From: Bifidobacterium polysaccharolyticum
GTDB lineage: Bacteria; Actinomycetota; Actinomycetes; Actinomycetales; Bifidobacteriaceae
Assembly (NCBI RefSeq): GCF_016101585.1
Contig: NZ_JACFQG010000005.1
Coordinates: 62,001-126,000, forward strand
Direction: 5' to 3'
DNA length: 64,000 bases
Shown piece after piece: positions 1 through 64,000 of the stretch (position 1 is its first letter; every line of letters begins with the position of its first letter). Both the position numbers and the translations under genes were made by a program. The notes under the pieces are model-generated. The model was given only the letters and a program-made list of their open reading frames with translations. It did no database searches and had not been told where the DNA came from.

Positions 1-1375
1 TGGTCTCCTGCTGGCGCAGGACGGCCAGAGCCTCGTACTTGAAGGTGTCCGAGCTGACCTCCGGCGCAGGCTTGTTGGCCGCGTTGGAGATGATGATCAA
101 CAGGACGGCCAGGATGCAGTTGGCCACCAGACTGGAGCCGCCCGCCGCCATGTAGGGCATGGTCAGTCCGGTCAGGGGGATGACCAGGGTGATGCCGCCC
201 ACCACAGTGAAGACCTGGAAGGCCATGGTGAAGACCAGGCCGGAGGCCAGGAGCTTGCCGAAGCCATCCTTGATCTTCATGGCCGTGATCATGCCCGAGG
301 CCACGATGACCAGGTAGAGGGCCAGGACCACCAGCAGGCCGCTCAGTCCCAGCTCCTCGCCCACCGATGTGTAGATGAAGTCGGAGTTGGCCAGGGGGGT
401 GATCCAGGGGCGTCCCTGGCCCAGGCCGGTGCCTGTCAGCCCGCCGGCGGCCAGGCCGAAGATGCCGCGCACCAGCTGGCCGGACCCACCGAAGGCCTTG
501 CTAAATTCAGCATCGCTGAAGGGGTGCAGCCAGGCGTCCACACGGGCACCCACATGGGCGAAGATCATGGAGGCGGCCACAGCCCCGATGACGAAGAAGA
601 CCGCGCCTATGGCGATCCAGCTGGTGCGGCCGGTAGCCACATAAAGCATGGAGACGAACATGGCGAAGTACATCAGCGAGGTGCCCAGATCATGCTGGAT
701 GACCAGGACGGCCAGCGAAATAAGCCAGACGATGATAATGGGGCCAAAGTCCTTGATTCGGGGCAGCCGCATGCCCAGGAACTTCTTGCCGCCCACGGCT
801 AGCTGGTCTCGGTGGTCGAACAGGTAGGCGGCGAAGAAGAAGGCCAGGAAGAGCTTGGCGAATTCGCCGGGCTGCAGGGTGTGAGACCCTATGCCTATCC
901 AGATGCGGGCGCCGCCGATCTCGCGGCCGATGCCAGGAAGCATGGGCGATAGGAGCAGGACCAGGCCCACCACCATACTCACATAGGAGAAGCGGCGCAG
1001 CAGCCTATAGTCCCTGAGCAGCACCACCAGCAGCCCGCACAGGACCAGGGCCAGACACAGCCAGATCAGCTGGGTGAAGCCCACTCGTGTAGGCTGGCCA
1101 ATCCGGGCGTTGCGCAGATCTATGCGGGTGATCAGGGTTATGCCCAGGGAGCTCAGGATGACAATGCTGGGCAGGATGGCCTGGCTACCGTAAGGCTGAA
1201 AAATCTCCAGCAGGACCCAGAGGGCGATGAAGAGGGCGGCGGTGACCGCCAGCAGGGCTGCGTAGTCACCGGGGAAGCGGCCCGCCGCACGGGCGAACAT
1301 CTGGAAGAATCCGATGAACCCCACCAGCAGGGAGAAGAGCAGAAGGCCTATGCGGCGCAGACGGGTGATGATCAT
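1..1375 (-). CDS. rodA: FtsW/RodA/SpoVE-family peptidoglycan glycosyltransferase, 3' end outside window
   Basis: SEDS-family polytopic membrane protein that polymerises lipid II glycan strands together with a class B PBP. The reverse-strand frame is open from the ATG at 1375 to the window edge (about 458 residues, no stop reached). It is almost entirely hydrophobic helices and carries the family signature around the QPGEFAKL stretch, followed by the QHDLGTS and GGITLVIPLTGLTMPY-type loops near the C-terminus. Its ATG overlaps the stop of the upstream phosphatase gene in an ATGA, so translation is probably coupled. In actinobacteria this order (fhaA, fhaB, pstP, rodA, then pbpA, pknA, pknB) is conserved, which favours RodA over FtsW. 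The partner PBP and kinases would lie to the left of the window. Confidence 0.9.
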   Translation of the reverse strand, partial: MIITRLRRIGLLLFSLLVGFIGFFQMFARAAGRFPGDYAALLAVTAALFIALWVLLEIFQPYGSQAILPSIVILSSLGITLITRIDLRNARIGQPTRVGFTQLIWLCLALVLCGLLVVLLRDYRLLRRFSYVSMVVGLVLLLSPMLPGIGREIGGARIWIGIGSHTLQPGEFAKLFLAFFFAAYLFDHRDQLAVGGKKFLGMRLPRIKDFGPIIIVWLISLAVLVIQHDLGTSLMYFAMFVSMLYVATGRTSWIAIGAVFFVIGAVAASMIFAHVGARVDAWLHPFSDAEFSKAFGGSGQLVRGIFGLAAGGLTGTGLGQGRPWITPLANSDFIYTSVGEELGLSGLLVVLALYLVIVASGMITAMKIKDGFGKLLASGLVFTMAFQVFTVVGGITLVIPLTGLTMPYMAAGGSSLVANCILAVLLIIISNAANKPAPEVSSDTFKYEALAVLRQQET

Positions 1376-2946
1376 GATTGCTGCCGCCCGCTCTGGTCGG
1401 TTTTCGACGGTGAGGGCGAGGCTGAGGGGGAAGTCGTCGCCTGGCCGGATTCGTCCTTGGCTTCCTTGGCCTGCTCACGTTTGAGGTCGCCGGCCTCCTT
1501 CCGGATCAGACGGGCGTGCTCCTTGGCGTCATCCATGCTGGAGACGGTGATGCCCTCTTCCAGTTGGTCACGCCAGGACTGGGGAAGCCCCTTGACGGCG
1601 ATGTCCGTGGTCTGCACTGGGTGGGACAGCGAGAGGGTGAAGGCCTTGGTGGGCACGCCCTGGTAGATGACCACACGGCCCTGGTCCGTGCCCAGGTAGT
1701 ACTGTTCCTGGCTCCAACGATAGGCAGCCGCCGTGCCTCCGGCCAGGGCAAGGATCACCAGGGTGATGATGCCGGCCAGGATCAGCCGAATCCGCCGATG
1801 CCGGGCGCGCTGGCGTTTGCGCTGCTCCAGGTGCTCCTTGTGGATGGCGTCGGCCACATCTGGATCGTAGGGATCGGCAGAGTCTGAGCCGTCCTTCTTG
1901 TGGACGATGGGGATCTCGCTGGTGTCGGGCACATGCCGTTCGCCGCTCTCCTCGCGGGCAGCCGAGGGCTGGGCGGTGCGGCCGTCGCCATCCTCGTCCT
2001 CCTGCTTGTCGGCGTCCCGGTCCTGGGCCAGGTCGGCGGCCCGCTTGGCGGGGGACTCCCGGGACTCGTCACGCAGGCGCGGTGCGGCCGCTACGGGCTC
2101 ATCCAGGATGTCGGCCAGGGCCTCCAGGTTGGAGCTGGCTGCGCCACCGACCAGAGGAGTCTGATGGGGCAGGTCGAAGGCATCGGCGTCCAGGGCCAGC
2201 GTGGCATCGGCGATGACCACGGTCACGTTGTCGGTGCTTCCGGCCTTCAGGGCGAAGGTGACCAGCTGCTGGGCGCACTCCGCCTGGTCCGAGACCGAGG
2301 ACAGCACTTCGGCGATGGTCGAGTCCTCCAGAACGCCGCAGAGACCATCCGAGCAGATCATCCAGCGGTCTGCTGGAAGGGCCTTGGAAATGGAGATGTC
2401 CGGGCGGGGGTCGATGTCGAAGTCCCCCAGGACCCGCATGACCACGTTGCGCTGAGGATGGTTGCGGGCCTCGGCCGGGGAGATGCGGCCGGTGTCGATC
2501 AGGTGCTGCACGTAGGAGTGGTCCTGGGTCATCCGGATCAGCTTGCCCTCCCGCAGGAGGTAACCCCGGGAGTCCCCGATATGGGCCAGCACCCAGGAGT
2601 CGTTGGCCAGAGCCAGGGCCGTGACCGTGGTGCCCATGCCTGACAGCCGGTGTTCGCGCTTGGCCTTGCCCACGATGGCGTCATGGGCCGCGATGACCGA
2701 GGTCTCCATCATCCGAGCCAGGGACTGCACGTCCTGTTCCCGGTCGTCGCGTTCGATGTGGGCCAGGGATCGGATGGCTATGGTCGAGGCCGTATCCCCG
2801 CCTGCGTGGCCGCCCATGCCGTCGCACATGGCCACCAGGCGCTCGCCGGCGAAGGCCGAATCCTGGTTGTTGCTGCGCACGTACCCCACGTCTGAAACCG
2901 CCGTGGAGTAGAGGAACAGCTTTTGGCTCGCATCGTTCCTGGTCAT
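1372..2946 (-). CDS. pstP: PP2C-family Ser/Thr protein phosphatase (PstP/Stp type)
   Basis: Metal-dependent PP2C phosphatase of 524 residues, expected to reverse phosphorylation by PknA/PknB-type kinases at the cell-division site. The N-terminal catalytic domain (about residues 12-250) shows the metal-binding motifs DGMGGHAGGD, GDSRGYL, CSDGL and GSTDNVT. A long charged linker follows, then one membrane helix (about 387-412) and an extracellular tail rich in Ser/Thr/Pro. This is the usual actinobacterial PstP architecture. The start is 6 bp after the fhaB stop, and the stop overlaps the rodA ATG (ATGA), so the gene sits inside a tight operon. The length is typical. The symbol rests on motif and gene order. 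Confidence 0.93.
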   Translation of the reverse strand: MTRNDASQKLFLYSTAVSDVGYVRSNNQDSAFAGERLVAMCDGMGGHAGGDTASTIAIRSLAHIERDDREQDVQSLARMMETSVIAAHDAIVGKAKREHRLSGMGTTVTALALANDSWVLAHIGDSRGYLLREGKLIRMTQDHSYVQHLIDTGRISPAEARNHPQRNVVMRVLGDFDIDPRPDISISKALPADRWMICSDGLCGVLEDSTIAEVLSSVSDQAECAQQLVTFALKAGSTDNVTVVIADATLALDADAFDLPHQTPLVGGAASSNLEALADILDEPVAAAPRLRDESRESPAKRAADLAQDRDADKQEDEDGDGRTAQPSAAREESGERHVPDTSEIPIVHKKDGSDSADPYDPDVADAIHKEHLEQRKRQRARHRRIRLILAGIITLVILALAGGTAAAYRWSQEQYYLGTDQGRVVIYQGVPTKAFTLSLSHPVQTTDIAVKGLPQSWRDQLEEGITVSSMDDAKEHARLIRKEAGDLKREQAKEAKDESGQATTSPSASPSPSKTDQSGRQQS

Positions 2947-2952
2947 GGGCGG

Positions 2953-3471
2953 CTACCTCAACTCAAAGGTGGTGGCTCCGATGCGTACAGGAACCTCCGC
3001 CGGTAGGATTGTCGGAGCTGTGATTCTCTGCCCCGAGACGACGGTGCCATTGGTGGACCCAAGATCCTCGATGGCCCATCGGCCTGATGCAGGATCCTGG
3101 TAGACCCGCGCATGATGGCCGGAGACGAACTCGTCGTCCAGCACCAAGGTGTTCGAGGAGGAGCGGCCCAGGGTGATGGGACGCCCGGACAGCGGCGTGG
3201 AGGAGCCGGCCAGAGGTCCGTCGATGACCACCAGCAGGGAGGGTTCGTTGTTCGCGTGCTCTGTCTTGCTGACTGGGGCGATAGGCACGGATCTGGCGGC
3301 CGCCGGCAGCTTGCGCTGGGCTGCGCGTTCACTGCGTCGACGGGTATGGGAAGTCTTGGGGCTGAAGGTCTCGATGTCTTTGCGGAGTGAACGGACGGCC
3401 AGCCAGACGAATACCCATAGCAGAGCCAGGAATCCGTATTTGAGGATGGCGAATGTCAGTTCAGTCAGCAT
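2953..3471 (-). CDS. fhaB: FHA-domain membrane protein, FhaB/FipA type
   Basis: 172-residue protein with one N-terminal membrane helix (about residues 8-26), a basic linker, and a C-terminal FHA phosphothreonine-binding domain (about 85-172). FHA hallmarks are visible: GRSSSNTLVLDDEFVSGHHAR, then LGSTNGT. In actinobacteria FhaB is a substrate and adaptor of the PknA/PknB kinases and links phosphorylation to division proteins. It lies between fhaA (33 bp upstream) and pstP (6 bp downstream) on the same strand. The ATG at 3471 has a weak purine-rich stretch upstream and puts the membrane helix at the extreme N-terminus, as expected. Confidence 0.9.
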   Translation of the reverse strand: MLTELTFAILKYGFLALLWVFVWLAVRSLRKDIETFSPKTSHTRRRSERAAQRKLPAAARSVPIAPVSKTEHANNEPSLLVVIDGPLAGSSTPLSGRPITLGRSSSNTLVLDDEFVSGHHARVYQDPASGRWAIEDLGSTNGTVVSGQRITAPTILPAEVPVRIGATTFELR

Positions 3472-3504
3472 AATGATTCGACCTTACTTCAAGGTCTGGG
3501 CGAC

Positions 3505-4209
3505 TTACGAATCCTGTTCCTGCGACGATGCCCAGTAGAGGATGCGGGTACGGCCGATGGTGATGGTATTGCCGTCCAGCAGGGTGGCCGCGGGAACCTG
3601 ATGTCCCTCTACATAGGTGCCGTTGGTGGACCCCAGATCGCGGGCTACCACGCCCTTGTCGGTGATCTCGATCTGGAGATGTCGGCGGGAGATGCCTGCG
3701 TCGTCGATGACGATGTCGCAGGAGGATCCACGGCCGATGGTGGTGATGGGGGCGGTCAGCAGGTACTGGCGGCCGTTGATCTCCAGAACCGGGCAGTCCT
3801 TGGACTCTTCGGGAGTGGTAACGGGCGCCGCGTTGCCCTGAACCGACTCGGCAGACAGGTGGAAGTCACCCTTGTTCAGGTTGAGGTCCTCTTCGAATAT
3901 GACCACGACCGGACCGACGAAGGCATAGTGCTGGCTTTCGGCGTACTTGGTCAGATTGTCTGCCAGCTCGTTGGCCAGAGCCTCCGAACCCCACTGCTCG
4001 ATGCGGTCGAAGTCCGGGGTGGATAGTCTGAATCGATACTCGTTGGGCGCCACGGTGCGGTCGCGACCAACGGGCATGGCCTGTGAGTCTATCTCACGCT
4101 CGAGGGCGCTCGACAGGTCGACGGGCTGCAGGTCCTTGGAGCCGAACTTCGAGAAGACACCGTTAACGGCGCCTTCCACGCTCTTCTCGAAACGATCGAG
4201 AACGCTCAT
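3505..4209 (-). CDS. fhaA: FhaA-type protein: DUF3662 plus FHA domain
   Basis: 234-residue cytoplasmic protein starting MSVLDRFEKS. The N-terminal half matches the DUF3662 domain of actinobacterial FhaA (LERFEKxVExxVNGxFxKxF-like start, then the REIDSQAM segment). The C-terminal half is an FHA domain with GRGSSCDIVIDDAGISRRH and LGSTNGT. FhaA binds phosphorylated partners such as MviN/MurJ and moderates peptidoglycan synthesis in mycobacteria. An upstream in-frame ATG at 4296 is possible, but the ATG at 4209 is preferred because GGAAAGG lies about 8 nt before it and the family begins here. It is the first gene of the fhaA-fhaB-pstP-rodA operon. The protein is shorter than mycobacterial FhaA because the long linker is missing. 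Confidence 0.9.
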   Translation of the reverse strand: MSVLDRFEKSVEGAVNGVFSKFGSKDLQPVDLSSALEREIDSQAMPVGRDRTVAPNEYRFRLSTPDFDRIEQWGSEALANELADNLTKYAESQHYAFVGPVVVIFEEDLNLNKGDFHLSAESVQGNAAPVTTPEESKDCPVLEINGRQYLLTAPITTIGRGSSCDIVIDDAGISRRHLQIEITDKGVVARDLGSTNGTYVEGHQVPAATLLDGNTITIGRTRILYWASSQEQDS

Positions 4210-4439
4210 AGTCATCCCTTTCCATATAACCCTTTCATAGTACGTGACCCTGCCGGAAGGGGGTAATGAGTGGTCGGATGCTTGCAATTTCTCCAATGAA
4301 CGGGTTCGAACGGACCGCGACCGTCAGGATGAGACATCGGTATTGAGGCTGATCGAATTCCCCTTTGGCGCTTGGGCGCTTATCATCGTGGCAGACGCAT
4401 GGTCATGGGGATCATGTCAGAGATATTCGAGGAGCGAGC

Positions 4440-6854
4440 ATGGCCGAAGAGGTGGATCGGGCGATGGAGGCATATCCGCGGGCCAAGGCCCGGACCCTGC
4501 GGTTTACGTTGGGTGCGCCGCGGTCGGCCCTGGCGGTGGGAGACGGTTCACGCGCCGTCTTCCTGCGCTCCGACGGGCCTGAGGACCTGGTGACCGGGCT
4601 CTGGCTGTCCGTCTTTGACCAGGAAGGCCGACACCATGAGGTGCTCTTGGCTGATCCCAGGGCTCTGCTGGAGGATGCGGACCAGGAAGAGGTGCCAGCC
4701 GCCGAGCTGGCCCGCAGGGAGCGCTCGCGAGAAGGCGGCGAGGGCATTGTCGATTACAGCGTGGATGCTGCCGGGGATCGGGTGGTCTTTGCCCTGGGTG
4801 GTCGGCTCTGGCTTTCGCTGATAGCCCCTGATGGTCTCACCGCCTCCACACGGGCTCTGAGCTTGGAAGACAGTGATTCGGCTGTGCTTAATCCCGCCAT
4901 CAGCCCGGACGGCACCATGGTGGCCTATACGACTGGCGACCGGCTAATGGTGGTCACCATCGGGCAGGGTGCCGAGCAGGATCATGAACGGGCTGTCCTG
5001 GCCCTGCGCCCCGGCACTGATGATCGGATGCAGCTGGGGCTGGCCGAGTTCGTGGCCGGCGAGGAGATGGATCGCTACCAGGGGTTCTGGTGGTCGCCGG
5101 ATTCCCGGGCTCTGCTGGTCGAACACACTGATTCCTCCGATGAGCCGATCTGGTACATCAGCGATCCGGCCAATCCCCAGGTCGGGCCGCGCGCCCGGCG
5201 GTATCCCCAGGCTCTGACTGCCAACGCACGTGTTGGGCTGAGCCTGGTCCTCCTGGGCCAGGATGACACCGACCCCTGGGTGGGCGAGGTGGACTGGGAC
5301 CATCAGGCCTTCGAGTACATGGCCGTGGTCCGCTGGCAGGATGGGCATCGGCCCCTGCTGCTGGTTCAGAACCGCCGACAGACCGAGGACAGGATCCTGG
5401 ATGTGCAGGTGCCGGATGCCCGTCAGGATTTGGAGCCGGGGCGGAATATGACCCTACTTGATCCCGAGGCGGCACCCAAGGTGTCCACCATGGTGCTGCA
5501 GGAGCATAGCAACGATCAGTGGATCGACCTGGTGCCCGGATTGCCGGCATACCGGCCCCAGGGCGGGCTGGTGGATGCCTTCATCGACACAGAAGCCGAC
5601 ACCACGCGGCTGCGCCTTGACGGAAAGGTCTTTTCCCCAGCGGGTTGCCAGATTCGGCAGGTGCTGTCTGTGGAGGACCGCGATGTGCTGGCGGTGGTCT
5701 CCACTGACCCCCGCAGTTTCGATTTGATGCGCCTGAGCTATGACGGCTCCATCCATGTGCTCAACCGTCTGCCTGGAGTGTGGTCCGCCTCACGAGCCGG
5801 CCATGGCATCGTGGTCAGCGGCCGGACCATGGCTTCGGCGCAAGGACAGGTGCGGCACTGCTATCTGGGGGCTGATGGGGATCTGGACCGCCTGGGTGCT
5901 GAAGGGCTGGGCCTGGTGGGCGAAGCTCGCCCTGACAGCAGCGCTAGGCAGACTGGCGAACCTGTACGGCCGGAGCATCAGGATCGTCCTGATCGTCGGG
6001 CCGTGGATACAGGTCATATCAATAGCCAGGGGGCTATGAGCGCTGTACTGGCCGACACCAGCAGCGATCCCGGGTTCACCCCCAACGTGGACTTCGTGCG
6101 CATGGGGCAGCACGAGCTGTTCGCAGCCATCGTCAGGCCCTCTGAATCCAGCCCCTACGCCAGCGCCGACAGCCTGCCCGTCCTGCTCAAGCCCTACGGC
6201 GGGCCAGGTGCCCAGCAGGTGGTCTTTAACCAGTCCTACTACTGGGAGTCCCAGTGGTGGGCCGATCAGGGCTTCCTGGTCCTGACCGCCGACGGCCGGG
6301 GAACGCCTGGTCGTGGTCCTGCCTGGGATCGGGCCATCTTCGAGGACATGGCTCAGGTGACCCTGGATGACCAGCTTGAGGCTTTGGAGGCCCTGCCGGA
6401 CTTCGCCCCCGAGGCCGACCTGGGGCATGTGGCCATGATCGGCTGGTCCTATGGCGGCTTCCTGTCGGCCCTATCGGTTCTGCGGGCTCCCGACCGGATC
6501 CATGCGGCCTGTGCGGGTGCCCCGCCCACGGACTGGACTCTTTACGACACCCATTACACCGAGCGCTATCTAGGTCTGGACCCGGCCGTCTACCGCCGCA
6601 ACGGGATCATTGATGACGCCCCCTCGCTGCGTCGCCCGCTGATGCTGATCCACGGGTTCGCGGACGACAATGTCTCCGTGGCCAACACCCTGAGGCTCTC
6701 CAACGCTCTGATGGCGGCTGGACGCCCCCATACGGTTCTGCCGCTGACTGGCATCACCCACATGACCAACGACCCCACAGTCTCCAGCAACCTGTTGACC
6801 CTCCAGCGGGACTTCCTTTACCGGGCCCTAGGGGTGCAGCCAGTCCAGGCTTGA
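4440..6854 (+). CDS. S9 family peptidase (prolyl oligopeptidase / dipeptidyl-peptidase IV type)
   Basis: 804-residue serine peptidase. Residues about 40-560 look like a DPP-IV N-terminal beta-propeller (repeated ISPDGTMVAY and WSPDSRALLVEH blades). The C-terminal alpha/beta-hydrolase domain carries the nucleophile elbow GWSYGG (Ser670), HGFADDN (Asp742) and GITHMT (His774), the usual S9 triad order. No signal peptide is visible, so it probably acts in the cytoplasm on short proline-containing peptides. The chosen ATG at 4440 has GAGGAG 5 nt upstream; an earlier in-frame start at 4365 lacks an SD. The gene is monocistronic and divergent from fhaA across about 230 bp. Exact substrate (X-Pro dipeptidyl or oligopeptidase) cannot be read from sequence. 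Confidence 0.9.
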   Translation: MAEEVDRAMEAYPRAKARTLRFTLGAPRSALAVGDGSRAVFLRSDGPEDLVTGLWLSVFDQEGRHHEVLLADPRALLEDADQEEVPAAELARRERSREGGEGIVDYSVDAAGDRVVFALGGRLWLSLIAPDGLTASTRALSLEDSDSAVLNPAISPDGTMVAYTTGDRLMVVTIGQGAEQDHERAVLALRPGTDDRMQLGLAEFVAGEEMDRYQGFWWSPDSRALLVEHTDSSDEPIWYISDPANPQVGPRARRYPQALTANARVGLSLVLLGQDDTDPWVGEVDWDHQAFEYMAVVRWQDGHRPLLLVQNRRQTEDRILDVQVPDARQDLEPGRNMTLLDPEAAPKVSTMVLQEHSNDQWIDLVPGLPAYRPQGGLVDAFIDTEADTTRLRLDGKVFSPAGCQIRQVLSVEDRDVLAVVSTDPRSFDLMRLSYDGSIHVLNRLPGVWSASRAGHGIVVSGRTMASAQGQVRHCYLGADGDLDRLGAEGLGLVGEARPDSSARQTGEPVRPEHQDRPDRRAVDTGHINSQGAMSAVLADTSSDPGFTPNVDFVRMGQHELFAAIVRPSESSPYASADSLPVLLKPYGGPGAQQVVFNQSYYWESQWWADQGFLVLTADGRGTPGRGPAWDRAIFEDMAQVTLDDQLEALEALPDFAPEADLGHVAMIGWSYGGFLSALSVLRAPDRIHAACAGAPPTDWTLYDTHYTERYLGLDPAVYRRNGIIDDAPSLRRPLMLIHGFADDNVSVANTLRLSNALMAAGRPHTVLPLTGITHMTNDPTVSSNLLTLQRDFLYRALGVQPVQA

Positions 6855-6936
6855 TCCGGGCTGACATTCAACGGAAACCAACTAGATGGATATTGATGAC
6901 TTCTGCTGCTAGTCGCGTAAGGCTAGTGCGAAGATC

Positions 6937-7425
6937 ATGCTGGGTGTCGGCATAAGGACCAGGGGAATGAAGGAGGCCCTGGAGGAGCTGGAGTATCTCA
7001 ACGGGTAAGTAGGTACAGCCCTGGTTTATCGCTAGGTAGACAATGGGATTGCAGAGCCTATGGGCGTATCCATATGGTGTATCAGCTATGAGATGGATGG
7101 CCCTTGGCAGGTGTGCCGTATGAGTCCAGAAGAATATGCGTCAGCAGCGGACTGGACAGCCCAAACTATGAAACTGGCCGAACCTGGTCTCGAACTCGTG
7201 ATCCGCGGCTCATCCAGTGCCTGCGTGCCTACCTTTGGTAAGTGGGAGAGTACGGTTCTGACCAAGGCCTATGAAAATGTGGACTCCGTCTTCTGTCATG
7301 CCTACTGCTATGAGCGTGGCGTTGCCAGCCAGCAGGAGGCGGATCTAAAAGTCCATCAGAGCCTAGGTACCAAACCTTGGCCGAAAGCCTCTCCACTCCT
7401 GGCTTATCGCCCATGGGTTCCATAA
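6937..7425 (+). pseudogene. Decayed GH51 alpha-L-arabinofuranosidase fragment
   Basis: Two fragments in the same frame resemble the middle of GH51 arabinofuranosidases. The first (6937-7008) reads like the GTRGxxEALxxLEYxN segment and ends at TAA. The second (from about 7048) has IWCISYEMDGPWQ, corresponding to the family's LWCLGNEMDGPWQ around the catalytic acid/base. It then gives LELVIRGSSS, PTFGKWE and DSVFCHAY, matching the LELVxCGSSS, PTFGxWE and DYISxHAY stretches. The conserved GNE is changed to SYE, the intervening loop is shortened, and both ends of the enzyme are absent. An open frame of 121 codons survives (7060-7425), but no full enzyme can be made. It is best read as a relic of an arabinan-degrading gene; the surroundings at 6855-6936 hold no gene. 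Confidence 0.75.
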
Positions 7426-7476
7426 CTCTAGCGGCCCTACAGCCCCTGGGTCTGGGTATCCGCTAGATTAAGCACT

Positions 7477-8886
7477 GTGATGAGTGAGCAGGATACAGAG
7501 GAGCATGCAGACCGACAAGGCCTGGGGCAGGTCGGCAGCCCGGGTGCGGCTCCAGTACGGCTGACAGGATCAGTCAGACGACTGCTGGGTCTGGCCATCT
7601 CAGTTCTGGTGCTGGGCCTGGGAGTAGGGCTGTCCTCAGGTCTGCTCTCCCTCTTTTTTGCGGGATCAGAAAAGCTCATGTTGGGCTTTGTGGAAGCCCC
7701 CCATCAGGCCGGGGCCTTCCAGACCCCTGCCTTGCGCCGGTTCATATCGGTCAGTCTGGCCGGTCTGGTCACCGCCATCCTCTGGTGGCTGCTGCGCAAC
7801 CGTACCCGTCCGGTTCCCTCTGTCAAAAAGGCTGTGAGGGGAGCCGATATGCCTGCCTGGCAGACTGCGACCCATGTGCTCTTACAGATTTTTCTCGTAG
7901 CTTCGGGCGGCTCTATCGGTCGTGAGGTGGCCCCCCGGGAGGCCGGGGCCATGCTAGCCACTTACTGGACACGCCTTCTGGGCCGCCTAGGCCTGCGGAA
8001 GGCAGACCGGACCATGCTGGTTGCAGCTGCCGCCGGCGCCGGGTTTGCCGGTATCTACATTGCCCCCCTGACCGGCGCCTTCTTCGGTATCGAGGTCCTC
8101 CTAGGCCAGGTCAGCATCACGGTGGTCATGGTCAACTTGGGTATGTCGGCCCTGGCTACCCTAGTAGGAGGGGTCATTAAGGGCTTCGGCACCTATTATG
8201 CCCTCCCTAACCAGGCTTTTTCTCCCTGGATGATGGGCCTCTGCCTGCTCATAGGTCCCCTGATGGGGCTAGTGGGAACCGGCTTCCGCAGGCTGACCAG
8301 CTGGGCCGAACAGCACCAGAGCACGGGCAATCCTATTCTCTTCCAGCTGCCCGTCGCCTGTATCCTCACCGGCCTGGTTGCCATCTGGATGCCACAGGTC
8401 ATGGGCAATGGTCGTTCCATGGCCCAAACCGCCATGAACCAGACTTTGCAGGGCATAACGGACGCTCATGCCTTGGTCATGGCCCTGGGGACCCTCTGCC
8501 TCTTCGCCTTGGTCAAGGCCGTATTCACCGTGGCCACCATCCGTTCTGGTGCCTCTGGCGGCACCCTGACTCCCTCGATAGCCATCGGGGCCAGTCTCGG
8601 GGCCGGGGTGGGCCTGGTGGGTGCCTGGTTTCTACCGGCAGTGCCGGTCTGGCAGTGTGCCCTGATCGGGGCTACTGCCCTCCTGGCAGCCTCTCAGCAG
8701 GCCCCCCTGATGGCCTTGGCCATGCTGATGGAGGTCAGTCACCTTCCCATTACCGCCATCATGCCCCTGGGCTTTGCTGTAGCTCTCTCCATTTTGGTTT
8801 CACAGGTGCTGTTGAGCCTGAGCCAGAAAGCCGGACATGAGCTAGCGGCCGCACCATGCAACCATACGGTCGGGGGAACAGGCTGA
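7477..8886 (+). CDS. ClC-family chloride channel / anion transporter
   Basis: 469-residue polytopic protein with about 10-12 hydrophobic helices. ClC signatures are present in the expected order: GGSIGREVAPREAGA (family GREGP region, here GREVAP), the helix GIYIAPLTGAFFGIEVLLG, and GASGGTLTPSIAIGA (the GxFxP-like anion-binding stretch). There is no cytoplasmic CBS pair, which is common in bacterial ClC proteins. The first 35 residues are polar and cytoplasmic. It could be a Cl-/H+ antiporter or a fluoride exporter; the selectivity residues do not settle this. The start is GTG at 7477 or ATG at 7480. No SD is visible, but TAGATT lies 7 nt before the GTG, so the mRNA may be leaderless. Confidence 0.85.
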   Translation: MMSEQDTEEHADRQGLGQVGSPGAAPVRLTGSVRRLLGLAISVLVLGLGVGLSSGLLSLFFAGSEKLMLGFVEAPHQAGAFQTPALRRFISVSLAGLVTAILWWLLRNRTRPVPSVKKAVRGADMPAWQTATHVLLQIFLVASGGSIGREVAPREAGAMLATYWTRLLGRLGLRKADRTMLVAAAAGAGFAGIYIAPLTGAFFGIEVLLGQVSITVVMVNLGMSALATLVGGVIKGFGTYYALPNQAFSPWMMGLCLLIGPLMGLVGTGFRRLTSWAEQHQSTGNPILFQLPVACILTGLVAIWMPQVMGNGRSMAQTAMNQTLQGITDAHALVMALGTLCLFALVKAVFTVATIRSGASGGTLTPSIAIGASLGAGVGLVGAWFLPAVPVWQCALIGATALLAASQQAPLMALAMLMEVSHLPITAIMPLGFAVALSILVSQVLLSLSQKAGHELAAAPCNHTVGGTG

Positions 8887-9219
8887 CAGGCCATAGGTAC
8901 CAGGAGTAGGGGATGTTCTTGTCTAAGCTAGGGGGAGGAGCCCTCCCGATGATGCAGGTGCGGGTCGGTCCCTCTGGGAGGGGGCAACTTCACGACCAGC
9001 TGACTGGATTCGCTGGTAAGAGAAGATGGCTATACTCAGGCGAGGCATTGGCGGGCAGCTATTTTTGGTCTGTCTCTAGGCAGTCCCAGCTTCAGTCACT
9101 GTCGTAGACATACGATAATCGATACTGTAAGGAAGTAAAGGTCCTGTCACTGGTAGGGCCAAATAAGGTAGGGCCTCATCTGTCAGGGTCATACAGGTAC
9201 CCAGGAGGTGGAGTAGGTC
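8887..9219 (+). other. Intergenic region with two short GC hairpins
   Basis: 333 bp without a convincing gene. Just after the ClC stop are two small hairpins: GGGAG/CTCCC at 8933-8947, and CCCTC/GAGGG a little further on. They may end the ClC transcript. The right half is richer in A/T and should hold the promoter of the YhgE pair, but no clear -35/-10 was identified. AGGAGG at 9203-9208 is the ribosome-binding site of the next gene. Confidence 0.4.
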
Positions 9220-11817
9220 GTGAAAGTTGTCTTACAGATCTTTTCACGGGATCTCCTGCGCCTACTGCGCAACCCAGTGGCCTTAGTGGTCACTATTGGG
9301 GTAGCTGTTCTGCCCTCACTCTATGCCTGGTTCAATGTCATTGCTCTCTGGGACCCCTATGCCAACACAGGCAATATTCCCGTGGCTATAGTCAACCTAG
9401 ACCGGGGGGCTGATTCTCATCTCACCGGTAGGATCAATGCTGGCAGGGAGGTCACTGACGAGTTGCGCAAGAACACCAGCTTAGGCTGGAAATTCATAGA
9501 TGATCAGCAAGTGGCCATTGATCAGGTTCATGCAGGTGAATCGTACGCAGCTATCATTATTCCCCAACACTTTAGTCAGGACTTAATCGGGGTTATCAAC
9601 GGGTCTCATACCAAACCAAAACTGAATTACTACGTCAACGAGAAGAAAAATGCCCTGGTACCTAAGGTCACTGATACTGGAGCTTCTACGATTGATGAGC
9701 AGATCAATTCCACCTTTATATCCACGGTCAGTGACACCTTAGCAAATAAGGTGCTGACCAAATATCATGATGCCAAAGGTTCAGCTGATCAAACCCGGCA
9801 GTCTGTAGTGGATGACCTGGGTAAGACCATGGATGATGTCCAAGAGATATCAGATTCCCTGGGACGAATTCAGAACACAGTAGGCCAGGCTAAGCAAACG
9901 GTGGCTGAGTCCCAAAAGACCCTGGACTCCCTCAATAAGCAGATCAGTTCGGTTCAGAAGGCCCTGTCTGAGACAGATGCCAATTTGGGCACTGTGCGTA
10001 CAGGATCCCTAGAATTTTCTACTGCCCTCAATCAGGCCCTGTCAGATGGGTCCATGAAGTTGGCGGGTACAGCCAGTGATGTAAGTCAGGCTGCTGGAAC
10101 CTTGCAGGATGGCTTTAATACGACCCAGGATAAGGTAGATCAGGTTACCTCCAGCCTGGGCCAGATTGTAGACGACAGCGGGAAGGCTATTGACCGCCTG
10201 CAAAACGGCTTAAATCAGTCTGGTCTTCAGCCGGGAGACCCCTCGTATGACAGTATTCAGGAACAGCTCAATAAGCTGAAATCCGCGCATGACAACCAAA
10301 AAAAGGCCTTGGACGGTTTTACTAAGAATTCGACGCAAATCCTACAAGCAGGCAAGCAGGCAACGAAGGATCTCAGTGGTGCTATTACCGGTTCTGCCCA
10401 GGCTGGACTAGGCAGGCTAAACCAGACCAGTAGCGCTCTGACTGGCACACTCATGCCCAACCTGATCACCGGCATAGATGGTCTTTCCACGATGACAGGT
10501 ACCTTGCAGGGGACCCTCAATGGTCTGACGACCACAGTCTCCCAGTCCAAGAGCCTCCTCGACCAACTTGACAGCACCCTGGACCGGGCTGACTCTACAC
10601 TTGCCACCACAAGTACCTCCCTGGATGGGGTACACACTGATTTGGACAAAGTGCGTACAGATGTGGCTGCCTTGGGTAGCTCCTCCTCCTGGCATAAGTT
10701 GGAAGAGACCCTGAACCTGGACTCCGACTCGTTTGGCAGGACTCTGGCATCGCCGGTTGCGCTCACCACACACACGCTCTATCCCATTCGTAATTATGGC
10801 TCTTCCCTTTCCCCCTTCTACACCAATTTGGCTCTGTGGGTAGGGGGTTTCATCCTCATCGCTATCTACAAGCTCGAAGTGGACAAGGAGGGGCTGCGTA
10901 AATTTAACGCCACCCAGGCCTACCTAGGACGCTGGCTACTCCTGGTCTTCATCGGTTTCTTCCAGGCGGTAATCGCCACAGGCGGTGACTTGATACTGGG
11001 CATTCAGTGCGAACACCCTGCCCTCTTCATGTTGACCGGCGTATTCGCTTCCTTTATCTACATCAATATCATTTATGCCTTAGCTGCCACCTTCCGTCAT
11101 ATTGGTAAGGCACTGGCAGTTGTTATGGTTATCTTGCAGATACCAGGCTCAGCCGGTATGTATCCCATAGAAATGATGCCTAGCTTTTTCAGAAATTTGA
11201 GCCCCTGGCTCCCATTCACACACAGTATTGATGCCATGAGGGAGACCATCGGAGGCATGTATGGTTCCCGCTACTGGCTGGATATGCTCACGCTCTTCTG
11301 GTACCTGCCTGTAGCGCTCTTTATTGGTTTAGTTGTTCGCAGATATATGCTCAGTCTGAATGCCCTCTTCGACCGGAGGCTGGGTGCTACCGATTTGATG
11401 TTGACGGAGAAGAACCAGTCGGCCGGTCGGCCGGTCGGCCTAAGCAGCTTGGTCAAGGCATTCCTGGGTACAGGGGGTGAAGGCGACTTCGAGAATGAGT
11501 ACAAGCTCCTTATTCGACGGCGGGCACATCGTTTCCTGGCAATTTATCCCCGTCTGATCCGCACCGGGTTGGCCCTGGCCCTGCTCCCCCTCCTCTTCCT
11601 CATCCTTCTCTTTAGTGTCGAGGCAAAAATTGTTATGCTCACCCTCTGCATCGTCTCTATTGTGCTGATTGACGCATACCTCATCATTGTGGAATACGTC
11701 TGTGACAGGTACGTGAGCTTACTGGGAATGACTCAGGTACCAGGTGGGGGACTACGCTCCCTCCTGCGGCCTGGTGGGGCTCAGTTCGAGACTGCTGATA
11801 GCGCTGATCACTCATGA
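9220..11817 (+). CDS. YhgE/Pip-domain membrane protein (first of tandem pair)
   Basis: 865-residue protein of the YhgE/Pip (phage infection protein) family. The N-terminus has one membrane helix followed by the family stretch LYAWFNVIALWDPYANTGNIPVAIVNLD. A long extracytoplasmic helical region rich in Gln/Ser/Asp (about residues 170-500, many heptad-like leucines) comes next, then a C-terminal ABC-2-like membrane domain starting near residue 535. The C-terminus carries an extra pair of helices (about 780-830) not seen in its neighbour. It begins with GTG, 11 nt after AGGAGG. The last 4 bp (ATGA) overlap the start of the second YhgE gene, so the two products are probably made together and may form a hetero-oligomer. 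In Lactococcus, Pip is a phage receptor; in other bacteria members are linked to export or envelope functions. The precise role here is unknown. Confidence 0.88.
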   Translation: MKVVLQIFSRDLLRLLRNPVALVVTIGVAVLPSLYAWFNVIALWDPYANTGNIPVAIVNLDRGADSHLTGRINAGREVTDELRKNTSLGWKFIDDQQVAIDQVHAGESYAAIIIPQHFSQDLIGVINGSHTKPKLNYYVNEKKNALVPKVTDTGASTIDEQINSTFISTVSDTLANKVLTKYHDAKGSADQTRQSVVDDLGKTMDDVQEISDSLGRIQNTVGQAKQTVAESQKTLDSLNKQISSVQKALSETDANLGTVRTGSLEFSTALNQALSDGSMKLAGTASDVSQAAGTLQDGFNTTQDKVDQVTSSLGQIVDDSGKAIDRLQNGLNQSGLQPGDPSYDSIQEQLNKLKSAHDNQKKALDGFTKNSTQILQAGKQATKDLSGAITGSAQAGLGRLNQTSSALTGTLMPNLITGIDGLSTMTGTLQGTLNGLTTTVSQSKSLLDQLDSTLDRADSTLATTSTSLDGVHTDLDKVRTDVAALGSSSSWHKLEETLNLDSDSFGRTLASPVALTTHTLYPIRNYGSSLSPFYTNLALWVGGFILIAIYKLEVDKEGLRKFNATQAYLGRWLLLVFIGFFQAVIATGGDLILGIQCEHPALFMLTGVFASFIYINIIYALAATFRHIGKALAVVMVILQIPGSAGMYPIEMMPSFFRNLSPWLPFTHSIDAMRETIGGMYGSRYWLDMLTLFWYLPVALFIGLVVRRYMLSLNALFDRRLGATDLMLTEKNQSAGRPVGLSSLVKAFLGTGGEGDFENEYKLLIRRRAHRFLAIYPRLIRTGLALALLPLLFLILLFSVEAKIVMLTLCIVSIVLIDAYLIIVEYVCDRYVSLLGMTQVPGGGLRSLLRPGGAQFETADSADHS

Positions 11818-14147
11818 AAAACATATGGAAGATCTTCCGCCGGGACGTGCTCGATGCCACCAATAATGTCATCGCTGTCATCGTGCTGATTGGCCTGATC
11901 ATCGTGCCAGCCCTTTACGCCTGGTTTAACATCGCTGCCAGCTGGGATCCCTACAGTAATGCCAAGTCAATCAAGGTGGCTGTGGTCAATATGGACACCG
12001 GATACAAGTCAGATCTGATCCCGGTCAAGATCAATGTGGGGGAAACAGTAGCCAATACCCTCAAGGCCAACGATCAGCTGGATTGGAACTTTGTGGATCG
12101 GGAGTCAGCGCTCGATGGGGTTCGGTCAGGGCAGTATTATGCCGCTATCGTTATCCCCAAGGATTTCAGCGCAGACATGATGACCCTCTTTTCGTCCGAT
12201 ATTAAGCATGCCCAGCTGGGGTATTACCTGAATCAAAAGAAGAATGCTATCGCCCCCACCGTAACCGAGAAGGGGGCGGATACGGTGGCAAGCACTATTG
12301 ACACCACCTTTGTAAAAACTGTCGGTCAGGTAGGTATTGATCTGGCTAGTCAGGTTTTCGCATATTCGCAGAGTCCACAGGCCCAGCAGTATCTCGATAC
12401 AGCTACAAGTCACCTCAACGAGATGGCCAGTCGCCTGGATACGGCCTCAGCCCAAGTAGTCGCCTACGGTGGGCTTTTAGACTCTTCAGCCCAGTTAGTG
12501 GACTCGACAGGTAAGATTATTGGTCAGTCCGGATCATCCATCACGCAGGCCCGCAAGGCCTTGGGGCAGGGTGTCAAGGGAACGAAGAGTGTTGGTAAGG
12601 CCCTATCAGGGGCTGCTGATTCAGTGAATACTGCTCTAGACCAAACTGGCTCAGCCTATGACGCTATAGCCAAACAGGTTGACGACGCTTTTAGGAATGT
12701 TGGTCTTCAATCAGATGCGGTGGCTAATCAGTTGCAAACCTTGAGCGACCAGGTCTCGAACACTACTGCCGGCTATGACAAGGTCATTCAGAACCTACAG
12801 GCTGTCAGAGAATCTGTGGAGTCTAACAATGCTCTGACTCCTGATGCTAAGCAGAAGCTCTTGTCTTCGCTGGACAATGCCATCGCCAACGTGCGTTCAG
12901 CGCAAGATGCGCAAAAGGACCTGTCTGACAGACTGGGTGCCGCTTCCCAAAGTGTCAAGGATAATAGTGGTTCCCTCCAGTCCAGTCACCAGGACCTGCA
13001 GAAAAGTATCGTTCAGGCCAGGAAGTCAGTGGATAAGGTGTCCAAGGATTATCAGGATACCTTGCGGCCTCAATTGCAGGCCTTAGCTGATTCAGTGGAT
13101 ACCGTTGTCAGCCAAACAGGCGGACTGCTTGACGACTTAGATGACAATAACCAGGGTATCAGCTCCCTGTCCAGTTCAGTTTCTTCAGACCTCAAAGGGG
13201 CTCAGGATCATCTGCATCATGTCGCAGACAAACTCAGCCAGGCTTCAGGTAAATTGACGGCTCTGAGCGGTCACCTGGCAGATACGATGCAGAGCGATAA
13301 GGGCCAGGAGGCAACGGATGCGCGCAAGCTGCTCAGCGGGGATGCGGAGACCCTGGCCTCCCTACTTACCTCGCCGGTGGCCGTCCAGCGCAAGGCCGTC
13401 TTTCCTATTGCCAACTATGGCTCGTCTATGGCCCCCTTCTATTCCACCCTTTCCATCTGGGTGGGGGCCACCATCCTGGCTGCCATGATGACGGTGAGTA
13501 TCTCCGACAGGAAGAAGGCCCGCGTCCTGGGCCTGGACTCTTTGAAGGCATCCTGGCTGCGGGCTGACGCGCTGGATGAAGAAGGCAAACAACCCTGGGG
13601 ACCTTTTCGACCTGAATCACCTGGTAATGCCCGACGGTTCGGAATGAAACTCTACCAAGAGTATTTCGGACGGTTCCTGGTCTTCGCCGTCATGGCCATC
13701 CTGCAGGGGTGCATGGTCTGCCTGGGTGACCTCTTCTATCTGAAGATCCAGTGTGAACACCCCCTCCTCTTCCTCCTGGTAGGTATCCTGGCTGCCTTTG
13801 TCTTTATGAACTTGATTTACACCCTGGTGGTCTCCTTCGGCGACGTGGGGAAGGCCCTGGCCGTGATCCTGCTGGTGATGCAGGTGGCCGGTTCAGGTGG
13901 CACGGTCCCCAGGGAGGTCCTGCCAGACTTCTTCCAGGCGGTCTACCCCTTCCTGCCTTTCGTTCACGCGATAGCCGCCATGCAGTCGGCCATTGCCGGC
14001 GTCTACGGGATGGAATTCTGGCGCGAGATTGGTGCCATCTGCCTCTTCCTGGTTCCCTCTCTCCTGCTGGGTCTGGTTCTGCGCAACCCTGTTATCCGCT
14101 TGAACAGTTGGTTTATGAGGAATATGGAAAGCACGAAGCTCATGTAG
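11814..14147 (+). CDS. YhgE/Pip-domain membrane protein (second of tandem pair)
   Basis: 777-residue paralogue of the upstream gene, translationally coupled through ATGA. It has an N-terminal helix, then LYAWFNIAASWDPYSNAKSIKVAVVNMD, a QKKNAIAPTVTEKGADTVAS segment that parallels the first protein's EKKNALVPKVTDTGASTIDE, a long Ser/Gln/Asp-rich helical domain, and a C-terminal membrane domain from about residue 540. The membrane domain has the motif CEHPLLFLLVGILAAFVFMNLIYTL, also near-identical in its partner. Between helices it carries a cytoplasmic insertion (about residues 560-610) not found in the first protein. Conserved pairing of two divergent copies suggests a two-component membrane complex. 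The substrate is unknown. Confidence 0.88.
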   Translation: MKNIWKIFRRDVLDATNNVIAVIVLIGLIIVPALYAWFNIAASWDPYSNAKSIKVAVVNMDTGYKSDLIPVKINVGETVANTLKANDQLDWNFVDRESALDGVRSGQYYAAIVIPKDFSADMMTLFSSDIKHAQLGYYLNQKKNAIAPTVTEKGADTVASTIDTTFVKTVGQVGIDLASQVFAYSQSPQAQQYLDTATSHLNEMASRLDTASAQVVAYGGLLDSSAQLVDSTGKIIGQSGSSITQARKALGQGVKGTKSVGKALSGAADSVNTALDQTGSAYDAIAKQVDDAFRNVGLQSDAVANQLQTLSDQVSNTTAGYDKVIQNLQAVRESVESNNALTPDAKQKLLSSLDNAIANVRSAQDAQKDLSDRLGAASQSVKDNSGSLQSSHQDLQKSIVQARKSVDKVSKDYQDTLRPQLQALADSVDTVVSQTGGLLDDLDDNNQGISSLSSSVSSDLKGAQDHLHHVADKLSQASGKLTALSGHLADTMQSDKGQEATDARKLLSGDAETLASLLTSPVAVQRKAVFPIANYGSSMAPFYSTLSIWVGATILAAMMTVSISDRKKARVLGLDSLKASWLRADALDEEGKQPWGPFRPESPGNARRFGMKLYQEYFGRFLVFAVMAILQGCMVCLGDLFYLKIQCEHPLLFLLVGILAAFVFMNLIYTLVVSFGDVGKALAVILLVMQVAGSGGTVPREVLPDFFQAVYPFLPFVHAIAAMQSAIAGVYGMEFWREIGAICLFLVPSLLLGLVLRNPVIRLNSWFMRNMESTKLM

Positions 14148-14231
14148 CTTGTGAGTGAGTGGAAACACCCCCAAGTCCCCTAGGGTTTGAGTTCTCTAAC
14201 CCCGTTTTAAGGCTTCTTCGGATAAGTAACA

Positions 14232-14284
14232 AGTCAGGCAAAAGCCGTGTAAAGCTGATCGGGGAAGCCTGACTCCTATAGGCT
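14232..14284 (+). promoter_or_regulatory. 8-bp inverted repeat and TANNNT box before the hydrolase gene
   Basis: AGTCAGGC (14232-14239) and its exact complement GCCTGACT (14267-14274) are separated by 27 bp. TAGGCT at 14279-14284 ends 6 nt before the ATG at 14291 and could be the -10 of a leaderless transcript, since no SD is seen. The repeat would then flank the -35 region and might be an operator. Only the repeat is certain. Confidence 0.35.
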
Positions 14285-14290
14285 AGGACT

Positions 14291-15403
14291 ATGAGCGTGG
14301 ATTTAATTGATGAGCACGTCTACGAGCAGACCATGAAGAATAAGGTCCTGCCCAGTCTGGCCAGGTGCAGCCATGAGGGTTGGGTGGACTCCTGCCAGCC
14401 CGGGGATAAGGACAGTTTTCGTTCAGACATACCCAATGAGGACACGGGTGATCCCCACAAGCGGCTACATTACGTCTGCTATTCTGCGTCAGAATTCCAG
14501 GATGCCACCCCAACCCATGTGATGGCCCGCTACCGGGGAGTCATCGTCATCTCCCACGGATTTAGCGAATTTGGCAGGAAGTATGAGGAGCTCACCTGGT
14601 ACTTCCTTATGGCCGGGTACTCAGTCTGCATCCTCGACCACTGGGGACATGGTCTGTCAGGGCGCGGGGTTGATGACCCCAACCTGGTCTGGGTGGACAA
14701 CTGGGAGCGCTACGTGGCTGACTTGGCTGGCTTTTGCACCCAGGTGGCCCAGACCTATGCCGGTGAGCACCCGGTCTACCTTTATGCCCACTCCATGGGG
14801 GCGGCCATCGGGGCGAGAATGCTGGAGCGTTTCCCTGACATCATTGGCAAGGCTGTGCTCTCCTCACCGATGATTGAGCCAAAGACTGGGCATATGCCCC
14901 TGGCGGCACTGGCAGCAGCGGACGCAGCCTGTGCAGTAGGCATGGGTGAGAAGCCAGTGCCGGGTTTCCACCCTTTTGACGCCAACTTGGACATGTCCAA
15001 ATATAAGCATGGCAGTCTGGCCAGGGTTGAATGGGCCCACCAATTGCGGGTAGGGCAGACCTGGTACCAGACCAGCCAGGTGACCTACCAGTGGATCAAG
15101 GAAGCGCTTCAGATGTGCCGTGAGCTCATGCGACCGGACCAGTGTGCTCAGGTGGAGGCTCCCATTCTCCTATTCCAGGCTGAGCCTGACAGGTTCGTCC
15201 TACCCAAGGCCCAGGAGAAGTTTGCCGCCCAGGTACGTGACGGTGGCTGTGAGGTCGAGTTGGTCAAGGTGCCTAACAGCATGCATGAGTTATATGAGAT
15301 GCCCAACGCGGTCCTGGGTCCCTATCTGGACCGGATTTTTAGCTTCTTCGAACAACCTTACGCCCTGCTCAATGATGAGGCCTCCGGGGAGGCGGGCGAT
15401 TAG
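14291..15403 (+). CDS. Alpha/beta hydrolase, lysophospholipase/monoacylglycerol-lipase type
   Basis: 370-residue cytoplasmic hydrolase of the PldB/MGL type (Hydrolase_4, serine aminopeptidase S33 fold). The oxyanion stretch VISHGFSEFG, DHWGHGLS, the nucleophile elbow AHSMG (Ser168), the acid in QAEPDRFV (Asp300) and the base in NSMHELY (His332) form a complete triad. Likely substrates are lysophospholipids or monoacylglycerols. The first 75 residues, rich in charged residues, precede the core and are longer than usual. It lies 143 bp after the YhgE pair and 62 bp before the YesL-like gene, all on the same strand, but it probably has its own promoter. Confidence 0.85.
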   Translation: MSVDLIDEHVYEQTMKNKVLPSLARCSHEGWVDSCQPGDKDSFRSDIPNEDTGDPHKRLHYVCYSASEFQDATPTHVMARYRGVIVISHGFSEFGRKYEELTWYFLMAGYSVCILDHWGHGLSGRGVDDPNLVWVDNWERYVADLAGFCTQVAQTYAGEHPVYLYAHSMGAAIGARMLERFPDIIGKAVLSSPMIEPKTGHMPLAALAAADAACAVGMGEKPVPGFHPFDANLDMSKYKHGSLARVEWAHQLRVGQTWYQTSQVTYQWIKEALQMCRELMRPDQCAQVEAPILLFQAEPDRFVLPKAQEKFAAQVRDGGCEVELVKVPNSMHELYEMPNAVLGPYLDRIFSFFEQPYALLNDEASGEAGD

Positions 15404-15465
15404 TAGGGCCTGGACGACATGACCCACGTCTAGAGTGGGGGCAAGCCAAGAATCTGGGAGTGACG

Positions 15466-16137
15466 ATGCATCGTTTTGCAGTGGGCTACGAGTTCGTATG
15501 CAGGATCATCATGATGATCGCGGTGGTTCATCTTGCCTTCCTGACCCATATGCTGCTCGGCCTGGTCCTTGCAGGATTCTTCCCCTCCATTGCTGCCTCC
15601 TGCTCGGTCTACAGAACCTGGATCCTGGACCTCCATGACCGCTCTTGGACGGTCAAGCAGACCTGGAAGGCCTTCCACCAGGCCTGGAAGGAGGAATTGG
15701 GTCCGGCCAATATCTTCGGCTGGCCACAGTTTCTGGTCTGGGTTCTCCTAATCTGGGAGTACTGGCTGACCATGAGCAACGATATGGGTACGACTGGCCT
15801 GGTGGTATCCGGCCTGCTCCTGGTCCTCAACATTGTGTATGGTCTCTTCGTCTGCTTAAGCTGGGTCGTCCGCTCCAATTTTGCTCAGGGTCCTATCTGG
15901 GTTGTGAAGACCTCCCTATCCATGGTGATTGCACGCCCCCTCTGCAGCCTCATGCTGGTCCTCCTCCTGCTTATTACCGTCTGGGCCTACTACACCTGGC
16001 CCGGTCTCATGGTTGCCTTCGGGCTGGCTGTCCCCATCTTCGCCGATATGATGGCGGTCTATTCCTGGGGCCGGATTCCTGGTATGGATGTCCACGTCCT
16101 TGAGCCCAGGGAGTCCAAGAGGCGCAAACAGGGTTAA
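15466..16137 (+). CDS. YesL/DUF624-family membrane protein
   Basis: 223-residue protein with about five membrane helices and short charged loops, resembling the YesL (DUF624) family. That family is often found beside Lpl-type sugar ABC transporters, and here the fructan LplABC operon begins about 290 bp downstream. The GFFPSIAASCSVYRTW segment near residue 45 matches the family's GLxPAxxAxxxxxRxW pattern. The ATG at 15466 is preferred because GGGAG lies 5 nt upstream; a GTG at 15460 in frame is also possible. Function is unknown; in this context it may support assembly or activity of the ABC importer. Confidence 0.65.
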   Translation: MHRFAVGYEFVCRIIMMIAVVHLAFLTHMLLGLVLAGFFPSIAASCSVYRTWILDLHDRSWTVKQTWKAFHQAWKEELGPANIFGWPQFLVWVLLIWEYWLTMSNDMGTTGLVVSGLLLVLNIVYGLFVCLSWVVRSNFAQGPIWVVKTSLSMVIARPLCSLMLVLLLLITVWAYYTWPGLMVAFGLAVPIFADMMAVYSWGRIPGMDVHVLEPRESKRRKQG

Positions 16138-16294
16138 CCCCTGCCTGGTCTGGTGACCTTGGTGGTAGCGAGTAATGATTTTCTGATTCCCGCCCACCAT
16201 AGGGTCCAGGAGGGGGATACTGCTTGTGCGTTAACTAATTTTATTTTTTCACACACCTGATAAATTCCTAATATCTCAGTATTTTATATCTCTT

Positions 16295-16346
16295 GTTAAC
16301 TAGTTACTGCTGAAAGTTGACATAAACTAGTTAACTCTTTTACTAT
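16295..16346 (+). promoter_or_regulatory. Fructan-operon promoter with paired LacI-type operators
   Basis: TTGACA (16317-16322) and TACTAT (16341-16346) are separated by 18 bp. The spacer contains AACTAGTTAAC (16325-16335). A second copy, GTTAACTAGTTAC (16295-16307), lies 27 bp upstream centre to centre. Both fit the palindrome TTAACTAGTTAA, and a half-copy GTTAACTA sits at 16230. A LacI-family gene ends the downstream transporter gene set, so these are its likely operators. Occupancy of the spacer site would block RNA polymerase. Confidence 0.7.
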
Positions 16347-16423
16347 GACCTCGCCAGGAGAAGGATGGGTTGCACAGTCGCCTGATCATCGCTCTTCTGG
16401 CATCACCAGTAAAGGAGAGTGTG

Positions 16424-18040
16424 ATGGCACAAAGAGGTGTATGGAAGAGAGTTGTGACTGCCGCTGCCCTATTTGGCATGGTGGTTCCACTGGCTGCCTG
16501 TGGTTCTGACAAAGCTGAAAACAGTACCGAGGCTGATGGTAAACCGGTCATAAAAATGATGATCACGCGCTATTCTACCGATACGCCTATGACCAAAATG
16601 AAATGGGTTAAGGATGTAGAGGCAGCCTGTGACTGTCATATTCAGTGGGAGGATCTCGCGGATTCTGCTTGGAGTCAGCAGAAGAGCGCCAAATTAGCTT
16701 CTGGGGATATAGCGGATGCCTCGATTTTTGCCTTTGACCCAGGGGATGCAGTCAAGTATGACTACTTTGATGATCTGAACGCCAATATGGACAAGATGCC
16801 CAATGTACAACGGTTCTTCAAGGACAATACCGTCGCTGAAAAGATGGTGAAAGACAAGGAGGGGCACGTATACGTACTCCCTACAGACCGTGGTAAGAGC
16901 TACCGCGTCTCAACGAGCCATTTCATGATTAACAAGAAGTGGCTCGATAAGCTCGGTCTTCAGATGCCTAAAACCTGGGACGAACTGACACAGGTACTTA
17001 CCGCCTTTAAGACCCAGGATCCCAACGGGAATGGAAAACCTGACGAAATACCCTTCAATATGCGCCGTCTGGACACCGATGGTTTCAAGCTCTGGAACCC
17101 CTTTGTCCTGCTCAACTCCACGGGCATTACCACGAGCTTTGCCGGCACCTCGCCTTCCCTACAGGGCTACTATGTCAAGAATGGCAAGGTTGACAGTTTC
17201 TTAACGCAACCTGAGTACAAGAAAGTTATTACCTATCTGCACTCACTGATGGAGCAGGGTCTGGTGCCCAAGGATGCCATGACCCGTGACGATGCAGCCA
17301 CCACGGCGGCCACCACCGGAGACGGGAAGACTGCCCGCTCCGGACTGATCGTCGGCTGGGCAAAGACAGATTTTGAAAAGCTCAAGGATGAATATGTCCC
17401 CATGCCGGTGCCTAAGGATAGCGCCGATAGGCCTGACTCTGAAGTTACCTGGGATTACACCCAGGACCTAACCGAATTAAGCAATCACGGTATCGCCGTT
17501 TCCAAGAATGCAAAGAACAAGGAGGCTGTCTACAAGGCCATCAACGCCCTCTATAGCCCTAAAATTTCAGTCGCCCAGTACTACGGTGACATTCCTGACT
17601 TTGTTGAGGAAAAGGGAGACAAGGTCTACAGGATGAAGGACGGCTGCTATGACGGCAAGATAAAGTGTGCTGCCGTTGCTGACCGGTTTGCAGGATGGAT
17701 TCCCGACAGTATCAGCGTCGAAAATGACCAAACTGCTGAGGCGCTCCAGGAGGCCGATAAGGCCTATAAGGATACCCTGGCCAACGTCGACCCAGTCAAG
17801 GATGTCATGCCTGCCTACGTCCGTATTGACAGTGAGGAAGATCAAACCGCCTTGGGTAACAACAACACCGCTATTCTCAGCTACGCACTGGCACAAACCG
17901 CTAAGTGGATCCAAAAGGGCGGGGTCGATGAGGGCTGGGACTCCTATGTCAAAAAGCTTGAAGACCCCAGTCTGGGCCTGAAGCAGAACATCCAAATTTG
18001 GCAGAAGTATTACGACCAGTACACCAGTGAAGCCAACTAG
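16424..18040 (+). CDS. Sugar ABC transporter substrate-binding lipoprotein (LplA/LipO-like)
   Basis: 538-residue solute-binding lipoprotein of the large CUT1-type LplA/LipO group. It has a basic N-terminus, a hydrophobic stretch, and the lipobox PLAAC with lipidation at Cys26. The mature protein begins with a polar linker and then the two-lobe binding fold (HMTNKKWL-like helix here HFMINKKWLDKLGLQMPKTWDELTQVL). The ATG at 16424 follows AGGAGA by 5 nt; an earlier in-frame TTG would put about 18 residues before the signal peptide and is rejected. It is followed by two permeases, a LacI regulator and a GH32 enzyme, so the ligand is probably a fructo-oligosaccharide. There is no ATPase in the locus; a shared MsmK-type ATPase elsewhere is likely. 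Confidence 0.88.
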   Translation: MAQRGVWKRVVTAAALFGMVVPLAACGSDKAENSTEADGKPVIKMMITRYSTDTPMTKMKWVKDVEAACDCHIQWEDLADSAWSQQKSAKLASGDIADASIFAFDPGDAVKYDYFDDLNANMDKMPNVQRFFKDNTVAEKMVKDKEGHVYVLPTDRGKSYRVSTSHFMINKKWLDKLGLQMPKTWDELTQVLTAFKTQDPNGNGKPDEIPFNMRRLDTDGFKLWNPFVLLNSTGITTSFAGTSPSLQGYYVKNGKVDSFLTQPEYKKVITYLHSLMEQGLVPKDAMTRDDAATTAATTGDGKTARSGLIVGWAKTDFEKLKDEYVPMPVPKDSADRPDSEVTWDYTQDLTELSNHGIAVSKNAKNKEAVYKAINALYSPKISVAQYYGDIPDFVEEKGDKVYRMKDGCYDGKIKCAAVADRFAGWIPDSISVENDQTAEALQEADKAYKDTLANVDPVKDVMPAYVRIDSEEDQTALGNNNTAILSYALAQTAKWIQKGGVDEGWDSYVKKLEDPSLGLKQNIQIWQKYYDQYTSEAN

Positions 18041-18059
18041 GAGAGTTCACTGATCGATT

Positions 18060-18088
18060 GGGGCCACGAGGCGTTTGCCTCTGGCCCC
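18060..18088 (+). other. Intercistronic stem-loop
   Basis: A strong hairpin pairs GGGGCCA (18060-18066) with TGGCCCC (18082-18088), and GAGGC (18068-18072) with GCCTC (18077-18081), around a GTTT loop with one bulged C. No T-run follows. In sugar ABC operons such a structure after the binding-protein gene commonly stabilises its 3' end or reduces read-through, so the lipoprotein is made in excess over the permeases. Confidence 0.6.
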
Positions 18089-18180
18089 GGACGGAGGGCA
18101 GCCCTCGAGGGTCTGAGATCTGGCCTAGTTGGGATCCTTCCCCGTCGCCATTGAATACATCTTGAGTGAATGGAGTGCTC

Positions 18181-19116
18181 ATGAAAGCGAAGCAGGTGGT
18201 GGTTCACGAGAATACACCACACGGGATGCGAGGGATCGTGTGGTCCTTCAAACGGTATTGGCAATTGTGGCTGTTGGCCCTTCCCGCGATCTTCTTCGTC
18301 GTCCTGTTTGCCTACGTTCCCATGTGGGGAATCCAGCTGGCCTTTAGGAAGTTTGAGCCCAGTAAGGGTATTACGGGCGGCAAGTGGATGGGGCTGTCCT
18401 ACTTTAAGCAGTTCTTTGCCTCCCCCATGTTTGGCAACATTATGAGGAACACCATAAGCATCAGCCTGTGGACCCTGGTTATGGGCTTTATAGCCCCTAT
18501 TATCCTGGCCCTCCTGATCAATCAGATAGCCAGCACCAAGATCAAGGGCCTTGTGCAGACCATCACCTATATGCCTCATTTCATATCCACCGTGGTAATT
18601 GTGGCCATGCTCAATATTTTCCTGACGCCAGAAACTGGCCTCCTGGGAAAGTTTCTGGGCGATACCAGCCTTTTGGGAGAGCCACAATGGTTCACCCCCA
18701 TCTACTGGATTAGCGAGGTCTGGCAGCATTGCGGTTGGAATTGTATTATTTACCTGGCCGCGCTCAGCTCAGTGGATGTTGCCCTTTATGAGGCAGCTAA
18801 AATCGACGGCGCCGGCAGGATGCAGCTGATTCGCTACGTTGATATTCCCACCATTTTGCCTACCTGTGGAGTCCTGCTGATCATGAACATGGGGTCAGTT
18901 CTCTCTGTCGGTTTCGAAAAGGTCTTCCTCATGCAGAACGCGCTCAATTCCTCGGCCTCAGAGGTCATCTCAACCTATACCTACAAGATAGGTATTTTGG
19001 GCAGTCAATTTTCCTACTCCACGGCCATCGGACTCTTTAACACCCTTGTCAACTTCTTCTTCCTGATCCTGGCGAATTACATCTCGAAGAGGGTCTCTGA
19101 CACCAGTATCTTCTAA
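18181..19116 (+). CDS. ABC sugar transporter permease, LplB-like
   Basis: 311-residue inner-membrane permease with six helices and the EAA loop EAAKIDGAGRMQLIRYVDIP that contacts the ATPase. The start ATG at 18181 follows GGAG by 5 nt; the GTG at 18166 in the same frame has no SD. It begins 140 bp after the binding-protein stop, behind a stem-loop. It pairs with the next permease to form the channel for the oligosaccharide captured by the upstream lipoprotein. Confidence 0.9.
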   Translation: MKAKQVVVHENTPHGMRGIVWSFKRYWQLWLLALPAIFFVVLFAYVPMWGIQLAFRKFEPSKGITGGKWMGLSYFKQFFASPMFGNIMRNTISISLWTLVMGFIAPIILALLINQIASTKIKGLVQTITYMPHFISTVVIVAMLNIFLTPETGLLGKFLGDTSLLGEPQWFTPIYWISEVWQHCGWNCIIYLAALSSVDVALYEAAKIDGAGRMQLIRYVDIPTILPTCGVLLIMNMGSVLSVGFEKVFLMQNALNSSASEVISTYTYKIGILGSQFSYSTAIGLFNTLVNFFFLILANYISKRVSDTSIF

Positions 19117-19125
19117 GGAAGTCAC

Positions 19126-20112
19126 ATGGTACAAAAAGCATCAACACCAGTGCAAGCCCCTATGAACCCTCGTGATGCTAACTTGCTCGCTGCCCGCAAC
19201 AGTGGGGAGCAGGTTCCCTTCAATAAGAAGGTCCACCAGCAGAGGAGTTTTTCAGATTGGATGGTTGATATCGCTATCTGGGTCGTCCTGATCCTGGTGG
19301 TTTTGGCCGTCCTCTACCCCCTCTGGTTTGTTGTCATCGCCTCAGTGTCTGACCCCAAGCTGGTGGCCAGCGGGCAGCTGAGCCTACTCCCCAAAGGGCC
19401 GACTTTGAAGGGTTATGAAACTATTTTTCATGATGCCCGCATCTGGCATGGCTACGCCAATACCATCCTCTACTCGGTGGGCGGCACCCTGCTGAATATG
19501 GTGGTTACCATCCCTGTGGCCTTTGCTCTCTCTAGGAGGGAGTTTAAGGCCCGTCGCCTGATCATGTTCCTCTTTACCTTTACCATGTTCTTCGGTGGGG
19601 GACTGATCCCCAGTTACCTGCTCTATAAGCAGCTGGGCATCCTCAACACGGCCTGGGTCTTTATCCTGCCGGGGGCTGTCAGCGTCTACAATGTCATCAT
19701 CACGCGATCCTTCTTCGATACCTCCATCCCTGAGGAGCTGCATGATGCTGCACAGATTGACGGCATGAGCTACATCGGATACTTCATACGTATTGTGGTT
19801 CCGCTGAGTTCGGCCATTATCGCAGTCATCGCCCTCTACTACTTCGTAGGGCACTGGAATGACTACTTTACCGGTCTGATCTACATTACGGATATGAAGA
19901 AGTGGCCCCTGCAAAATGTACTCCAACAGATCCTGCTTGCCAATCAGACCCAGTCGAATATTGCCTCCGTTGGCGCCCAACAGGCACAGGAGGCTGCCGA
20001 GCAAATCAAATATGGCATCATTATTGTGTCGACACTGCCTCTGTTGGTCCTCTATCCCTTCTTGCAGAAATACTTCAATAAGGGAGTCATGATAGGGGCC
20101 ATCAAGGGCTAA
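19126..20112 (+). CDS. ABC sugar transporter permease, LplC/YtcP-like
   Basis: 328-residue second permease with six helices after a 45-residue polar N-terminus. The EAA-type loop reads HDAAQIDGMSYIGYFIRIVVPL. The family C-terminal ending GVMIGAIKG is present. The ATG is 9 bp after the LplB stop, with AAGGAAG overlapping the stop region. Together the two permeases define the CUT1 Lpl-type importer. Confidence 0.9.
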   Translation: MVQKASTPVQAPMNPRDANLLAARNSGEQVPFNKKVHQQRSFSDWMVDIAIWVVLILVVLAVLYPLWFVVIASVSDPKLVASGQLSLLPKGPTLKGYETIFHDARIWHGYANTILYSVGGTLLNMVVTIPVAFALSRREFKARRLIMFLFTFTMFFGGGLIPSYLLYKQLGILNTAWVFILPGAVSVYNVIITRSFFDTSIPEELHDAAQIDGMSYIGYFIRIVVPLSSAIIAVIALYYFVGHWNDYFTGLIYITDMKKWPLQNVLQQILLANQTQSNIASVGAQQAQEAAEQIKYGIIIVSTLPLLVLYPFLQKYFNKGVMIGAIKG

Positions 20113-20148
20113 AGTCCACCCATAAGAATCGAAGAAAGGGGGAAGATC

Positions 20149-21195
20149 GTGGTCACGATGCAGGAAATCGGGGACAGCCTCGGTGTTTCCAAAGCAGCTG
20201 TATCGTTAGTGCTCAATGGTAAGGACCAGGGCCGAATCCGCCGGGAAACGGCTCAGGCCATCCGGCAGACTGCCCAGGTCATGGGGTACTCCCCCAAGAA
20301 AACCAGTTATTCCAGTGAGAAAAAGACGCGGATTCTGGGATTCATCAGTGATCACATTGCCACTTCCCCCTATGCGGGCAGGCTAATTTTTGGTGCCCAG
20401 GAGGCTGCGCGACAGCTGGGTTACATCATCGTCGCGGTCAATACGGATGGGGATGACCAGCTGCAGGCCTCTGAAATTTCAGCCCTGAAAAGCTACGGAG
20501 TAGATGGTTTCCTCTATGCCTGTGTCTATAACCAGGTGATCCACTTGCCACAGAGTCTGAACGGGGAGCGGGTGGTGATTGTGGACGCCACTGATACCAG
20601 CGGCCATGTTCCCTCTATCATTCCTGATGAGCGACATATAGGCAGAACCGCCACCCGTCACCTGATCGATGTTGGGTGCAAACGTATTGCCTTTATTGGT
20701 TCATTTGGCCCCATGCAGGCTCAGCGCGGTCGACTGGCTGGTTACTGCAAGGAACTCACCGAGCACGGCATAGCAGTAGACGATAATCTGATCGTAAATG
20801 TAGAAATGGGCCAGGATGGGATGGAAAAGGTGGCCCGCTTGGTAGACCAATATCAGCCCGATGGCTTTTTCTGTTTCAACGATGCCCGAGCCTGGTACGT
20901 CTATAGCGCAGCCATGCGGCGCGGGCTCAATGTGGGCCAAGACATCTCAGTAGTTGGAGTGGATAATCACCAGGTTGTTGCTGAAATGATGGCCCCCTCG
21001 CTCACAACTATCGAATTGCCGCACTATGAGATGGGGTACTGGGCCACCCTGAAACTCATTTCACTGATTGAGCGGCGCCGGTTAGATGATCTCAAGCTCT
21101 TGCCCACTAATGCGCCCATTCCCTCGCTTGATCGCATTCACGCCCAGGTCAAGTGTGTGCTGATTGAGAAGGAATCAGTGGTGGGGCATTCATGA
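20149..21195 (+). CDS. LacI-family transcriptional regulator of the fructan locus
   Basis: 348-residue repressor. Residues 1-50 form the LacI HTH and hinge (TMQEIGDSLGVSKAAVSLVLNGK, then RIRRETAQAIRQTAQVMGYSP). The rest is a periplasmic-binding-protein-like sensor domain with the DGFFCFNDARA and VVGVDNH stretches of the family. The GTG at 20149 is preceded by AAAGGGGGAAG and gives the usual short N-terminus. It lies between the permeases and GH32 on the same strand, so it likely autoregulates through the operators at 16295-16335. Fructose or a short fructan is the probable inducer, by inference from the neighbours. Confidence 0.88.
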   Translation: MVTMQEIGDSLGVSKAAVSLVLNGKDQGRIRRETAQAIRQTAQVMGYSPKKTSYSSEKKTRILGFISDHIATSPYAGRLIFGAQEAARQLGYIIVAVNTDGDDQLQASEISALKSYGVDGFLYACVYNQVIHLPQSLNGERVVIVDATDTSGHVPSIIPDERHIGRTATRHLIDVGCKRIAFIGSFGPMQAQRGRLAGYCKELTEHGIAVDDNLIVNVEMGQDGMEKVARLVDQYQPDGFFCFNDARAWYVYSAAMRRGLNVGQDISVVGVDNHQVVAEMMAPSLTTIELPHYEMGYWATLKLISLIERRRLDDLKLLPTNAPIPSLDRIHAQVKCVLIEKESVVGHS

Positions 21196-21202
21196 TTAGT
21201 CT

Positions 21203-21217
21203 CCCCCCCCCCCCCCC
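21203..21217 (+). repeat. Homopolymer tract of 15 C (possible phase-variable element)
   Basis: A run of 15 cytosines lies 7 bp after the LacI stop and about 32 bp before the GH32 start codon. Tracts this long slip readily during replication. It is outside both large reading frames, so length change would act on transcription, mRNA structure or leader translation. It could also be an assembly artefact in length. Confidence 0.85.
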
Positions 21218-21248
21218 TAGATAGATTCCGTATTCCTCAAAGGAGAAG

Positions 21249-22994
21249 ATGATGGAAAACCAGGATTTCGATAGGCTCCCTGGCAAGGACGAGCCCCCTG
21301 CAGGCGTTGAGGCCGAGGCGGGAAACACGATGCAGGTAAGGGCCCGCAGGTGGAGGAAGAAGCATTGGGGCTTGGTCTTTGGAACCTTGCTGGTTGTGAT
21401 ATGCCTCTTGGGAGCCCTCATACCGGTCTTTGCGCCAGGCTTGAGTTTCAAAGGTAACCAGGAGGCTGAGGCCCAGAGTGCTAAGGAGAACCGGTTGATT
21501 CAGAGTAAATTTAAGCAACGATATCATTACTATAACCCGGCCGGATTCATGAACGATGTGCAGACCATCTGGCAGGACAAGAACGGACTATACCACCTGA
21601 TCTACCTGCAAAATGCCAAGTACAAGCATGAGGGTGATGGGACAGAGTGGTATCAGGTTACGACCAAGGATTTTATCCATTATCAAAATGTGGGTGTCTC
21701 CATCCCCAAGTTTGCTGGATCCTGGCAGGACCTAGCGACCGGTTCTATTCTGCCTAACAGCCTTGGGTTTTTCCCTCAACTTGACAGGGAGGATCTGGTG
21801 GCCTACTTCACCAGCTACGTTGATGGCAGACAGGAACAGTTTGTCGCTTACTCCAAGGACGAGGGCAAGACCTTCACCCCCTATGTGGACCATGCCATCA
21901 TGAAAGCTCCTGATGTGACGGCCAACTTCCGTGATCCGTATGTCACTTACAGCGCTGATAAGCACTCGCTCATGATGTATCTTGCAGAGGGTGACAAGAT
22001 AGGGACCTATAGGAGCGATAATGGGCTCGATTTTCACTATGTCGGTGGGACCATGATTAACGCTGACAGCCTGAAAGACGGGATGGGGCTGGGCCTGATT
22101 GAGTGCCCCAATTTGAAGACCCTGATAGACCCCAAGACTGGGAAAACCCAACACATCATGTTTTTTGGAGCCAATGGGTACGAGCATTCCCAGCCTACAG
22201 GCACTTACTACATGGTGGGTCATCTCAACGAGGAGGAAGTATTCGTGCCCGACCAGGAACCCGAACGCATGGATGACGGCTCAGATTATTATGGGGCTAA
22301 CTTCATGCAGGAGAATGAGGGCACCATTCTCTCCTTAGCATGGATGGGGAACTGGGATTATACCTCCAAGGCCCTAGAGGATGGGGAGGGAGAAGTCTAT
22401 AATCTGGGTTCGTTGAGTCTTGCGCATAGGCTCACCTTGGCTGGGCAGGAAGGTGAGTATCGGGTTCGGAATACCATTGTTGAGCCCGAGTCTCTCTATG
22501 GGCAAGCCCTGCGAGGTCAGGTGCAGATAGGGCCAAAATCCCGCCGGGGTCAGCAGTTTGAACTTGAGCGTTCCTCCTATCAAAAAATGCGGTTTGCCTT
22601 TAAGCCCAAGGACGGGACCGCTGTCGGTTCGGCTGGCAGCGTCAAGCTTACCCTGGCCCAATCTGATGCCAGCCTGAACGTGGATTACGATCTGGAGAGC
22701 GGACAATATAAGGTCAGCCGGACTACTAAACGATTTTTGGATGCTCAGGGCCAGGCTAACTACAGCAAGCAGTATGCCCCGGTCGCCACCGGCCTTGAGA
22801 AAGGGCAGGAGCCTGTACTGCATGTGCTGGAGGATCAGAGTAGCGTAGAATTCTGGTTTGAGGGCAGTGGGAGAGTCTATTCCCTCACGAAGTTCTCCAC
22901 GGATAAGACGACCAAGATCGCTGTCCAGGCTACTGAGCCCATGGATCTTACCTATACTCTAGCTGACGTCGCAAGTAATGCTGACCAAGAGTAA
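21249..22994 (+). CDS. Membrane-anchored GH32 beta-fructosidase (fructan hydrolase)
   Basis: 581-residue GH32 enzyme. A cytoplasmic basic segment and one membrane helix (about 39-62) form a type II anchor, leaving the catalytic domain outside. The three acidic motifs are GFMNDVQT (nucleophile Asp103, in place of the usual WMNDPNG), FRDPYV (Asp229, the RDP transition-state stabiliser) and LIECPNL (Glu285, acid/base). The C-terminal part (about 410-570) resembles a GH32 beta-sandwich. It follows the LacI gene with an Lpl-type importer, so it probably cuts levan or inulin at the surface into fragments for uptake. AAAGGAGA precedes the two adjacent ATGs at 21249 and 21252; the second has the better spacing. 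The exact linkage specificity is not readable. Confidence 0.85.
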   Translation: MMENQDFDRLPGKDEPPAGVEAEAGNTMQVRARRWRKKHWGLVFGTLLVVICLLGALIPVFAPGLSFKGNQEAEAQSAKENRLIQSKFKQRYHYYNPAGFMNDVQTIWQDKNGLYHLIYLQNAKYKHEGDGTEWYQVTTKDFIHYQNVGVSIPKFAGSWQDLATGSILPNSLGFFPQLDREDLVAYFTSYVDGRQEQFVAYSKDEGKTFTPYVDHAIMKAPDVTANFRDPYVTYSADKHSLMMYLAEGDKIGTYRSDNGLDFHYVGGTMINADSLKDGMGLGLIECPNLKTLIDPKTGKTQHIMFFGANGYEHSQPTGTYYMVGHLNEEEVFVPDQEPERMDDGSDYYGANFMQENEGTILSLAWMGNWDYTSKALEDGEGEVYNLGSLSLAHRLTLAGQEGEYRVRNTIVEPESLYGQALRGQVQIGPKSRRGQQFELERSSYQKMRFAFKPKDGTAVGSAGSVKLTLAQSDASLNVDYDLESGQYKVSRTTKRFLDAQGQANYSKQYAPVATGLEKGQEPVLHVLEDQSSVEFWFEGSGRVYSLTKFSTDKTTKIAVQATEPMDLTYTLADVASNADQE

Positions 22995-23039
22995 GGCCAG
23001 ACAGGGTTCATAGGACCTGCGGTGACGGGTATCTGCATA

Positions 23040-23079
23040 GGCCCCCCGCCCACCAGGGTAGCCCGGTGGGCGGGGGGCC
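23040..23079. terminator. Strong hairpin between convergent GH32 and copA genes
   Basis: A perfect 15-bp stem (23040-23054 with 23065-23079) closes a 10-nt loop and is followed on the plus strand by AAAAATTT. It lies 45 bp after the GH32 stop and 77 bp after the copA stop, where both transcripts should end. The T-run is poor for a classical terminator, but the stem is very GC-rich. Confidence 0.7.
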
Positions 23080-23156
23080 AAAAATTTCTACATATGCATA
23101 CTGGGCGGTACCTGAGTCAGGTGGGTGTACCGTCCTGGCCGGGGAGCGCTACCGGC

Positions 23157-26015
23157 TTACTTGTTGAGCACCTTCTCCGGGTCGGCATCGAAGGTATCGA
23201 CGCAGTTCTGCGAGCAGAAGTAGTAGGTCTTGCCCTGGTAGTCGCGCTTGGCTGCGGCTGTGTTGGGGTCTATGGACATGCCGCAGACCGGGTCGGTGAC
23301 CTTGTCCGTCGCCGCCTGATCCTGCTGCATGTTGTCATGATGATGGAAGAGTCCCATCTCATTTCCTTTCTCTTGGTTGTGTTCTTGGTGGTTGGAAATA
23401 CTGAGGTCCCTGGTCAGGGCATCCATGTCGATCGGCTTGGCCTCTTTGACCGGCCTGGCCTTCAGGGGCGTGTGCCGCAGCCGGTTGGCGTTGAGCACCA
23501 CCGACAGTGAAGAGAAGGCCATGGCCGCGCCGGCGATCATGGGGTTGAGCAAGAGGCCGATGAAGGGGTAGAGCACGCCGGCGGCGATGGGGATGCCCAG
23601 GCCGTTGTATCCAAAGGCGAACCAGAGGTTCTGATGGATGTTGCGCATGGTTGCTGCTGAGAGGTCAATAGCCTTGACGGCTGCGTTCAGGTCGCCTGAG
23701 ACCAGGGTCACGTCGGCGGACTCGATGGCCACGTCCGTTCCGGTGCCGATGGCCATGCCCAGGTCGGCCTGAGCCAGGGCCGGGGCGTCATTGATGCCGT
23801 CGCCGATCATGGCCACCTTGTGTCCTTGGGCCTGAAGGGCCTTGACGATGCTCGCCTTGTCCTCGGGATGGATCTGCGCCACCACCCGGGTGACCCCTAC
23901 CTGGCCGCCGACCTGCTCCGCAGTGCCCTGGTTGTCGCCGGTCAGCATGATGGTCTGGATGCCACGCTCGTTCATGTCGTGGATGGCCTGCTTGGATCCG
24001 GACTTGACCTGGTCGGTCACTGCCAGGACCCCGGCAAGCTTGCCGTCGATGGCTACGAAGATGGTCGTGCGGCCCTGATCCTCCCAGCTGCGGGCAGTGT
24101 CCAAGAGGGATTGCGCGCCAGTCCGGTCCGCTATTTCGTTCTCAAGTTCGATTCCCTTGCTCTCGAGCAGTCTGCGGTTGCCGACAAGAACATGCGGGGT
24201 TCCTCTGTCTGCCTCGAAGGAGCCGGAGGGGAAGGTCGCATCGATGCCAGCGCCGGTAACCGAGTCGAAGTCCTTGGCCGGGACCAGCTCCAGGTTGCGG
24301 TCCTTGGCAGCCTGGACGATGGCCTGGGCCAGGGGGTGCTCGGAATTGCTCTCGGCGCTCGCGGCCGCCTTGATCAGCAGGTCCTCATCCATCCCCTGCA
24401 CGCTCTGGGCATCAGCCAGTTCAGGTCGGCCTTGGGTGATGGTGCCGGTCTTGTCAAGGACGATGGTGTCGACGTCATGCGCTCCCTGCAGGGCCTCCGC
24501 CGACCGGTAGAGCACGCCGGCACGGGCGCCGCGTCCGGTGCCGATCGTCACGGATAGGGGAGTGGCCAGGCCTAGGGCGCAGGGGCAGGCGATGACCAGG
24601 ACGGAGACCGCCGCCACGATTCCGTATACTCCGCGGGGCATGGGGCCGAACGCCCACCAGGCCACGAAGGTCCAGAGCGCTACCAGAATGACCCCGGGAA
24701 TAAAGATGGAGGATATGCGGTCGGCCAGTTTCTGGATGGGCGCCTTGGAGGTTTGAGCCGTTTTGACCAGCCGGATGATCTGTGCAAGGACCGTGTCCTG
24801 CCCTACCTGGGTGGCCTTGTAGCGCAGGGAACCCGTGCCGTTGACGGTGGCCCCGACCAGGGAATCACCCTCCTGCTTGAGGACGGGCATGGGCTCGCCG
24901 GTCACCATGGATTCGTCCACTGAGGATGACCCGGATATGACCTGGCCGTCCACCGGCAGCTTCTCGCCCGGATGGACCTGAATCACGTCTCCGACGACTA
25001 CATCGTCGACGGCGATTTCCTGGGTGGTCTCCCTGCCGTCCTGGCCGGTCCTCACCACGGTGGCGGTCTTGGGCCTCAGTCCGATAAGAGCGCGGATGGC
25101 ATCGCCGGTGCCGCGCCGGGCCCGTGCCTCCAGGATTTGGCCGAGGATCATCAGGGTAATGATGGTGCCCACGGCCTCGTAATATGGTTCACGGCTTCCC
25201 TCAGGCAGGAGTTGCGGGGCCACAGTGACCACCAGTGAGTAGAGGAAGGCTGTGGCAGTGCCCAGGGCGACCAGGGAGTTCATCTCCGGGGCCCGATGTG
25301 CCAGGGCCAGCCACCCGGTGCGATGGATGGGCCAGCCCGAGTAGAACATGACCGGCAATATTAGGACCAGCTGGACCCAAGGGTTCATCAGAATGTGGGG
25401 CATGGGCAGGAACATGCCGAACATGGCTGGTATGAAAACCGGGAGCGTGAAGACCAGGGCTACGATGAATCGCCTGGTCAGGTCACGGATTTCTGCTGTG
25501 CGCTCCTGGTCGGCCTCGTCCTGGTCGTTGCCGCCATTGGTCTGGGCGGGCTTGGCGGATTCGGCGGCCTCGGCCTGTGAACGTTCGTCTTGTGACTGGC
25601 TACTTTGTGCCTGTTCGGATTGTGCCTCGGCACTGTCGGTCGTCGGTCCATTGGTGGCCCGGAGCATCCCGTGGAGCATGTTCATTCCGCAGGCGAAGGG
25701 ATAGTCGCCGGCCTTGGGCGGGGTCAGCTGGACGGTCGAGGTCTGGAAGGCGGGCAAAGTCTTGTCGATATTGAAGTCATTGAAGACCACATGTGAGGAG
25801 CATTCCCCGCTCTCCTGGCGGTCGAAGACCAGCTTGACCGGCCGCCCGGCCTGAACCTGGATCAGCTGAGGGCTGTATCCGCCCTTGACTGTGATGTGGA
25901 CGGTCTGGACGCCGCCCTCATCCTTGGCCTGGGTGGCCTTTCTGGGCGCGAAGAAGTACCAGATGATGCCCGCCGTGATGACCAGGGCTGCGATAAGGAC
26001 CAGGATGCTGCTCAT
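23157..26015 (-). CDS. copA: Copper P1B-type ATPase with N-terminal cupredoxin and C-terminal YHS domain
   Basis: 952-residue copper-exporting ATPase in three parts. An N-terminal membrane helix is followed by a cupredoxin-like domain (about residues 40-120) with likely copper ligands His75, Cys109, His115 and Met117, and then an acidic linker. The ATPase core has the CPC metal site (477-479), the phosphorylated Asp521 in DKTGT, TGEP, and [10 protein letters not shown]-terminal YHS domain ends the protein, with DPVCGM and CSQNC; a His-rich MGLFHHHDN segment precedes it. The ATG at 26015 starts the membrane helix; the reading frame extends upstream through the CsoR operator and is not used. 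No SD exists, and TATAGT ends 7 nt before this ATG, so the mRNA may be leaderless. Another ATG with AGAAAGG upstream lies at 23357 in frame and could give the YHS domain alone. Confidence 0.9.
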
Positions 26016-26024
26016 GTGGCCCAC

Positions 26025-26043
26025 TATACCCCCCAGGGGTATA
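26025..26043. promoter_or_regulatory. CsoR operator overlapping the copA -10
   Basis: TATACCCC (26025-26032) and GGGGTATA (26036-26043) form a perfect palindrome with a 3-bp CCA spacer, the usual form of a CsoR box (C-runs facing G-runs flanked by TA). It lies between copA and the divergent csoR gene and covers the minus-strand TATAGT (26028-26023). Copper-free CsoR would therefore block copA initiation. Confidence 0.85.
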
Positions 26044-26129
26044 CTGATAGTGAATTTCGAGATGGTTTCATGAATCCAAGTTGCTCTCGACTCTGCTATG
26101 AAGACCATTGACTAGGAATGGAGTAAATC

Positions 26130-26411
26130 GTGCCCGGATATGCCAACGACAAAAAACGGACCATCACCAGACTCCGGCGTGTCGAGGGCCAGGTCAGGGC
26201 CATCGAGCAGATGGTCGAGTCGGATACCTATTGCATTGACATCCTCACTCAGATTGCCGCCTCGACCAGCGCCCTGAAGTCGGTGGCTCTGACCCTGCTG
26301 GACGACCACATGAACCACTGCGTTCGCGAGGCTGCCGAAAAGGGGGGCGAAGAAGCCGACGAGAAGATGCAGGAGGCTTCCGAGGCCATCGCCCGCCTGG
26401 TTCGTTCCTAG
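26130..26411 (+). CDS. csoR: Copper-sensing repressor CsoR (DUF156 family)
   Basis: 93-residue all-helical repressor. The family metal site is exact: Cys35, His60 and Cys64, corresponding to Cys-His-Cys of mycobacterial CsoR. The helix RRVEGQVRAIEQMVE is the typical DUF156 start. Cu(I) binding releases it from DNA. It begins with GTG, 6 nt after GGAG, and is divergent from copA. A palindrome in the shared interval (26025-26043) is the expected target. An alternative family member (RcnR, FrmR or CstR) is unlikely given the residues and context. Confidence 0.92.
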   Translation: MPGYANDKKRTITRLRRVEGQVRAIEQMVESDTYCIDILTQIAASTSALKSVALTLLDDHMNHCVREAAEKGGEEADEKMQEASEAIARLVRS

Positions 26412-26575
26412 CAACCCTTGTCAGACAGATCCAATCCGCCCTTGAATAGCAGTCCATAAGCAACGGGTATAGGCATTCTTCCGGGAATCGCTGAACTTTC
26501 GCTTCTTTCCTGTTAGATTGAACCCCAACCCCAGACCGTTCGGTCCTGGGAAGAAGAGGTTGAAGGGGAGAGGCA

Positions 26576-27940
26576 ATGTCGGAAACAAGTTGGGATTGGG
26601 CGGCCCTGATAGTGGTCGTCATTCTCTTTGCGGGGCTGGCCCTGCTGAGCAGGAAGACCAAGGTCAACTTCAGTTGGCGGGTCATCATAGCGACGGTACT
26701 GGGAATACTGGTGGGTGTGGGCTTCTCCGGTCACACCACCTATGTGGGGGCATTCGGCAACGTCTGGTCCGAGGTCATTTCGGCCCTCGTGGTGCCCCTC
26801 CTGCTCTTCAGCATCATTGCCAGCATCAGCCGTATCGGAGGGTCTAGTCGGCTGAAGAACATCAGTGTGAAGACCATCGTTCTTCTCCTGGTCAACACCT
26901 TCACAGCTGCCGTGATAGCCCTGGTTTTGGGGCTGCTCTTCCAGGTCGGCAAGGGGTTCAACCAGGCCCTGCCCAAGGGGGCCAAGCCTCACGAGGTGCC
27001 AGGGGTGCTCGATACTCTGGTCGGTCTCTTCCCATCGAATCTGGCGGCAAACTGGGCCCAGAACCAGGTTATCCCTGTCGTGATCTTCGCCATCCTCCTG
27101 GCGGTCTCTCTGAACAAGGCCGCCTCAACACCGCGCGGGGAGCAGAGCGTGGCCCCCTTCAAGGCTTTCGTGGACGCCGGCAATGTGGTTCTGTCCAAGG
27201 CCACTCAAATCGTGGTCGGCTTCACTCCCTATGCTGTCCTGTCTCTGATCGCAGCCGCCATTGGTCGCAGCAACCTGAAGAGCCTTCTGCCCCTGCTTGC
27301 TGTTCTTCTGGTGGCCTACCTGGGTCTGGCCATTCAGCTCTTCCTGGTCCAACCCCTGATCCTGGCCCTGGTCGGTAGGGTCAATCCTCTGCCCTTCTTC
27401 CGCTCCCTTTGGCCGGCGGGCGTGGTCGCCTTCACCTCAGAGAGCAGCATCGGGACCATTCCTGTCACGGTCCGTCAGCTGCGCTCTGCCGGCGTTCCCG
27501 AAGAGACGGCCTCCTTCGTGGCTAGTCTGGGAGCCAATCTGGGCATGCCCGGATGCGCCGGACTCTGGCCCGTTCTCCTGGCGGTCTTCGCCATCAACGC
27601 ACAGGGGATTCCTTACTCCCCCCTGCGTTTCGCCCTCCTGATCGTCTTTGCCCTGGTGGTTTCCGTCGGGACGGTAGGCGTGCCCGGCACAGCCACGATC
27701 ACCGCCACCTCCCTATTCACGGCGGCTGGCCTGCCCGTACCATTCATCGCTATCATGCAGCCTATTTCCCAGCTGGTGGATATGGGCCGTACGCTGGTGA
27801 ACGTGGCTGGTGCCGCCAATACGGCAGTCATCGTGGCCAGGACCGAGAACGAGCTGGACCTGGACCTTTACCAGGGCCGCAAGGTCTTCGACGACCAGGA
27901 CATTGAAGCGGACGAGGAAATACAACAGTCAGCAGACTAG
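26576..27940 (+). CDS. Dicarboxylate/amino acid:cation symporter (DAACS family)
   Basis: 454-residue membrane symporter of the SDF/GltP superfamily, with about eight helices plus hairpins. Family regions are visible: the SIIASISRIG helix end, the serine-rich FTSESSIGTIPVTVRQL hairpin and the MGRTLVNVAGAANTAVIVAR helix that binds substrate and Na+. It resembles the cystine/dicarboxylate branch (TcyP or GltP-like), but specificity cannot be assigned. GGGGAGAGGCA precedes the ATG. Its stop and the stop of the convergent GH105 gene share the palindromic CTAG at 27937-27940. The gene is monocistronic; a small palindrome, GACCGTTCGGTC, lies near 26534-26545. Confidence 0.85.
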   Translation: MSETSWDWAALIVVVILFAGLALLSRKTKVNFSWRVIIATVLGILVGVGFSGHTTYVGAFGNVWSEVISALVVPLLLFSIIASISRIGGSSRLKNISVKTIVLLLVNTFTAAVIALVLGLLFQVGKGFNQALPKGAKPHEVPGVLDTLVGLFPSNLAANWAQNQVIPVVIFAILLAVSLNKAASTPRGEQSVAPFKAFVDAGNVVLSKATQIVVGFTPYAVLSLIAAAIGRSNLKSLLPLLAVLLVAYLGLAIQLFLVQPLILALVGRVNPLPFFRSLWPAGVVAFTSESSIGTIPVTVRQLRSAGVPEETASFVASLGANLGMPGCAGLWPVLLAVFAINAQGIPYSPLRFALLIVFALVVSVGTVGVPGTATITATSLFTAAGLPVPFIAIMQPISQLVDMGRTLVNVAGAANTAVIVARTENELDLDLYQGRKVFDDQDIEADEEIQQSAD

Positions 27941-29028
27941 ACCCGGATGCGTTCCATTCCCGCGCACATGAGCAGGAAGGCGCCCACCCCGTGCATGTCG
28001 TTGATGCTGGTGGGTCGCTGGCAGTATTCCTCATAGCTGCCGGGGCCGGTTCCTACGCAGATGTCGCCGATGAGGAGGTCATCTCCCTGCCACTCAAGGC
28101 TCGTTATGACCCCCTCATACCCCTTGTTGGCTACTTCCAGATAGGCCTTGTCCAGAATGCCTTGGTCTACGGCCTTGCAGATGGCGGCCACGAAGAGACA
28201 GGTGCAAGAGTTCTCAGGCCAGTTGCCCGCCTGGCCGACCTTGTCGAGAACCTGCCACCAACGGCCGTCGGGGCCCTGATAGCGGCAGACTGCGGTCAGC
28301 AGGTCGCGGACCAGGTTTCGCAGATCCTCGCGCCCCGGGTGGCTCTGCGGCAGCAGTTCCAGTTCATTGACTACTGCCATGGGTACCCAGCCGATGGAAC
28401 GCCCCCAGTATTCGGGGGAGAGACCTGTTACAGGGTCGGCCCAGGGTTCTTTCCGATCCGGATCATAGGCGTGCCGCCAGAGCCCGGTTTCAGGTACGCG
28501 GGTTTTCCTCTGCATCAGGAGGGCCTGTCTGACGGCCTCGTCCACCAGATTCCTGCGTCCGAAGCGGGTACCGTATTCCACCATCATGGGGCCACCCATA
28601 TAGAGCCCATCCAGCCACATCTGCCGCGGTACTCCGTCGTTGTGCCAGAATCCGCCCTCGTCGTTCTTCGGATAGGCTTCAAGGTCGTCGGCCAACTGGT
28701 CCAGGCCGGTCTTGTACCGGGAGGATCCGAAATGGTCATAAAGGGGGAAGAGGAGGATGCCTGGCTGGATGTCGTCCAAGCATACGGGATCGTGGTTGAG
28801 CACGTGGCCCTGGTCATCCAGGTTGGATTCGATCCAACCCCTTATGTACTCCAGATAGGATTCGTCATTGTTGATCAGATAGGTTTGGTGCACTCCAGAC
28901 AGAAGGACGCCCTGATGGTAGTGGAAATGGTGGATCGGCGGCAGGTCGGCCGGGTTCGGATACGTGCGGCGGAGTGTGTCGACCGCTGCCTGGGCATACT
29001 CCAGTGGTGTTGACCGGGTCTGAACCAT
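27937..29028 (-). CDS. GH105 unsaturated rhamnogalacturonyl hydrolase (YteR/YesR-like)
   Basis: 363-residue (alpha/alpha)6-barrel glycoside hydrolase. It hydrolyses the unsaturated glucuronyl or galacturonyl unit from lyase-generated disaccharides. The GH105 landmark MWLDGLYMGGPMM is present, with the catalytic acid Asp140, and WGRSIGW follows later. No signal peptide is seen, so it acts in the cytoplasm on imported fragments. GAGGAAGG lies upstream of the ATG. It is divergent from the uronate dehydrogenase and isomerase genes. The set suggests release of an unsaturated uronate and its conversion to a 2-keto-3-deoxy acid. No pectate lyase or transporter is in the window. Confidence 0.88.
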   Translation of the reverse strand: MVQTRSTPLEYAQAAVDTLRRTYPNPADLPPIHHFHYHQGVLLSGVHQTYLINNDESYLEYIRGWIESNLDDQGHVLNHDPVCLDDIQPGILLFPLYDHFGSSRYKTGLDQLADDLEAYPKNDEGGFWHNDGVPRQMWLDGLYMGGPMMVEYGTRFGRRNLVDEAVRQALLMQRKTRVPETGLWRHAYDPDRKEPWADPVTGLSPEYWGRSIGWVPMAVVNELELLPQSHPGREDLRNLVRDLLTAVCRYQGPDGRWWQVLDKVGQAGNWPENSCTCLFVAAICKAVDQGILDKAYLEVANKGYEGVITSLEWQGDDLLIGDICVGTGPGSYEEYCQRPTSINDMHGVGAFLLMCAGMERIRV

Positions 29029-29281
29029 GGTGCCTTCCTCGTTGATGGGCTGGTTTCATTGAACATCCTACTGTTTTGCAGCCCGGCCGTTTCCCTTGGA
29101 ATTTCGGCCCGGAGTGTTGCACATACGAGGTTGAAAGCGCCTGCAACTTTCTTGTCGCAGAAGTCGTTGCCTGATAGTTTGAGGCCAATCCAGCGGTGGT
29201 GCTGTTCGGCCGTACATCTGCAGATGCGGCATGCCCTACATAGTTTCCGCGAGCGCAACAGTCGGTGATGAGGAGGTCATC

Positions 29282-30091
29282 ATGGCAGAGTTTTCCATGT
29301 CGAGGTTCTCTCTGAAGGGGAAGGTGGCCTTGGTGACCGGCGCTGTGTACGGGATCGGGTTTGCAATAGCCTCCGCCCTGCATGAGGCGGGCGCGACCAT
29401 CGTTTTCAATGCTTCAAGACGCTCATCGGTGGACAAGGGGACCCAGGCCTACAGGCAGGCAGGTATTCCGGCCCGGGGCTATGTCTGCGACGTGACCGAT
29501 GAGAATGCCGTGACTGACATGGTCGACCGGATTGACAGGGAGGTCGGCACCATCGATATTCTGGTCAACAACGCCGGCGTCATCAAGCGGGTCCCCATGC
29601 TGGACATGACTGTCGAGGACTTCCGCAAGGTGGTGGATGTGGACCTCATCGGACCTTTCATAGTTTCCAAAGCCGTCCTGCCGGGGATGATCAAGCAGGG
29701 GCACGGGAAGATCATCAACATCTGCTCGATGATGAGCGAGCTGGGTCGGGAGACCGTCTCGGCCTATGCGGCCGCCAAGGGCGGATTGAAGATGCTGACC
29801 CGCAACATCTGTGCGGAATATGGCGGGTCCAACATTCAGTGCAACGCCATCGGACCTGGCTACATCGCCACCCCGCAGACCGCGCCTCTGCGCGAGCGTC
29901 AGCCCGATGGATCCAGGCATCCCTTCGATCAGTTCATCGTTTCGAAGACGCCCGCAGCCCGATGGGGGAATCCCTCGGACCTCCAGGGTCCTGCGGTCTT
30001 TCTGGCCTCGTCGGCCTCAGACTTCGTCAACGGGCAGGTTCTGTATGTTGATGGCGGCATTCTGGCCTATATCGGCAAGCAGCCTCAGTAA
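29282..30091 (+). CDS. SDR dehydrogenase of the KduD/DhuD type
   Basis: 269-residue short-chain dehydrogenase. The cofactor motif TGAVYGIG begins at residue 19, NNAG at 96, Ser149, and the catalytic Tyr162-X3-Lys166 (YAAAK). The family resembles 2-dehydro-3-deoxy-D-gluconate 5-dehydrogenase (KduD/DhuD), which reduces the 5-keto sugar acid with NAD(P)H. The ATG at 29282 is chosen for the AGGAGG 5 nt upstream; an earlier in-frame start at 29231 has none. It precedes a gene of the RpiB/LacAB isomerase family and is divergent from GH105, which matches the streptococcal DhuI/DhuD pathway for unsaturated uronates. Specific dehydrogenase activity is inferred from context. Confidence 0.82.
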   Translation: MAEFSMSRFSLKGKVALVTGAVYGIGFAIASALHEAGATIVFNASRRSSVDKGTQAYRQAGIPARGYVCDVTDENAVTDMVDRIDREVGTIDILVNNAGVIKRVPMLDMTVEDFRKVVDVDLIGPFIVSKAVLPGMIKQGHGKIINICSMMSELGRETVSAYAAAKGGLKMLTRNICAEYGGSNIQCNAIGPGYIATPQTAPLRERQPDGSRHPFDQFIVSKTPAARWGNPSDLQGPAVFLASSASDFVNGQVLYVDGGILAYIGKQPQ

Positions 30092-30188
30092 GGCCGCGGT
30101 AAGAAGCTTTCGGGCTGCCTGCCCGAGGGGGTGCAGGGGTTCAGACGGGTAGTGAAATCAATCAGTGCTGAGGGAGAGTAGGCGGAGC

Positions 30189-30824
30189 ATGAAAGTAGCG
30201 TTGATCAACGAGAACTCGCAGGCCTCGAAGAACGCCCTGATTTTCGCGACCTTGAAGGAGGTCTGCGATCAGAAAGGGCTTCAGGCCTTCAACTATGGCA
30301 TGTACGGCAAGGAGGGGGAGAGCCAGCTGACCTACGTGCAGAATGGCCTGCTGGCTTCGATCCTGCTCAACAGCAAGGCGGCTGATTTTGTCATCAGCGG
30401 GTGCGGAACCGGCCAGGGGGCCATGACGGCCCTGAACAGTTTCCCTGGCGTGGTCTGCGGGTTGGCCGTGGATCCGACTGATGCCTACTTGTTCAGCCAG
30501 ATCAACGGGGGCAATGCCCTCTCGATCCCCTTCGCCAAGGGGTTTGGCTGGGGAGCCGAGCTGAATCTGAAGCTGATTTTCGAGCGTCTTTTTGCCGAGC
30601 CGGCCGGTGGCGGCTACCCCAAAGAGCGGGTGGTGCCGGAGCGTCGCAATGCCGGCATCCTACGTGATGTAAAGAATCAGGTCTATCGTCCGTTGCCAGA
30701 GGTGCTGGAGCGGATTGATCAGGGCTTCCTTAAAGAGACCATTTCCGGCGAGCATTTTGCAGAGTACTTCATGGCCAATGCGGAGGATGGGAAGATCAAG
30801 GAGATGATCGCCGCTCGCCTGTGA
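30189..30824 (+). CDS. RpiB/LacA/LacB-family isomerase, DhuI-like
   Basis: 211-residue sugar isomerase of the RpiB/LacAB family. The phosphate-binding-like loop SGCGTGQGAM and the downstream NGGNAL stretch are characteristic. It is longer than RpiB (about 150 residues) because of a C-terminal extension. The closest functional match in this context is DhuI, which isomerises 4-deoxy-5-keto-uronate before reduction by DhuD, encoded just upstream. The start is ATG at 30189 with GGGAG 12 nt upstream (GTG at 30165 also in frame). The pair lies about 100 bp apart. An ordinary ribose-5-phosphate isomerase is the alternative; the extension and neighbours argue against it. Confidence 0.78.
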   Translation: MKVALINENSQASKNALIFATLKEVCDQKGLQAFNYGMYGKEGESQLTYVQNGLLASILLNSKAADFVISGCGTGQGAMTALNSFPGVVCGLAVDPTDAYLFSQINGGNALSIPFAKGFGWGAELNLKLIFERLFAEPAGGGYPKERVVPERRNAGILRDVKNQVYRPLPEVLERIDQGFLKETISGEHFAEYFMANAEDGKIKEMIAARL

Positions 30825-30850
30825 AAGCCGCTTGGCAGGCAAGACATAAA

Positions 30851-30895
30851 AAGACGCCGTCGACAAGGAAGATTCCTTGCCAACGGCGTTTTGTC
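30851..30895. terminator. Bidirectional Rho-independent terminator
   Basis: ACGCCGT (30854-30860) pairs with ACGGCGT (30883-30889), and AAGGAA with TTCCTT inside. On the minus strand the stem is followed by CTTTTT, as expected after the tRNA gene; on the plus strand TTTT follows, ending the isomerase transcript. Confidence 0.8.
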
Positions 30896-30981
30896 TGGTG
30901 CGAACGGAGGGAGTTGAACCCTCACGAGCATCAGCTCACTGCCACCTGAAGACAGCGCGTCTACCATTCCGCCACGTTCGC
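30896..30981 (-). tRNA. tRNA-Leu (anticodon CAG)
   Basis: 86-nt class II tRNA on the minus strand with the CCA encoded. The acceptor stem pairs GCGAACG with CGTTCGC. The D-arm starts GGCGGAATGGTAGACGC. The anticodon loop TTCAGGT reads CAG, with a long variable arm and a standard T-arm (GGTTCAACTC). A terminator follows on the same strand. Confidence 0.95.
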
Positions 30982-31037
30982 AGACAACTGGAAAGGCTAG
31001 CACGTTTGTCTATGCAGCGCAATAATGGCGTGTTGGC

Positions 31038-32336
31038 TCAGCCCTTGGATCCGTGGGCGTAGAACCGGGCCAGCGTCTCCTTCTTGTACTCGTCAAAGTA
31101 GCCGCCGTCGATGGACTGACGGATCTCGTCCAGTAGCCTCACGAAGAATCGTTCGTTGTGAATGGTGGCCAGCGTGTACCCGTTGAGCTCATGGGCGCGA
31201 AGCAGATGGTCGATGTAGGCCCGGGAGTAGTGGGTGCAGGTGTAGCAGTCGCAGTCTTCTTCGATGGGTCTGAAATCAGTCTTGAACTGGGCGCGCTTGA
31301 TGTTCCAGCGGCCGTCACGGGTGAAGACGGCTCCGTTGCGCCCACAACGGGCGGGGGATACGCAGTCGAAGGTGTCTCCGCCGTTTTCCACGCCCGCAAA
31401 GATATCGTCCACAGCGGCGATACCCAGCACGTGTCTGGGCCGGGATTCGGGCATTTCGTCGCAGATCCAGGCGCAGGTCTGCCCCAGCAGCCGTTTCTCT
31501 ATGGCACCGCCGATGCCCACGCCGTCGAAGTCCAGGGAGGCGATTTGGCGGGCGGCACGTCGGCGCAGGTCCTCATAGTTGGCCCCCTGCACCACGCCGA
31601 ACAGGGCCTGGTAGGGCTTGCCGGTCCGTGCCTGGGTCAGCCTCTGGTGCTCGTCTACGCAGCGTTTGGCCCAACGGAAGGTGCGCTCCACCGACTGCTC
31701 CTGGTAGGTGCGGGTGTTCATCAGGGTGGTCAGCTCGTCAAAGGAGAACATGATGTCGGCACCGATGCAGTGTTGGATGCCCATGGAGATCTCAGCCGAG
31801 AAGCGGTGCCGGTCGCCGTTGAGCGGGGACTTGAAGGTGACCCCGTCCTCGTCCACAAAGGCCAGGCGCTCCTTGCCTTCGGCGATCACCTGGTCCGACT
31901 TCATGCCGGTCACGTCCATGGCCAGGGTCTTCTTGAATCCGGCACCCAGCGAGAGGACCTGGAAGCCGCCCGAGTCGGTGTAGGTGGGGCCGTCCCAGTT
32001 CATGAACCGGGCCAGGCCTCCTGCTTGGTCCAGAATGTCAGGGCCGGGGCGTTCAAACAGATGGAAGGCGTTGGCCAGAAGCACTTGGGCGCCCAGCTGC
32101 CGCATTTGCTCGGGCAGGACGGCTTTCATGGCCGCCTGGGTGGCCACGGGGATGAATGCGGGGGTATGGATGTCTCCGTGAGGGGTGTGGATGATGCCGG
32201 TGCGGCCGTAGCGGCGGCCATTGTGCCCCAGGCCATCGGGGCTGTCAGACAGGCGGTTCAGGGTCTCGAATGAGAATGCGGCTCGGTCGCCGGGTCGGCC
32301 CGGCGTGGCTCCCAGCGGGTTGGTGATCAGGCTCAT
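31038..32336 (-). CDS. tgt: tRNA-guanine transglycosylase
   Basis: 432-residue enzyme that exchanges guanine 34 for a 7-deazaguanine (preQ1 or queuine) in GUN tRNAs. The active site is intact: YTDSGGFQV (Asp121), the ISMGIQHCIGADIMFSFDELTT substrate loop, GDTFDCVSPAR (nucleophile Asp), and the zinc ligands CDCYTC plus a downstream His. It is longer than the family's usual 375-390 residues, with an N-terminal extension of about 40 residues and small insertions. It follows tRNA-Leu and is convergent with it. No queuosine synthesis genes are present, so preQ1/queuine supply is unknown. Confidence 0.94.
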   Translation of the reverse strand: MSLITNPLGATPGRPGDRAAFSFETLNRLSDSPDGLGHNGRRYGRTGIIHTPHGDIHTPAFIPVATQAAMKAVLPEQMRQLGAQVLLANAFHLFERPGPDILDQAGGLARFMNWDGPTYTDSGGFQVLSLGAGFKKTLAMDVTGMKSDQVIAEGKERLAFVDEDGVTFKSPLNGDRHRFSAEISMGIQHCIGADIMFSFDELTTLMNTRTYQEQSVERTFRWAKRCVDEHQRLTQARTGKPYQALFGVVQGANYEDLRRRAARQIASLDFDGVGIGGAIEKRLLGQTCAWICDEMPESRPRHVLGIAAVDDIFAGVENGGDTFDCVSPARCGRNGAVFTRDGRWNIKRAQFKTDFRPIEEDCDCYTCTHYSRAYIDHLLRAHELNGYTLATIHNERFFVRLLDEIRQSIDGGYFDEYKKETLARFYAHGSKG

Positions 32337-32567
32337 GGCTCCACTGTATCCAAGACATCCAACCGTCCTGTTGTGCCCTGTGTACAGTCGATGTGACTTT
32401 CATACAATGTCCAGACAACATTCAGCATTTCGGCTCTAGACTTGGAAGCAATGCATGCGAGGACCCGCTTCGCCTGTCAGCCGGAAACAGCAAAAAGCGC
32501 GGGCGACGGGGTAGATTGACAAGCGTGACCGAATAGCAGGCAGCGGCATCGATCCAAAGGAGCAGAA

Positions 32568-34451
32568 ATGGCTGAAGAGCACAAGGCCGACCCTTGGAGG
32601 GGCGGCGATGACGATCAGTCCTGGCAGCCAAGCCACATCGAGCGCGGGGCCGCCAGTCAAGAGCAGGAGACGGGAGCTTCCACAGACCAGACCGACTCTG
32701 CTCAAGTCCCCGCGCCAGAAGAAGGGGATCAGCAGACTCAGGCTTGGGACCAGAGGCCCACGACCCCTATTGCCATGCCTGGCGGCGATGCACGACCCGC
32801 GACTACGGAAAACGGGTCGAATGGCGATAGCGGCACCGGGGCTTCAGCCTCCGCCTCCAGTGGCTCGGCCACGGGGCAGGATGCGCCGACGCAGCAGCAG
32901 CCTTATTATCGGCCTGCGCCCGAGTATGGAGCATACGCGCCAGCAGGCTCGCGTCCACCTGCCAACAATCAGGGTCAGCAGCAGCCAAACCAGCAGCCCA
33001 ACCAGGGGTATGGCTCCGGTCCTCAGCAGGGCTTCTTCGGACAATACGGACAGCCAGGCCAGTTCGGGCAGAATGGCCAGCCTGCTCAGCCTCGCCAGAA
33101 TGCCGGTCAGAACCCCCAGGGTGGCCGACCCTCCGGCCAAGGCCCTTATGCGCCCTTCGGATCCGGCGGTCCCAACGGCCGGCCCGGTCCTGCCAACCAT
33201 GCCAACAGCAACTTGAGCGGCACGGGCAAGTACGTCTTTACTGCCGTGGTGGCTGCCCTGGTGGCTGCAGCTCTCATGCTGGGCCTGGGCTGGGCGGCTC
33301 TGTCCAACGGATGGATCACCCTGCCCTCGTCCTCCTCGCTGAGCGGAGTCTCCTCCAACTCCTCGGGCCAGGGCACAGCCAAGGTCGAGGGCGGGCAGGC
33401 TCCTGACTGGCAGGGCATCAGCAAGCAGGTCTCCGAGTCCGTGGTCTCCATCCAGGTGCAGACCAAGAGCGGGGTCGGGGCCGGATCAGGCGCGGTCTTC
33501 GACACCCAGGGCCATGTGGTCACCAACAACCACGTGGTCGATGGCGCCCAGGAGATTCACGTCACCCTCTCCAACGGGCAGATGTACACGGCCAAGGTGG
33601 TCGGCACCGACACTACTGCCGATCTGGCCATCCTCAGCCTGGATCAGGCGCCCTCCGACCTGAAGCCTGTGAAGTTCGCCGACTCCGAAAAGCTGGCCGT
33701 GGGCGAGAACGTCATGGCCATCGGCAACCCCCTGGGCTACGAGAACACGGCCACCACCGGCATCGTCTCGGCTCTGAACCGCCCGGTCTCGGTCATGGAC
33801 GAGAGCAACAACAACCCCATCGTGACCAACGCGATCCAGCTGGATGCGGCCATCAACCCCGGCAACTCGGGCGGCCCCACCTTCAATGCGGCCGGCGAGG
33901 TCATCGGAATCAACTCCTCCATCGCATCCATGGCTTCCTCCAAGTCCGAGGCGGGATCCATCGGCATCGGATTCGCCATCCCATCCAACCTGGTCAAGCG
34001 AGTTGCTGATGAGATCATCAAGGACGGCAAGGCCAAGCACGTCTCCCTGGGCGTCACCATCCAGAGCAGCACGGCCCAGGCCGACGGAGTCACCCGCGGC
34101 GGCGCCAAGGTCACCAATGTGGTTTCGGGCTCTCCGGCTGACAAGGCCGGCATCAAGGTTGGGGACACCATCGTGGCCTTCAATGGCCATGCTGTCAACA
34201 ACAACTACTCCCTGCTGGGCTTTGTCCGGGCTGCAGCCTTCGGCGATTCGGTCAAGATCACGGTGGTGCGTGACGGCAAGACCGCCGAGGTGAACGCCAC
34301 CTTGGATAGTGAAGAGCAGAACGTTCAGGGCAAGCCCAGGACCAACAGGAAGAACTCGGGCGGCAGTGGCCAGGACGGCGACTCCGACCAAGGCGGTTCG
34401 GGCGACGACGATGACTCCATGGATCCCTTCCGCTTCTTCTTCGGGCAGTGA
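32568..34451 (+). CDS. HtrA/DegP-like membrane-anchored serine protease with PDZ domain
   Basis: 627-residue trypsin-like protease. A long N-terminal cytoplasmic tail rich in Gln, Pro, Gly and Asn (about 1-215) precedes one membrane helix (about 220-245), the protease domain and one PDZ domain (about 500-590). The triad is His322 (NNHVVDG), Asp352 (TADLAIL) and Ser434 (GNSGGP). The Gly/Gln/Pro tail is repetitive but not an exact repeat. AAAGGAGCA lies just before the ATG. It degrades or refolds misfolded extracytoplasmic proteins. A weak possible promoter with TACAAT at 32403-32408 lies upstream. The gene ends at a strong hairpin. Confidence 0.92.
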   Translation: MAEEHKADPWRGGDDDQSWQPSHIERGAASQEQETGASTDQTDSAQVPAPEEGDQQTQAWDQRPTTPIAMPGGDARPATTENGSNGDSGTGASASASSGSATGQDAPTQQQPYYRPAPEYGAYAPAGSRPPANNQGQQQPNQQPNQGYGSGPQQGFFGQYGQPGQFGQNGQPAQPRQNAGQNPQGGRPSGQGPYAPFGSGGPNGRPGPANHANSNLSGTGKYVFTAVVAALVAAALMLGLGWAALSNGWITLPSSSSLSGVSSNSSGQGTAKVEGGQAPDWQGISKQVSESVVSIQVQTKSGVGAGSGAVFDTQGHVVTNNHVVDGAQEIHVTLSNGQMYTAKVVGTDTTADLAILSLDQAPSDLKPVKFADSEKLAVGENVMAIGNPLGYENTATTGIVSALNRPVSVMDESNNNPIVTNAIQLDAAINPGNSGGPTFNAAGEVIGINSSIASMASSKSEAGSIGIGFAIPSNLVKRVADEIIKDGKAKHVSLGVTIQSSTAQADGVTRGGAKVTNVVSGSPADKAGIKVGDTIVAFNGHAVNNNYSLLGFVRAAAFGDSVKITVVRDGKTAEVNATLDSEEQNVQGKPRTNRKNSGGSGQDGDSDQGGSGDDDDSMDPFRFFFGQ

Positions 34452-34467
34452 TCCAGGACTGAACCCA

Positions 34468-34502
34468 GGGGCCGCATCCGTCAGTTTGGCGGGTGCGGCC
34501 CC
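34468..34502 (+). terminator. Hairpin terminator after the HtrA gene
   Basis: GGGGCCGCATCCG (34468-34480) pairs over 13 bp (one G-T wobble) with CGGGTGCGGCCCC (34490-34502) around a 9-nt loop, followed by TTGT. The U-run is weak but the stem is strong and sits 17 bp after the stop. It also shows that the next gene does not start at 34493. Confidence 0.75.
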
Positions 34503-34624
34503 TTGTCATACTCGCCGGCCATCGCTGGTCCTGGCGCGGTATAGGCTTGAAATGTCAAGAGCAGAAGAGAGCCGTGATCCGGCTACGGCTGTCAGGTAGA
34601 CAAGTCCGGAGCGGGGAAGTGGTC

Positions 34625-36592
34625 ATGTCAAGAATCCTGGGTTTCGCCAAGAAGGTCCCCATGCTTTGGGTGGTGCTGGTCTGCGGGCTGGTCATGGGCC
34701 TGCTCTGGCACCCCTATCGCCAGGCTGCCCAATGGCTGGTCGCCGTCCTGGTGGCCGTCTCGTTGGTAGATACCCTCAAGGGGATGATCGATGACGTGCG
34801 CCAGGGCCACGTGGGCGTGGACATCCTGGCCGTGGTCGCCATCCTCTCCACCCTCGCTGTGCAGCAGTACTGGGCCAGTTGGGCCGTGGTCCTCATGCTT
34901 TACTCAGGCGACGCCATCGAGCAGTACGCAGGGAACAAGGCGCAGAACAACCTGACCGTGCTGGTCCAGGCTGCACCCCAGGTGGCCCATGTGGTCCAGG
35001 CAGAGTTGCCAGAGGGGGAGCATGCCCTTCCCAAGGAGAGCGACTGGAGCACGGTGGATGTCGATAAGGTCCGTCTGAACGACCTCCTGGTGGTCAAGCC
35101 CGGCGAGACCGTGCCCGTTGATGGTGAGCTGATCAGCCCGACCGCCACCCTGGACATGTCCACCATCAACGGCGAGCCCATGCCCCGCAGGCTCTACCAG
35201 GACGCCCAGGTCATGTCCGGAGCGGTCAACGGTTCGGGCACCTTCCTGATGCGGGCCCGGCAGCTGGCGCGGGACTCCCAGTACCAGCGAATCCTCAGCC
35301 TGGTGCGCTCCGCCCAGAACTCCCGGGCTGCAGTCGTCAGAACAGCCGACCTGATGGCGGTCCCCTTCACCGTGGTGGCCTTCATCATCGCCTGCGTGGC
35401 CTGGATCATCTCCGGCGTGCCGACCCGGTTCGCCCAGGTTCTGGTCCTGGCAACCCCCTGCCCTCTGCTGATTGCCGCCCCTGTGGCCTATATGGCCGGG
35501 ACGGGAAGGCTGGCCAAGGCGGGGCTGCTGATCAAGACCCAGGATGTGATCGAGAATCTGGGCCGGGTCTCGCATATCTTCTTCGACAAAACCGGCACGC
35601 TGACTGTCAAACGTCCCCAGGTGTCCAAGATTGACCTGCCAGACGGTGGGAAGCAGAAGGTGGATACGGACCGGATTCTGGCCATGGCGGGTGCTGTGGA
35701 GTCCTACTCGGTCCACATCCTGGCCAATGGAATAGCCGAGGCCGGGGCCGCCGCCCAGGAGCGACTGCGGGCACAGGGCAAGGGAGAGGCCCATCTGCAT
35801 GCGCGGGAGGTCCAGGAGGACTCCGGCAACGGGGTACAGGGCCAGGTCGACGGCCACCAGGTCAAGGTGGGCAGGGCCCAGTTCGTGGCTGACGGGCATT
35901 CAAGTGATTTATTCGGCCCCCTGGCGCCTGATGAGATGGCCTCCTACGTCTCTATTGATGGGGTCTTGGCCGCCAGGGTAGTCATGAAGGACGTGCCCAG
36001 GTCGGATGCCGCCCAGACCATCACCCAGCTGCGGGAGTTGGGCATCACCCGTCTGTCCATGGTCACCGGCGACAAGGAGGACTCGGCCCGGATCATTGCC
36101 GATCAGGTGGGCATCACCGACGTGCATGCCGGCCTCTTCCCCGAGGACAAGGCCAATCTGATCGCCAAGGCCTCTAGGGAGGAGCCTAACCGGCAGCCCT
36201 TCTGGGACATCTGGCTGTCTAAATTCCTGGGGGAGTCAGTGACTAAATCCATCACACTGATGGTGGGGGACGGTGTCAACGATGCTCCGGTCCTGGCCGC
36301 CGCCGACGTGGGCATGGCCATCACCGACGGGACCACTACGGCCGCCTCCGAGTCCGCCCAGGCGGTGATCATGAACGACGACATCGCCTGCCTGCCCAGG
36401 TCGATCACCATTGCCCGCAGAACCAAGCGGGTCATGCTCCAGGCGGTCATGCTGGGGCTGACCCTGGCCACGGTGGGCATGCTCTGCGCCGCCTTCGACC
36501 TGATTCCGGTGGTTGTGGGTGCCTTTACACAGGAGGCCATCGACGTGGTTTCCATCCTCTGGGCCCTGACTGCACTGATAGACCGGGACTAA
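34625..36592 (+). CDS. Heavy-metal P1B-type ATPase with TPC metal motif
   Basis: 655-residue transporter. The first membrane segments start near residue 12, and there is no N-terminal metal-binding domain. The transmembrane metal site reads TPCPLLIA (Thr277-Pro-Cys279), not the CPC of copper pumps. The phosphorylated Asp321 is in DKTGTLT, with GDGVNDAP and GMAIT near the end. A linker in the nucleotide-binding domain (about 365-420) is enriched in His and Glu. TPC or SPC motifs are seen in P1B-4-type Co/Zn/Fe pumps; the substrate here is not known. The ATG at 34625 follows GGGGAAG by about 6 nt; the in-frame start at 34493 falls inside a terminator and is rejected. Confidence 0.85.
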   Translation: MSRILGFAKKVPMLWVVLVCGLVMGLLWHPYRQAAQWLVAVLVAVSLVDTLKGMIDDVRQGHVGVDILAVVAILSTLAVQQYWASWAVVLMLYSGDAIEQYAGNKAQNNLTVLVQAAPQVAHVVQAELPEGEHALPKESDWSTVDVDKVRLNDLLVVKPGETVPVDGELISPTATLDMSTINGEPMPRRLYQDAQVMSGAVNGSGTFLMRARQLARDSQYQRILSLVRSAQNSRAAVVRTADLMAVPFTVVAFIIACVAWIISGVPTRFAQVLVLATPCPLLIAAPVAYMAGTGRLAKAGLLIKTQDVIENLGRVSHIFFDKTGTLTVKRPQVSKIDLPDGGKQKVDTDRILAMAGAVESYSVHILANGIAEAGAAAQERLRAQGKGEAHLHAREVQEDSGNGVQGQVDGHQVKVGRAQFVADGHSSDLFGPLAPDEMASYVSIDGVLAARVVMKDVPRSDAAQTITQLRELGITRLSMVTGDKEDSARIIADQVGITDVHAGLFPEDKANLIAKASREEPNRQPFWDIWLSKFLGESVTKSITLMVGDGVNDAPVLAAADVGMAITDGTTTAASESAQAVIMNDDIACLPRSITIARRTKRVMLQAVMLGLTLATVGMLCAAFDLIPVVVGAFTQEAIDVVSILWALTALIDRD

Positions 36593-36679
36593 GGCTATTC
36601 GCGACGCTTGGTGAAAGTCCCGGGGATGGAGCCCGACTAGCTCTGTTTCCGCCCGCCGCTTTGCGTTAGGCTGACAAGC

Positions 36680-38176
36680 ATGAGCGATAATAATGTCAAC
36701 GATTCCACCATGCCCGCACCGGCCCGCGGCGAGGAAGCCGGCTCACCCCTGCGCGTGGCCGTCATAGGCGCGGGGCCTGCAGGGGTCTATGCCTCTGACA
36801 TCCTGCTGCGGCAGCTGCGGGAGAAGGGCGCCGATCTGGGTCTGGGCGACCGGGCCCGTATCGATTTGTTCGAGAAGCTGCCCGTTCCCTTCGGCCTGGT
36901 CCGTTACGGCGTGGCCCCGGACCATCCCAGCATCAAGTACATCGCCGGCGCCTTGGAGAAGACCCTGGACAACCCCGAGATCCACCTCTATGCGGATGTG
37001 GAGTTCGGCAAGGACGTCAACCTGGATGATCTGCTTCAGCGCTACGATGTGGTGCTCTTCGCCACCGGCGCCGTGGACGACCGCCCTCTGGAGATCGCCG
37101 GCCATGAGCTTGATGGCGTTCACGGGGCCGCCCACTTCGTCGAGTGGTATGACGGCTATCCTGACGCTGACCAGGACTGGCCCCTAGATGCCAAGCAGGT
37201 GGCCGTCATCGGAGGCGGGAATGTGGCCATGGATGTCTCCAGAATCCTGATGCGCCGGGCCGACGACCTGCTGGGCACGGACATCCCCGATAATGTCTAC
37301 CAGGGGATCCAGGGCAACCAGGCCCGTGAGCTGCACATGTTCATCCGTCGCGGTCCGGCCCAGGCCAAGTTTTCGGTCCAGGAGCTGCGTGAGCTGGAGA
37401 AGCTGCCCGGGGTGCAAATCGTCATCGACGAGGAGGACTTCGACCTGGACCAGGAGACCATCGACCGGGCCGGTGCCGACAAGCTGACCCGGCAGATGCT
37501 GGAGGAGCTCTTCACCATTAGGGAGATGGCCGAGGACATGGCTGAGGACGGCGGCGTCGACTTCGAAGGCAACCCCGCCGACCGCCATTTCTATATGCAC
37601 TTCTACCGGATGCCCGCCGCAATCATCGGCCAGGACGGCAAGGTGACCGGCATTCGTGTGGAGAAGAGCAAGGTCACACCCGAGGGCACCATGGAGGAGA
37701 CCGGCCAGTACGAGGAGTACCCGGTACAGGCCGTCTATCACGCCATCGGCTACAAGCCTGCCGAGGTTCCCGGCGTTCCTTATGACTTCTCCGGCTACAC
37801 CCTTTCCAACGTCCATGGTCGCGTGACCACTGCTCCCGAAGGGCAGGACGGCCGACCCATCGACCGTCTTTACGCAACGGGCTGGGCCAAGCGAGGACCT
37901 GTGGGGTTGATCGGATCCACCAAGTCCGATGCCCTGGAGACCATCGGCAACATGCTGGATGACCTGGCCGCCAGCCCGACTCGCGGCCGCTTTGCCCAGG
38001 ACCGGGACGACGATTCAATTGACCGTTTTCTGGCGGGCAAGGGCATCCAGCCTATCGACTTCGCCGGCTGGAAGCGGGTGGATGCCTACGAGCGGGCTGA
38101 GGGTGCCAAGGTAGGCCGCGAGCACATCAAGGTCATCGATCCAGACCAGCTCCGCCAGCTCGCCCACGGCGAGTAG
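36680..38176 (+). CDS. fprA: Ferredoxin/flavodoxin-NADP+ reductase, FprA-like (adrenodoxin-reductase family)
   Basis: 498-residue flavoprotein. FAD-binding GAGPAGVYA begins about residue 36, the family hallmark PVPFGLVRYGVAPDHP follows, and the NADPH-binding GGGNVAMD lies near residue 178. RGPAQAKF and GWAKRGPVGLIGSTKSDA are also typical of mycobacterial FprA and mitochondrial adrenodoxin reductase. It supplies electrons to ferredoxin-dependent enzymes. The start has no SD; TAGGCT lies 7 nt before the ATG, so translation could be leaderless. The first 20 residues are low-complexity and non-conserved. Confidence 0.93.
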   Translation: MSDNNVNDSTMPAPARGEEAGSPLRVAVIGAGPAGVYASDILLRQLREKGADLGLGDRARIDLFEKLPVPFGLVRYGVAPDHPSIKYIAGALEKTLDNPEIHLYADVEFGKDVNLDDLLQRYDVVLFATGAVDDRPLEIAGHELDGVHGAAHFVEWYDGYPDADQDWPLDAKQVAVIGGGNVAMDVSRILMRRADDLLGTDIPDNVYQGIQGNQARELHMFIRRGPAQAKFSVQELRELEKLPGVQIVIDEEDFDLDQETIDRAGADKLTRQMLEELFTIREMAEDMAEDGGVDFEGNPADRHFYMHFYRMPAAIIGQDGKVTGIRVEKSKVTPEGTMEETGQYEEYPVQAVYHAIGYKPAEVPGVPYDFSGYTLSNVHGRVTTAPEGQDGRPIDRLYATGWAKRGPVGLIGSTKSDALETIGNMLDDLAASPTRGRFAQDRDDDSIDRFLAGKGIQPIDFAGWKRVDAYERAEGAKVGREHIKVIDPDQLRQLAHGE

Positions 38177-38339
38177 GCGATCGGTCTTAGGCCGTCAGTG
38201 GCAGGGTCTGGATGAGGTTTCATAAACCACGTCCAGGCCCTGTTTCTTGATCTGGCTACCGGGTGCTCACAGCGGACGGATAGACTCGGCGCAGCTATCA
38301 TTGTCGTTAGAGCCCCTCACGGAATCGAAGGAGCGTGGC

Positions 38340-39521
38340 ATGGCTAATCTGACTCTCTATCCGGCAACCCTGCAGTGGGCCGTTGAGGAGAGTGATGCCG
38401 ATCCGGTGGCCCTGTCCCGGCGCCGGGGGCTTGGCCAGTTGCCGGATTGGCTGGAATCCAAGGAACCCGTGTCCGTATCCTTCAACAAGGTTGAGCAGCT
38501 CAGCAGGGCCCTGCATGTTCCTTTCGGCGCCTTGGTTAGGTCGGTCGTGCCCCAGCGTCGCCTTGAGCCTCTGGTCCGGTACCGTACCGTAGGCAATACG
38601 TCTGTGCAGCCCAGCAAAAACCTGCAGGACACCATCGACCAGATGCGATTCAGGCAGGAATGGGCCAGGGACGAATTGCTTGAGTCCGGCTTGGACGCCA
38701 ACCCGCTGGTCGGTTCGGTACAGGATGCCGAGCATGACGATGCCCTGGCTGATGCGCTTCGCTCCACCCTTGGACTGGATGGGCGCTCTGCCTGGGAGGG
38801 CGGCAATTCCATCGACCGTTTCCGTCAGCTCAAGGAACGGGCATCCAATGCGGGCATCATGATCATGCTCAATTCCCAGGTGGGTTCCGTGAGTTCTCGA
38901 AAACTGGATCTTCAGGAATTCCGTGGATTCGTGCTGATCGACGACATGGCTCCGCTGGTGTTCATCAACAGAAACGATTCCTTTGACGGCATGATCTTCA
39001 CTCTGATTCACGAGGTGGGCCACGTACTGCTGGGCACTCAGGAGCTCTTCGACGGCATTGGCGGCCAAGGGAATCGCAAGGCCATGGAGCGCGCTATAAA
39101 CCGGGCAGTGGTAAAGGCCGTGATCGACGATGAGCGCTTCCGACAGGTGTGGCGAGAGCAGCTGGAAGAGGGGCAAAAACCGGCCGATGCTGCCGAGTCC
39201 ATAGCTGATGACTTCCACCTGAGTGCCTTGGCTATGGGCATACAAGCCCATCAGTTCGGCTTGACTGGCGAAGATACGCTTGAGGAACTGCAGACACGAA
39301 TGAATCGGCATCTTCAGGACAAGGCAACTCGCCATCAGGATCCGGAATCCCATGGCAATGGCAACAGGACCAACGCCTCCAGGGTCGATACCGGTTTCGT
39401 CCGCCTGGTCAATGCCGCCATGGACGGGGGCAGATTGGCTCCAACCGAAGGCTTCGACCTGGTGGGGGTGCGTTCTCCGCAGTCTTATCAGGGTTTGATT
39501 CGTGAAAAGAAGCTGATATGA
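38340..39521 (+). CDS. ImmA/IrrE-family metallopeptidase with N-terminal Xre-like region (COG2856)
   Basis: 393-residue protein. The zinc peptidase motif HEVGH is at residues 224-228, in the context FTLIHEVGHVLLG. The N-terminal 70 residues (QWAVEESDADPVALSRRRG, then FNKVEQLSRALHVPFGAL) resemble an Xre-type HTH with the COG2856 extension. The ATG at 38340 has AAGGAG 6 nt upstream. Its stop overlaps the DUF4411 gene in ATGA. This pair (Xre-COG2856 plus DUF4411) has been predicted as a toxin-antitoxin module from gene-neighbourhood analysis. Here it most likely acts as the antitoxin or regulator. Phage-like ImmA or IrrE stress regulators are the alternatives. Confidence 0.83.
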   Translation: MANLTLYPATLQWAVEESDADPVALSRRRGLGQLPDWLESKEPVSVSFNKVEQLSRALHVPFGALVRSVVPQRRLEPLVRYRTVGNTSVQPSKNLQDTIDQMRFRQEWARDELLESGLDANPLVGSVQDAEHDDALADALRSTLGLDGRSAWEGGNSIDRFRQLKERASNAGIMIMLNSQVGSVSSRKLDLQEFRGFVLIDDMAPLVFINRNDSFDGMIFTLIHEVGHVLLGTQELFDGIGGQGNRKAMERAINRAVVKAVIDDERFRQVWREQLEEGQKPADAAESIADDFHLSALAMGIQAHQFGLTGEDTLEELQTRMNRHLQDKATRHQDPESHGNGNRTNASRVDTGFVRLVNAAMDGGRLAPTEGFDLVGVRSPQSYQGLIREKKLI

Positions 39522-40117
39522 CTGCTACTCTCTACCTGCCTGATTCCAACATCTTCATCGCCTCCTACCGGCTCAACCATCCTTTCGACTACAAGGAGTT
39601 CCACCCCTTCTGGCGATGGATGGAAAAACTGGCTGAGGACAGGTCGATTGCCATGGTGGATGTCGTCTACGACGAGCTGGTCAACGAGCAGGCTGCCGAT
39701 CCCGATATGTTGGATCTTTGGGTGCGTGCAGTGTTCAAAGGCCGCCAAATAAGTCATAAGGACGACAGGTATGCACAGGTCTATGCGAAAATCCAGGATT
39801 ATCTGGTCACCTGTGGGCAGTATACGGAAGGCTCGCGCCAATACTGGGAGTCAGAGGGCAAGGCGGATCCCTGGCTGATTGCCGTGGCCAAGGTCGAGGG
39901 GGCGGTCATTGTGACGGATGAGGCCCGGGTTCCGCTACAACAGGGACAGCACATGAAGAAAGAGCCCAGGATTCCTAACATCGCAGACCAGTTTGGGGTG
40001 AAGACCATGAATCTTCGCCGGTTCTTCGATGCCAACGGGAGGTTGAAGAAGGCCCAATATGTTCCTTCTGAGCCTAAAAGCAGGAGAAAGGCTGCGAGCC
40101 AACCAGGCCTGTTCTGA
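39518..40117 (+). CDS. DUF4411-family PIN-like protein (probable toxin partner)
   Basis: 199-residue protein of the DUF4411 family, structurally PIN-like. Acidic residues are spaced as in PIN nucleases: Asp9 (YLPDSNIFI), Glu53 (YDELVNEQ), Asp117 (GKADPWLIA) and Asp134 (VTDEARV). It is translated immediately after the ImmA-like gene (ATGA overlap), which suits a tightly balanced pair. No signal peptide or membrane helix is seen. RNase activity has not been shown for this protein; the assignment is from family and neighbour. Confidence 0.78.
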   Translation: MTATLYLPDSNIFIASYRLNHPFDYKEFHPFWRWMEKLAEDRSIAMVDVVYDELVNEQAADPDMLDLWVRAVFKGRQISHKDDRYAQVYAKIQDYLVTCGQYTEGSRQYWESEGKADPWLIAVAKVEGAVIVTDEARVPLQQGQHMKKEPRIPNIADQFGVKTMNLRRFFDANGRLKKAQYVPSEPKSRRKAASQPGLF

Positions 40118-40203
40118 GCAGACAGTAGGGGAGGAGCCCGGCAGTCCCATCTTTTCAGCGGTCGTTCAGCAAAAATTCAGCGGCATTGTCTACCATGGAA
40201 CCC

Positions 40204-41139
40204 ATGAATGGCAAGCTGAAGGTTCACGGACATTTCAACGGCCTGAAAACGACGCTTTTGTTCGCCCTTATGTGGGCCGTTATCATGCTCATCTGGTGGC
40301 TGACCGGCGGTCGCCAGGGGACGCTGGGCATCTATATCCTCATAGGCCTGGCCACCACTTTCGGATCCTACTGGTTCTCCGACAAGGTGGCGATCGCCTC
40401 CATGCATGCCCGGCCGGTCAGCGAGCAGGAGGCTCCCGACCTCTACCGGATCGTCCGAGAACTGTCGGGGAGAGCCGGCAAGCCCATGCCCCGCATCTAC
40501 ATTGCACCCACTGACTCGCCCAACGCTTTCGCTACAGGCCGCAACGAGCGCCATGCTGCCGTCTGCTGCACCCAGGGGATCCTGCGCATCCTCAACGAGC
40601 GAGAGATTCGCGGGGTGCTGGGCCACGAGCTCATGCATGTCTACAACCATGACATCCTGACCTCTGCCGTGGCTTCGGCCATGGCTACGGTCATCACCTA
40701 CCTGGGTTACTCCCTCATGTATTTCGGCGGTGACAGCCGGGACAGGGATAGTGATTCCGGCGTCTTCGGCCTCCTGGGCGTGCTGATCAGCTCGATTCTG
40801 GCCCCTCTGGGTGCTTCCCTGATCCAAATGGCCATTTCGCGCACCCGTGAATATGACGCCGACGAGGACGGCAGCCGGCTGACTGGGGACCCGGCGGCTC
40901 TGGCGTCGGCGCTGAACAAAATATCCTACGGGTCTCAGGCTGCGCCTATGCCGCAGACCGCCGGCACCCAGAGCGCCGCTGCCATGATGATCGAGAATCC
41001 CTTTTCCGTCAAGGGATTCAGCAGGCTCTTCTCCACTCATCCGCCCACCGATGAGCGCATCGCCCGCCTGATGCAGATGAGTCAGGAGATGGGGCAGACC
41101 CAGGTGAATTCCGGGCATGGAGCTCAGGTGGGGTACTGA
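40204..41139 (+). CDS. htpX: HtpX-family membrane zinc metalloprotease
   Basis: 311-residue integral membrane protease of the M48B family. Two N-terminal helices are followed by the zinc motif HELMH (His141-Glu142, His145) in the context LGHELMHVYNHD, then two more helices and a third zinc ligand in EYDADEDG. It degrades misfolded membrane proteins. Two starts are possible: ATG 40195 and ATG 40204. The second gives the typical start MNGKLKVHGHFNGLKT. TACCAT (40191-40196) ends 7 nt before it, with no SD, suggesting a leaderless mRNA. It is monocistronic, 86 bp after the DUF4411 gene. Confidence 0.9.
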   Translation: MNGKLKVHGHFNGLKTTLLFALMWAVIMLIWWLTGGRQGTLGIYILIGLATTFGSYWFSDKVAIASMHARPVSEQEAPDLYRIVRELSGRAGKPMPRIYIAPTDSPNAFATGRNERHAAVCCTQGILRILNEREIRGVLGHELMHVYNHDILTSAVASAMATVITYLGYSLMYFGGDSRDRDSDSGVFGLLGVLISSILAPLGASLIQMAISRTREYDADEDGSRLTGDPAALASALNKISYGSQAAPMPQTAGTQSAAAMMIENPFSVKGFSRLFSTHPPTDERIARLMQMSQEMGQTQVNSGHGAQVGY

Positions 41140-41174
41140 GAGGTCGAGCAGTTTTACGTCCCTGTCGATAGGAG

Positions 41175-41846
41175 ATGATGCCTGGGATGACGGAGACCAT
41201 CAATCTGGCCATCGTCGACGATCAGGAGCTGGTCAGAGCAGGACTGGTCTCGATACTGGCTGATGAGGACGATATCAAGATTGTCGCGGATGCAGCCAGT
41301 GCCCGGGAGCTTCTGGAGCACCCTCGCCTGAGAGATGTCGATGTGGCCCTGGTTGACTGCCGTATGCCTGACATTGACGGGATTCGCCTCATCGACATCT
41401 TGCGTAAGAGAGGACTGAAAGCCCGATGCATCGCACTGACGGCATTCGACGAGGATGAGAACCTTGTGGGAAGCATCAAGGCTGGAGCATATGGGCACCT
41501 GCTCAAAGACGCCGATGCAGAGGAGATCATCGGCACCGTGCATAGGGTCTATAGGGGTGAACGCGTCCTCGGGACTGCAGAGTCGGGTAGGCTGATGGAC
41601 CTCATCAGCAGGGAAGGCGAACCGTCGCAGCTTGTCAAAGCAGCGGGAGGAGTCAACGTAGCCGACGACTTCGATCGGACTGACCGTCAGATCATCGACA
41701 TGATTGTGGCTGGTTTAACCAACAGGGAGATTGCCGATCATCTCTGCCTGTCCCTGGGCACGGTCAGAAACCGCGTCAGTAGCATTTTCGACAAAACCGG
41801 CGTGCGCAATCGCACCGAGTTGGCCATGACCTCAAGGCGGTCATGA
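41175..41846 (+). CDS. NarL/LuxR-type response regulator
   Basis: 223-residue response regulator. The receiver domain has the DD pair at 15-16, phospho-acceptor Asp61 (VALVDCRMPD), Thr in LTAF and Lys in LLKD. A C-terminal LuxR HTH follows (LTNREIADHLCLSLGTVRNRVSSIF). Three ATGs (41175, 41178, 41187) compete; AGGAG sits directly before the first, and the third gives the most typical N-terminus (MTETINLAIVDDQ). Its stop overlaps the kinase ATG. It probably regulates the adjacent ABC exporter through paired GACANNTGTC sites at 43043-43073. Confidence 0.9.
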   Translation: MMPGMTETINLAIVDDQELVRAGLVSILADEDDIKIVADAASARELLEHPRLRDVDVALVDCRMPDIDGIRLIDILRKRGLKARCIALTAFDEDENLVGSIKAGAYGHLLKDADAEEIIGTVHRVYRGERVLGTAESGRLMDLISREGEPSQLVKAAGGVNVADDFDRTDRQIIDMIVAGLTNREIADHLCLSLGTVRNRVSSIFDKTGVRNRTELAMTSRRS

Positions 41847-43018
41847 GCCTGTCAGAAACTGAGTCGTCTCAGGAGCGGAAACCAGGGTCCCTCCCATACG
41901 TGGGCCTGGTGGAGGTCGCTTCGTTCTGCTGCTCCTTCCTGTGGTCAAAATATGGCAATCCTCTCAACTTCTTCCTCTTCCAGACGGTCATGGTGTCGGC
42001 CTGGCTGGGTTATAGGCTGATTCGGCGACGTATTCCTGCCCTCATTTGTGGGGGCCTTCTCATCGCGGTTTGTCTGGCAGCCACTCTCTTCGACAATCCG
42101 CCGCAGATGTTTCTCACCACCATCGTGACCGTGGATGTTCTCTTCGCCTTTCCGGAGATCTGGACCTGGGTCGCAGTAGGAGGGGAAATAGGGGTCTACA
42201 TTCTGCATATGGCATGGAGGGGAGAATGGCGACGGGACTCCTGGGGCGATACGGTCCTGAACCTGGCTCTGATCGTCTTCTTCGCGGTGGCTTTCCTCTT
42301 TTACGCACGGGCCAGCCGTCTGCTCATTGAAAAGAACCGGCAGCTCGCCAGGCAGTCGCTCACAATAGAAAGCCTGGCCCTAGCTAAGGAGCGGGCAGAG
42401 ATGGCCTCGCAGATGCATGATTCGATTGGTCAGTACCTATCGGCCATGCACATGGAGCTTGAGGCGGCGCAAAGGACCCTGCACAAGGGTTCATCCATCG
42501 ACCGGGCCCTCACCCATGTGATCAAGGCCGAAGACATCGATAAGAAGGCACTGGCTCAGGTACGTCAGCAGGCCAGGGCTTTGAACCCGGCTGCCTTTGG
42601 CGGGGAGCTGACCAAGGAGTCGATTGTCGGTCTGGCAGACTCCTTTGAATCCACAGGTCTGCATGTGACCGCTACGGTGAATGGGAGCCTGGAGGGCCTG
42701 TCATCGCAGAATAAGGTCCTTATCTACCGGGCCTTGCAGGAGACTTTGACCAACGTGGTCCGTCACGCACATGCCTCCTCCGCCTCGATTGTTATTGATC
42801 TGGCACCGAGAACCCTTCGCCTGTGTGTGACGGACGACGGGGTGGGTCCTGGCAAAGGGTCTGGTCGGTTTGTGCCGGGCTTCGGCCTGTCCTCCCTTGA
42901 GCAGAGGGTAAAGGACTTGGGCGGCTTCTTGCAGGTAGGACCGGCAGAGACAGCGGAGTCTTCCCGAGGTACCCGGGTAATACTCTCCCTTCCATTGACC
43001 GCGGATTCTTGCAGGTAA
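41843..43018 (+). CDS. HisKA_3-type sensor histidine kinase
   Basis: 391-residue membrane kinase. About five N-terminal hydrophobic helices (residues 14-155) make a membrane-embedded sensor without a large extracellular domain. A coiled linker leads to the HisKA_3 dimerisation box with the phospho-acceptor His192 (MHDSIGQY), then the HATPase_c domain with QETLTNVVRHAHAS (N box) and DDGVGPG (G1). It is translated through ATGA after the response regulator, so they form one two-component system. Intramembrane-type sensors next to an ABC exporter often respond to antimicrobial peptides or envelope stress; that is inferred here. Confidence 0.9.
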   Translation: MSLSETESSQERKPGSLPYVGLVEVASFCCSFLWSKYGNPLNFFLFQTVMVSAWLGYRLIRRRIPALICGGLLIAVCLAATLFDNPPQMFLTTIVTVDVLFAFPEIWTWVAVGGEIGVYILHMAWRGEWRRDSWGDTVLNLALIVFFAVAFLFYARASRLLIEKNRQLARQSLTIESLALAKERAEMASQMHDSIGQYLSAMHMELEAAQRTLHKGSSIDRALTHVIKAEDIDKKALAQVRQQARALNPAAFGGELTKESIVGLADSFESTGLHVTATVNGSLEGLSSQNKVLIYRALQETLTNVVRHAHASSASIVIDLAPRTLRLCVTDDGVGPGKGSGRFVPGFGLSSLEQRVKDLGGFLQVGPAETAESSRGTRVILSLPLTADSCR

Positions 43019-43040
43019 CTTCTGCAGTGCAGCGGACGCA

Positions 43041-43103
43041 GTGACATTTGTCCTCCTGATGGTGACATCTGTCGGTAGCATCTCCACTATCCGTCGATAT
43101 AGC
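43041..43103 (+). promoter_or_regulatory. Paired GACANNTGTC sites and -10 box upstream of the ABC exporter
   Basis: Two copies of GTGACATYTGTC start at 43041 and 43062, exactly 21 bp apart. Each holds the palindrome GACANNTGTC (43043-43052 and 43064-43073). TATAGC at 43098-43103 lies 8 nt before the ATG at 43112. The second site abuts where a -35 would be. Two sites, two helical turns apart, suit binding by a NarL-type regulator dimer pair. Confidence 0.6.
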
Positions 43104-43111
43104 TTGGCCCT

Positions 43112-45100
43112 ATGCAATGGGCAGCAATAGGCGGTGAAAGGAAAGGACCCGGAACGGAAGGGGCTGAGGGGCGGAGTATTAGGATCGGGTACATTCGCCT
43201 GGTGAATTCCTTGTGGAGGGGAAACCGCGGCCTGCAAATCCTGAACATCCTGGCTGGAGCCTGTCCCATGGCCTTGATTCTCCTGGTTCTTGAGGCTATG
43301 GTCCGGGGAGGAGAGGGTGCCGATTCGACCACTCCGGTAGTCATGGTAGCCATCTTTCTGACGTCTTCAGCTTCCGTTTCCAAGACCATCAGCGACCATG
43401 CCTTCACTGCTCAATGGGACAGGCTCATGCGCATCCGTCTGCTGGGCGCCTCCCCCTGTCGGCTCCTGGGCTCGATACTGGCCGTCCAAGGTCTCATGGC
43501 TGCCTTCTCAGGCCTCATTGGCGTGGCTCTGGGCGAGCTGATGAAGCCTCTGGCAAGGCCTGCCATGGCACGGCTGGACATGCTTTTGCCGGAGCATGGC
43601 ATCCTGCCAAACCTCTCCTCCATTCTTATGACGGTCCTGCTTTCCGTTTTGTGCCAATGTCTGGGCGCCATATTGGCTGCAGCGAGTGTCATCCGAGCTC
43701 GGCCCGATTTGCAGTCCATGCCCCGCTCTTCCGGGAGACGGCACCGCGCCCTGTCTACTGCGGCCATGCTCCTGGTGGTCCTTGCGACTTGCATGATGAT
43801 CTACCTAAAGGGGACTGGAGCGGCCGCCGGCGGTATGGGCATCTTTTTGATTCCTCTCTTGGCATGGGCCTTGATAAGAGTGGGCAGACCCCTATTGAAC
43901 CGAGCAGCGGGGGTCATCATGGCGGGTTACCCAAAAGGTCCTGTGGTCACCTTGGCTTTGCGCAATCAGGAGACCACTAGGGCGGCCTCGCTCTTCACGA
44001 TGGTGGTCGTCGCCACTGCAGTTGCCTGCGGACTTTTCGGCTTCTTGGGATACAGCGATGCCAATGCGCGCGCCTCTCTGACCACGGCTCTGGCAGGAGG
44101 GTCTGTGATCAGCCCGGTCGGCAGTGACCGAGGGGCCCTGGATCATTGGGCTGCCTATGTTCGGTCGCGCGATACTGATCCTCTTATTCTGGCTCCTGCC
44201 ACCGTTGTGCCTATGGCAAAGGACGGTGCGGGATGCGACCGGCAAATACGCCGGGCCGCCTCCTACTATCGTGGTGCCTCACGCCTTCAAATAGATGGCG
44301 ATCTCAGTCGGATTTTTCCGTCGGCAGCTCTGCATCCTGCGCGGGATAGTACAGGATTGGACGGGCTCGATGGGGTGGTGGCTTCCAGTCCGGAGGTGGG
44401 TGCGGGTCTGTCCCTCGGCGCGCCGGTCTGTATTGATGATGGGAATGGACCAGCTCGACGGAGTCGGATTGCGGCTATAGCTGACCTGCCGGGTGGAATG
44501 GGTCAGTATTTCATCCCCTCGCATCTATCTACTTCTACCTCCCGAAATGCATGGAAGACCGGATATGAACGTTGGGGCGGGCGCACTCCCCTGGCTCTGG
44601 TTTCGTCACAGGTGGGTGGCCGGGAGGTGCCGACAGGGGTCGTTGACCAGACGGCTGAAGCATGGGTGGCGAATCTGCCGACTGGCAAGATCTATGCACA
44701 GACCGGAGGGGAGGGGATGAAGGAAATGGCCGTCATCGTCTACCCGGTCTTGGTCATATGTGCCGTGGGCGTCCTGTCGCTGATCTTCACCATGGTTGAG
44801 GAGAGGCGTAGGACCAGGGCCGTGGCCGTCCTTCTTGATTTGGGAGTCTGGCGGTACGGATGCAGTGGGACGTTAAGGTACCTGAGCGAAGTCTTGCCGG
44901 CCTTCCTGCTGGCCTGCGCCGGTTCGCTCCTGGTTGTCAACCTCTGCTCTCACCCGCAGTCAGTCGAACTCTATGGAGGTATCTCCTTTTACTGTCCCGC
45001 TGGGCAGCTGGGTCTGCTTCTGGCGGTGGTCCTGGCGATGGGGCTGGTGGCCCTGGTCGCCCACATGATTTCCTATGTTCGTCTGGTCTGTCAGGGATGA
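43112..45100 (+). CDS. FtsX-type ABC transporter permease
   Basis: 662-residue membrane protein with an FtsX-like fold and about ten helices. Two membrane blocks (about 30-315, and 535-655) flank a large extracytoplasmic domain (about 325-530). It contains no ATPase motif and pairs with the ATP-binding protein encoded downstream. It lies just after a two-component system. Such Bce- or MacB-type systems expel or sense peptide antibiotics and bacteriocins, but the substrate here is unknown. No SD is visible before the ATG; TATAGC at 43098-43103 suggests a leaderless start. Confidence 0.82.
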   Translation: MQWAAIGGERKGPGTEGAEGRSIRIGYIRLVNSLWRGNRGLQILNILAGACPMALILLVLEAMVRGGEGADSTTPVVMVAIFLTSSASVSKTISDHAFTAQWDRLMRIRLLGASPCRLLGSILAVQGLMAAFSGLIGVALGELMKPLARPAMARLDMLLPEHGILPNLSSILMTVLLSVLCQCLGAILAAASVIRARPDLQSMPRSSGRRHRALSTAAMLLVVLATCMMIYLKGTGAAAGGMGIFLIPLLAWALIRVGRPLLNRAAGVIMAGYPKGPVVTLALRNQETTRAASLFTMVVVATAVACGLFGFLGYSDANARASLTTALAGGSVISPVGSDRGALDHWAAYVRSRDTDPLILAPATVVPMAKDGAGCDRQIRRAASYYRGASRLQIDGDLSRIFPSAALHPARDSTGLDGLDGVVASSPEVGAGLSLGAPVCIDDGNGPARRSRIAAIADLPGGMGQYFIPSHLSTSTSRNAWKTGYERWGGRTPLALVSSQVGGREVPTGVVDQTAEAWVANLPTGKIYAQTGGEGMKEMAVIVYPVLVICAVGVLSLIFTMVEERRRTRAVAVLLDLGVWRYGCSGTLRYLSEVLPAFLLACAGSLLVVNLCSHPQSVELYGGISFYCPAGQLGLLLAVVLAMGLVALVAHMISYVRLVCQG

Positions 45101-45232
45101 GCAAAGCAGCCTGTGGTGGACTGGAAATAAGTGAGAGCGCCATGAAATGAGACGGAGTCTTACATTCGGCGGTTGTGAGCGGATGTTTTGAAAATTGCGT
45201 GTAAGAAGGCTGGGCGTGAGAAGGAGGGATGT

Positions 45233-46075
45233 ATGGAAACAGGACATGATGGATGGGATGCAAGAAAATCTCAGGTAACTGCCCAGGGTGTGGGCCCGGA
45301 TGGTGGCGGTACGGTCTTGCGGGCCAGGTCCGTTTGCTACGACTACTCGGAAAATGGACGACGCAGGCATCGTCTGCTGGGAAAGTCGTATGACAGGAAT
45401 GGGCTGGCACCTCAAATCGGGCCAGTCAATATAGAATTGCAAGATGGCTGTATTACGGCCCTGATTGGACCCTCGGGATGCGGGAAGTCCACTGTGCTCA
45501 AGCTGCTTGCCGGCATCCTGACCCCCTTGCGAGGTCAGATTTGGTATGAGCATCGGGATATTGCTCGGCAGCCGGATTTTCGCCGGGCAAGGCTTCGCAG
45601 GACCGAATTCGCCTTCATTTTTCAGGATTACATGCTGGTCGATTCTTTGACGGTCGCCGAGAATATCATCCTGCCGCGGTCCTTGAATGGTTCAGCCACC
45701 GATGATGGTGCTGTACGTCGGGCTCTGGCCTGTGTGGACCTGCCGACCGGTGTAATGAGGCGAAAGGTGGGCGAGCTGTCAGGAGGTCAACAGCAGCGGG
45801 TGGCCATCGCTCGGGCCATGATCATGGATGCGCAGGTTCTCTTCGCGGATGAGCCCACCGGCAATCTGGATCCCAGAGCCCGTGAGGACACCCTTGATGC
45901 CATCCAAGCAGCCATGAGTGCGGGACTCAAGGCCAGCCTTCTGGTTACTCATGATGCCAGGGTGGCTTCCAGGGCCGACAGAATTCTGTATATGCAGGAT
46001 GGGAGGATTTGCGGTTCCTATCCCCATATGGATCAAGAGGATATAGAGCGGCTCCTTCTGTCCGGGTCGGAGTAG
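45233..46075 (+). CDS. ABC transporter ATP-binding protein (MacB/LolD-like)
   Basis: 280-residue ATPase. Walker A GPSGCGKST, the Q-loop region FIFQDYMLVDSLTVAEN, signature LSGGQQQR, Walker B VLFADEPTGNLD and the H-loop THD are intact. The sequence following the signature fits the MacB/LolD branch. The ATG at 45233 follows AAGGAGGG by about 5 nt; an in-frame TTG at 45188 has none. The N-terminal 65 residues form an unusual polar extension before the core. It is encoded 132 bp after the permease. Its stop is 20 bp from the convergent nagA stop. Confidence 0.9.
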   Translation: METGHDGWDARKSQVTAQGVGPDGGGTVLRARSVCYDYSENGRRRHRLLGKSYDRNGLAPQIGPVNIELQDGCITALIGPSGCGKSTVLKLLAGILTPLRGQIWYEHRDIARQPDFRRARLRRTEFAFIFQDYMLVDSLTVAENIILPRSLNGSATDDGAVRRALACVDLPTGVMRRKVGELSGGQQQRVAIARAMIMDAQVLFADEPTGNLDPRAREDTLDAIQAAMSAGLKASLLVTHDARVASRADRILYMQDGRICGSYPHMDQEDIERLLLSGSE

Positions 46076-46095
46076 GAGGAGCCGCTGAGGTCGAT

Positions 46096-47403
46096 TCAAA
46101 GCTGAATTCTGTGCCCGTTACAGACCATGGTTTTGACGGACCAGTCAGCCGGGTTCAGGAGGAGGAGGTCGGCCGCATAGCCGGGTGCCAGCAGACCCAG
46201 CGGAGCACCGGTGATCGGGTTGGAGCGGTCCAGTCCCAGGGCCCGGGCAGGTGTCAGCGTGGCGGCTTCCACGGCCTGGGGGGCTGGCAGGCCGATGGCC
46301 TGGATAGCTCTGCCGACTGCCACATCCAGGGTCAGGGTTGAGCCGGCGATGGCCCCGTTGGAGGTCAGACGGGCGTGGCCGCCCTTCACTATTACATCCA
46401 GGGAACCCAGCTTGTAGGCGCCGTCCTCGCAGCCGGTGGCCTCCATGGCGTCGGTGACCAGGGCTATCCGATGGGGGAAGAGCCTGAAGGCCAGGTCGAC
46501 GCAGGGGTCCTGCACATGGAAACCGTCGTTGATCAGCTCGGCCGTAACCCGGCGGTCCTCCACGGCGGCTGGAATGGGGCCCGGCTGACGGTGGTGGATG
46601 CCGTTCATGGCGTTGAAAACATGAGTGAGTATACGGGCGCCGGCATCGAATGCGCGGCGGGTCTGGTCATAGTCGGCATCGCAATGGCCAACCGCAGGCA
46701 CCACACCGGACTCGGCCAGGCGGGATATGGCCTCGTAGCCATGGTCGCGCTCGGGGGCCAGGGTCACCTGGCGTATGCAACCGTCGGCAGCCTCCAGGAG
46801 ATTGTCAAGAACTGCTGGTTCAGGATCGCGCAGGCACTTGGGATCATGTGCGCCCTTACGGGAGAGTGCGATGAAGGGCCCTTCCAAGTGGGCGCCCAGC
46901 ACGTCGGGTCTGGAGTCCATGACCCTCTTGACTGAGCGCAGATTGGTGCACATCGTGTCGACCGGATTGGTGATCAGGCTGAGCACCTGCCTGGTTGTTC
47001 CATGGACCATATGGCAGGCCCTGGCTGTGCGAATGGCCTCTTCGCCGTCGTCAAATGAGTGAACCCAGCCGCCGTGGGAGTGGATGTCGATGAACCCGGG
47101 GGTGAGGATGAAGCTGGCTGCATCGATGAACTCAGCACCGTCCGCATTCACGTCATGGGTATCTGATCCAGGCTGGAAGGAGGGCGGCAGGCTGGGCAGG
47201 CCAGCGGCCCTCAGGGCGGATTCCAGGCTCTCTCTGCCTTGCCCGACCTGCTCAATCCTGCCATCCAGAGCCAAAATCCAGCTGTTTTCCCTGATTCCTC
47301 GAGCGTCTATCAGCCTTGCGCCAGTCAGGACAAGGGGATGGACCGGTCCGTGGAGGGATGATTCAACCGCGAGCCCCGCCGACTCGTATGCTTCCTTGGA
47401 CAT
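46096..47403 (-). CDS. nagA: N-acetylglucosamine-6-phosphate deacetylase
   Basis: 435-residue amidohydrolase removing acetate from GlcNAc-6-phosphate. Metal and substrate motifs are present: GFIDIHSHGG, GAHLEGPFI, the HVFNAM stretch, and VTDAMEATG. The length is slightly greater than usual (about 380-400) because of an N-terminal extension of 30-40 residues. AGAAGG lies before the ATG at 47403, 14 bp after the nagB stop. It is the last gene of the YihS-like, ROK kinase, nagB, nagA operon. Confidence 0.93.
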   Translation of the reverse strand: MSKEAYESAGLAVESSLHGPVHPLVLTGARLIDARGIRENSWILALDGRIEQVGQGRESLESALRAAGLPSLPPSFQPGSDTHDVNADGAEFIDAASFILTPGFIDIHSHGGWVHSFDDGEEAIRTARACHMVHGTTRQVLSLITNPVDTMCTNLRSVKRVMDSRPDVLGAHLEGPFIALSRKGAHDPKCLRDPEPAVLDNLLEAADGCIRQVTLAPERDHGYEAISRLAESGVVPAVGHCDADYDQTRRAFDAGARILTHVFNAMNGIHHRQPGPIPAAVEDRRVTAELINDGFHVQDPCVDLAFRLFPHRIALVTDAMEATGCEDGAYKLGSLDVIVKGGHARLTSNGAIAGSTLTLDVAVGRAIQAIGLPAPQAVEAATLTPARALGLDRSNPITGAPLGLLAPGYAADLLLLNPADWSVKTMVCNGHRIQL

Positions 47404-47417
47404 GTTTGGTTTGCCTT

Positions 47418-48206
47418 CTAGATGGACTGCCAGTCAGGCTTGTTGGCGTATGCCCACTTGTAGTAGTCGCGGTTGCGCAGGCGGGAGGCGGCGGCCTCGT
47501 CCACGATCACAGTGGCGTGGGGGTGCATCTGGAGGGCGGAGGCCGGGCAGAAGGACGATATGCCGCCTTCTACGCTCTCGGCAACGGCTTCCGCCTTACC
47601 GGCACCAAAGGCCAGGAGAACCAGCTGGCGTGCCTTGAGGATGGTCCCGATTCCCTGGGTGATGCAGTGGGTGGGCACCTGATCCATGTCATTGTCGAAG
47701 AATCGAGCATTGTCGATGCGGGTCTGCTCGGTCAGTGTCTTGATGCGGGTGCCCGAAGCCAGGGAGGATCCAGGCTCATTGAAGCCAATGTGCCCGTCTG
47801 TGCCGATGCCCAGGATCTGCAGGTCGACTCCGCCGGCATCCTTGATTGCCTGGTCGTACACACGGCCAGCGTCCTTGATGGTGTCCAGGTTTCCATTTGG
47901 CACCTGCACCTTGGCAGGGTCCAGGCCCAGAGGCTCGACCACGGTCCGGTTGATGGTGGACCGGTAGGACTGGGGGTGGGCCGGATCCAGGCCAGCGTAC
48001 TCGTCCAGGGCGAATCCGCGCACCTGGGAGACATCGATACCTTCCTTGTGAACTAGGTCGGCCAGCGCCTGGTATGCCGCCAGGGGGCTGGACCCCGTTG
48101 CCAGACCCAGCACGCAGTCAGGCTTGCGCCGGATCAGGTCGGCTGTGCAGCGGGCATAGATTTTCCCGGCTTCCTCCTGGGACTTGACGATGATGATTTC
48201 GGTCAT
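47418..48206 (-). CDS. nagB: Glucosamine-6-phosphate deaminase
   Basis: 262-residue isomerase/deaminase converting GlcN-6-phosphate to fructose-6-phosphate and ammonia. Motifs include GLATGSSPLAAYQAL, the catalytic FALDEYAGLD, GIGTDGHIGFNEPGSS and the C-terminal TVIVDEAAAS. The length is standard. Its ATG overlaps the stop of the upstream ROK kinase gene (ATGA at 48203-48206). Together with NagA it feeds amino sugars into the fructose-6-phosphate (bifid shunt) pool. Confidence 0.94.
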   Translation of the reverse strand: MTEIIIVKSQEEAGKIYARCTADLIRRKPDCVLGLATGSSPLAAYQALADLVHKEGIDVSQVRGFALDEYAGLDPAHPQSYRSTINRTVVEPLGLDPAKVQVPNGNLDTIKDAGRVYDQAIKDAGGVDLQILGIGTDGHIGFNEPGSSLASGTRIKTLTEQTRIDNARFFDNDMDQVPTHCITQGIGTILKARQLVLLAFGAGKAEAVAESVEGGISSFCPASALQMHPHATVIVDEAAASRLRNRDYYKWAYANKPDWQSI

Positions 48207-49309
48207 GATGCGATTTCCTTTCCAATAAGCTCAAATGGGCGGCTGTCGGCTGCCATGCGTCCTGCCAAGGCGGCACCGATGGCTGCGATGGGCAGGTCGG
48301 CTGGGGCCAGGCGCAACCGGTCGGGTAGCCTCAGCGAGGCGATGAAGTGGCTACAGGCCGCGCTCTTATTCAGATGCTCGGTGACCAGATCCAGCAGGGG
48401 CTGGCCGGTTTTGCTCATGCCACCGCCCAAGATGATGACTGCAGGGTCGATAGCCAGGGCCACGATCTGGACAGCCAGGGCAATGCCATGGCCGATGATG
48501 TCCTGGACTTCCTTGGCGTGCTGGTTCCCCTTGCTTGCCTGGGCAATCAGGTCAGGCAGGGGGTGGGCGATTCCCGGCCAAAGGGTTTCCACTGCCGCAC
48601 CTGAGGCCACGGTCTCCAGGCAGCCGCACTGGCCGCACTTACAGGGGAACTGATGGGCATCCACTGAGATGTGGCCAATTTCGCCGATTGCCCCGCTGGC
48701 TCCGTGTTCGATCCGACCCTCACGGATGATGCCCGCTGCCAGACCGGTGCCTAGGTTGATGAAGGCCACTACGTGGTCGTCCTGGTCGGGCAGGGCCCTG
48801 GGTCCGTCACGCCCAGGCTCTGATGCTGGTCGTCGGACCTGGTCCCGGGCAGCTTCGGAGTGGGGTGTGGTTCCAGGGGCTATCAGGGTGTTGTCAGCCT
48901 GCGAGGCGGCTCCCAGAGCAGCGATGTTGACATCGTTCTCGACGCGGACGGGCAGACCGGTCGTCTTGGCAACGGCAGGGCCCAGAGCCATGTGGCGGAT
49001 TCCCAGATTGACTGCGTCGTCCACCATTCCACGGTTTGCATCCACGCGCCCCGGGATCCCCAGGCCTACGGTGACCGGCCCCCGATTCAGGCCAACCGGA
49101 TCCAGTAGGTGGTGGATAAGTGTCACGGTGTCGTCATGAACCGCTTGGTTACCCTTGCGCGTGGGTATTCGGTGGCAAGCCAGCAGGCGCTTGTCGCCGT
49201 CTATGGCCACGCCTTCGATCTTGGTACCGCCAATGTCAATTCCTAGGCTGATCGGACCGGCCTGGACGCTATCTGTATCCGCCTCGGGATGCGGGGTCGA
49301 TGCTGCCAT
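48203..49309 (-). CDS. ROK-family sugar kinase
   Basis: 368-residue kinase of the ROK family. The ATP motif DIGGTK is at residues 25-30, the catalytic region NFGTGLAAGI-type reads INLGTGLAAGI, and the zinc motif CKCGQCGCLE lies in the middle. It is probably a GlcNAc or mannose/fructose kinase, given the nag operon and the upstream isomerase gene. The ATG at 49309 is 5 bp after the preceding stop; a longer in-frame start at 49492 lies inside the isomerase gene and is rejected. No clear SD is seen. The protein has a polar insertion (about residues 120-150) rich in Ala, Arg and Ser, unusual for the family. Confidence 0.85.
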   Translation of the reverse strand: MAASTPHPEADTDSVQAGPISLGIDIGGTKIEGVAIDGDKRLLACHRIPTRKGNQAVHDDTVTLIHHLLDPVGLNRGPVTVGLGIPGRVDANRGMVDDAVNLGIRHMALGPAVAKTTGLPVRVENDVNIAALGAASQADNTLIAPGTTPHSEAARDQVRRPASEPGRDGPRALPDQDDHVVAFINLGTGLAAGIIREGRIEHGASGAIGEIGHISVDAHQFPCKCGQCGCLETVASGAAVETLWPGIAHPLPDLIAQASKGNQHAKEVQDIIGHGIALAVQIVALAIDPAVIILGGGMSKTGQPLLDLVTEHLNKSAACSHFIASLRLPDRLRLAPADLPIAAIGAALAGRMAADSRPFELIGKEIAS

Positions 49310-49314
49310 GGATT

Positions 49315-50619
49315 TCAGCGGGCCTGATCCTGCTCCGCCTGCCCCTGTCCGCAAGCCTTCTTGATGGCCGTAGCGATGGAGACCGCCGGGTCGTTGTAGG
49401 GGATCAGGGTGGACTGGAAGGCATGGTAGAGGTCGGACTTGCCGGGCCAGACCGTGCCGATCACGTGGTTGTCGGCATCCAGCTGATGCCACCAGGATCC
49501 GCCTTGGTGATCAATCAGATAGTGGTCTACATAGCTGCAGAAGGTGGCGTACCAGTCAGCGTAGGTGGCCTTGCCGGTGGCTGCGTAGAGAGTGGACGAA
49601 GTGTTCAGGGCTTCGGCCAGGGTCCAGTGCATGCGGTCGTGGACCACCGGGCGGCCCTGCCAGTCCGTGGTGTAGACCAGGCCTTCGGCCCCGTCGGCGG
49701 CCCAGCCATCCTCAACAGCCCTGGCGAACAGGTGCTCGGCTGCCTCGATGTAGCGGCTGCGGTCGGCCTCCCGATCGAACCTGCTTAGGGCGTACTGGGT
49801 GATTAGCCTGGCCCATTCGATTCCGTGGCCCGGCGTGGCCCCGTAAGGCTTGAACTGGTCGGCCTTGTTGTCCTGGTTGTAGTCCAGGTCGGCCTGCCAG
49901 TCGCTGTTGAAATGTTCGGGGATGCGCCACTGGTTGTTCTCAGCCCAGCTGATGACCTGGTCGATGATGCGACCGGCGCGCTCGCGATAATCCTCCTTGC
50001 CGGTGGCATCGGCCACGGCCAGGAAGGCCTCGGTGCTGTGCATGTTGGCGTTGAGCCCCCGGTAGGGGTCCAGACGGGTGAAGCCGCTGTCCCAGGTGTC
50101 GACGGCCAGGCCCTTGTCGTCATCCCAGAAGTAGCGGTTGAAGATCTCCAGCGCCTGATCCAACAGGTCCTGTCCGTCAGGGTCGCCCGCCAGCATGGCC
50201 GAAGAGGCAGCCAGGACTACGAAGGCATGGGTATAGCAAGTCTTGCCGCTCTCGGGCTGGCCCTGCCAGGAGACCGAGGGGTACCAGCCGCCGTGTTCGT
50301 CGTCGTGTAGGTTGCCTTGAAGGGCCTGAACACCGCGGTGGGCCAGCTCCGATGCGCCCGGGTAGCCCAGGAGGCTGCCGATGGCGTAGACATGGGTCAT
50401 CCTGCAGGTGATCCAGGTCTGGATTCCCTGCTCGGGGTCGATGCTGCCGTCGTCATTGAGCCAGCCGGCGCCGCCCTGCTCGGTGGGGAACCCCCGCCCG
50501 AAGTCCAGGAAGCCATAGGTTTGCGAGGCCATGAAGATGCGGTTGGCTTCGTTGCCCAGCAGGTATCGGGGATTTGTGGTGGACGGTGAGACTCCCGAAT
50601 GGTTCGGTGTGGTGGTCAT
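49315..50619 (-). CDS. AGE-superfamily aldose-ketose isomerase, YihS-like (mannose isomerase type)
   Basis: 434-residue (alpha/alpha)6-barrel isomerase. It is strikingly similar to E. coli YihS: GGWY near residue 110, NANMHSTEAFL, TPGHGIEWARL (His265), AVEDGWAADGAEGLVYTTDWQGRPVV and WWHQLDADNHVIGTVWPGKSDLYHA (His399). The two catalytic His correspond to His248 and His383 of YihS. That enzyme interconverts mannose, fructose and glucose, and sulfoquinovose/sulfofructose. In a nag operon, mannose isomerase (mannose to fructose) is the better reading than N-acylglucosamine 2-epimerase. AAAGGAG precedes the ATG. A palindrome lies about 60 bp upstream. Confidence 0.82.
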   Translation of the reverse strand: MTTTPNHSGVSPSTTNPRYLLGNEANRIFMASQTYGFLDFGRGFPTEQGGAGWLNDDGSIDPEQGIQTWITCRMTHVYAIGSLLGYPGASELAHRGVQALQGNLHDDEHGGWYPSVSWQGQPESGKTCYTHAFVVLAASSAMLAGDPDGQDLLDQALEIFNRYFWDDDKGLAVDTWDSGFTRLDPYRGLNANMHSTEAFLAVADATGKEDYRERAGRIIDQVISWAENNQWRIPEHFNSDWQADLDYNQDNKADQFKPYGATPGHGIEWARLITQYALSRFDREADRSRYIEAAEHLFARAVEDGWAADGAEGLVYTTDWQGRPVVHDRMHWTLAEALNTSSTLYAATGKATYADWYATFCSYVDHYLIDHQGGSWWHQLDADNHVIGTVWPGKSDLYHAFQSTLIPYNDPAVSIATAIKKACGQGQAEQDQAR

Positions 50620-50676
50620 GGCGATCGCTCCTTTGCTCAGCGAGGGGATGCAGCTGTTTCTGGTATCTGTTCACAG

Positions 50677-50696
50677 CCTAACACGTAATTGTTAGG
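50677..50696. promoter_or_regulatory. Perfect palindrome, probable operator for the ROK repressor
   Basis: CCTAACA (50677-50683) and TGTTAGG (50690-50696) flank CGTAAT. The site lies 58 bp upstream of the isomerase ATG and in the interval shared with the divergent ROK regulator gene. It is the only perfect long palindrome in this interval. It could control the minus-strand nag operon. The remaining part (50697-50917) shows no clear promoter. Confidence 0.65.
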
Positions 50697-50917
50697 AAAC
50701 TGAACTTTTTACTGGCTGCCCCGTTGTCTTGTCTATGATGCTAGTGCGCAGTCTTGAAAAATGAACCGCTCTGGTGTCGCAATGACGAGGTCTGAGCCTG
50801 CCCGGAAAAGGGCGTTTACAATATAAGATGCAAGTATGGATGGGCGCGGTCACGGGGTTCAAGGCCCAATCCCCACGGCGGGTCCCCGTCCCCGCATTAT
50901 TTATCGTCAGGTGAATC

Positions 50918-52036
50918 ATGACCATCAATACCGGCAACCTGTCCAAGGCGTTGCCTGAGTCGGTGCGGCAACACAACCGAGCCATCCTGCTTAGGCTGCT
51001 CTATCCTGATGTCAGTATGACCAGGGCTGACCTGGCCCGAGCCTCCGGGCTGACCAGGGTCGCCATATCGGACATCGTGGCCGAGCTGCTGGGTGAGCAT
51101 CTGCTCATGGAAGTTGGTTATAGCAAATCCACCGGGCCGGGCAAGCGTGGACGGCTATTGCGCATCAATCCCGACGGGCGAAGCATCCTGGCCCTGGACC
51201 TTTCCACTCCTTATGTCTTTAGGGGAGCGGTGCTCAACCTGACCGGACAGGTGGTGGCGCGTGAAGAGATCCCTCTGACCACTGACGGCAAGGTTCCCCT
51301 GGACTTGGTGGGGGAGTTGTCCGATTCGCTGATGCAACGGGCGGCCCATCCCATCATGGGCATAGGCGTATCTAGTCCCGGCATCGTCAGTGCTGAAGGC
51401 GTGGTGGACGATGCCACCAACCTGGGCTGGGTTCAGACCGACCTGCGCGGCTATCTGCACGAGAAGACAGGCCTGGAGGTGACGGTCAACAACGATGCCA
51501 ACAACGAGGTCCTGGCCGAGCGGCAGTTCGGCTCAGGTCAATCCGACCTGCTGCTGGTCCACCTGGGCAACGGAGTCGGGGCAGGGTTGCTGGTCTCTGG
51601 CGAGCTGGTGACCGGTTGCAACCGTGCAGCCGGTGAGATCGGTCATGTAGTGGTGGATCCAACTGGTCCTCAGTGTCGCTGCGGCAAGCGCGGCTGCCTG
51701 GAATCCTTGATTAGCGTTCCCAGGCTGACTGCTGCGATGGATCGGGATCCTGACAATCTGGCAAGCATTCTGCGGCGGGCTGGTGAACTGCTGGGCCGCG
51801 TTCTGACCATGCCCGCCGGCCTTATGGACATTCCTCGCGTGACTGTTCTAGGGGACTCCAGGGTGGTCAACCGCATCTTCCTGAGCGCCATGGAGAAGAC
51901 TATGAACGATGCCCTGGCCACTGATTTTCGGCGACCTCTTGTGGTTGACCGCTCGGCCTTGGGGGAGGATGCTGCCTTGCTCGGGGCCTGCTCCACAGTA
52001 GTGGCCGACCTGATTGAGCCTGACGGCACTGTCTGA
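50918..52036 (+). CDS. ROK-family transcriptional regulator (NagC/NagR-like)
   Basis: 372-residue repressor. An N-terminal winged HTH (about residues 15-60: NRAILLRLLYPDVSMTRADLARASGLTRVAISDIVAELL) precedes a ROK sugar-binding domain with the zinc motif CRCGKRGCLE. The ATP motif of kinases is degenerate (LDLSTPYVFRG), so it is a regulator and not an enzyme. It is divergent from the isomerase-kinase-nagB-nagA operon, and the perfect palindrome between them is its likely target. GlcNAc-6-phosphate or a related sugar is the probable effector, by analogy with NagC. Confidence 0.9.
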   Translation: MTINTGNLSKALPESVRQHNRAILLRLLYPDVSMTRADLARASGLTRVAISDIVAELLGEHLLMEVGYSKSTGPGKRGRLLRINPDGRSILALDLSTPYVFRGAVLNLTGQVVAREEIPLTTDGKVPLDLVGELSDSLMQRAAHPIMGIGVSSPGIVSAEGVVDDATNLGWVQTDLRGYLHEKTGLEVTVNNDANNEVLAERQFGSGQSDLLLVHLGNGVGAGLLVSGELVTGCNRAAGEIGHVVVDPTGPQCRCGKRGCLESLISVPRLTAAMDRDPDNLASILRRAGELLGRVLTMPAGLMDIPRVTVLGDSRVVNRIFLSAMEKTMNDALATDFRRPLVVDRSALGEDAALLGACSTVVADLIEPDGTV

Positions 52037-52159
52037 AAGTGGGTTGAAGACCTTGCTCGCAACCGTGCTCGGAGTTGGTGATTCGCGCACATCGCCGAGA
52101 CCTGCTACCATGGTGACTCGCATGCGGTTGGCCGAGGCCTGACCCCGGTAGCCGGATTT

Positions 52160-52233
52160 GCGGGCGTAGTTCATTGGTAGAATGGAAGCTTCCCAAGCTT
52201 CAGAGGCGGGTCCGATTCCCGTCGCCCGCTCCA
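52160..52233 (+). tRNA. tRNA-Gly (anticodon CCC), CCA encoded
   Basis: 71-nt body plus CCA. The acceptor stem pairs GCGGGCG with CGCCCGC, the discriminator is T, the D-arm is TAGTTCATTGGTAGA, the anticodon stem GAAGC/GCTTC encloses TTCCCAA (anticodon CCC), and the T-loop is GTCCGATTC. An AT-rich segment begins immediately downstream; no second copy of the 3' end was seen within it. Confidence 0.95.
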
Positions 52234-52249
52234 GTCTGATTTACAAGCG

Positions 52250-52309
52250 CGTCAATAAAGATTAGAATTTCAAACCTTTTATATTCGCATATATGAGCTT
52301 TTATTGACG
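52250..52309. repeat. Long inverted repeat after tRNA-Gly
   Basis: CGTCAATAAA (52250-52259) and its exact complement TTTATTGACG (52300-52309) are separated by 40 bp of AT-rich DNA. It starts 17 bp after the tRNA. It could be a terminator-like fold, since CGGCTTTTTCTG follows shortly after, or the edge of an inserted element. The stretch 52310-52479 has no other recognisable feature. Confidence 0.6.
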
Positions 52310-52479
52310 TGATCCGGCTTTTTCTGAGATCGCGCCTTATTCCACAGATCTGACATATGGAATATGAGGTGCTTACGTGGATATTTGTTGGTCATAAGCT
52401 TATCAAGTCTGTATATCTCTGCAAAGCGCCTTGTTCCTAAATGGCTTTCGTTGGTTCTCGATAAGAATACTCTTGAAAA

Positions 52480-53037
52480 TTATTCCTCAGTGACAGACGC
52501 GGAAGAATAAATGCCGAAGTCAAGCTTTTGATTATCATTCACGTACTGTCGGCCTAATGCGTCTTTCCACTCAACATGAAGTATCTGGCGAGAACGGTTT
52601 GATCCTACTAAGAGTTGAACTGCGGTCAAGTGTTGTGCGTCGATAATAATGGTTTCTTCGTCTGGCTTCAGTTTTGGAAGATTTCGGGCCAGATATTCTA
52701 CGCCTGCATAGCTTTTTAGACTTATTCCTGGCGAAAGCGAAAATTTGATATCGAGGGCAATGGAACCGCCTACGTTGGTGAGAAACACCGTATCAAGGGT
52801 GCTGCCCTTCATTTTTGCAATGCGAACTATGATGAGCGGCTCCGTTGCGCTGATATGGGCGTTGTACTCTTTATAAGCGATGATGGCTGCGATAAGGGCG
52901 ATGAGGAAGGTGCCAAAAGCCCACCACGCCTGCCAGTCGGAGTTGTTGCCGGTAACCCATTGGTAGAGGTATGGAATAACGCAAAAGAGGACTGAACCTG
53001 CTATTAGGGCAGGTATGGTCCATTTCTTTTGTCTCAT
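52480..53037 (-). CDS. Hypothetical membrane protein, AT-rich gene
   Basis: 185-residue protein with two N-terminal membrane helices (about 7-26 and 35-56) and a cytoplasmic or external domain of about 130 residues rich in beta-strand pattern (EPLIIVRIAKM, DTVFLTNVGGSIALDIKFSL). I do not recognise a family. Base composition is visibly lower in G+C than the surroundings, and codons such as ATA, TTT and AAA are frequent, so it is probably acquired. It lies convergent to nothing nearby and 250 bp after tRNA-Gly. Similar two-helix proteins with a globular tail are common in islands; no function is claimed. Confidence 0.6.
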   Translation of the reverse strand: MRQKKWTIPALIAGSVLFCVIPYLYQWVTGNNSDWQAWWAFGTFLIALIAAIIAYKEYNAHISATEPLIIVRIAKMKGSTLDTVFLTNVGGSIALDIKFSLSPGISLKSYAGVEYLARNLPKLKPDEETIIIDAQHLTAVQLLVGSNRSRQILHVEWKDALGRQYVNDNQKLDFGIYSSASVTEE

Positions 53038-53730
53038 AGCATCAGTTTAAGAGGCATGGCATTTCGTATTTCTTCGTCAGATAGCTTTTGTCGTTTAGAA
53101 CTGGAATTCAGCCGTTTCCTTGATTTAAGAGTTTATCCTTCAATTCTGGTCTGTCTTCAAGATCGTTGACTCCTACGGAATCAAAGATGCCGATGCACAT
53201 TGGGAAAATCCGTCGTGGAAATTCGACTGATGTTGAGGATGTAATTATAGAAAAGCGTTCAGGTTTGGTGATGTTCACTGCTCAGTCGATTAATGTTATG
53301 AACTCACTTGCATGTGCAGAGCCGGACGGTTCTCTGCAGTCGGTTGTTAGTGCTAATTCGATACGCTGATTCCCGCTTTTCTTGTAACCAGGTGCTGACG
53401 CGTGAGAAGTTCGAACTGTTCTGCTTGAGCCAAATTATTCGACAATAGCCAATTTGTATTCATTGGAAGTAGTTCATAACAGGTTTTATTCGTACCTCGA
53501 CGTGGCCGAAGTCATGCGTGTGCTTTTCGGTATTTGCAGGACCACGTCGAGTTATAGCCGGATTTCGTTCTAACTAGAAAGTCACTTCGTATTTGAGACA
53601 GGAGTTGCTACACAGGGCTGTGTCTTTGTTGAACAATATTCCTGAAACTTCCGGAGTGTCGAAGCACGGTGCCTCAGGCCGGGCAGTGGAAGATGAGGGG
53701 GTACAGGGAAGTATGGAAAGGACGGCCATC
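53038..53730 (+). other. AT-rich gene-poor segment with structured element
   Basis: About 690 bp with low G+C and no convincing gene. A 67-codon frame at 53166-53369 lacks an SD and any familiar motif. At 53496-53551 CTCGACGTGG pairs exactly with CCACGTCGAG, enclosing an inner stem CCGAA (53506-53510) / TTCGG (53526-53530). It could be an RNA element, a terminator without U-run or an attachment-like site. The DUF2188 gene starts at the right edge. Confidence 0.5.
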
Positions 53731-53964
53731 ATGGCTGATTATCACGTGCAATACGACGGGGATCGCGATCTCTGGACAGTCAAGCGGGCCGGTGCTTCAC
53801 GCGTCTCTCGCACTTTTGCTACCAAGGCGGAGGCCACCAAGCAGGCCAAGGTCTTTGCAGACCGGTCCGGCGGTGGTGAGGTCAATATCCATAACAAGGG
53901 TGGCAACAAAATCCGCGACAAGCGCACCATAGGCAAGAAGGATCCTCGAGACATCAAGGGCTGA
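53731..53964 (+). CDS. DUF2188-domain small protein
   Basis: 77-residue basic protein with the DUF2188 pattern: YHVQYDGDRDLWTVKRAGASRVSRTFATKAEATKQAKVFA, then GGEVNIHNKGGNKIRDKRT. AAAGGA lies about 8 nt before the ATG at 53731; the open frame extends upstream to 53593, but that part has no family similarity. Function of DUF2188 is unknown; it is a small domain often found alone. It marks the return to ordinary G+C content. Confidence 0.8.
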   Translation: MADYHVQYDGDRDLWTVKRAGASRVSRTFATKAEATKQAKVFADRSGGGEVNIHNKGGNKIRDKRTIGKKDPRDIKG

Positions 53965-54168
53965 ACGCCAACTGAGCTCTGGGACTTTTCGCTATCATCG
54001 GGCCTGTGCTGGTGCCGAACGTCGCGGCGATAAGTAACTATGCGGTTCTGACTAGGCCCATCTATCAGCCCGGCAGGATGTTGGGATGGTGAAGCATTGG
54101 CCGGAGTCGCTAGTCTGTATGTGTCCGTCCCCATAGACTGAAACCAACCGTGAAAGGTGGCGAAGTCG

Positions 54169-54978
54169 ATGGCCGATGGATTCAACCAGCTGGATCAGCG
54201 GCTGGCGGACAGCGGGTATGACGAGGGTCTGCCAGCCTCCTACCCTCCCCACCCCGGTATGGACGAGCGTCCTATTCAGATAGCCCATGCCAACATCTGG
54301 AGTCGGTTTGCGGCAGTCACAGGATTGGTGTCAGCTCTTGCGGGCGCGGCCTTGCTGGCCCATGCCATTGCCCCCTCCAGGCTGGGAGTCATAGGTCAGG
54401 TGGGCATTTCGGCCTGGGTGGGTGTCTCCGTCGCTTTTGCACTGTTGACCGTAATCCTGGTCGTCATAGCCCGTCATTCCGGACCAGTCCCGAACCGGCC
54501 ATCAGTAGGCTCGGCGGGTATTATTCTTTTGATTTGTGGAATGCTCTTGACAGTGGCAGGTCTGCTTATTGCCAACTCTTCTCCCAAGGGCATCATCAAG
54601 GCTCCTGCGCGTGACGAAGCGCCCATCAGCTCGCCCCAGGCCATGACCGGCGGTATTGATAAGGCTGCCGGCCAGTGCGCTTCAGGTTGGCATGACATCG
54701 GCTTGGACGGGTATGTGGGCATCTCCCAAGCCCGGTATTGCACGGATACGACCATGGCCTACGTGGTCTTCGACAACGATTCAGCGGCATCCTTGGCCAA
54801 AGGGCCTATCCGCGCTCGCGTGCCTGACCTGATCTCCCGCTATGGAGGCGGGTTGCAGCCCCAGGATCTATGGCTGCTGACCGGCAAGCGTTGGATGGTG
54901 GTGGGCAGCAAGGCCCAGGTGACCGGACTGCAGAGCCAGTGGGGTGGCCAGGCCGAGCCACTCATAAGTCAGCATTGA
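54169..54978 (+). CDS. Hypothetical membrane protein
   Basis: 269-residue protein. A polar N-terminus (about 45 residues) precedes three membrane helices (about 45-70, 77-100 and 113-135) and a soluble domain of about 130 residues containing CASGWHDIGLDGYVGISQARYC and VFDNDSAASLAK. Two Cys near 167 and 188 may form a disulfide if the domain is external. No family is recognised. AAAGGTGG lies 8 nt before the ATG at 54169; GTG at 54157 is also in frame. It is followed 22 bp later by an esterase gene on the same strand. Confidence 0.75.
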   Translation: MADGFNQLDQRLADSGYDEGLPASYPPHPGMDERPIQIAHANIWSRFAAVTGLVSALAGAALLAHAIAPSRLGVIGQVGISAWVGVSVAFALLTVILVVIARHSGPVPNRPSVGSAGIILLICGMLLTVAGLLIANSSPKGIIKAPARDEAPISSPQAMTGGIDKAAGQCASGWHDIGLDGYVGISQARYCTDTTMAYVVFDNDSAASLAKGPIRARVPDLISRYGGGLQPQDLWLLTGKRWMVVGSKAQVTGLQSQWGGQAEPLISQH

Positions 54979-55000
54979 ATGACCGGGCCGGTCGACTATC

Positions 55001-55765
55001 GTGGCAGATATGGATCAAGCACAAAAGGATAACGGCGGATTGGTGGGTCAGCCCTCCACGGTGGTGCCCGGACGTTTTGGGCAGGAGCTCAAGGTCGAGC
55101 AGGTCCTTTGGTCCCGCAAGCAGGGCACAGCCAACCCCTCGCGGCCCATTTTTGTACTCATGCACGGTTGGGGCTCCAATGAGGAGGACATGGCTGACCT
55201 GATGCGCTACGTGGCTCCTTACAACGACTACGCCTCCTTGCGGGCACCCATGGTGGTGCCTGGCAGCGAGCGCGGCATGTTCGGCCCGGGCTACACCTGG
55301 TTCCACGATATGCGCCCCGAGCAGGAGGATCTGGATCGGGATGGCTATGCAGCAGCTCGGGCTGTGGACGCCTGGGTTTCAGCCAACATCCCCGAGGACC
55401 GACCTGTGGTGGCCATGGGCTTCTCCCAGGGAGCCATGCTGGCTGTTCATCTGCTTCGGGTTAACCCTGAGCGCTACCGAGCCTCCATATGCCTATCCGG
55501 GTTCCTGGCTCCAGGCCTGGTGCCCGGTACTGCTCCCGCGGATGAGCGCCTTGCTGGCTTGAACAAGCCGGTCTTTCTGGGCTTCGGTTCGGATGACACC
55601 ACGGTGCCCAAGTACGAATTCCGTGCCCTGGCCGCCTGGCTGGACGAGCACGTATGGCTGCACACCACCGAGTACGACCACCTGGAACATGCCGTCGACA
55701 TGCGCGAGATGAACGACCTTCGCCAGTGGCTGGGCGAGATCGACGTGACCTCGGGCCTTATGTAG
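55001..55765 (+). CDS. Alpha/beta hydrolase, carboxylesterase/phospholipase (YpfH/EstB-like)
   Basis: 254-residue esterase of the abhydrolase_2 family. It has MHGWGSNEEDMADLM, the nucleophile in GFSQGAM (Ser142), Asp in GSDDTTVP, and His near HLEHAVD. The first 45 residues are an N-terminal extension without helix character. The start is GTG at 55001 (ATG 55010 in frame). It lies 22 bp after the membrane-protein gene and ends 6 bp from the convergent NhaP gene. Substrate: short acyl esters or lysolipids, not readable from sequence. Confidence 0.85.
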   Translation: MADMDQAQKDNGGLVGQPSTVVPGRFGQELKVEQVLWSRKQGTANPSRPIFVLMHGWGSNEEDMADLMRYVAPYNDYASLRAPMVVPGSERGMFGPGYTWFHDMRPEQEDLDRDGYAAARAVDAWVSANIPEDRPVVAMGFSQGAMLAVHLLRVNPERYRASICLSGFLAPGLVPGTAPADERLAGLNKPVFLGFGSDDTTVPKYEFRALAAWLDEHVWLHTTEYDHLEHAVDMREMNDLRQWLGEIDVTSGLM

Positions 55766-55771
55766 ATCGGC

Positions 55772-58003
55772 TCACAGGGCCGAGTCGGCATCGACCTGCA
55801 TGACGTAGACATTGCGGCGCATCTTCCTGGCTGTCGTACGCGAGATTTCCCCGGATTCGACCATGTCCTGGATTTGGCTCAGTTCGATGGCGTAGCCCTC
55901 GCGCTTGGTCTCCTCCAGCTGATCCCTGATGGCAGGTATGCCCGCGTATTCGGTCTTTCCCTCCGCCGAGGATTCGATCATTTGGTGGTTGATGATGGTG
56001 TTCAACAGGTCCTCGGTCTTGAAGCGGCCCTTGCCCAGCTCGGAGTAGAGCTTTTCAATCAGGAAGTGGTTCATCTCTGCCTGCAGGTGGCGCCCGGCAA
56101 CGAAGACCTGGTCCTTGTCGATCGGCTGGGTCAGGTGCTTCAGGCGGTGGAACTGGCTGTGCAACAGCCCTCTGAGTCGTCTGCGAGCCGTATAGGCCCT
56201 CCAGCGCAGCTCCCCGCCCCTGTCCAAGTGGAAGAGGGACCCGGATATGGTGGACAGGATCCTGCGGGCGGCCTGTTCCTGGCTGCGCAGATTCAGCAGT
56301 TCCTCCTGGTCGTCTCCCCGTTCACTGCGCCGGTCGATCAGCTGGGCATCGGCATCCCTGTCGGCTACGGTCTCGGCCTCGGTGCTGGGTTCGGCCTCGG
56401 TCTGGTTCCCGGTGGCAGACTGCGTTGATGCGGGTGCCTGTTCTATGCCTGCGTCTTCGCTTCTGAGCCGCTCCTCCAGCTGATCCTGGGCTTCTTCGAT
56501 CCGGCTCAGCCGCTCCTCCATATAATCCTGTTCCCACTCCATGGTCTGCACCTGCAGGTCCTGGAAGTCCTTGGGGGAGTACTGGCCGATCTCTGACTTG
56601 AGCTTGGCGATGCGGTGATTGTACTGCTTGATTACCTGCTGGACGGCCAGCCGGTTCTCGTCTGTAATCCTGCTGGAGAGTTCCCGGACCGTGCCCCTGA
56701 GCACCTTGATGGATTTCTCGACCTGCTGGGCCGGTACTTCGCTGCTCTGTGAAGGAGCCAGCAGGGGCAGGGCGAAGTTGGCCAGCACCAGGGTGACGAT
56801 GATGACCCCGGCGGCCACGAAGATCAGCTCGCTGCGCATGGGGAAAGCCGACCCGTCGTCGGTCATATAGGGGATGGTCAGCGCCAGGGAGAGGGTGATG
56901 GTTCCCTTTGGGCCGCCGAAGGTCATGACGGCCGCCGACCTCAGGAGCTTGGATGTGATCCGTGGTCTGCTGCCGGTTTCATAGTCCTTGGTGAAGATTA
57001 GGACGCTGGCCGTCCAGAGAAAGCGCAACACGATCACGGTCAGGCAGACCACAGTGATGGTAGCCACCAACATCCAGTTGCTGACCCGCCGGTCTCGCCA
57101 GCTGGTGCCCATGGCTGCCGGCAGCAACATGCCCAGAAGGACGAAGACCGCACCGTTGAGGCTGAAGGAGAGTACCTTCCAGACGCTGGACGAGACGATG
57201 TTGGCCTTGGAGGTATTGGGTCCCACTCCGGTGTGGTCGAAGCGAATCAGCAGTCCGGTGGAGACCACGGCCAGGATTCCGGACACATGCAGAATGTTCT
57301 GCCCGACCATGTATATCAGGAAGGGAAGGAAGAGCTCCAGCAGGATCCTGGTAGTCGTGGTTTCCCAGCCCAGGCGGCGGGCCGACTCAAAGAGCCAGTT
57401 GATTACAAAGCCCATGATCAGGCCGAAGCCGATGCCACCTACGAATTCAACGAAGAACTCGCCCAGGGCCTGGGGCAGGGAAAAGGAGCCGGTCACGGTG
57501 GCCAGGATGGCGAACTGGAAGCCGATGACGCCGGTGGCGTCGTTGAAGAGCGATTCGCCGGCCAGGATTGAATGTTCGTCCGGTGTCAGGTCGGCGCTCT
57601 CGCCCAGGGACGAAACGGCCACGGCATCGGTGGGTCCCAGGGCTGCGCCCAGGGCCATGGCTGCAGCCAGGGGGAACATGGGCCAGGCGGCATGCAGGAT
57701 GACGCCCACCATGAGCATGGTCAGAGCAGCCAAGCCAATGGCCAGGGAAAGGGATGATCGCAGCCCCTTGAGCAACTCCACCTTGTTGATGGTATGGGCC
57801 TCGTAGTAGAGCAACGGCGCGATGAAGAGGACCATGAACAGCTGGGGATCCAGCCGCATCCGCGGGAAAATGGGCAGCAGGGCCATGACTGCGCCCAGAA
57901 CGATCTGGACCAGGGGGGTGGAGATCCGGGGAACGAATCTGGAGATGAAGGAAGAGACGAGGACGGCAGCAAGTATGCACAGAATGAGAATGAATGTTTC
58001 CAC
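55772..58003 (-). CDS. CPA1-type Na+/H+ antiporter (NhaP-like) with long cytoplasmic tail
   Basis: 743-residue antiporter. About twelve helices (residues 1-425) include the FNDATGVIGFQFA ion-binding motif and GPTDAVAVSS. The C-terminal 320 residues are cytoplasmic: a charged coiled-coil-like region (about 435-530), an acidic Gln/Glu/Asp stretch, then a helical domain. The GTG at 58003 (VETFILILCI) has AAAGGAAG 4 nt upstream; GTG at 58021 has none. It exchanges Na+ or K+ for protons and helps pH and salt tolerance. The tail is typical of actinobacterial NhaP proteins. It is convergent with the esterase gene and divergent from the Ca-type ATPase. Confidence 0.88.
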   Translation of the reverse strand: METFILILCILAAVLVSSFISRFVPRISTPLVQIVLGAVMALLPIFPRMRLDPQLFMVLFIAPLLYYEAHTINKVELLKGLRSSLSLAIGLAALTMLMVGVILHAAWPMFPLAAAMALGAALGPTDAVAVSSLGESADLTPDEHSILAGESLFNDATGVIGFQFAILATVTGSFSLPQALGEFFVEFVGGIGFGLIMGFVINWLFESARRLGWETTTTRILLELFLPFLIYMVGQNILHVSGILAVVSTGLLIRFDHTGVGPNTSKANIVSSSVWKVLSFSLNGAVFVLLGMLLPAAMGTSWRDRRVSNWMLVATITVVCLTVIVLRFLWTASVLIFTKDYETGSRPRITSKLLRSAAVMTFGGPKGTITLSLALTIPYMTDDGSAFPMRSELIFVAAGVIIVTLVLANFALPLLAPSQSSEVPAQQVEKSIKVLRGTVRELSSRITDENRLAVQQVIKQYNHRIAKLKSEIGQYSPKDFQDLQVQTMEWEQDYMEERLSRIEEAQDQLEERLRSEDAGIEQAPASTQSATGNQTEAEPSTEAETVADRDADAQLIDRRSERGDDQEELLNLRSQEQAARRILSTISGSLFHLDRGGELRWRAYTARRRLRGLLHSQFHRLKHLTQPIDKDQVFVAGRHLQAEMNHFLIEKLYSELGKGRFKTEDLLNTIINHQMIESSAEGKTEYAGIPAIRDQLEETKREGYAIELSQIQDMVESGEISRTTARKMRRNVYVMQVDADSAL

Positions 58004-58513
58004 GGGCTTCCTTTCCGCCACGCAATCCCGGGCGGGCTGCTGCAGGCCCGACTAGCAGGGTTCGTTCGACCAATGAAGGAATCTCCGAGTGCAGGGTCGC
58101 ATGAGGATCGACGTCGCATCGTCCATTATACGGAATCACGGTATCCAGGAACAGCATTAATGGCCAATGTGCGCTAAGTTGACACCTCAAGCCAAAATGG
58201 TGGACAGACTGCGCTCGCGATAGGCGAACATTTGTGAAAATCCGGCCCGGGGACTCCTCCTAAGCATATGAAAGGCCGGCTTAATCGGTATACTCGTCAA
58301 GACCGGGAAGGCTCCAAACCTCCCAGAGGTGCACCGCTTGAAGCGGCTGACCATGGAGCCCCATCTCTTGACCCCGGGGACTCGCGCGCACGCTATTGTT
58401 TCCCCGATGCTTTTGGACATCCCCCGGTCCAAAAGGAAGATTGCAAGAAAGACTGCAGAGGGTCGCATGCGGGGACAAATGACCGATCCGGTTTGGAAAG
58501 GCCAGGTTGACCG
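58004..58513 (+). other. Divergent promoter region of NhaP and Ca-type ATPase
   Basis: 510 bp without a convincing gene. TATACT at 58289-58294 is a possible -10 for the ATPase gene, but no matching -35 was found. A 13-bp palindrome CCGCTTGAAGCGG lies at 58334-58346, a candidate operator. Open frames here are low quality and lack SD sequences. Confidence 0.4.
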
Positions 58514-61312
58514 ATGACATCATCCATGACATCTACAGACATCAAGAATCAGAACGCAGCGGCGGCAGGGGCTGACATGCGTTTCGACGACACCGACTGG
58601 CACAGCCTGGAGACCTCGGCTGTGCTGGAGACCCTGCACACCGGGGACCAGGGTTTGGATACGCAGGAGAGCGCACGCCGACTGGAGCTCTTCGGGCCCA
58701 ACAGCCTGGCTGAGGTCCAGGCCAAACCCCGTTGGAAGCTCTTCCTGGAGCAGTTCGCCGGCCCCCTGATCGCCGTCCTGATGGTCTGCGGCATCATCAC
58801 CATTTTTCTGCAGCACTATGTTGATGCGGCGGCTATTTTCCTGGTCCTTTTTCTCAATGCCATCATCGGCTATGTGCAGGAGTCCAAGGCCGACAAGGCC
58901 GTGGAGGCTCTGACCACCCTGTCCACCCCCACCACACGGGTGGTGCGCCAGGGCAGGATGGAGCAGATTGACGCCGACCAGCTGGTGCCGGGCGATCTGG
59001 TCCTCCTGGAGAGCGGCGACCGCATCCCCGCCGACCTGCGGTTGATCGAGGCCCTCCACCTGCGCATCGACGAGGCCATGCTGACGGGCGAGAGCGAGGA
59101 TGCCAAGAAGAATACGGACCCCGTGGACCGCGATGCAGCCCTGGGCGACAGGCGCTGCATGGCCTTCTCAGGCACTATGGTCACCAGCGGCCGTGGACGC
59201 GGGCTGGTGGTGGCCACCGGGTCCGACACCGAACTGGGCGAAATCAATGATCTGGTCCATGTGGCCAAGGGCCGCACCCCCCTGCAGCGGATCATCCACC
59301 GCACCGAGGTGGGCATCGCTGTCGCCGTCATCCTGGTGGCCATCTTCGTCTTCATCGGCGGAGCCATCCTCAATGGCGACGCTACTGGGGCCTTCCTGTC
59401 TGCAGTCTCCCTGGTGGTGGCCTCCATGCCTGAGGCCCTGCCCATCGTGCTTACCGTGGCCATGGCCTTGGGAGTCTCGAGGATGGCCGAATACCATGCC
59501 ATCGTTCGTTCACTGCCGGCTGTTGAAACCCTGGGCTCCATCACCGTCATCGGCTCGGACAAGACCGGTACGCTGACCCAGAACCGCATGACCGTGGAAC
59601 AGTTCACCCTGGGCGGCGGTCAGCCGGTCCCCGTAGAGGGCATGGACCTGGGTGCAGCGGCTGTATCCGACGACGATCGGATGCGCGGTCTGGCCGCCCT
59701 TGCTCGGGCCGGGGCTCTGACCAATGAGGCCCACCGGCAGCCGAATGAACAAGGCGGCATCGAATACAGCGGCGACGCGGTCGATATGGCCATGGCCCGC
59801 CTGGCCGACCAGACCGGGGCTGTGACCACCGAAGATTTGGACGCTCCTATCGTCATGGAGACCCCTTACGAGCCGGAGTTGCTCCACTCCATGACCATCC
59901 GCCGCAGTCCAGACGGCACCTTGACCCAATATGTCAAGGGAGCCCCGGACGCGGTCATGGCCATGAGCCGAACCATGCTGGACCCGGATGGCCAAGTCGT
60001 CCCCCTGGACACCCAGGCTGTCCACAAGTCCTACGAAGCCATGGGCTCCCAGGGGCTGCGCGTCATAGGTGTGGCCAGCAGGGTCCTTTCCTCTGGCCAG
60101 GATCCCGCTTCCCGCCGTCGACCTGACGACCTGACCTTCCTGGGGCTGGAGGGCATGCTCGACCCGCCTCGACCCGGCGTGCGCGAGGCCATCGCCGAAT
60201 GCGCCGGTGCCGGCATCCGCGTGGTCATGATCACCGGCGACCACCCGGTGACCGCAGCCGCCATAGGCCGCCGCCTGGGTCTGGAGCACACCGATCAGGC
60301 ACTGACCGGCAGTGAAATGCTGGAGATGAGCGACGAGGTCCTCCGGGCCCGTCTGCGTGAGACCTCCATCGCTGCCCGCGTCTCCCCCCAGGACAAGCTG
60401 CGCATTGTGGAGGCTCTGCAGGATGAGGGCCACGTGGTGGCTGTGACCGGCGACGGCGTCAATGACGCCCCGGCACTGAAGGCCGCCTCGGTGGGCATCG
60501 CCATGGGCCGTTCCGGCACAGACGTGGCCCGTGAGGCCAGCGATGTGGTCCTGACCGACGACAACTTCGTCACCATCACCCAGGCCGTGCGCCAGGGAAG
60601 GGTCATCTTCAAGGCCATCCGCGGGTCCGCCTACTTCCTCCTGTCCACGGCTGCAGCCGCCATGATCGCCGTGGGGGTCAACGTAATCTCCGAGGAGCCC
60701 CTGCTCTTCCTGCCCCTGCAGATGCTCTGGATCAACTTCGTGACCAACGGTGTCCAGGACATCGCCCTGGGATTCGAGCCTGGCAATGGGGATGAGCTGG
60801 AGTCGCCCCCGCGTTCGTCTGGAGAGGGTCTGCTCTCGCGGGTGCTCTGGGCGCGACTTGCCGTCTGCGGGCTCTGGATGGCCACCTGCATCCTGGTCCT
60901 CTTCCGCTTGAACATCAACGCGGGAATGGATCTGGCCCACGCCCGGACCATCGCCCTGACCCTACTGGTCCTCTTCAACTTCTTCGTCGCCATGTCGGCC
61001 CGGTCCGAGAACAGGCTGATCTTCCAGCTCAACCCCTTGGACAACATCTTCCTTCTGGTGGCCTCGTTCGTGGCCCTGGGCATCCATGCGGGGGCCATGT
61101 ATCTTGCTCCGGTTGCGGGCGTTCTGGGCATGGCCCCCTTGAGCGCAAGCCAGTGGCTCATCTGCCTGGGGATTGGACTGACGGTCCTGATTTTCAGCGA
61201 AGGCGACAAGATGGTTCGTGCCTTCCTGGCCAAGCGTGGCATCGACACATCGGGGCGGACCAAGGGCCATCTGCACCATGTGCGCCGCCGCATCGCAGGC
61301 ATGATCAACTGA
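58514..61312 (+). CDS. P2-type cation-transporting ATPase (calcium-type, PMR1/PacL-like)
   Basis: 932-residue P-type ATPase. The N-terminal cation_ATPase_N domain starts near residue 28. PEALP marks helix M4, the phosphorylated Asp349 is in SDKTGTLTQNR, TGES is in the A-domain, and GDGVNDAPALKAASVGIAMG lies in the hinge. Ten membrane helices are expected, six in the C-terminal part. The lack of N-terminal metal domains and the P2-type hinge point to Ca2+ (or Mn2+) export. ATG at 58514 is a fair start, with AAAGG about 14 nt upstream only. It ends 35 bp before tadA. Confidence 0.9.
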   Translation: MTSSMTSTDIKNQNAAAAGADMRFDDTDWHSLETSAVLETLHTGDQGLDTQESARRLELFGPNSLAEVQAKPRWKLFLEQFAGPLIAVLMVCGIITIFLQHYVDAAAIFLVLFLNAIIGYVQESKADKAVEALTTLSTPTTRVVRQGRMEQIDADQLVPGDLVLLESGDRIPADLRLIEALHLRIDEAMLTGESEDAKKNTDPVDRDAALGDRRCMAFSGTMVTSGRGRGLVVATGSDTELGEINDLVHVAKGRTPLQRIIHRTEVGIAVAVILVAIFVFIGGAILNGDATGAFLSAVSLVVASMPEALPIVLTVAMALGVSRMAEYHAIVRSLPAVETLGSITVIGSDKTGTLTQNRMTVEQFTLGGGQPVPVEGMDLGAAAVSDDDRMRGLAALARAGALTNEAHRQPNEQGGIEYSGDAVDMAMARLADQTGAVTTEDLDAPIVMETPYEPELLHSMTIRRSPDGTLTQYVKGAPDAVMAMSRTMLDPDGQVVPLDTQAVHKSYEAMGSQGLRVIGVASRVLSSGQDPASRRRPDDLTFLGLEGMLDPPRPGVREAIAECAGAGIRVVMITGDHPVTAAAIGRRLGLEHTDQALTGSEMLEMSDEVLRARLRETSIAARVSPQDKLRIVEALQDEGHVVAVTGDGVNDAPALKAASVGIAMGRSGTDVAREASDVVLTDDNFVTITQAVRQGRVIFKAIRGSAYFLLSTAAAAMIAVGVNVISEEPLLFLPLQMLWINFVTNGVQDIALGFEPGNGDELESPPRSSGEGLLSRVLWARLAVCGLWMATCILVLFRLNINAGMDLAHARTIALTLLVLFNFFVAMSARSENRLIFQLNPLDNIFLLVASFVALGIHAGAMYLAPVAGVLGMAPLSASQWLICLGIGLTVLIFSEGDKMVRAFLAKRGIDTSGRTKGHLHHVRRRIAGMIN

Positions 61313-61347
61313 ACCGACCTGTCGGGCTGGACTGCCAGACTGAACCC

Positions 61348-61800
61348 GTGCAAGAACGGTGGAAGGCGTCCATGGAGGAGGCCCTGCGGCTGGCCGGCCT
61401 GGCCGGAGACCGGGGGGACGTGCCCGTGGGCGCCCTGGTCTTGGATGCCTCGGGCCGGGTCATCGGCCGGGGCTTCAACCAGCGGCAGGCCATGGGCCGT
61501 CCCCTGGCTCATGCCGAGATGGAGGCCATTGGGAAATCCGACGCGGGCTGGGATCTGGCAGGGTGCACCATGGTCGTGACCCTGGAGCCCTGCCCTATGT
61601 GTGCAGGAGCCCTGATGGCCTGCCACTTCAGCAGGGTGGTCTTCGGCGCCTGGGATCCCAAGATGGGAGCCTGCGGGTCGGTCTGGGATCTGCCCCGTGA
61701 CCCGCACACAGGATCAAAGGTCGAGGTGCTGGGCGGTGTGTGTGAACAGACATGCGCAGGAATTCTTGCCGATTTCTTCGCCCGGCACCGTCAGGGCTGA
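61348..61800 (+). CDS. tadA: tRNA-specific adenosine deaminase (A34)
   Basis: 150-residue deaminase that converts A34 to inosine in tRNA-Arg. The zinc/catalytic motifs are HAEMEAI (HAE) and PCPMCAGAL (PCxxC), and VPVGALV precedes them, as in TadA. GTG at 61348 is chosen because it gives the standard length (VQERWKASMEEALRLA); the frame is open further upstream inside the ATPase gene, and ATG 61372 would cut off the N-terminal helix. It starts 35 bp after the ATPase stop on the same strand. Confidence 0.92.
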   Translation: MQERWKASMEEALRLAGLAGDRGDVPVGALVLDASGRVIGRGFNQRQAMGRPLAHAEMEAIGKSDAGWDLAGCTMVVTLEPCPMCAGALMACHFSRVVFGAWDPKMGACGSVWDLPRDPHTGSKVEVLGGVCEQTCAGILADFFARHRQG

Positions 61801-61810
61801 GTCCTGTTTT

Positions 61811-62608
61811 TCAGTTGCGGTTGCGATTGGCCCTGTACCGCTGGAAAGCCGGAGTGATCTGGAGGGCCGCCCAGATGCACCGCAGGACGATCAGGCAGAG
61901 GTAGGCGGCGAACAGATTGGCGCCTACTCGCGCGCTGACCCCTGAAGCCGCCCAGGTGCCCAAAGGCGTTGTCAAGGCGGCCACGATTCCCAGAAGCAGC
62001 CCCTGACCGGCATGGACCAAGTGGTGTCGCAGGTTGGTGAACGTCCCTGACAAGGAACTGGGCAGGATGGCCAGCAGGGAGGTTCCCCTGGCGATCAGGT
62101 CGCTAGCCCCTAGCAGGGCCAAGGCCGGCACCGCGATGGCTCCGCCGCCTACGCCCAGCAGCCCTGACAGGGTTCCGATCAGGATGCCGACCAGCAGAAT
62201 GATCATGGCCACTACCGGGCTCAGCTGGATGCTGCTCTCCCTGGAGGGTGTGGACAGCAGCTGCTGGGCAATGACTGCCATCAGGAAGCCTACGTATAGC
62301 CACCTGAGCATCACCTCTGGAAGCCGGTCCAGCAGCCAAGTGCCGATCTGCGCCCCAATGACCGTGCCGACGGCCAGCAGCAGGGCGGCCAGCCAGTCCA
62401 CATGCCCGCCCAGGGCATAGGAGGCCACTCCGGCCAGCGACATGGGGATCATTGAGGCCAGCGAGGTGGCCGAGGCCTGACGCTGCTGCAGTCCGGTCCA
62501 TACCAGGGCTGGCACGATGATCGATCCGCCGCCAATGCCGAACATCCCCGACAGGAATCCGCTGATCACGCCCACCAGGACCAGGATGGCCAGGGTCCGC
62601 CGGTCCAT
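61811..62608 (-). CDS. TauE/SafE-family membrane transporter
   Basis: 265-residue protein of the TauE/SafE (DUF81) family with about eight helices. Both halves begin with the inverted-repeat motif: GFLSGMFGIGGGSIIVPALV near the N-terminus and GTLSGLLGVGGGAIAVPALALLG in the middle. The family exports sulfite, sulfoacetate or other organosulfur anions; the substrate here is unknown. The ATG at 62608 has GAGGAG about 8 nt upstream. The reading frame extends to 62860 but without family similarity. It is convergent with tadA (10 bp) and divergent from the PanE-like gene. Confidence 0.85.
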   Translation of the reverse strand: MDRRTLAILVLVGVISGFLSGMFGIGGGSIIVPALVWTGLQQRQASATSLASMIPMSLAGVASYALGGHVDWLAALLLAVGTVIGAQIGTWLLDRLPEVMLRWLYVGFLMAVIAQQLLSTPSRESSIQLSPVVAMIILLVGILIGTLSGLLGVGGGAIAVPALALLGASDLIARGTSLLAILPSSLSGTFTNLRHHLVHAGQGLLLGIVAALTTPLGTWAASGVSARVGANLFAAYLCLIVLRCIWAALQITPAFQRYRANRNRN

Positions 62609-62883
62609 CCCTCCGGCTCCTCGCTGCTCTTTCTGCATGGGTTCCAGCCTAGGTCGACGTTTTCGTCGGGATGGCAGGATGTCCGCGTATGTGCCGATGG
62701 GCACCGACCAGACGTGGCGATGTCTTTTAAGGTTCAGAAATCGATGTGTATTCCAGCCCTTATGTCCACCATGCGACCTTAGCCCAAGTTCCCCTCTGCC
62801 GTCTCGGCATACTGCTTGGTATCCCCCGGGCCGGTCCCTGGAGGTGCGTTGTCTATTCAAGAGAACAAAGAGGGTGTGTTTCG

Positions 62884-63858
62884 ATGCGATATACGGTCAT
62901 CGGTGCCGGAGCCATGGGCTATCGTCTGGGCGTGCTGCTGCAGGAGCAGGCCGGCCTGCAGGTGGATTTCGTGGATACCTGGATGCCCAATATTGACAAG
63001 GTTCATGATCAGGGAGGCGTCTATGTCTCCCGCGATCATGAGAATCGGCATTTGGTGCCCGTCAACATTTACACCCCCGAGGACTACAAGGGCGACCCCG
63101 ACGTCTGGATCGTCATGCTCAAGCAAATGCAGCTGGAGGGGGTCCTGGAGCGTTGCGCACCGCTCTTCCGCGACCATCAGGTGGTCTTCTCTGCCATGAA
63201 CGGCTGGGGTCACTTCGACAAGCTGCTCAAGTACTTCCCCAAGGAGCGCATCTACGGCGGCACGGCCATGATCGGCACGGTCCTCAATGGGCCGGGCGAC
63301 GTGGACTTCATCGGCAAGTCCGGGGCAGGCTCCATGCACCTGTGCGCCATGACCGAGCAGACCACCGACCTGGAGCGCCGGATGGCCGAGGACTTCAAGG
63401 CCGCCAACCTCAACCCCATCCTGACCGAGAACTTCGAGGGCACCTGCCTGGCCAAGATCATTTTCAATTCGGTGGTCAACACCATCTGCACTATGTACCA
63501 GATCACCATGGGCCAATTCATCTCCTACCCGGGTGCCAAGGACATGTCCCGCCAGCTGATCGACGAGGCCTACGACGCCTGCGAGCGGGCCGGCAAGCAG
63601 CTGATCCAGACCCGGCAGGAGACCCTGGACGAGGTGGACTATGTCAGCCGCGTGGGCAATCCCCTCCACTACCCCTCCATGTACCAGGACATGTCCAAGG
63701 GCCGGCCGACCGAGGTGGACTACATCAACGGCTACCTGGCACGCCTGGGTCGCGAGCATGACTATGTCTGCCGGACCCAGGAGTTCCTGACCCACGGCGT
63801 CCATCTGGCCGAGCTGGCCTTCCGCGTCCATCATGAGGAGCAGTCCGACCAGGGGTGA
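62884..63858 (+). CDS. Ketopantoate-reductase-family (PanE/ApbA) protein
   Basis: 324-residue NADPH-dependent reductase. The Rossmann motif GAGAMGYRLG begins at residue 7, followed by MLKQMQLE and the C-terminal helical domain with the family's KIIFNSVVNTI lysine region (Lys200) and SYPGAKDM. The ATG at 62884 lies about 9 nt after GAGGG; an earlier in-frame start at 62746 has no SD. It may make pantoate, but close PanE-like proteins reduce other 2-keto acids, and no other pantothenate gene is nearby. Last complete gene in the window. Confidence 0.85.
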   Translation: MRYTVIGAGAMGYRLGVLLQEQAGLQVDFVDTWMPNIDKVHDQGGVYVSRDHENRHLVPVNIYTPEDYKGDPDVWIVMLKQMQLEGVLERCAPLFRDHQVVFSAMNGWGHFDKLLKYFPKERIYGGTAMIGTVLNGPGDVDFIGKSGAGSMHLCAMTEQTTDLERRMAEDFKAANLNPILTENFEGTCLAKIIFNSVVNTICTMYQITMGQFISYPGAKDMSRQLIDEAYDACERAGKQLIQTRQETLDEVDYVSRVGNPLHYPSMYQDMSKGRPTEVDYINGYLARLGREHDYVCRTQEFLTHGVHLAELAFRVHHEEQSDQG

Positions 63859-64000
63859 TGCGAACGGCTGCTGAGTAGATTTCCGTGAATTACTTTCCCA
63901 AGTAAGAAAAACACGCCCTTCCAGACAAGTTAGCCGCAGGTCCCTAGCATGGAGCCTGATTTATCAGTGTCGGCGACCGACATCGCCGGGCTTATGGCGG
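63859..64000 (+). other. Right-edge non-coding stretch
   Basis: 142 bp after the PanE-like gene without a gene start I can support. TTACTT (63890-63895) and AAGTAA (63900-63905) form a 6-bp inverted repeat followed by GAAAAA, possibly a weak terminator or an operator for a gene beyond the edge. Confidence 0.35.

Follow-up and report, generated by a model that had tools for sequence, protein, structure and literature searches.

A conserved in-frame internal start in a bifidobacterial copper-pump gene, predicted to yield a free YHS protein beside the pump

Organization of the copA-YHS locus

Analysis of the window, a stretch of 64,000 nucleotides from a contig of Bifidobacterium polysaccharolyticum, identified a copper-pump gene, designated copA-YHS, together with the following features.

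23157..26015, minus strand: copA-YHS gene, 952 aa, stop codon included in the coordinates (translation, Pfam, NCBIfam)
25662..25973, minus strand: cupredoxin-like domain, residues 15-118 (Pfam PF13473 Cupredoxin_1; E value, 2.5e-19)
23763..25079, minus strand: P-type ATPase E1-E2 and HAD domains, residues 313-751 (PF00122, PF00702), CPC and DKTGT motifs included
23169..23300, minus strand: YHS domain, residues 906-949 (Pfam PF04945; E value, 3.8e-17), ligand residues invariant
23157..23357, minus strand: nested open reading frame (ORF) for a predicted free YHS protein of 66 aa, starting at an in-frame internal ATG (Met887)
23364..23369, minus strand: internal Shine-Dalgarno (SD) sequence AAAGGA, with a 6-nt spacer to the internal ATG, conserved in homologues
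26025..26043, no strand assigned: CsoR-type palindrome TATACCCCCCAGGGGTATA, immediately 5' of the pump start, a putative operator
26130..26411, plus strand: CsoR/RicR-like repressor gene, divergent from the pump, 93 aa (PF02583, over cut-off)
20149-22994 and 26576-29028: neighbouring genes for a LacI-type regulator, a GH32 glycosidase, a sodium:dicarboxylate-type symporter and a GH88 glycosidase (Pfam)

The encoded protein is composed of an N-terminal hydrophobic stretch and a cupredoxin domain, a CPC-type copper P1B-ATPase, a linker, and a YHS domain, in this order. According to Pfam analysis, the ATPase part contains an E1-E2_ATPase domain (residues 313-498) and a Hydrolase (HAD) domain (residues 515-751). 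The pump scored 590 bits against the NCBIfam copper-ATPase model TIGR01511 (cut-off, 397), and the CPC membrane motif, DKTGT, and GDGIND were all present in its translation, which places it among the P1B-type copper ATPases (CopA). Its predicted function is ATP-driven copper export. No HMA match was obtained in a Pfam search of the 952-aa protein. The original prediction that a cupredoxin-like domain, a CPC-type ATPase, and a C-terminal YHS domain share one frame was thus borne out by the Pfam and NCBIfam analysis of the 952-aa translation.

The minus-strand frame is open throughout 23157-26108, giving 952 aa from the ATG at 26015 and 983 aa from 26108. Position 26015 is considered the better pump start, because the 983-aa reading from 26108 crosses the palindrome at 26025-26043 and because relatives L014-L016 carry GAAAGGG immediately 5' of the ATG orthologous to 26015. 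Approximately 10 nt separate the palindrome from the pump ATG (26015-26043), both in the window and in its nearest relatives (L001-L013); no clear SD precedes this ATG, and the internal SD is strong. Translation of the pump may proceed from a very short leader in these loci.

The best NCBIfam match of the divergent repressor was RicR (NF052430), with a score below the cut-off of this model. A similar palindrome was found upstream of 82 of 138 pump homologues, many of the other loci covering little upstream sequence. At four Bifidobacterium promoters (L108, L113, L118, and L149), the palindrome upstream of copA is immediately followed by another GGGTATA half-site.

The in-frame ATG at 23357 had been proposed to start a 66-residue YHS protein, and the site proved to be as described: the ATG corresponds to Met887 and is preceded by AAAGGA at a spacing of 6 nt. 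No small-subunit rRNA or 16S pattern was found in the draft genome of the window; the anti-SD sequence was taken from a sister genome of the same genus, whose 16S rRNA 3' end (GGATCACCTCCTTTCT) is complementary to AAAGGA and, also written CCTCCTTTCT, pairs with it. A core SD was defined as AAGGA, AGGAG, GGAGG, or GAGGA, and in the main count of fused genes below it was scored when located 4-10 nt before an in-frame ATG at most 50 residues from the first YHS cysteine. A sigma-70 promoter scan of 22950-26600 returned no promoter-like site and therefore lends no support to a separate transcript for the short ORF, although this is weak evidence, as the pump's own promoter was missed too. The junction was inspected for frameshifting by eye only: a -1-frame TGA was seen near the internal site in the window, and relatives with AAGGAGAACACCATG have none there.

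YHS and HMA domains within and outside the family

The frequency of the fusion was determined by genus-wide and family-wide domain searches in Bifidobacteriaceae, as had been suggested with the original prediction. Each of the 27 genus genomes searched had a single YHS match, always in a frame of at least 952 aa; the sole match being the fused one, no free YHS gene was found elsewhere in these genomes. At the family level, YHS was found in 139 of 189 genomes, nearly always in pump-sized frames. The exceptions were G091, with only a 112-aa frame, and G128, whose 674-aa frame lies close to the end of a contig; second, short YHS frames were present in G149 and G171. YHS is therefore nearly always fused, the opposite of a domain that occurs only as a separate gene. 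The fusion had been presented as a departure from known CopA proteins; it is real, but it is not rare, given its presence in 27 of 27 genus genomes and in nearly all of the 139 family genomes with YHS. A recent stop-codon loss or an assembly error was ruled out by this genus- and family-wide occurrence. The novelty lies in the conserved nested start, not in the domain fusion. Two of the loci match contigs of Bifidobacterium callitrichos and Alloscardovia omnicolens letter for letter, and we take both genera to belong to Bifidobacteriaceae.

An HMA domain in a pump-sized frame (at least 600 aa) was found in 21 family genomes and in none of the 139 YHS genomes (hypergeometric test, 1.7e-14, relatedness ignored). 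HMA domains over the cut-off were absent from 124 of the 139 YHS genomes; in the other 15, they lay in frames of 75-114 aa (14 genomes) or in a 370-aa frame (one genome). At an E value of 0.01, none was detected in 24 of the 27 genus genomes, the window's own included, and a control search recovered HMA in 14 of 14 genomes, in 13 of them over the cut-off. With no HMA domain in the pump or in the genome of the window (E value, 0.01), the locus does not represent an HMA-type CopA/CopZ system.

Of the 21 HMA-pump loci, 13 were inspected. A second HMA domain is fused to the pump C-terminus in five of them (L334-L338, from G132, G133, G134, G125, and G031), all from relatives that lack CopA-YHS, and an SD with an ATG is located at or shortly before the C-terminal HMA start in all five (AAGGAGG in four, AAGGA in L338). 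The nested HMA products match PF00403. For the four of these products that were compared with NCBIfam, the best model was CopZ_AFE_1862 (67, 68, 67, and 53 bits), and because these scores stay below the cut-off of 85, they are referred to only as CopZ-like. In seven loci (L339-L345), a small HMA protein is encoded by its own ORF 3' of copA, and in most of these the ATG is preceded by an SD; in L344, the open frame of this ORF overlaps the pump gene, with its ATG after the pump stop. Neither a C-terminal HMA fusion nor a separate small HMA ORF was found in L346 by the pattern used. YHS and HMA fusions both occur, so that one arrangement, in which a metal-binding protein is nested at the C-terminal end of the pump, recurs with two unrelated domains.

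C-terminal YHS fusions were also found outside the family. A core SD precedes an ATG in L195, L198, L201, L204, L215, and L325, as well as in L197 at a spacing of 10, and weaker or differently spaced SDs are present in L196, L199, and L200. Among six loci from a class-wide search, L325 has an SD with ATG and L326 an SD with GTG, L327 and L328 have no internal start, L329 has a divergent YHS, and L330 has no YHS. An archaeal contig of Methanothrix harundinacea (L218) encodes a C-terminal YHS on a Cu-type ATPase, with no internal ATG near the YHS border. A YHS fusion can thus exist without an internal start, as L218, L327, and L328 have none. A tree of 53 rows joined the nine rows from outside the family that carry this ATG into one group (support, 99/98; L197 is not in the tree), near rows without the ATG, which indicates that gains or losses of the internal start occurred.

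Other YHS arrangements were encountered in these searches. A soluble HMA-YHS fusion of 194 aa from another family of the order (L186:204-785) has in-frame methionines just before YHS (EEMEEDMSQK). Two YHS motifs in one frame were observed in L220, L221, L243, L246, L254, L273, L275, L280, L287, L290, L291, and L293, which are P1B-ATPases with N-terminal YHS from many phyla.

The predicted short product contains a complete YHS domain, and D22, C25, C48, and C52 did not vary across 29 short products, in agreement with the ligand pattern of YHS domains. The same D/C/C/C residues have been proposed as copper ligands of a copper-activated adenylyl cyclase with a YHS domain (PMC4626032). According to this source, no YHS domain of an ATPase had yet been demonstrated to bind copper; by analogy with the cyclase, the free YHS protein may bind copper. 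The AlphaFold2 model of the short product had a mean pLDDT of 81. Foldseek against PDB returned nothing below an E value of 0.001; its best matches included phenol hydroxylase chains 2inp and 2inn (probability, 1.00; E value, 0.04-0.08) and were weak, as were matches to toluene hydroxylase chains and, lower, to L24e and a TRASH domain. Chains 2inp and 2inn are also matched by the YHS sequence profile (E value, 1.5e-6).

The free YHS protein is proposed as a stand-in for CopZ mainly because the YHS genomes mostly lack HMA and because of the CopZ-like parallel, and the replacement pattern suggests that it may deliver copper to the pump as a CopZ analogue. A different role seems less likely but deserves consideration, namely that the free YHS protein is made and serves as a copper sensor, a pump regulator, or a partner of the repressor, not as a chaperone delivering copper to CopA. 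In M. phlei, an adenylyl cyclase is described as being switched by its C-terminal YHS domain in response to copper (PMC4626032), which would suit such a role; the replacement pattern with HMA/CopZ-like proteins speaks against it.

Conservation of the internal start

A total of 138 fused genes were analyzed, 137 from Bifidobacteriaceae and one from another family of the order. Rows left out were L030 (no YHS), L165 (in which the pattern detected no fused YHS), L166 and L167 (both with a free YHS of a different type), and L164, which was missed by the search pattern and carries AAGGA-6-ATG. A core SD with an in-frame ATG shortly 5' of YHS was present in 128 of the 138 genes, compared to 9 of 2462 ATGs in the bodies of the same genes, and the SD-ATG spacing was 6 nt in 68 genes and 7 nt in 49 (117 together). 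Codon-shuffled linkers gave an expectation of 15.2 positive genes of 138 against 127 observed, the counts of 127 and 128 reflecting slightly different linker windows. An SD accompanied 136 of the 407 in-frame linker ATGs but only 3 of the 144 out-of-frame ones. The 10 misses consisted of L076 and L159, which have no start, and eight genes with only weaker SDs (judged by eye). The pump-YHS linkers of L076 and L083 (G171 and G167) are very long, about 146 and 245 residues, and are metallothionein-like, with an abundance of His, Met, and Cys clusters.

Codon choice at the site was examined in all 138 genes, as was the redrawing of synonymous codons, with no selection by motif. Lys-Gly shortly before linker ATGs was coded AAA GGA in 55 of 58 cases, compared to 6 of 161 in gene bodies; the corresponding counts were 20 of 42 and 18 of 348 for Glu-Gly coded GAA GGA, and 47 of 71 and 55 of 116 for Lys-Glu coded AAG GAG, with relatedness ignored in the Fisher tests. 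The preference for these codons therefore supports selection on DNA. When the peptides were fixed and synonymous codons were redrawn, 55.4 of 138 genes were expected to be positive, compared to 128 observed, so that much of the SD signal already sits in the peptide; an SD-favoring peptide would be expected if the SD shapes the peptide. Among 16 close relatives, synonymous variation was found at one of the seven informative site codons, the only codons on which this test rests, compared to 68% gene-wide. Equally low variation in these relatives was found in 4 of 799 windows, two of which were the site itself.

Folding of the mRNA around the internal start (-30 to +20) was assessed in the 128 motif-bearing genes. 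On average, this region was less folded than 96% of the windows sampled from gene bodies (mean z, +2.1) and than 88% of the other linker windows. The site thus shows the attributes of an in-frame nested gene, with an SD at start spacing, an in-frame ATG, a position at a domain border, and open mRNA.

It is very unlikely that the internal SD and ATG are the unused relic of a separate yhs gene that was fused by stop-codon loss. Fusion by stop loss is itself a plausible path, since 7 of the 13 HMA-type loci encode the CopZ-like protein separately, 3' of copA and mostly with an SD. A relic should decay, however, whereas the motif was retained in 71 of 78 single-linkage clusters at 85% identity (at least one motif-bearing member; all members in 70) within linkers that otherwise diverge among fused homologues, and the AAA GGA codons and open mRNA speak against decay as well. 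Hardly credible is the idea that the SD-like sequence is kept as a ribosome pause for folding past the last transmembrane helices and not as a start: it does sit in the linker past the membrane part, but pausing would not require an ATG, 142 of 214 SD cores in linkers have an in-frame ATG at start spacing after them compared to 15 of 652 in gene bodies (relatedness ignored), and the short product spans the whole YHS domain.

The domain fusion, the conserved SD and ATG, the codon choice, the open mRNA, and the metal-ligand pattern are present at the sequence level. The nested SD and ATG probably allow one gene to give both the pump and a free copper carrier. Two products from one gene, as the original prediction had it, are strongly supported by this sequence comparison and by the parallel CopZ-like fusions.

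Predicted mechanism and comparison with known systems

We consider it likely that copA-YHS is a copper-export gene that makes a pump and a free YHS protein in one frame, the latter as a copper carrier or buffer. Ribosomes initiating at 26015 would produce the cupredoxin-CopA-YHS pump, and a second set initiating at the internal SD and ATG (23357) would produce the free 66-aa YHS protein; initiation at this ATG and the amounts made are predictions from sequence. The divergent CsoR-like repressor probably controls transcription, and since such control is probable from the palindrome, both products would rise with copper. The free YHS protein would most likely be a soluble copper carrier or buffer in place of CopZ, which may hand copper to the pump or to the repressor; its copper binding and its chaperone role are likewise predicted. 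On balance, we lean slightly toward a wider reading, in which the nesting of a metallochaperone in the copper-pump gene, with release by internal in-frame initiation, is routine for Bifidobacteriaceae and for some related actinomycetes, an arrangement that would have arisen with both HMA/CopZ-like and YHS domains, YHS having replaced CopZ in most of the family.

In automatic annotation, a gene of this type would normally appear as a single protein, and the nested product would be overlooked. If the short protein is made, it would be a copper carrier of an undescribed kind and would explain how most of these bacteria live without an HMA chaperone; under the wider reading, free YHS proteins would represent a novel class of metallochaperones for copper. 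Searches of the open-access literature returned no description of a nested YHS start or of a nested C-terminal CopZ start, and the main text of a small-protein study that included B. longum does not mention YHS (PMC7903761). Genes with nested YHS, nested CopZ-like proteins, separate CopZ-like proteins, and YHS fusions without a nested start form a natural comparison set, which is suited to the question of why translation ties the pump to the carrier.

YHS domains in Cu-ATPases are already known (PMC4626032). P1B-ATPases with an N-terminal YHS (L206-L214 and others) resemble CopA-YHS in carrying YHS on a P1B-ATPase, but lack a nested C-terminal product because their YHS is at the N-terminus. 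The YHS adenylyl cyclase of M. phlei is closer in having a C-terminal, copper-responsive YHS with the same D/C/C/C ligands; there, however, the domain is an enzyme switch, and the accessible text mentions no free YHS (PMC4626032). At the other end of the pump, a cupredoxin-like domain on a Cu-ATPase has been reported for S. pneumoniae CopA (PMC11970713), and CupA has also been described (PMC5646241). As in these proteins, a cupredoxin-type metal-binding domain replaces the usual ferredoxin-like one; in contrast, CupA exists as a protein of its own and has a membrane leader, and no C-terminal YHS is mentioned in the accessible text of either source (PMC5646241, PMC11970713). In-frame internal initiation is established for SctQ/HrcQ of type III secretion, where it yields the C-terminal region as a separate protein, and this part is a separate gene in some species (PMC8553256). 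The principle is the same as proposed here, but the proteins and the pathway are unrelated. CopZ, an HMA metallochaperone, shares with the free YHS protein the proposed role and its encoding together with copA, and CopZ-like proteins are nested in relatives, but the domain is unrelated.

The E. coli protein CopA(Z) is the N-terminal HMA domain of the pump. The copA gene of E. coli also encodes this chaperone via programmed frameshifting (PMC10187127, citing Meydan 2017 and Drees 2017), and copA-YHS is similar in that a single copper-pump gene is predicted to give a pump and a small copper chaperone. Where E. coli uses frameshifting, copA-YHS has a proposed in-frame start toward the C-terminal end, and the domain concerned is YHS. 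With a predicted short product that begins in frame near this end and a pump that lacks HMA, copA-YHS does not belong to the E. coli type, so that the outcome may be analogous to CopA(Z) while the mechanism is different. If this is true, copA-YHS would be a second, independent answer to "one gene, pump plus chaperone", that of E. coli being frameshifting.
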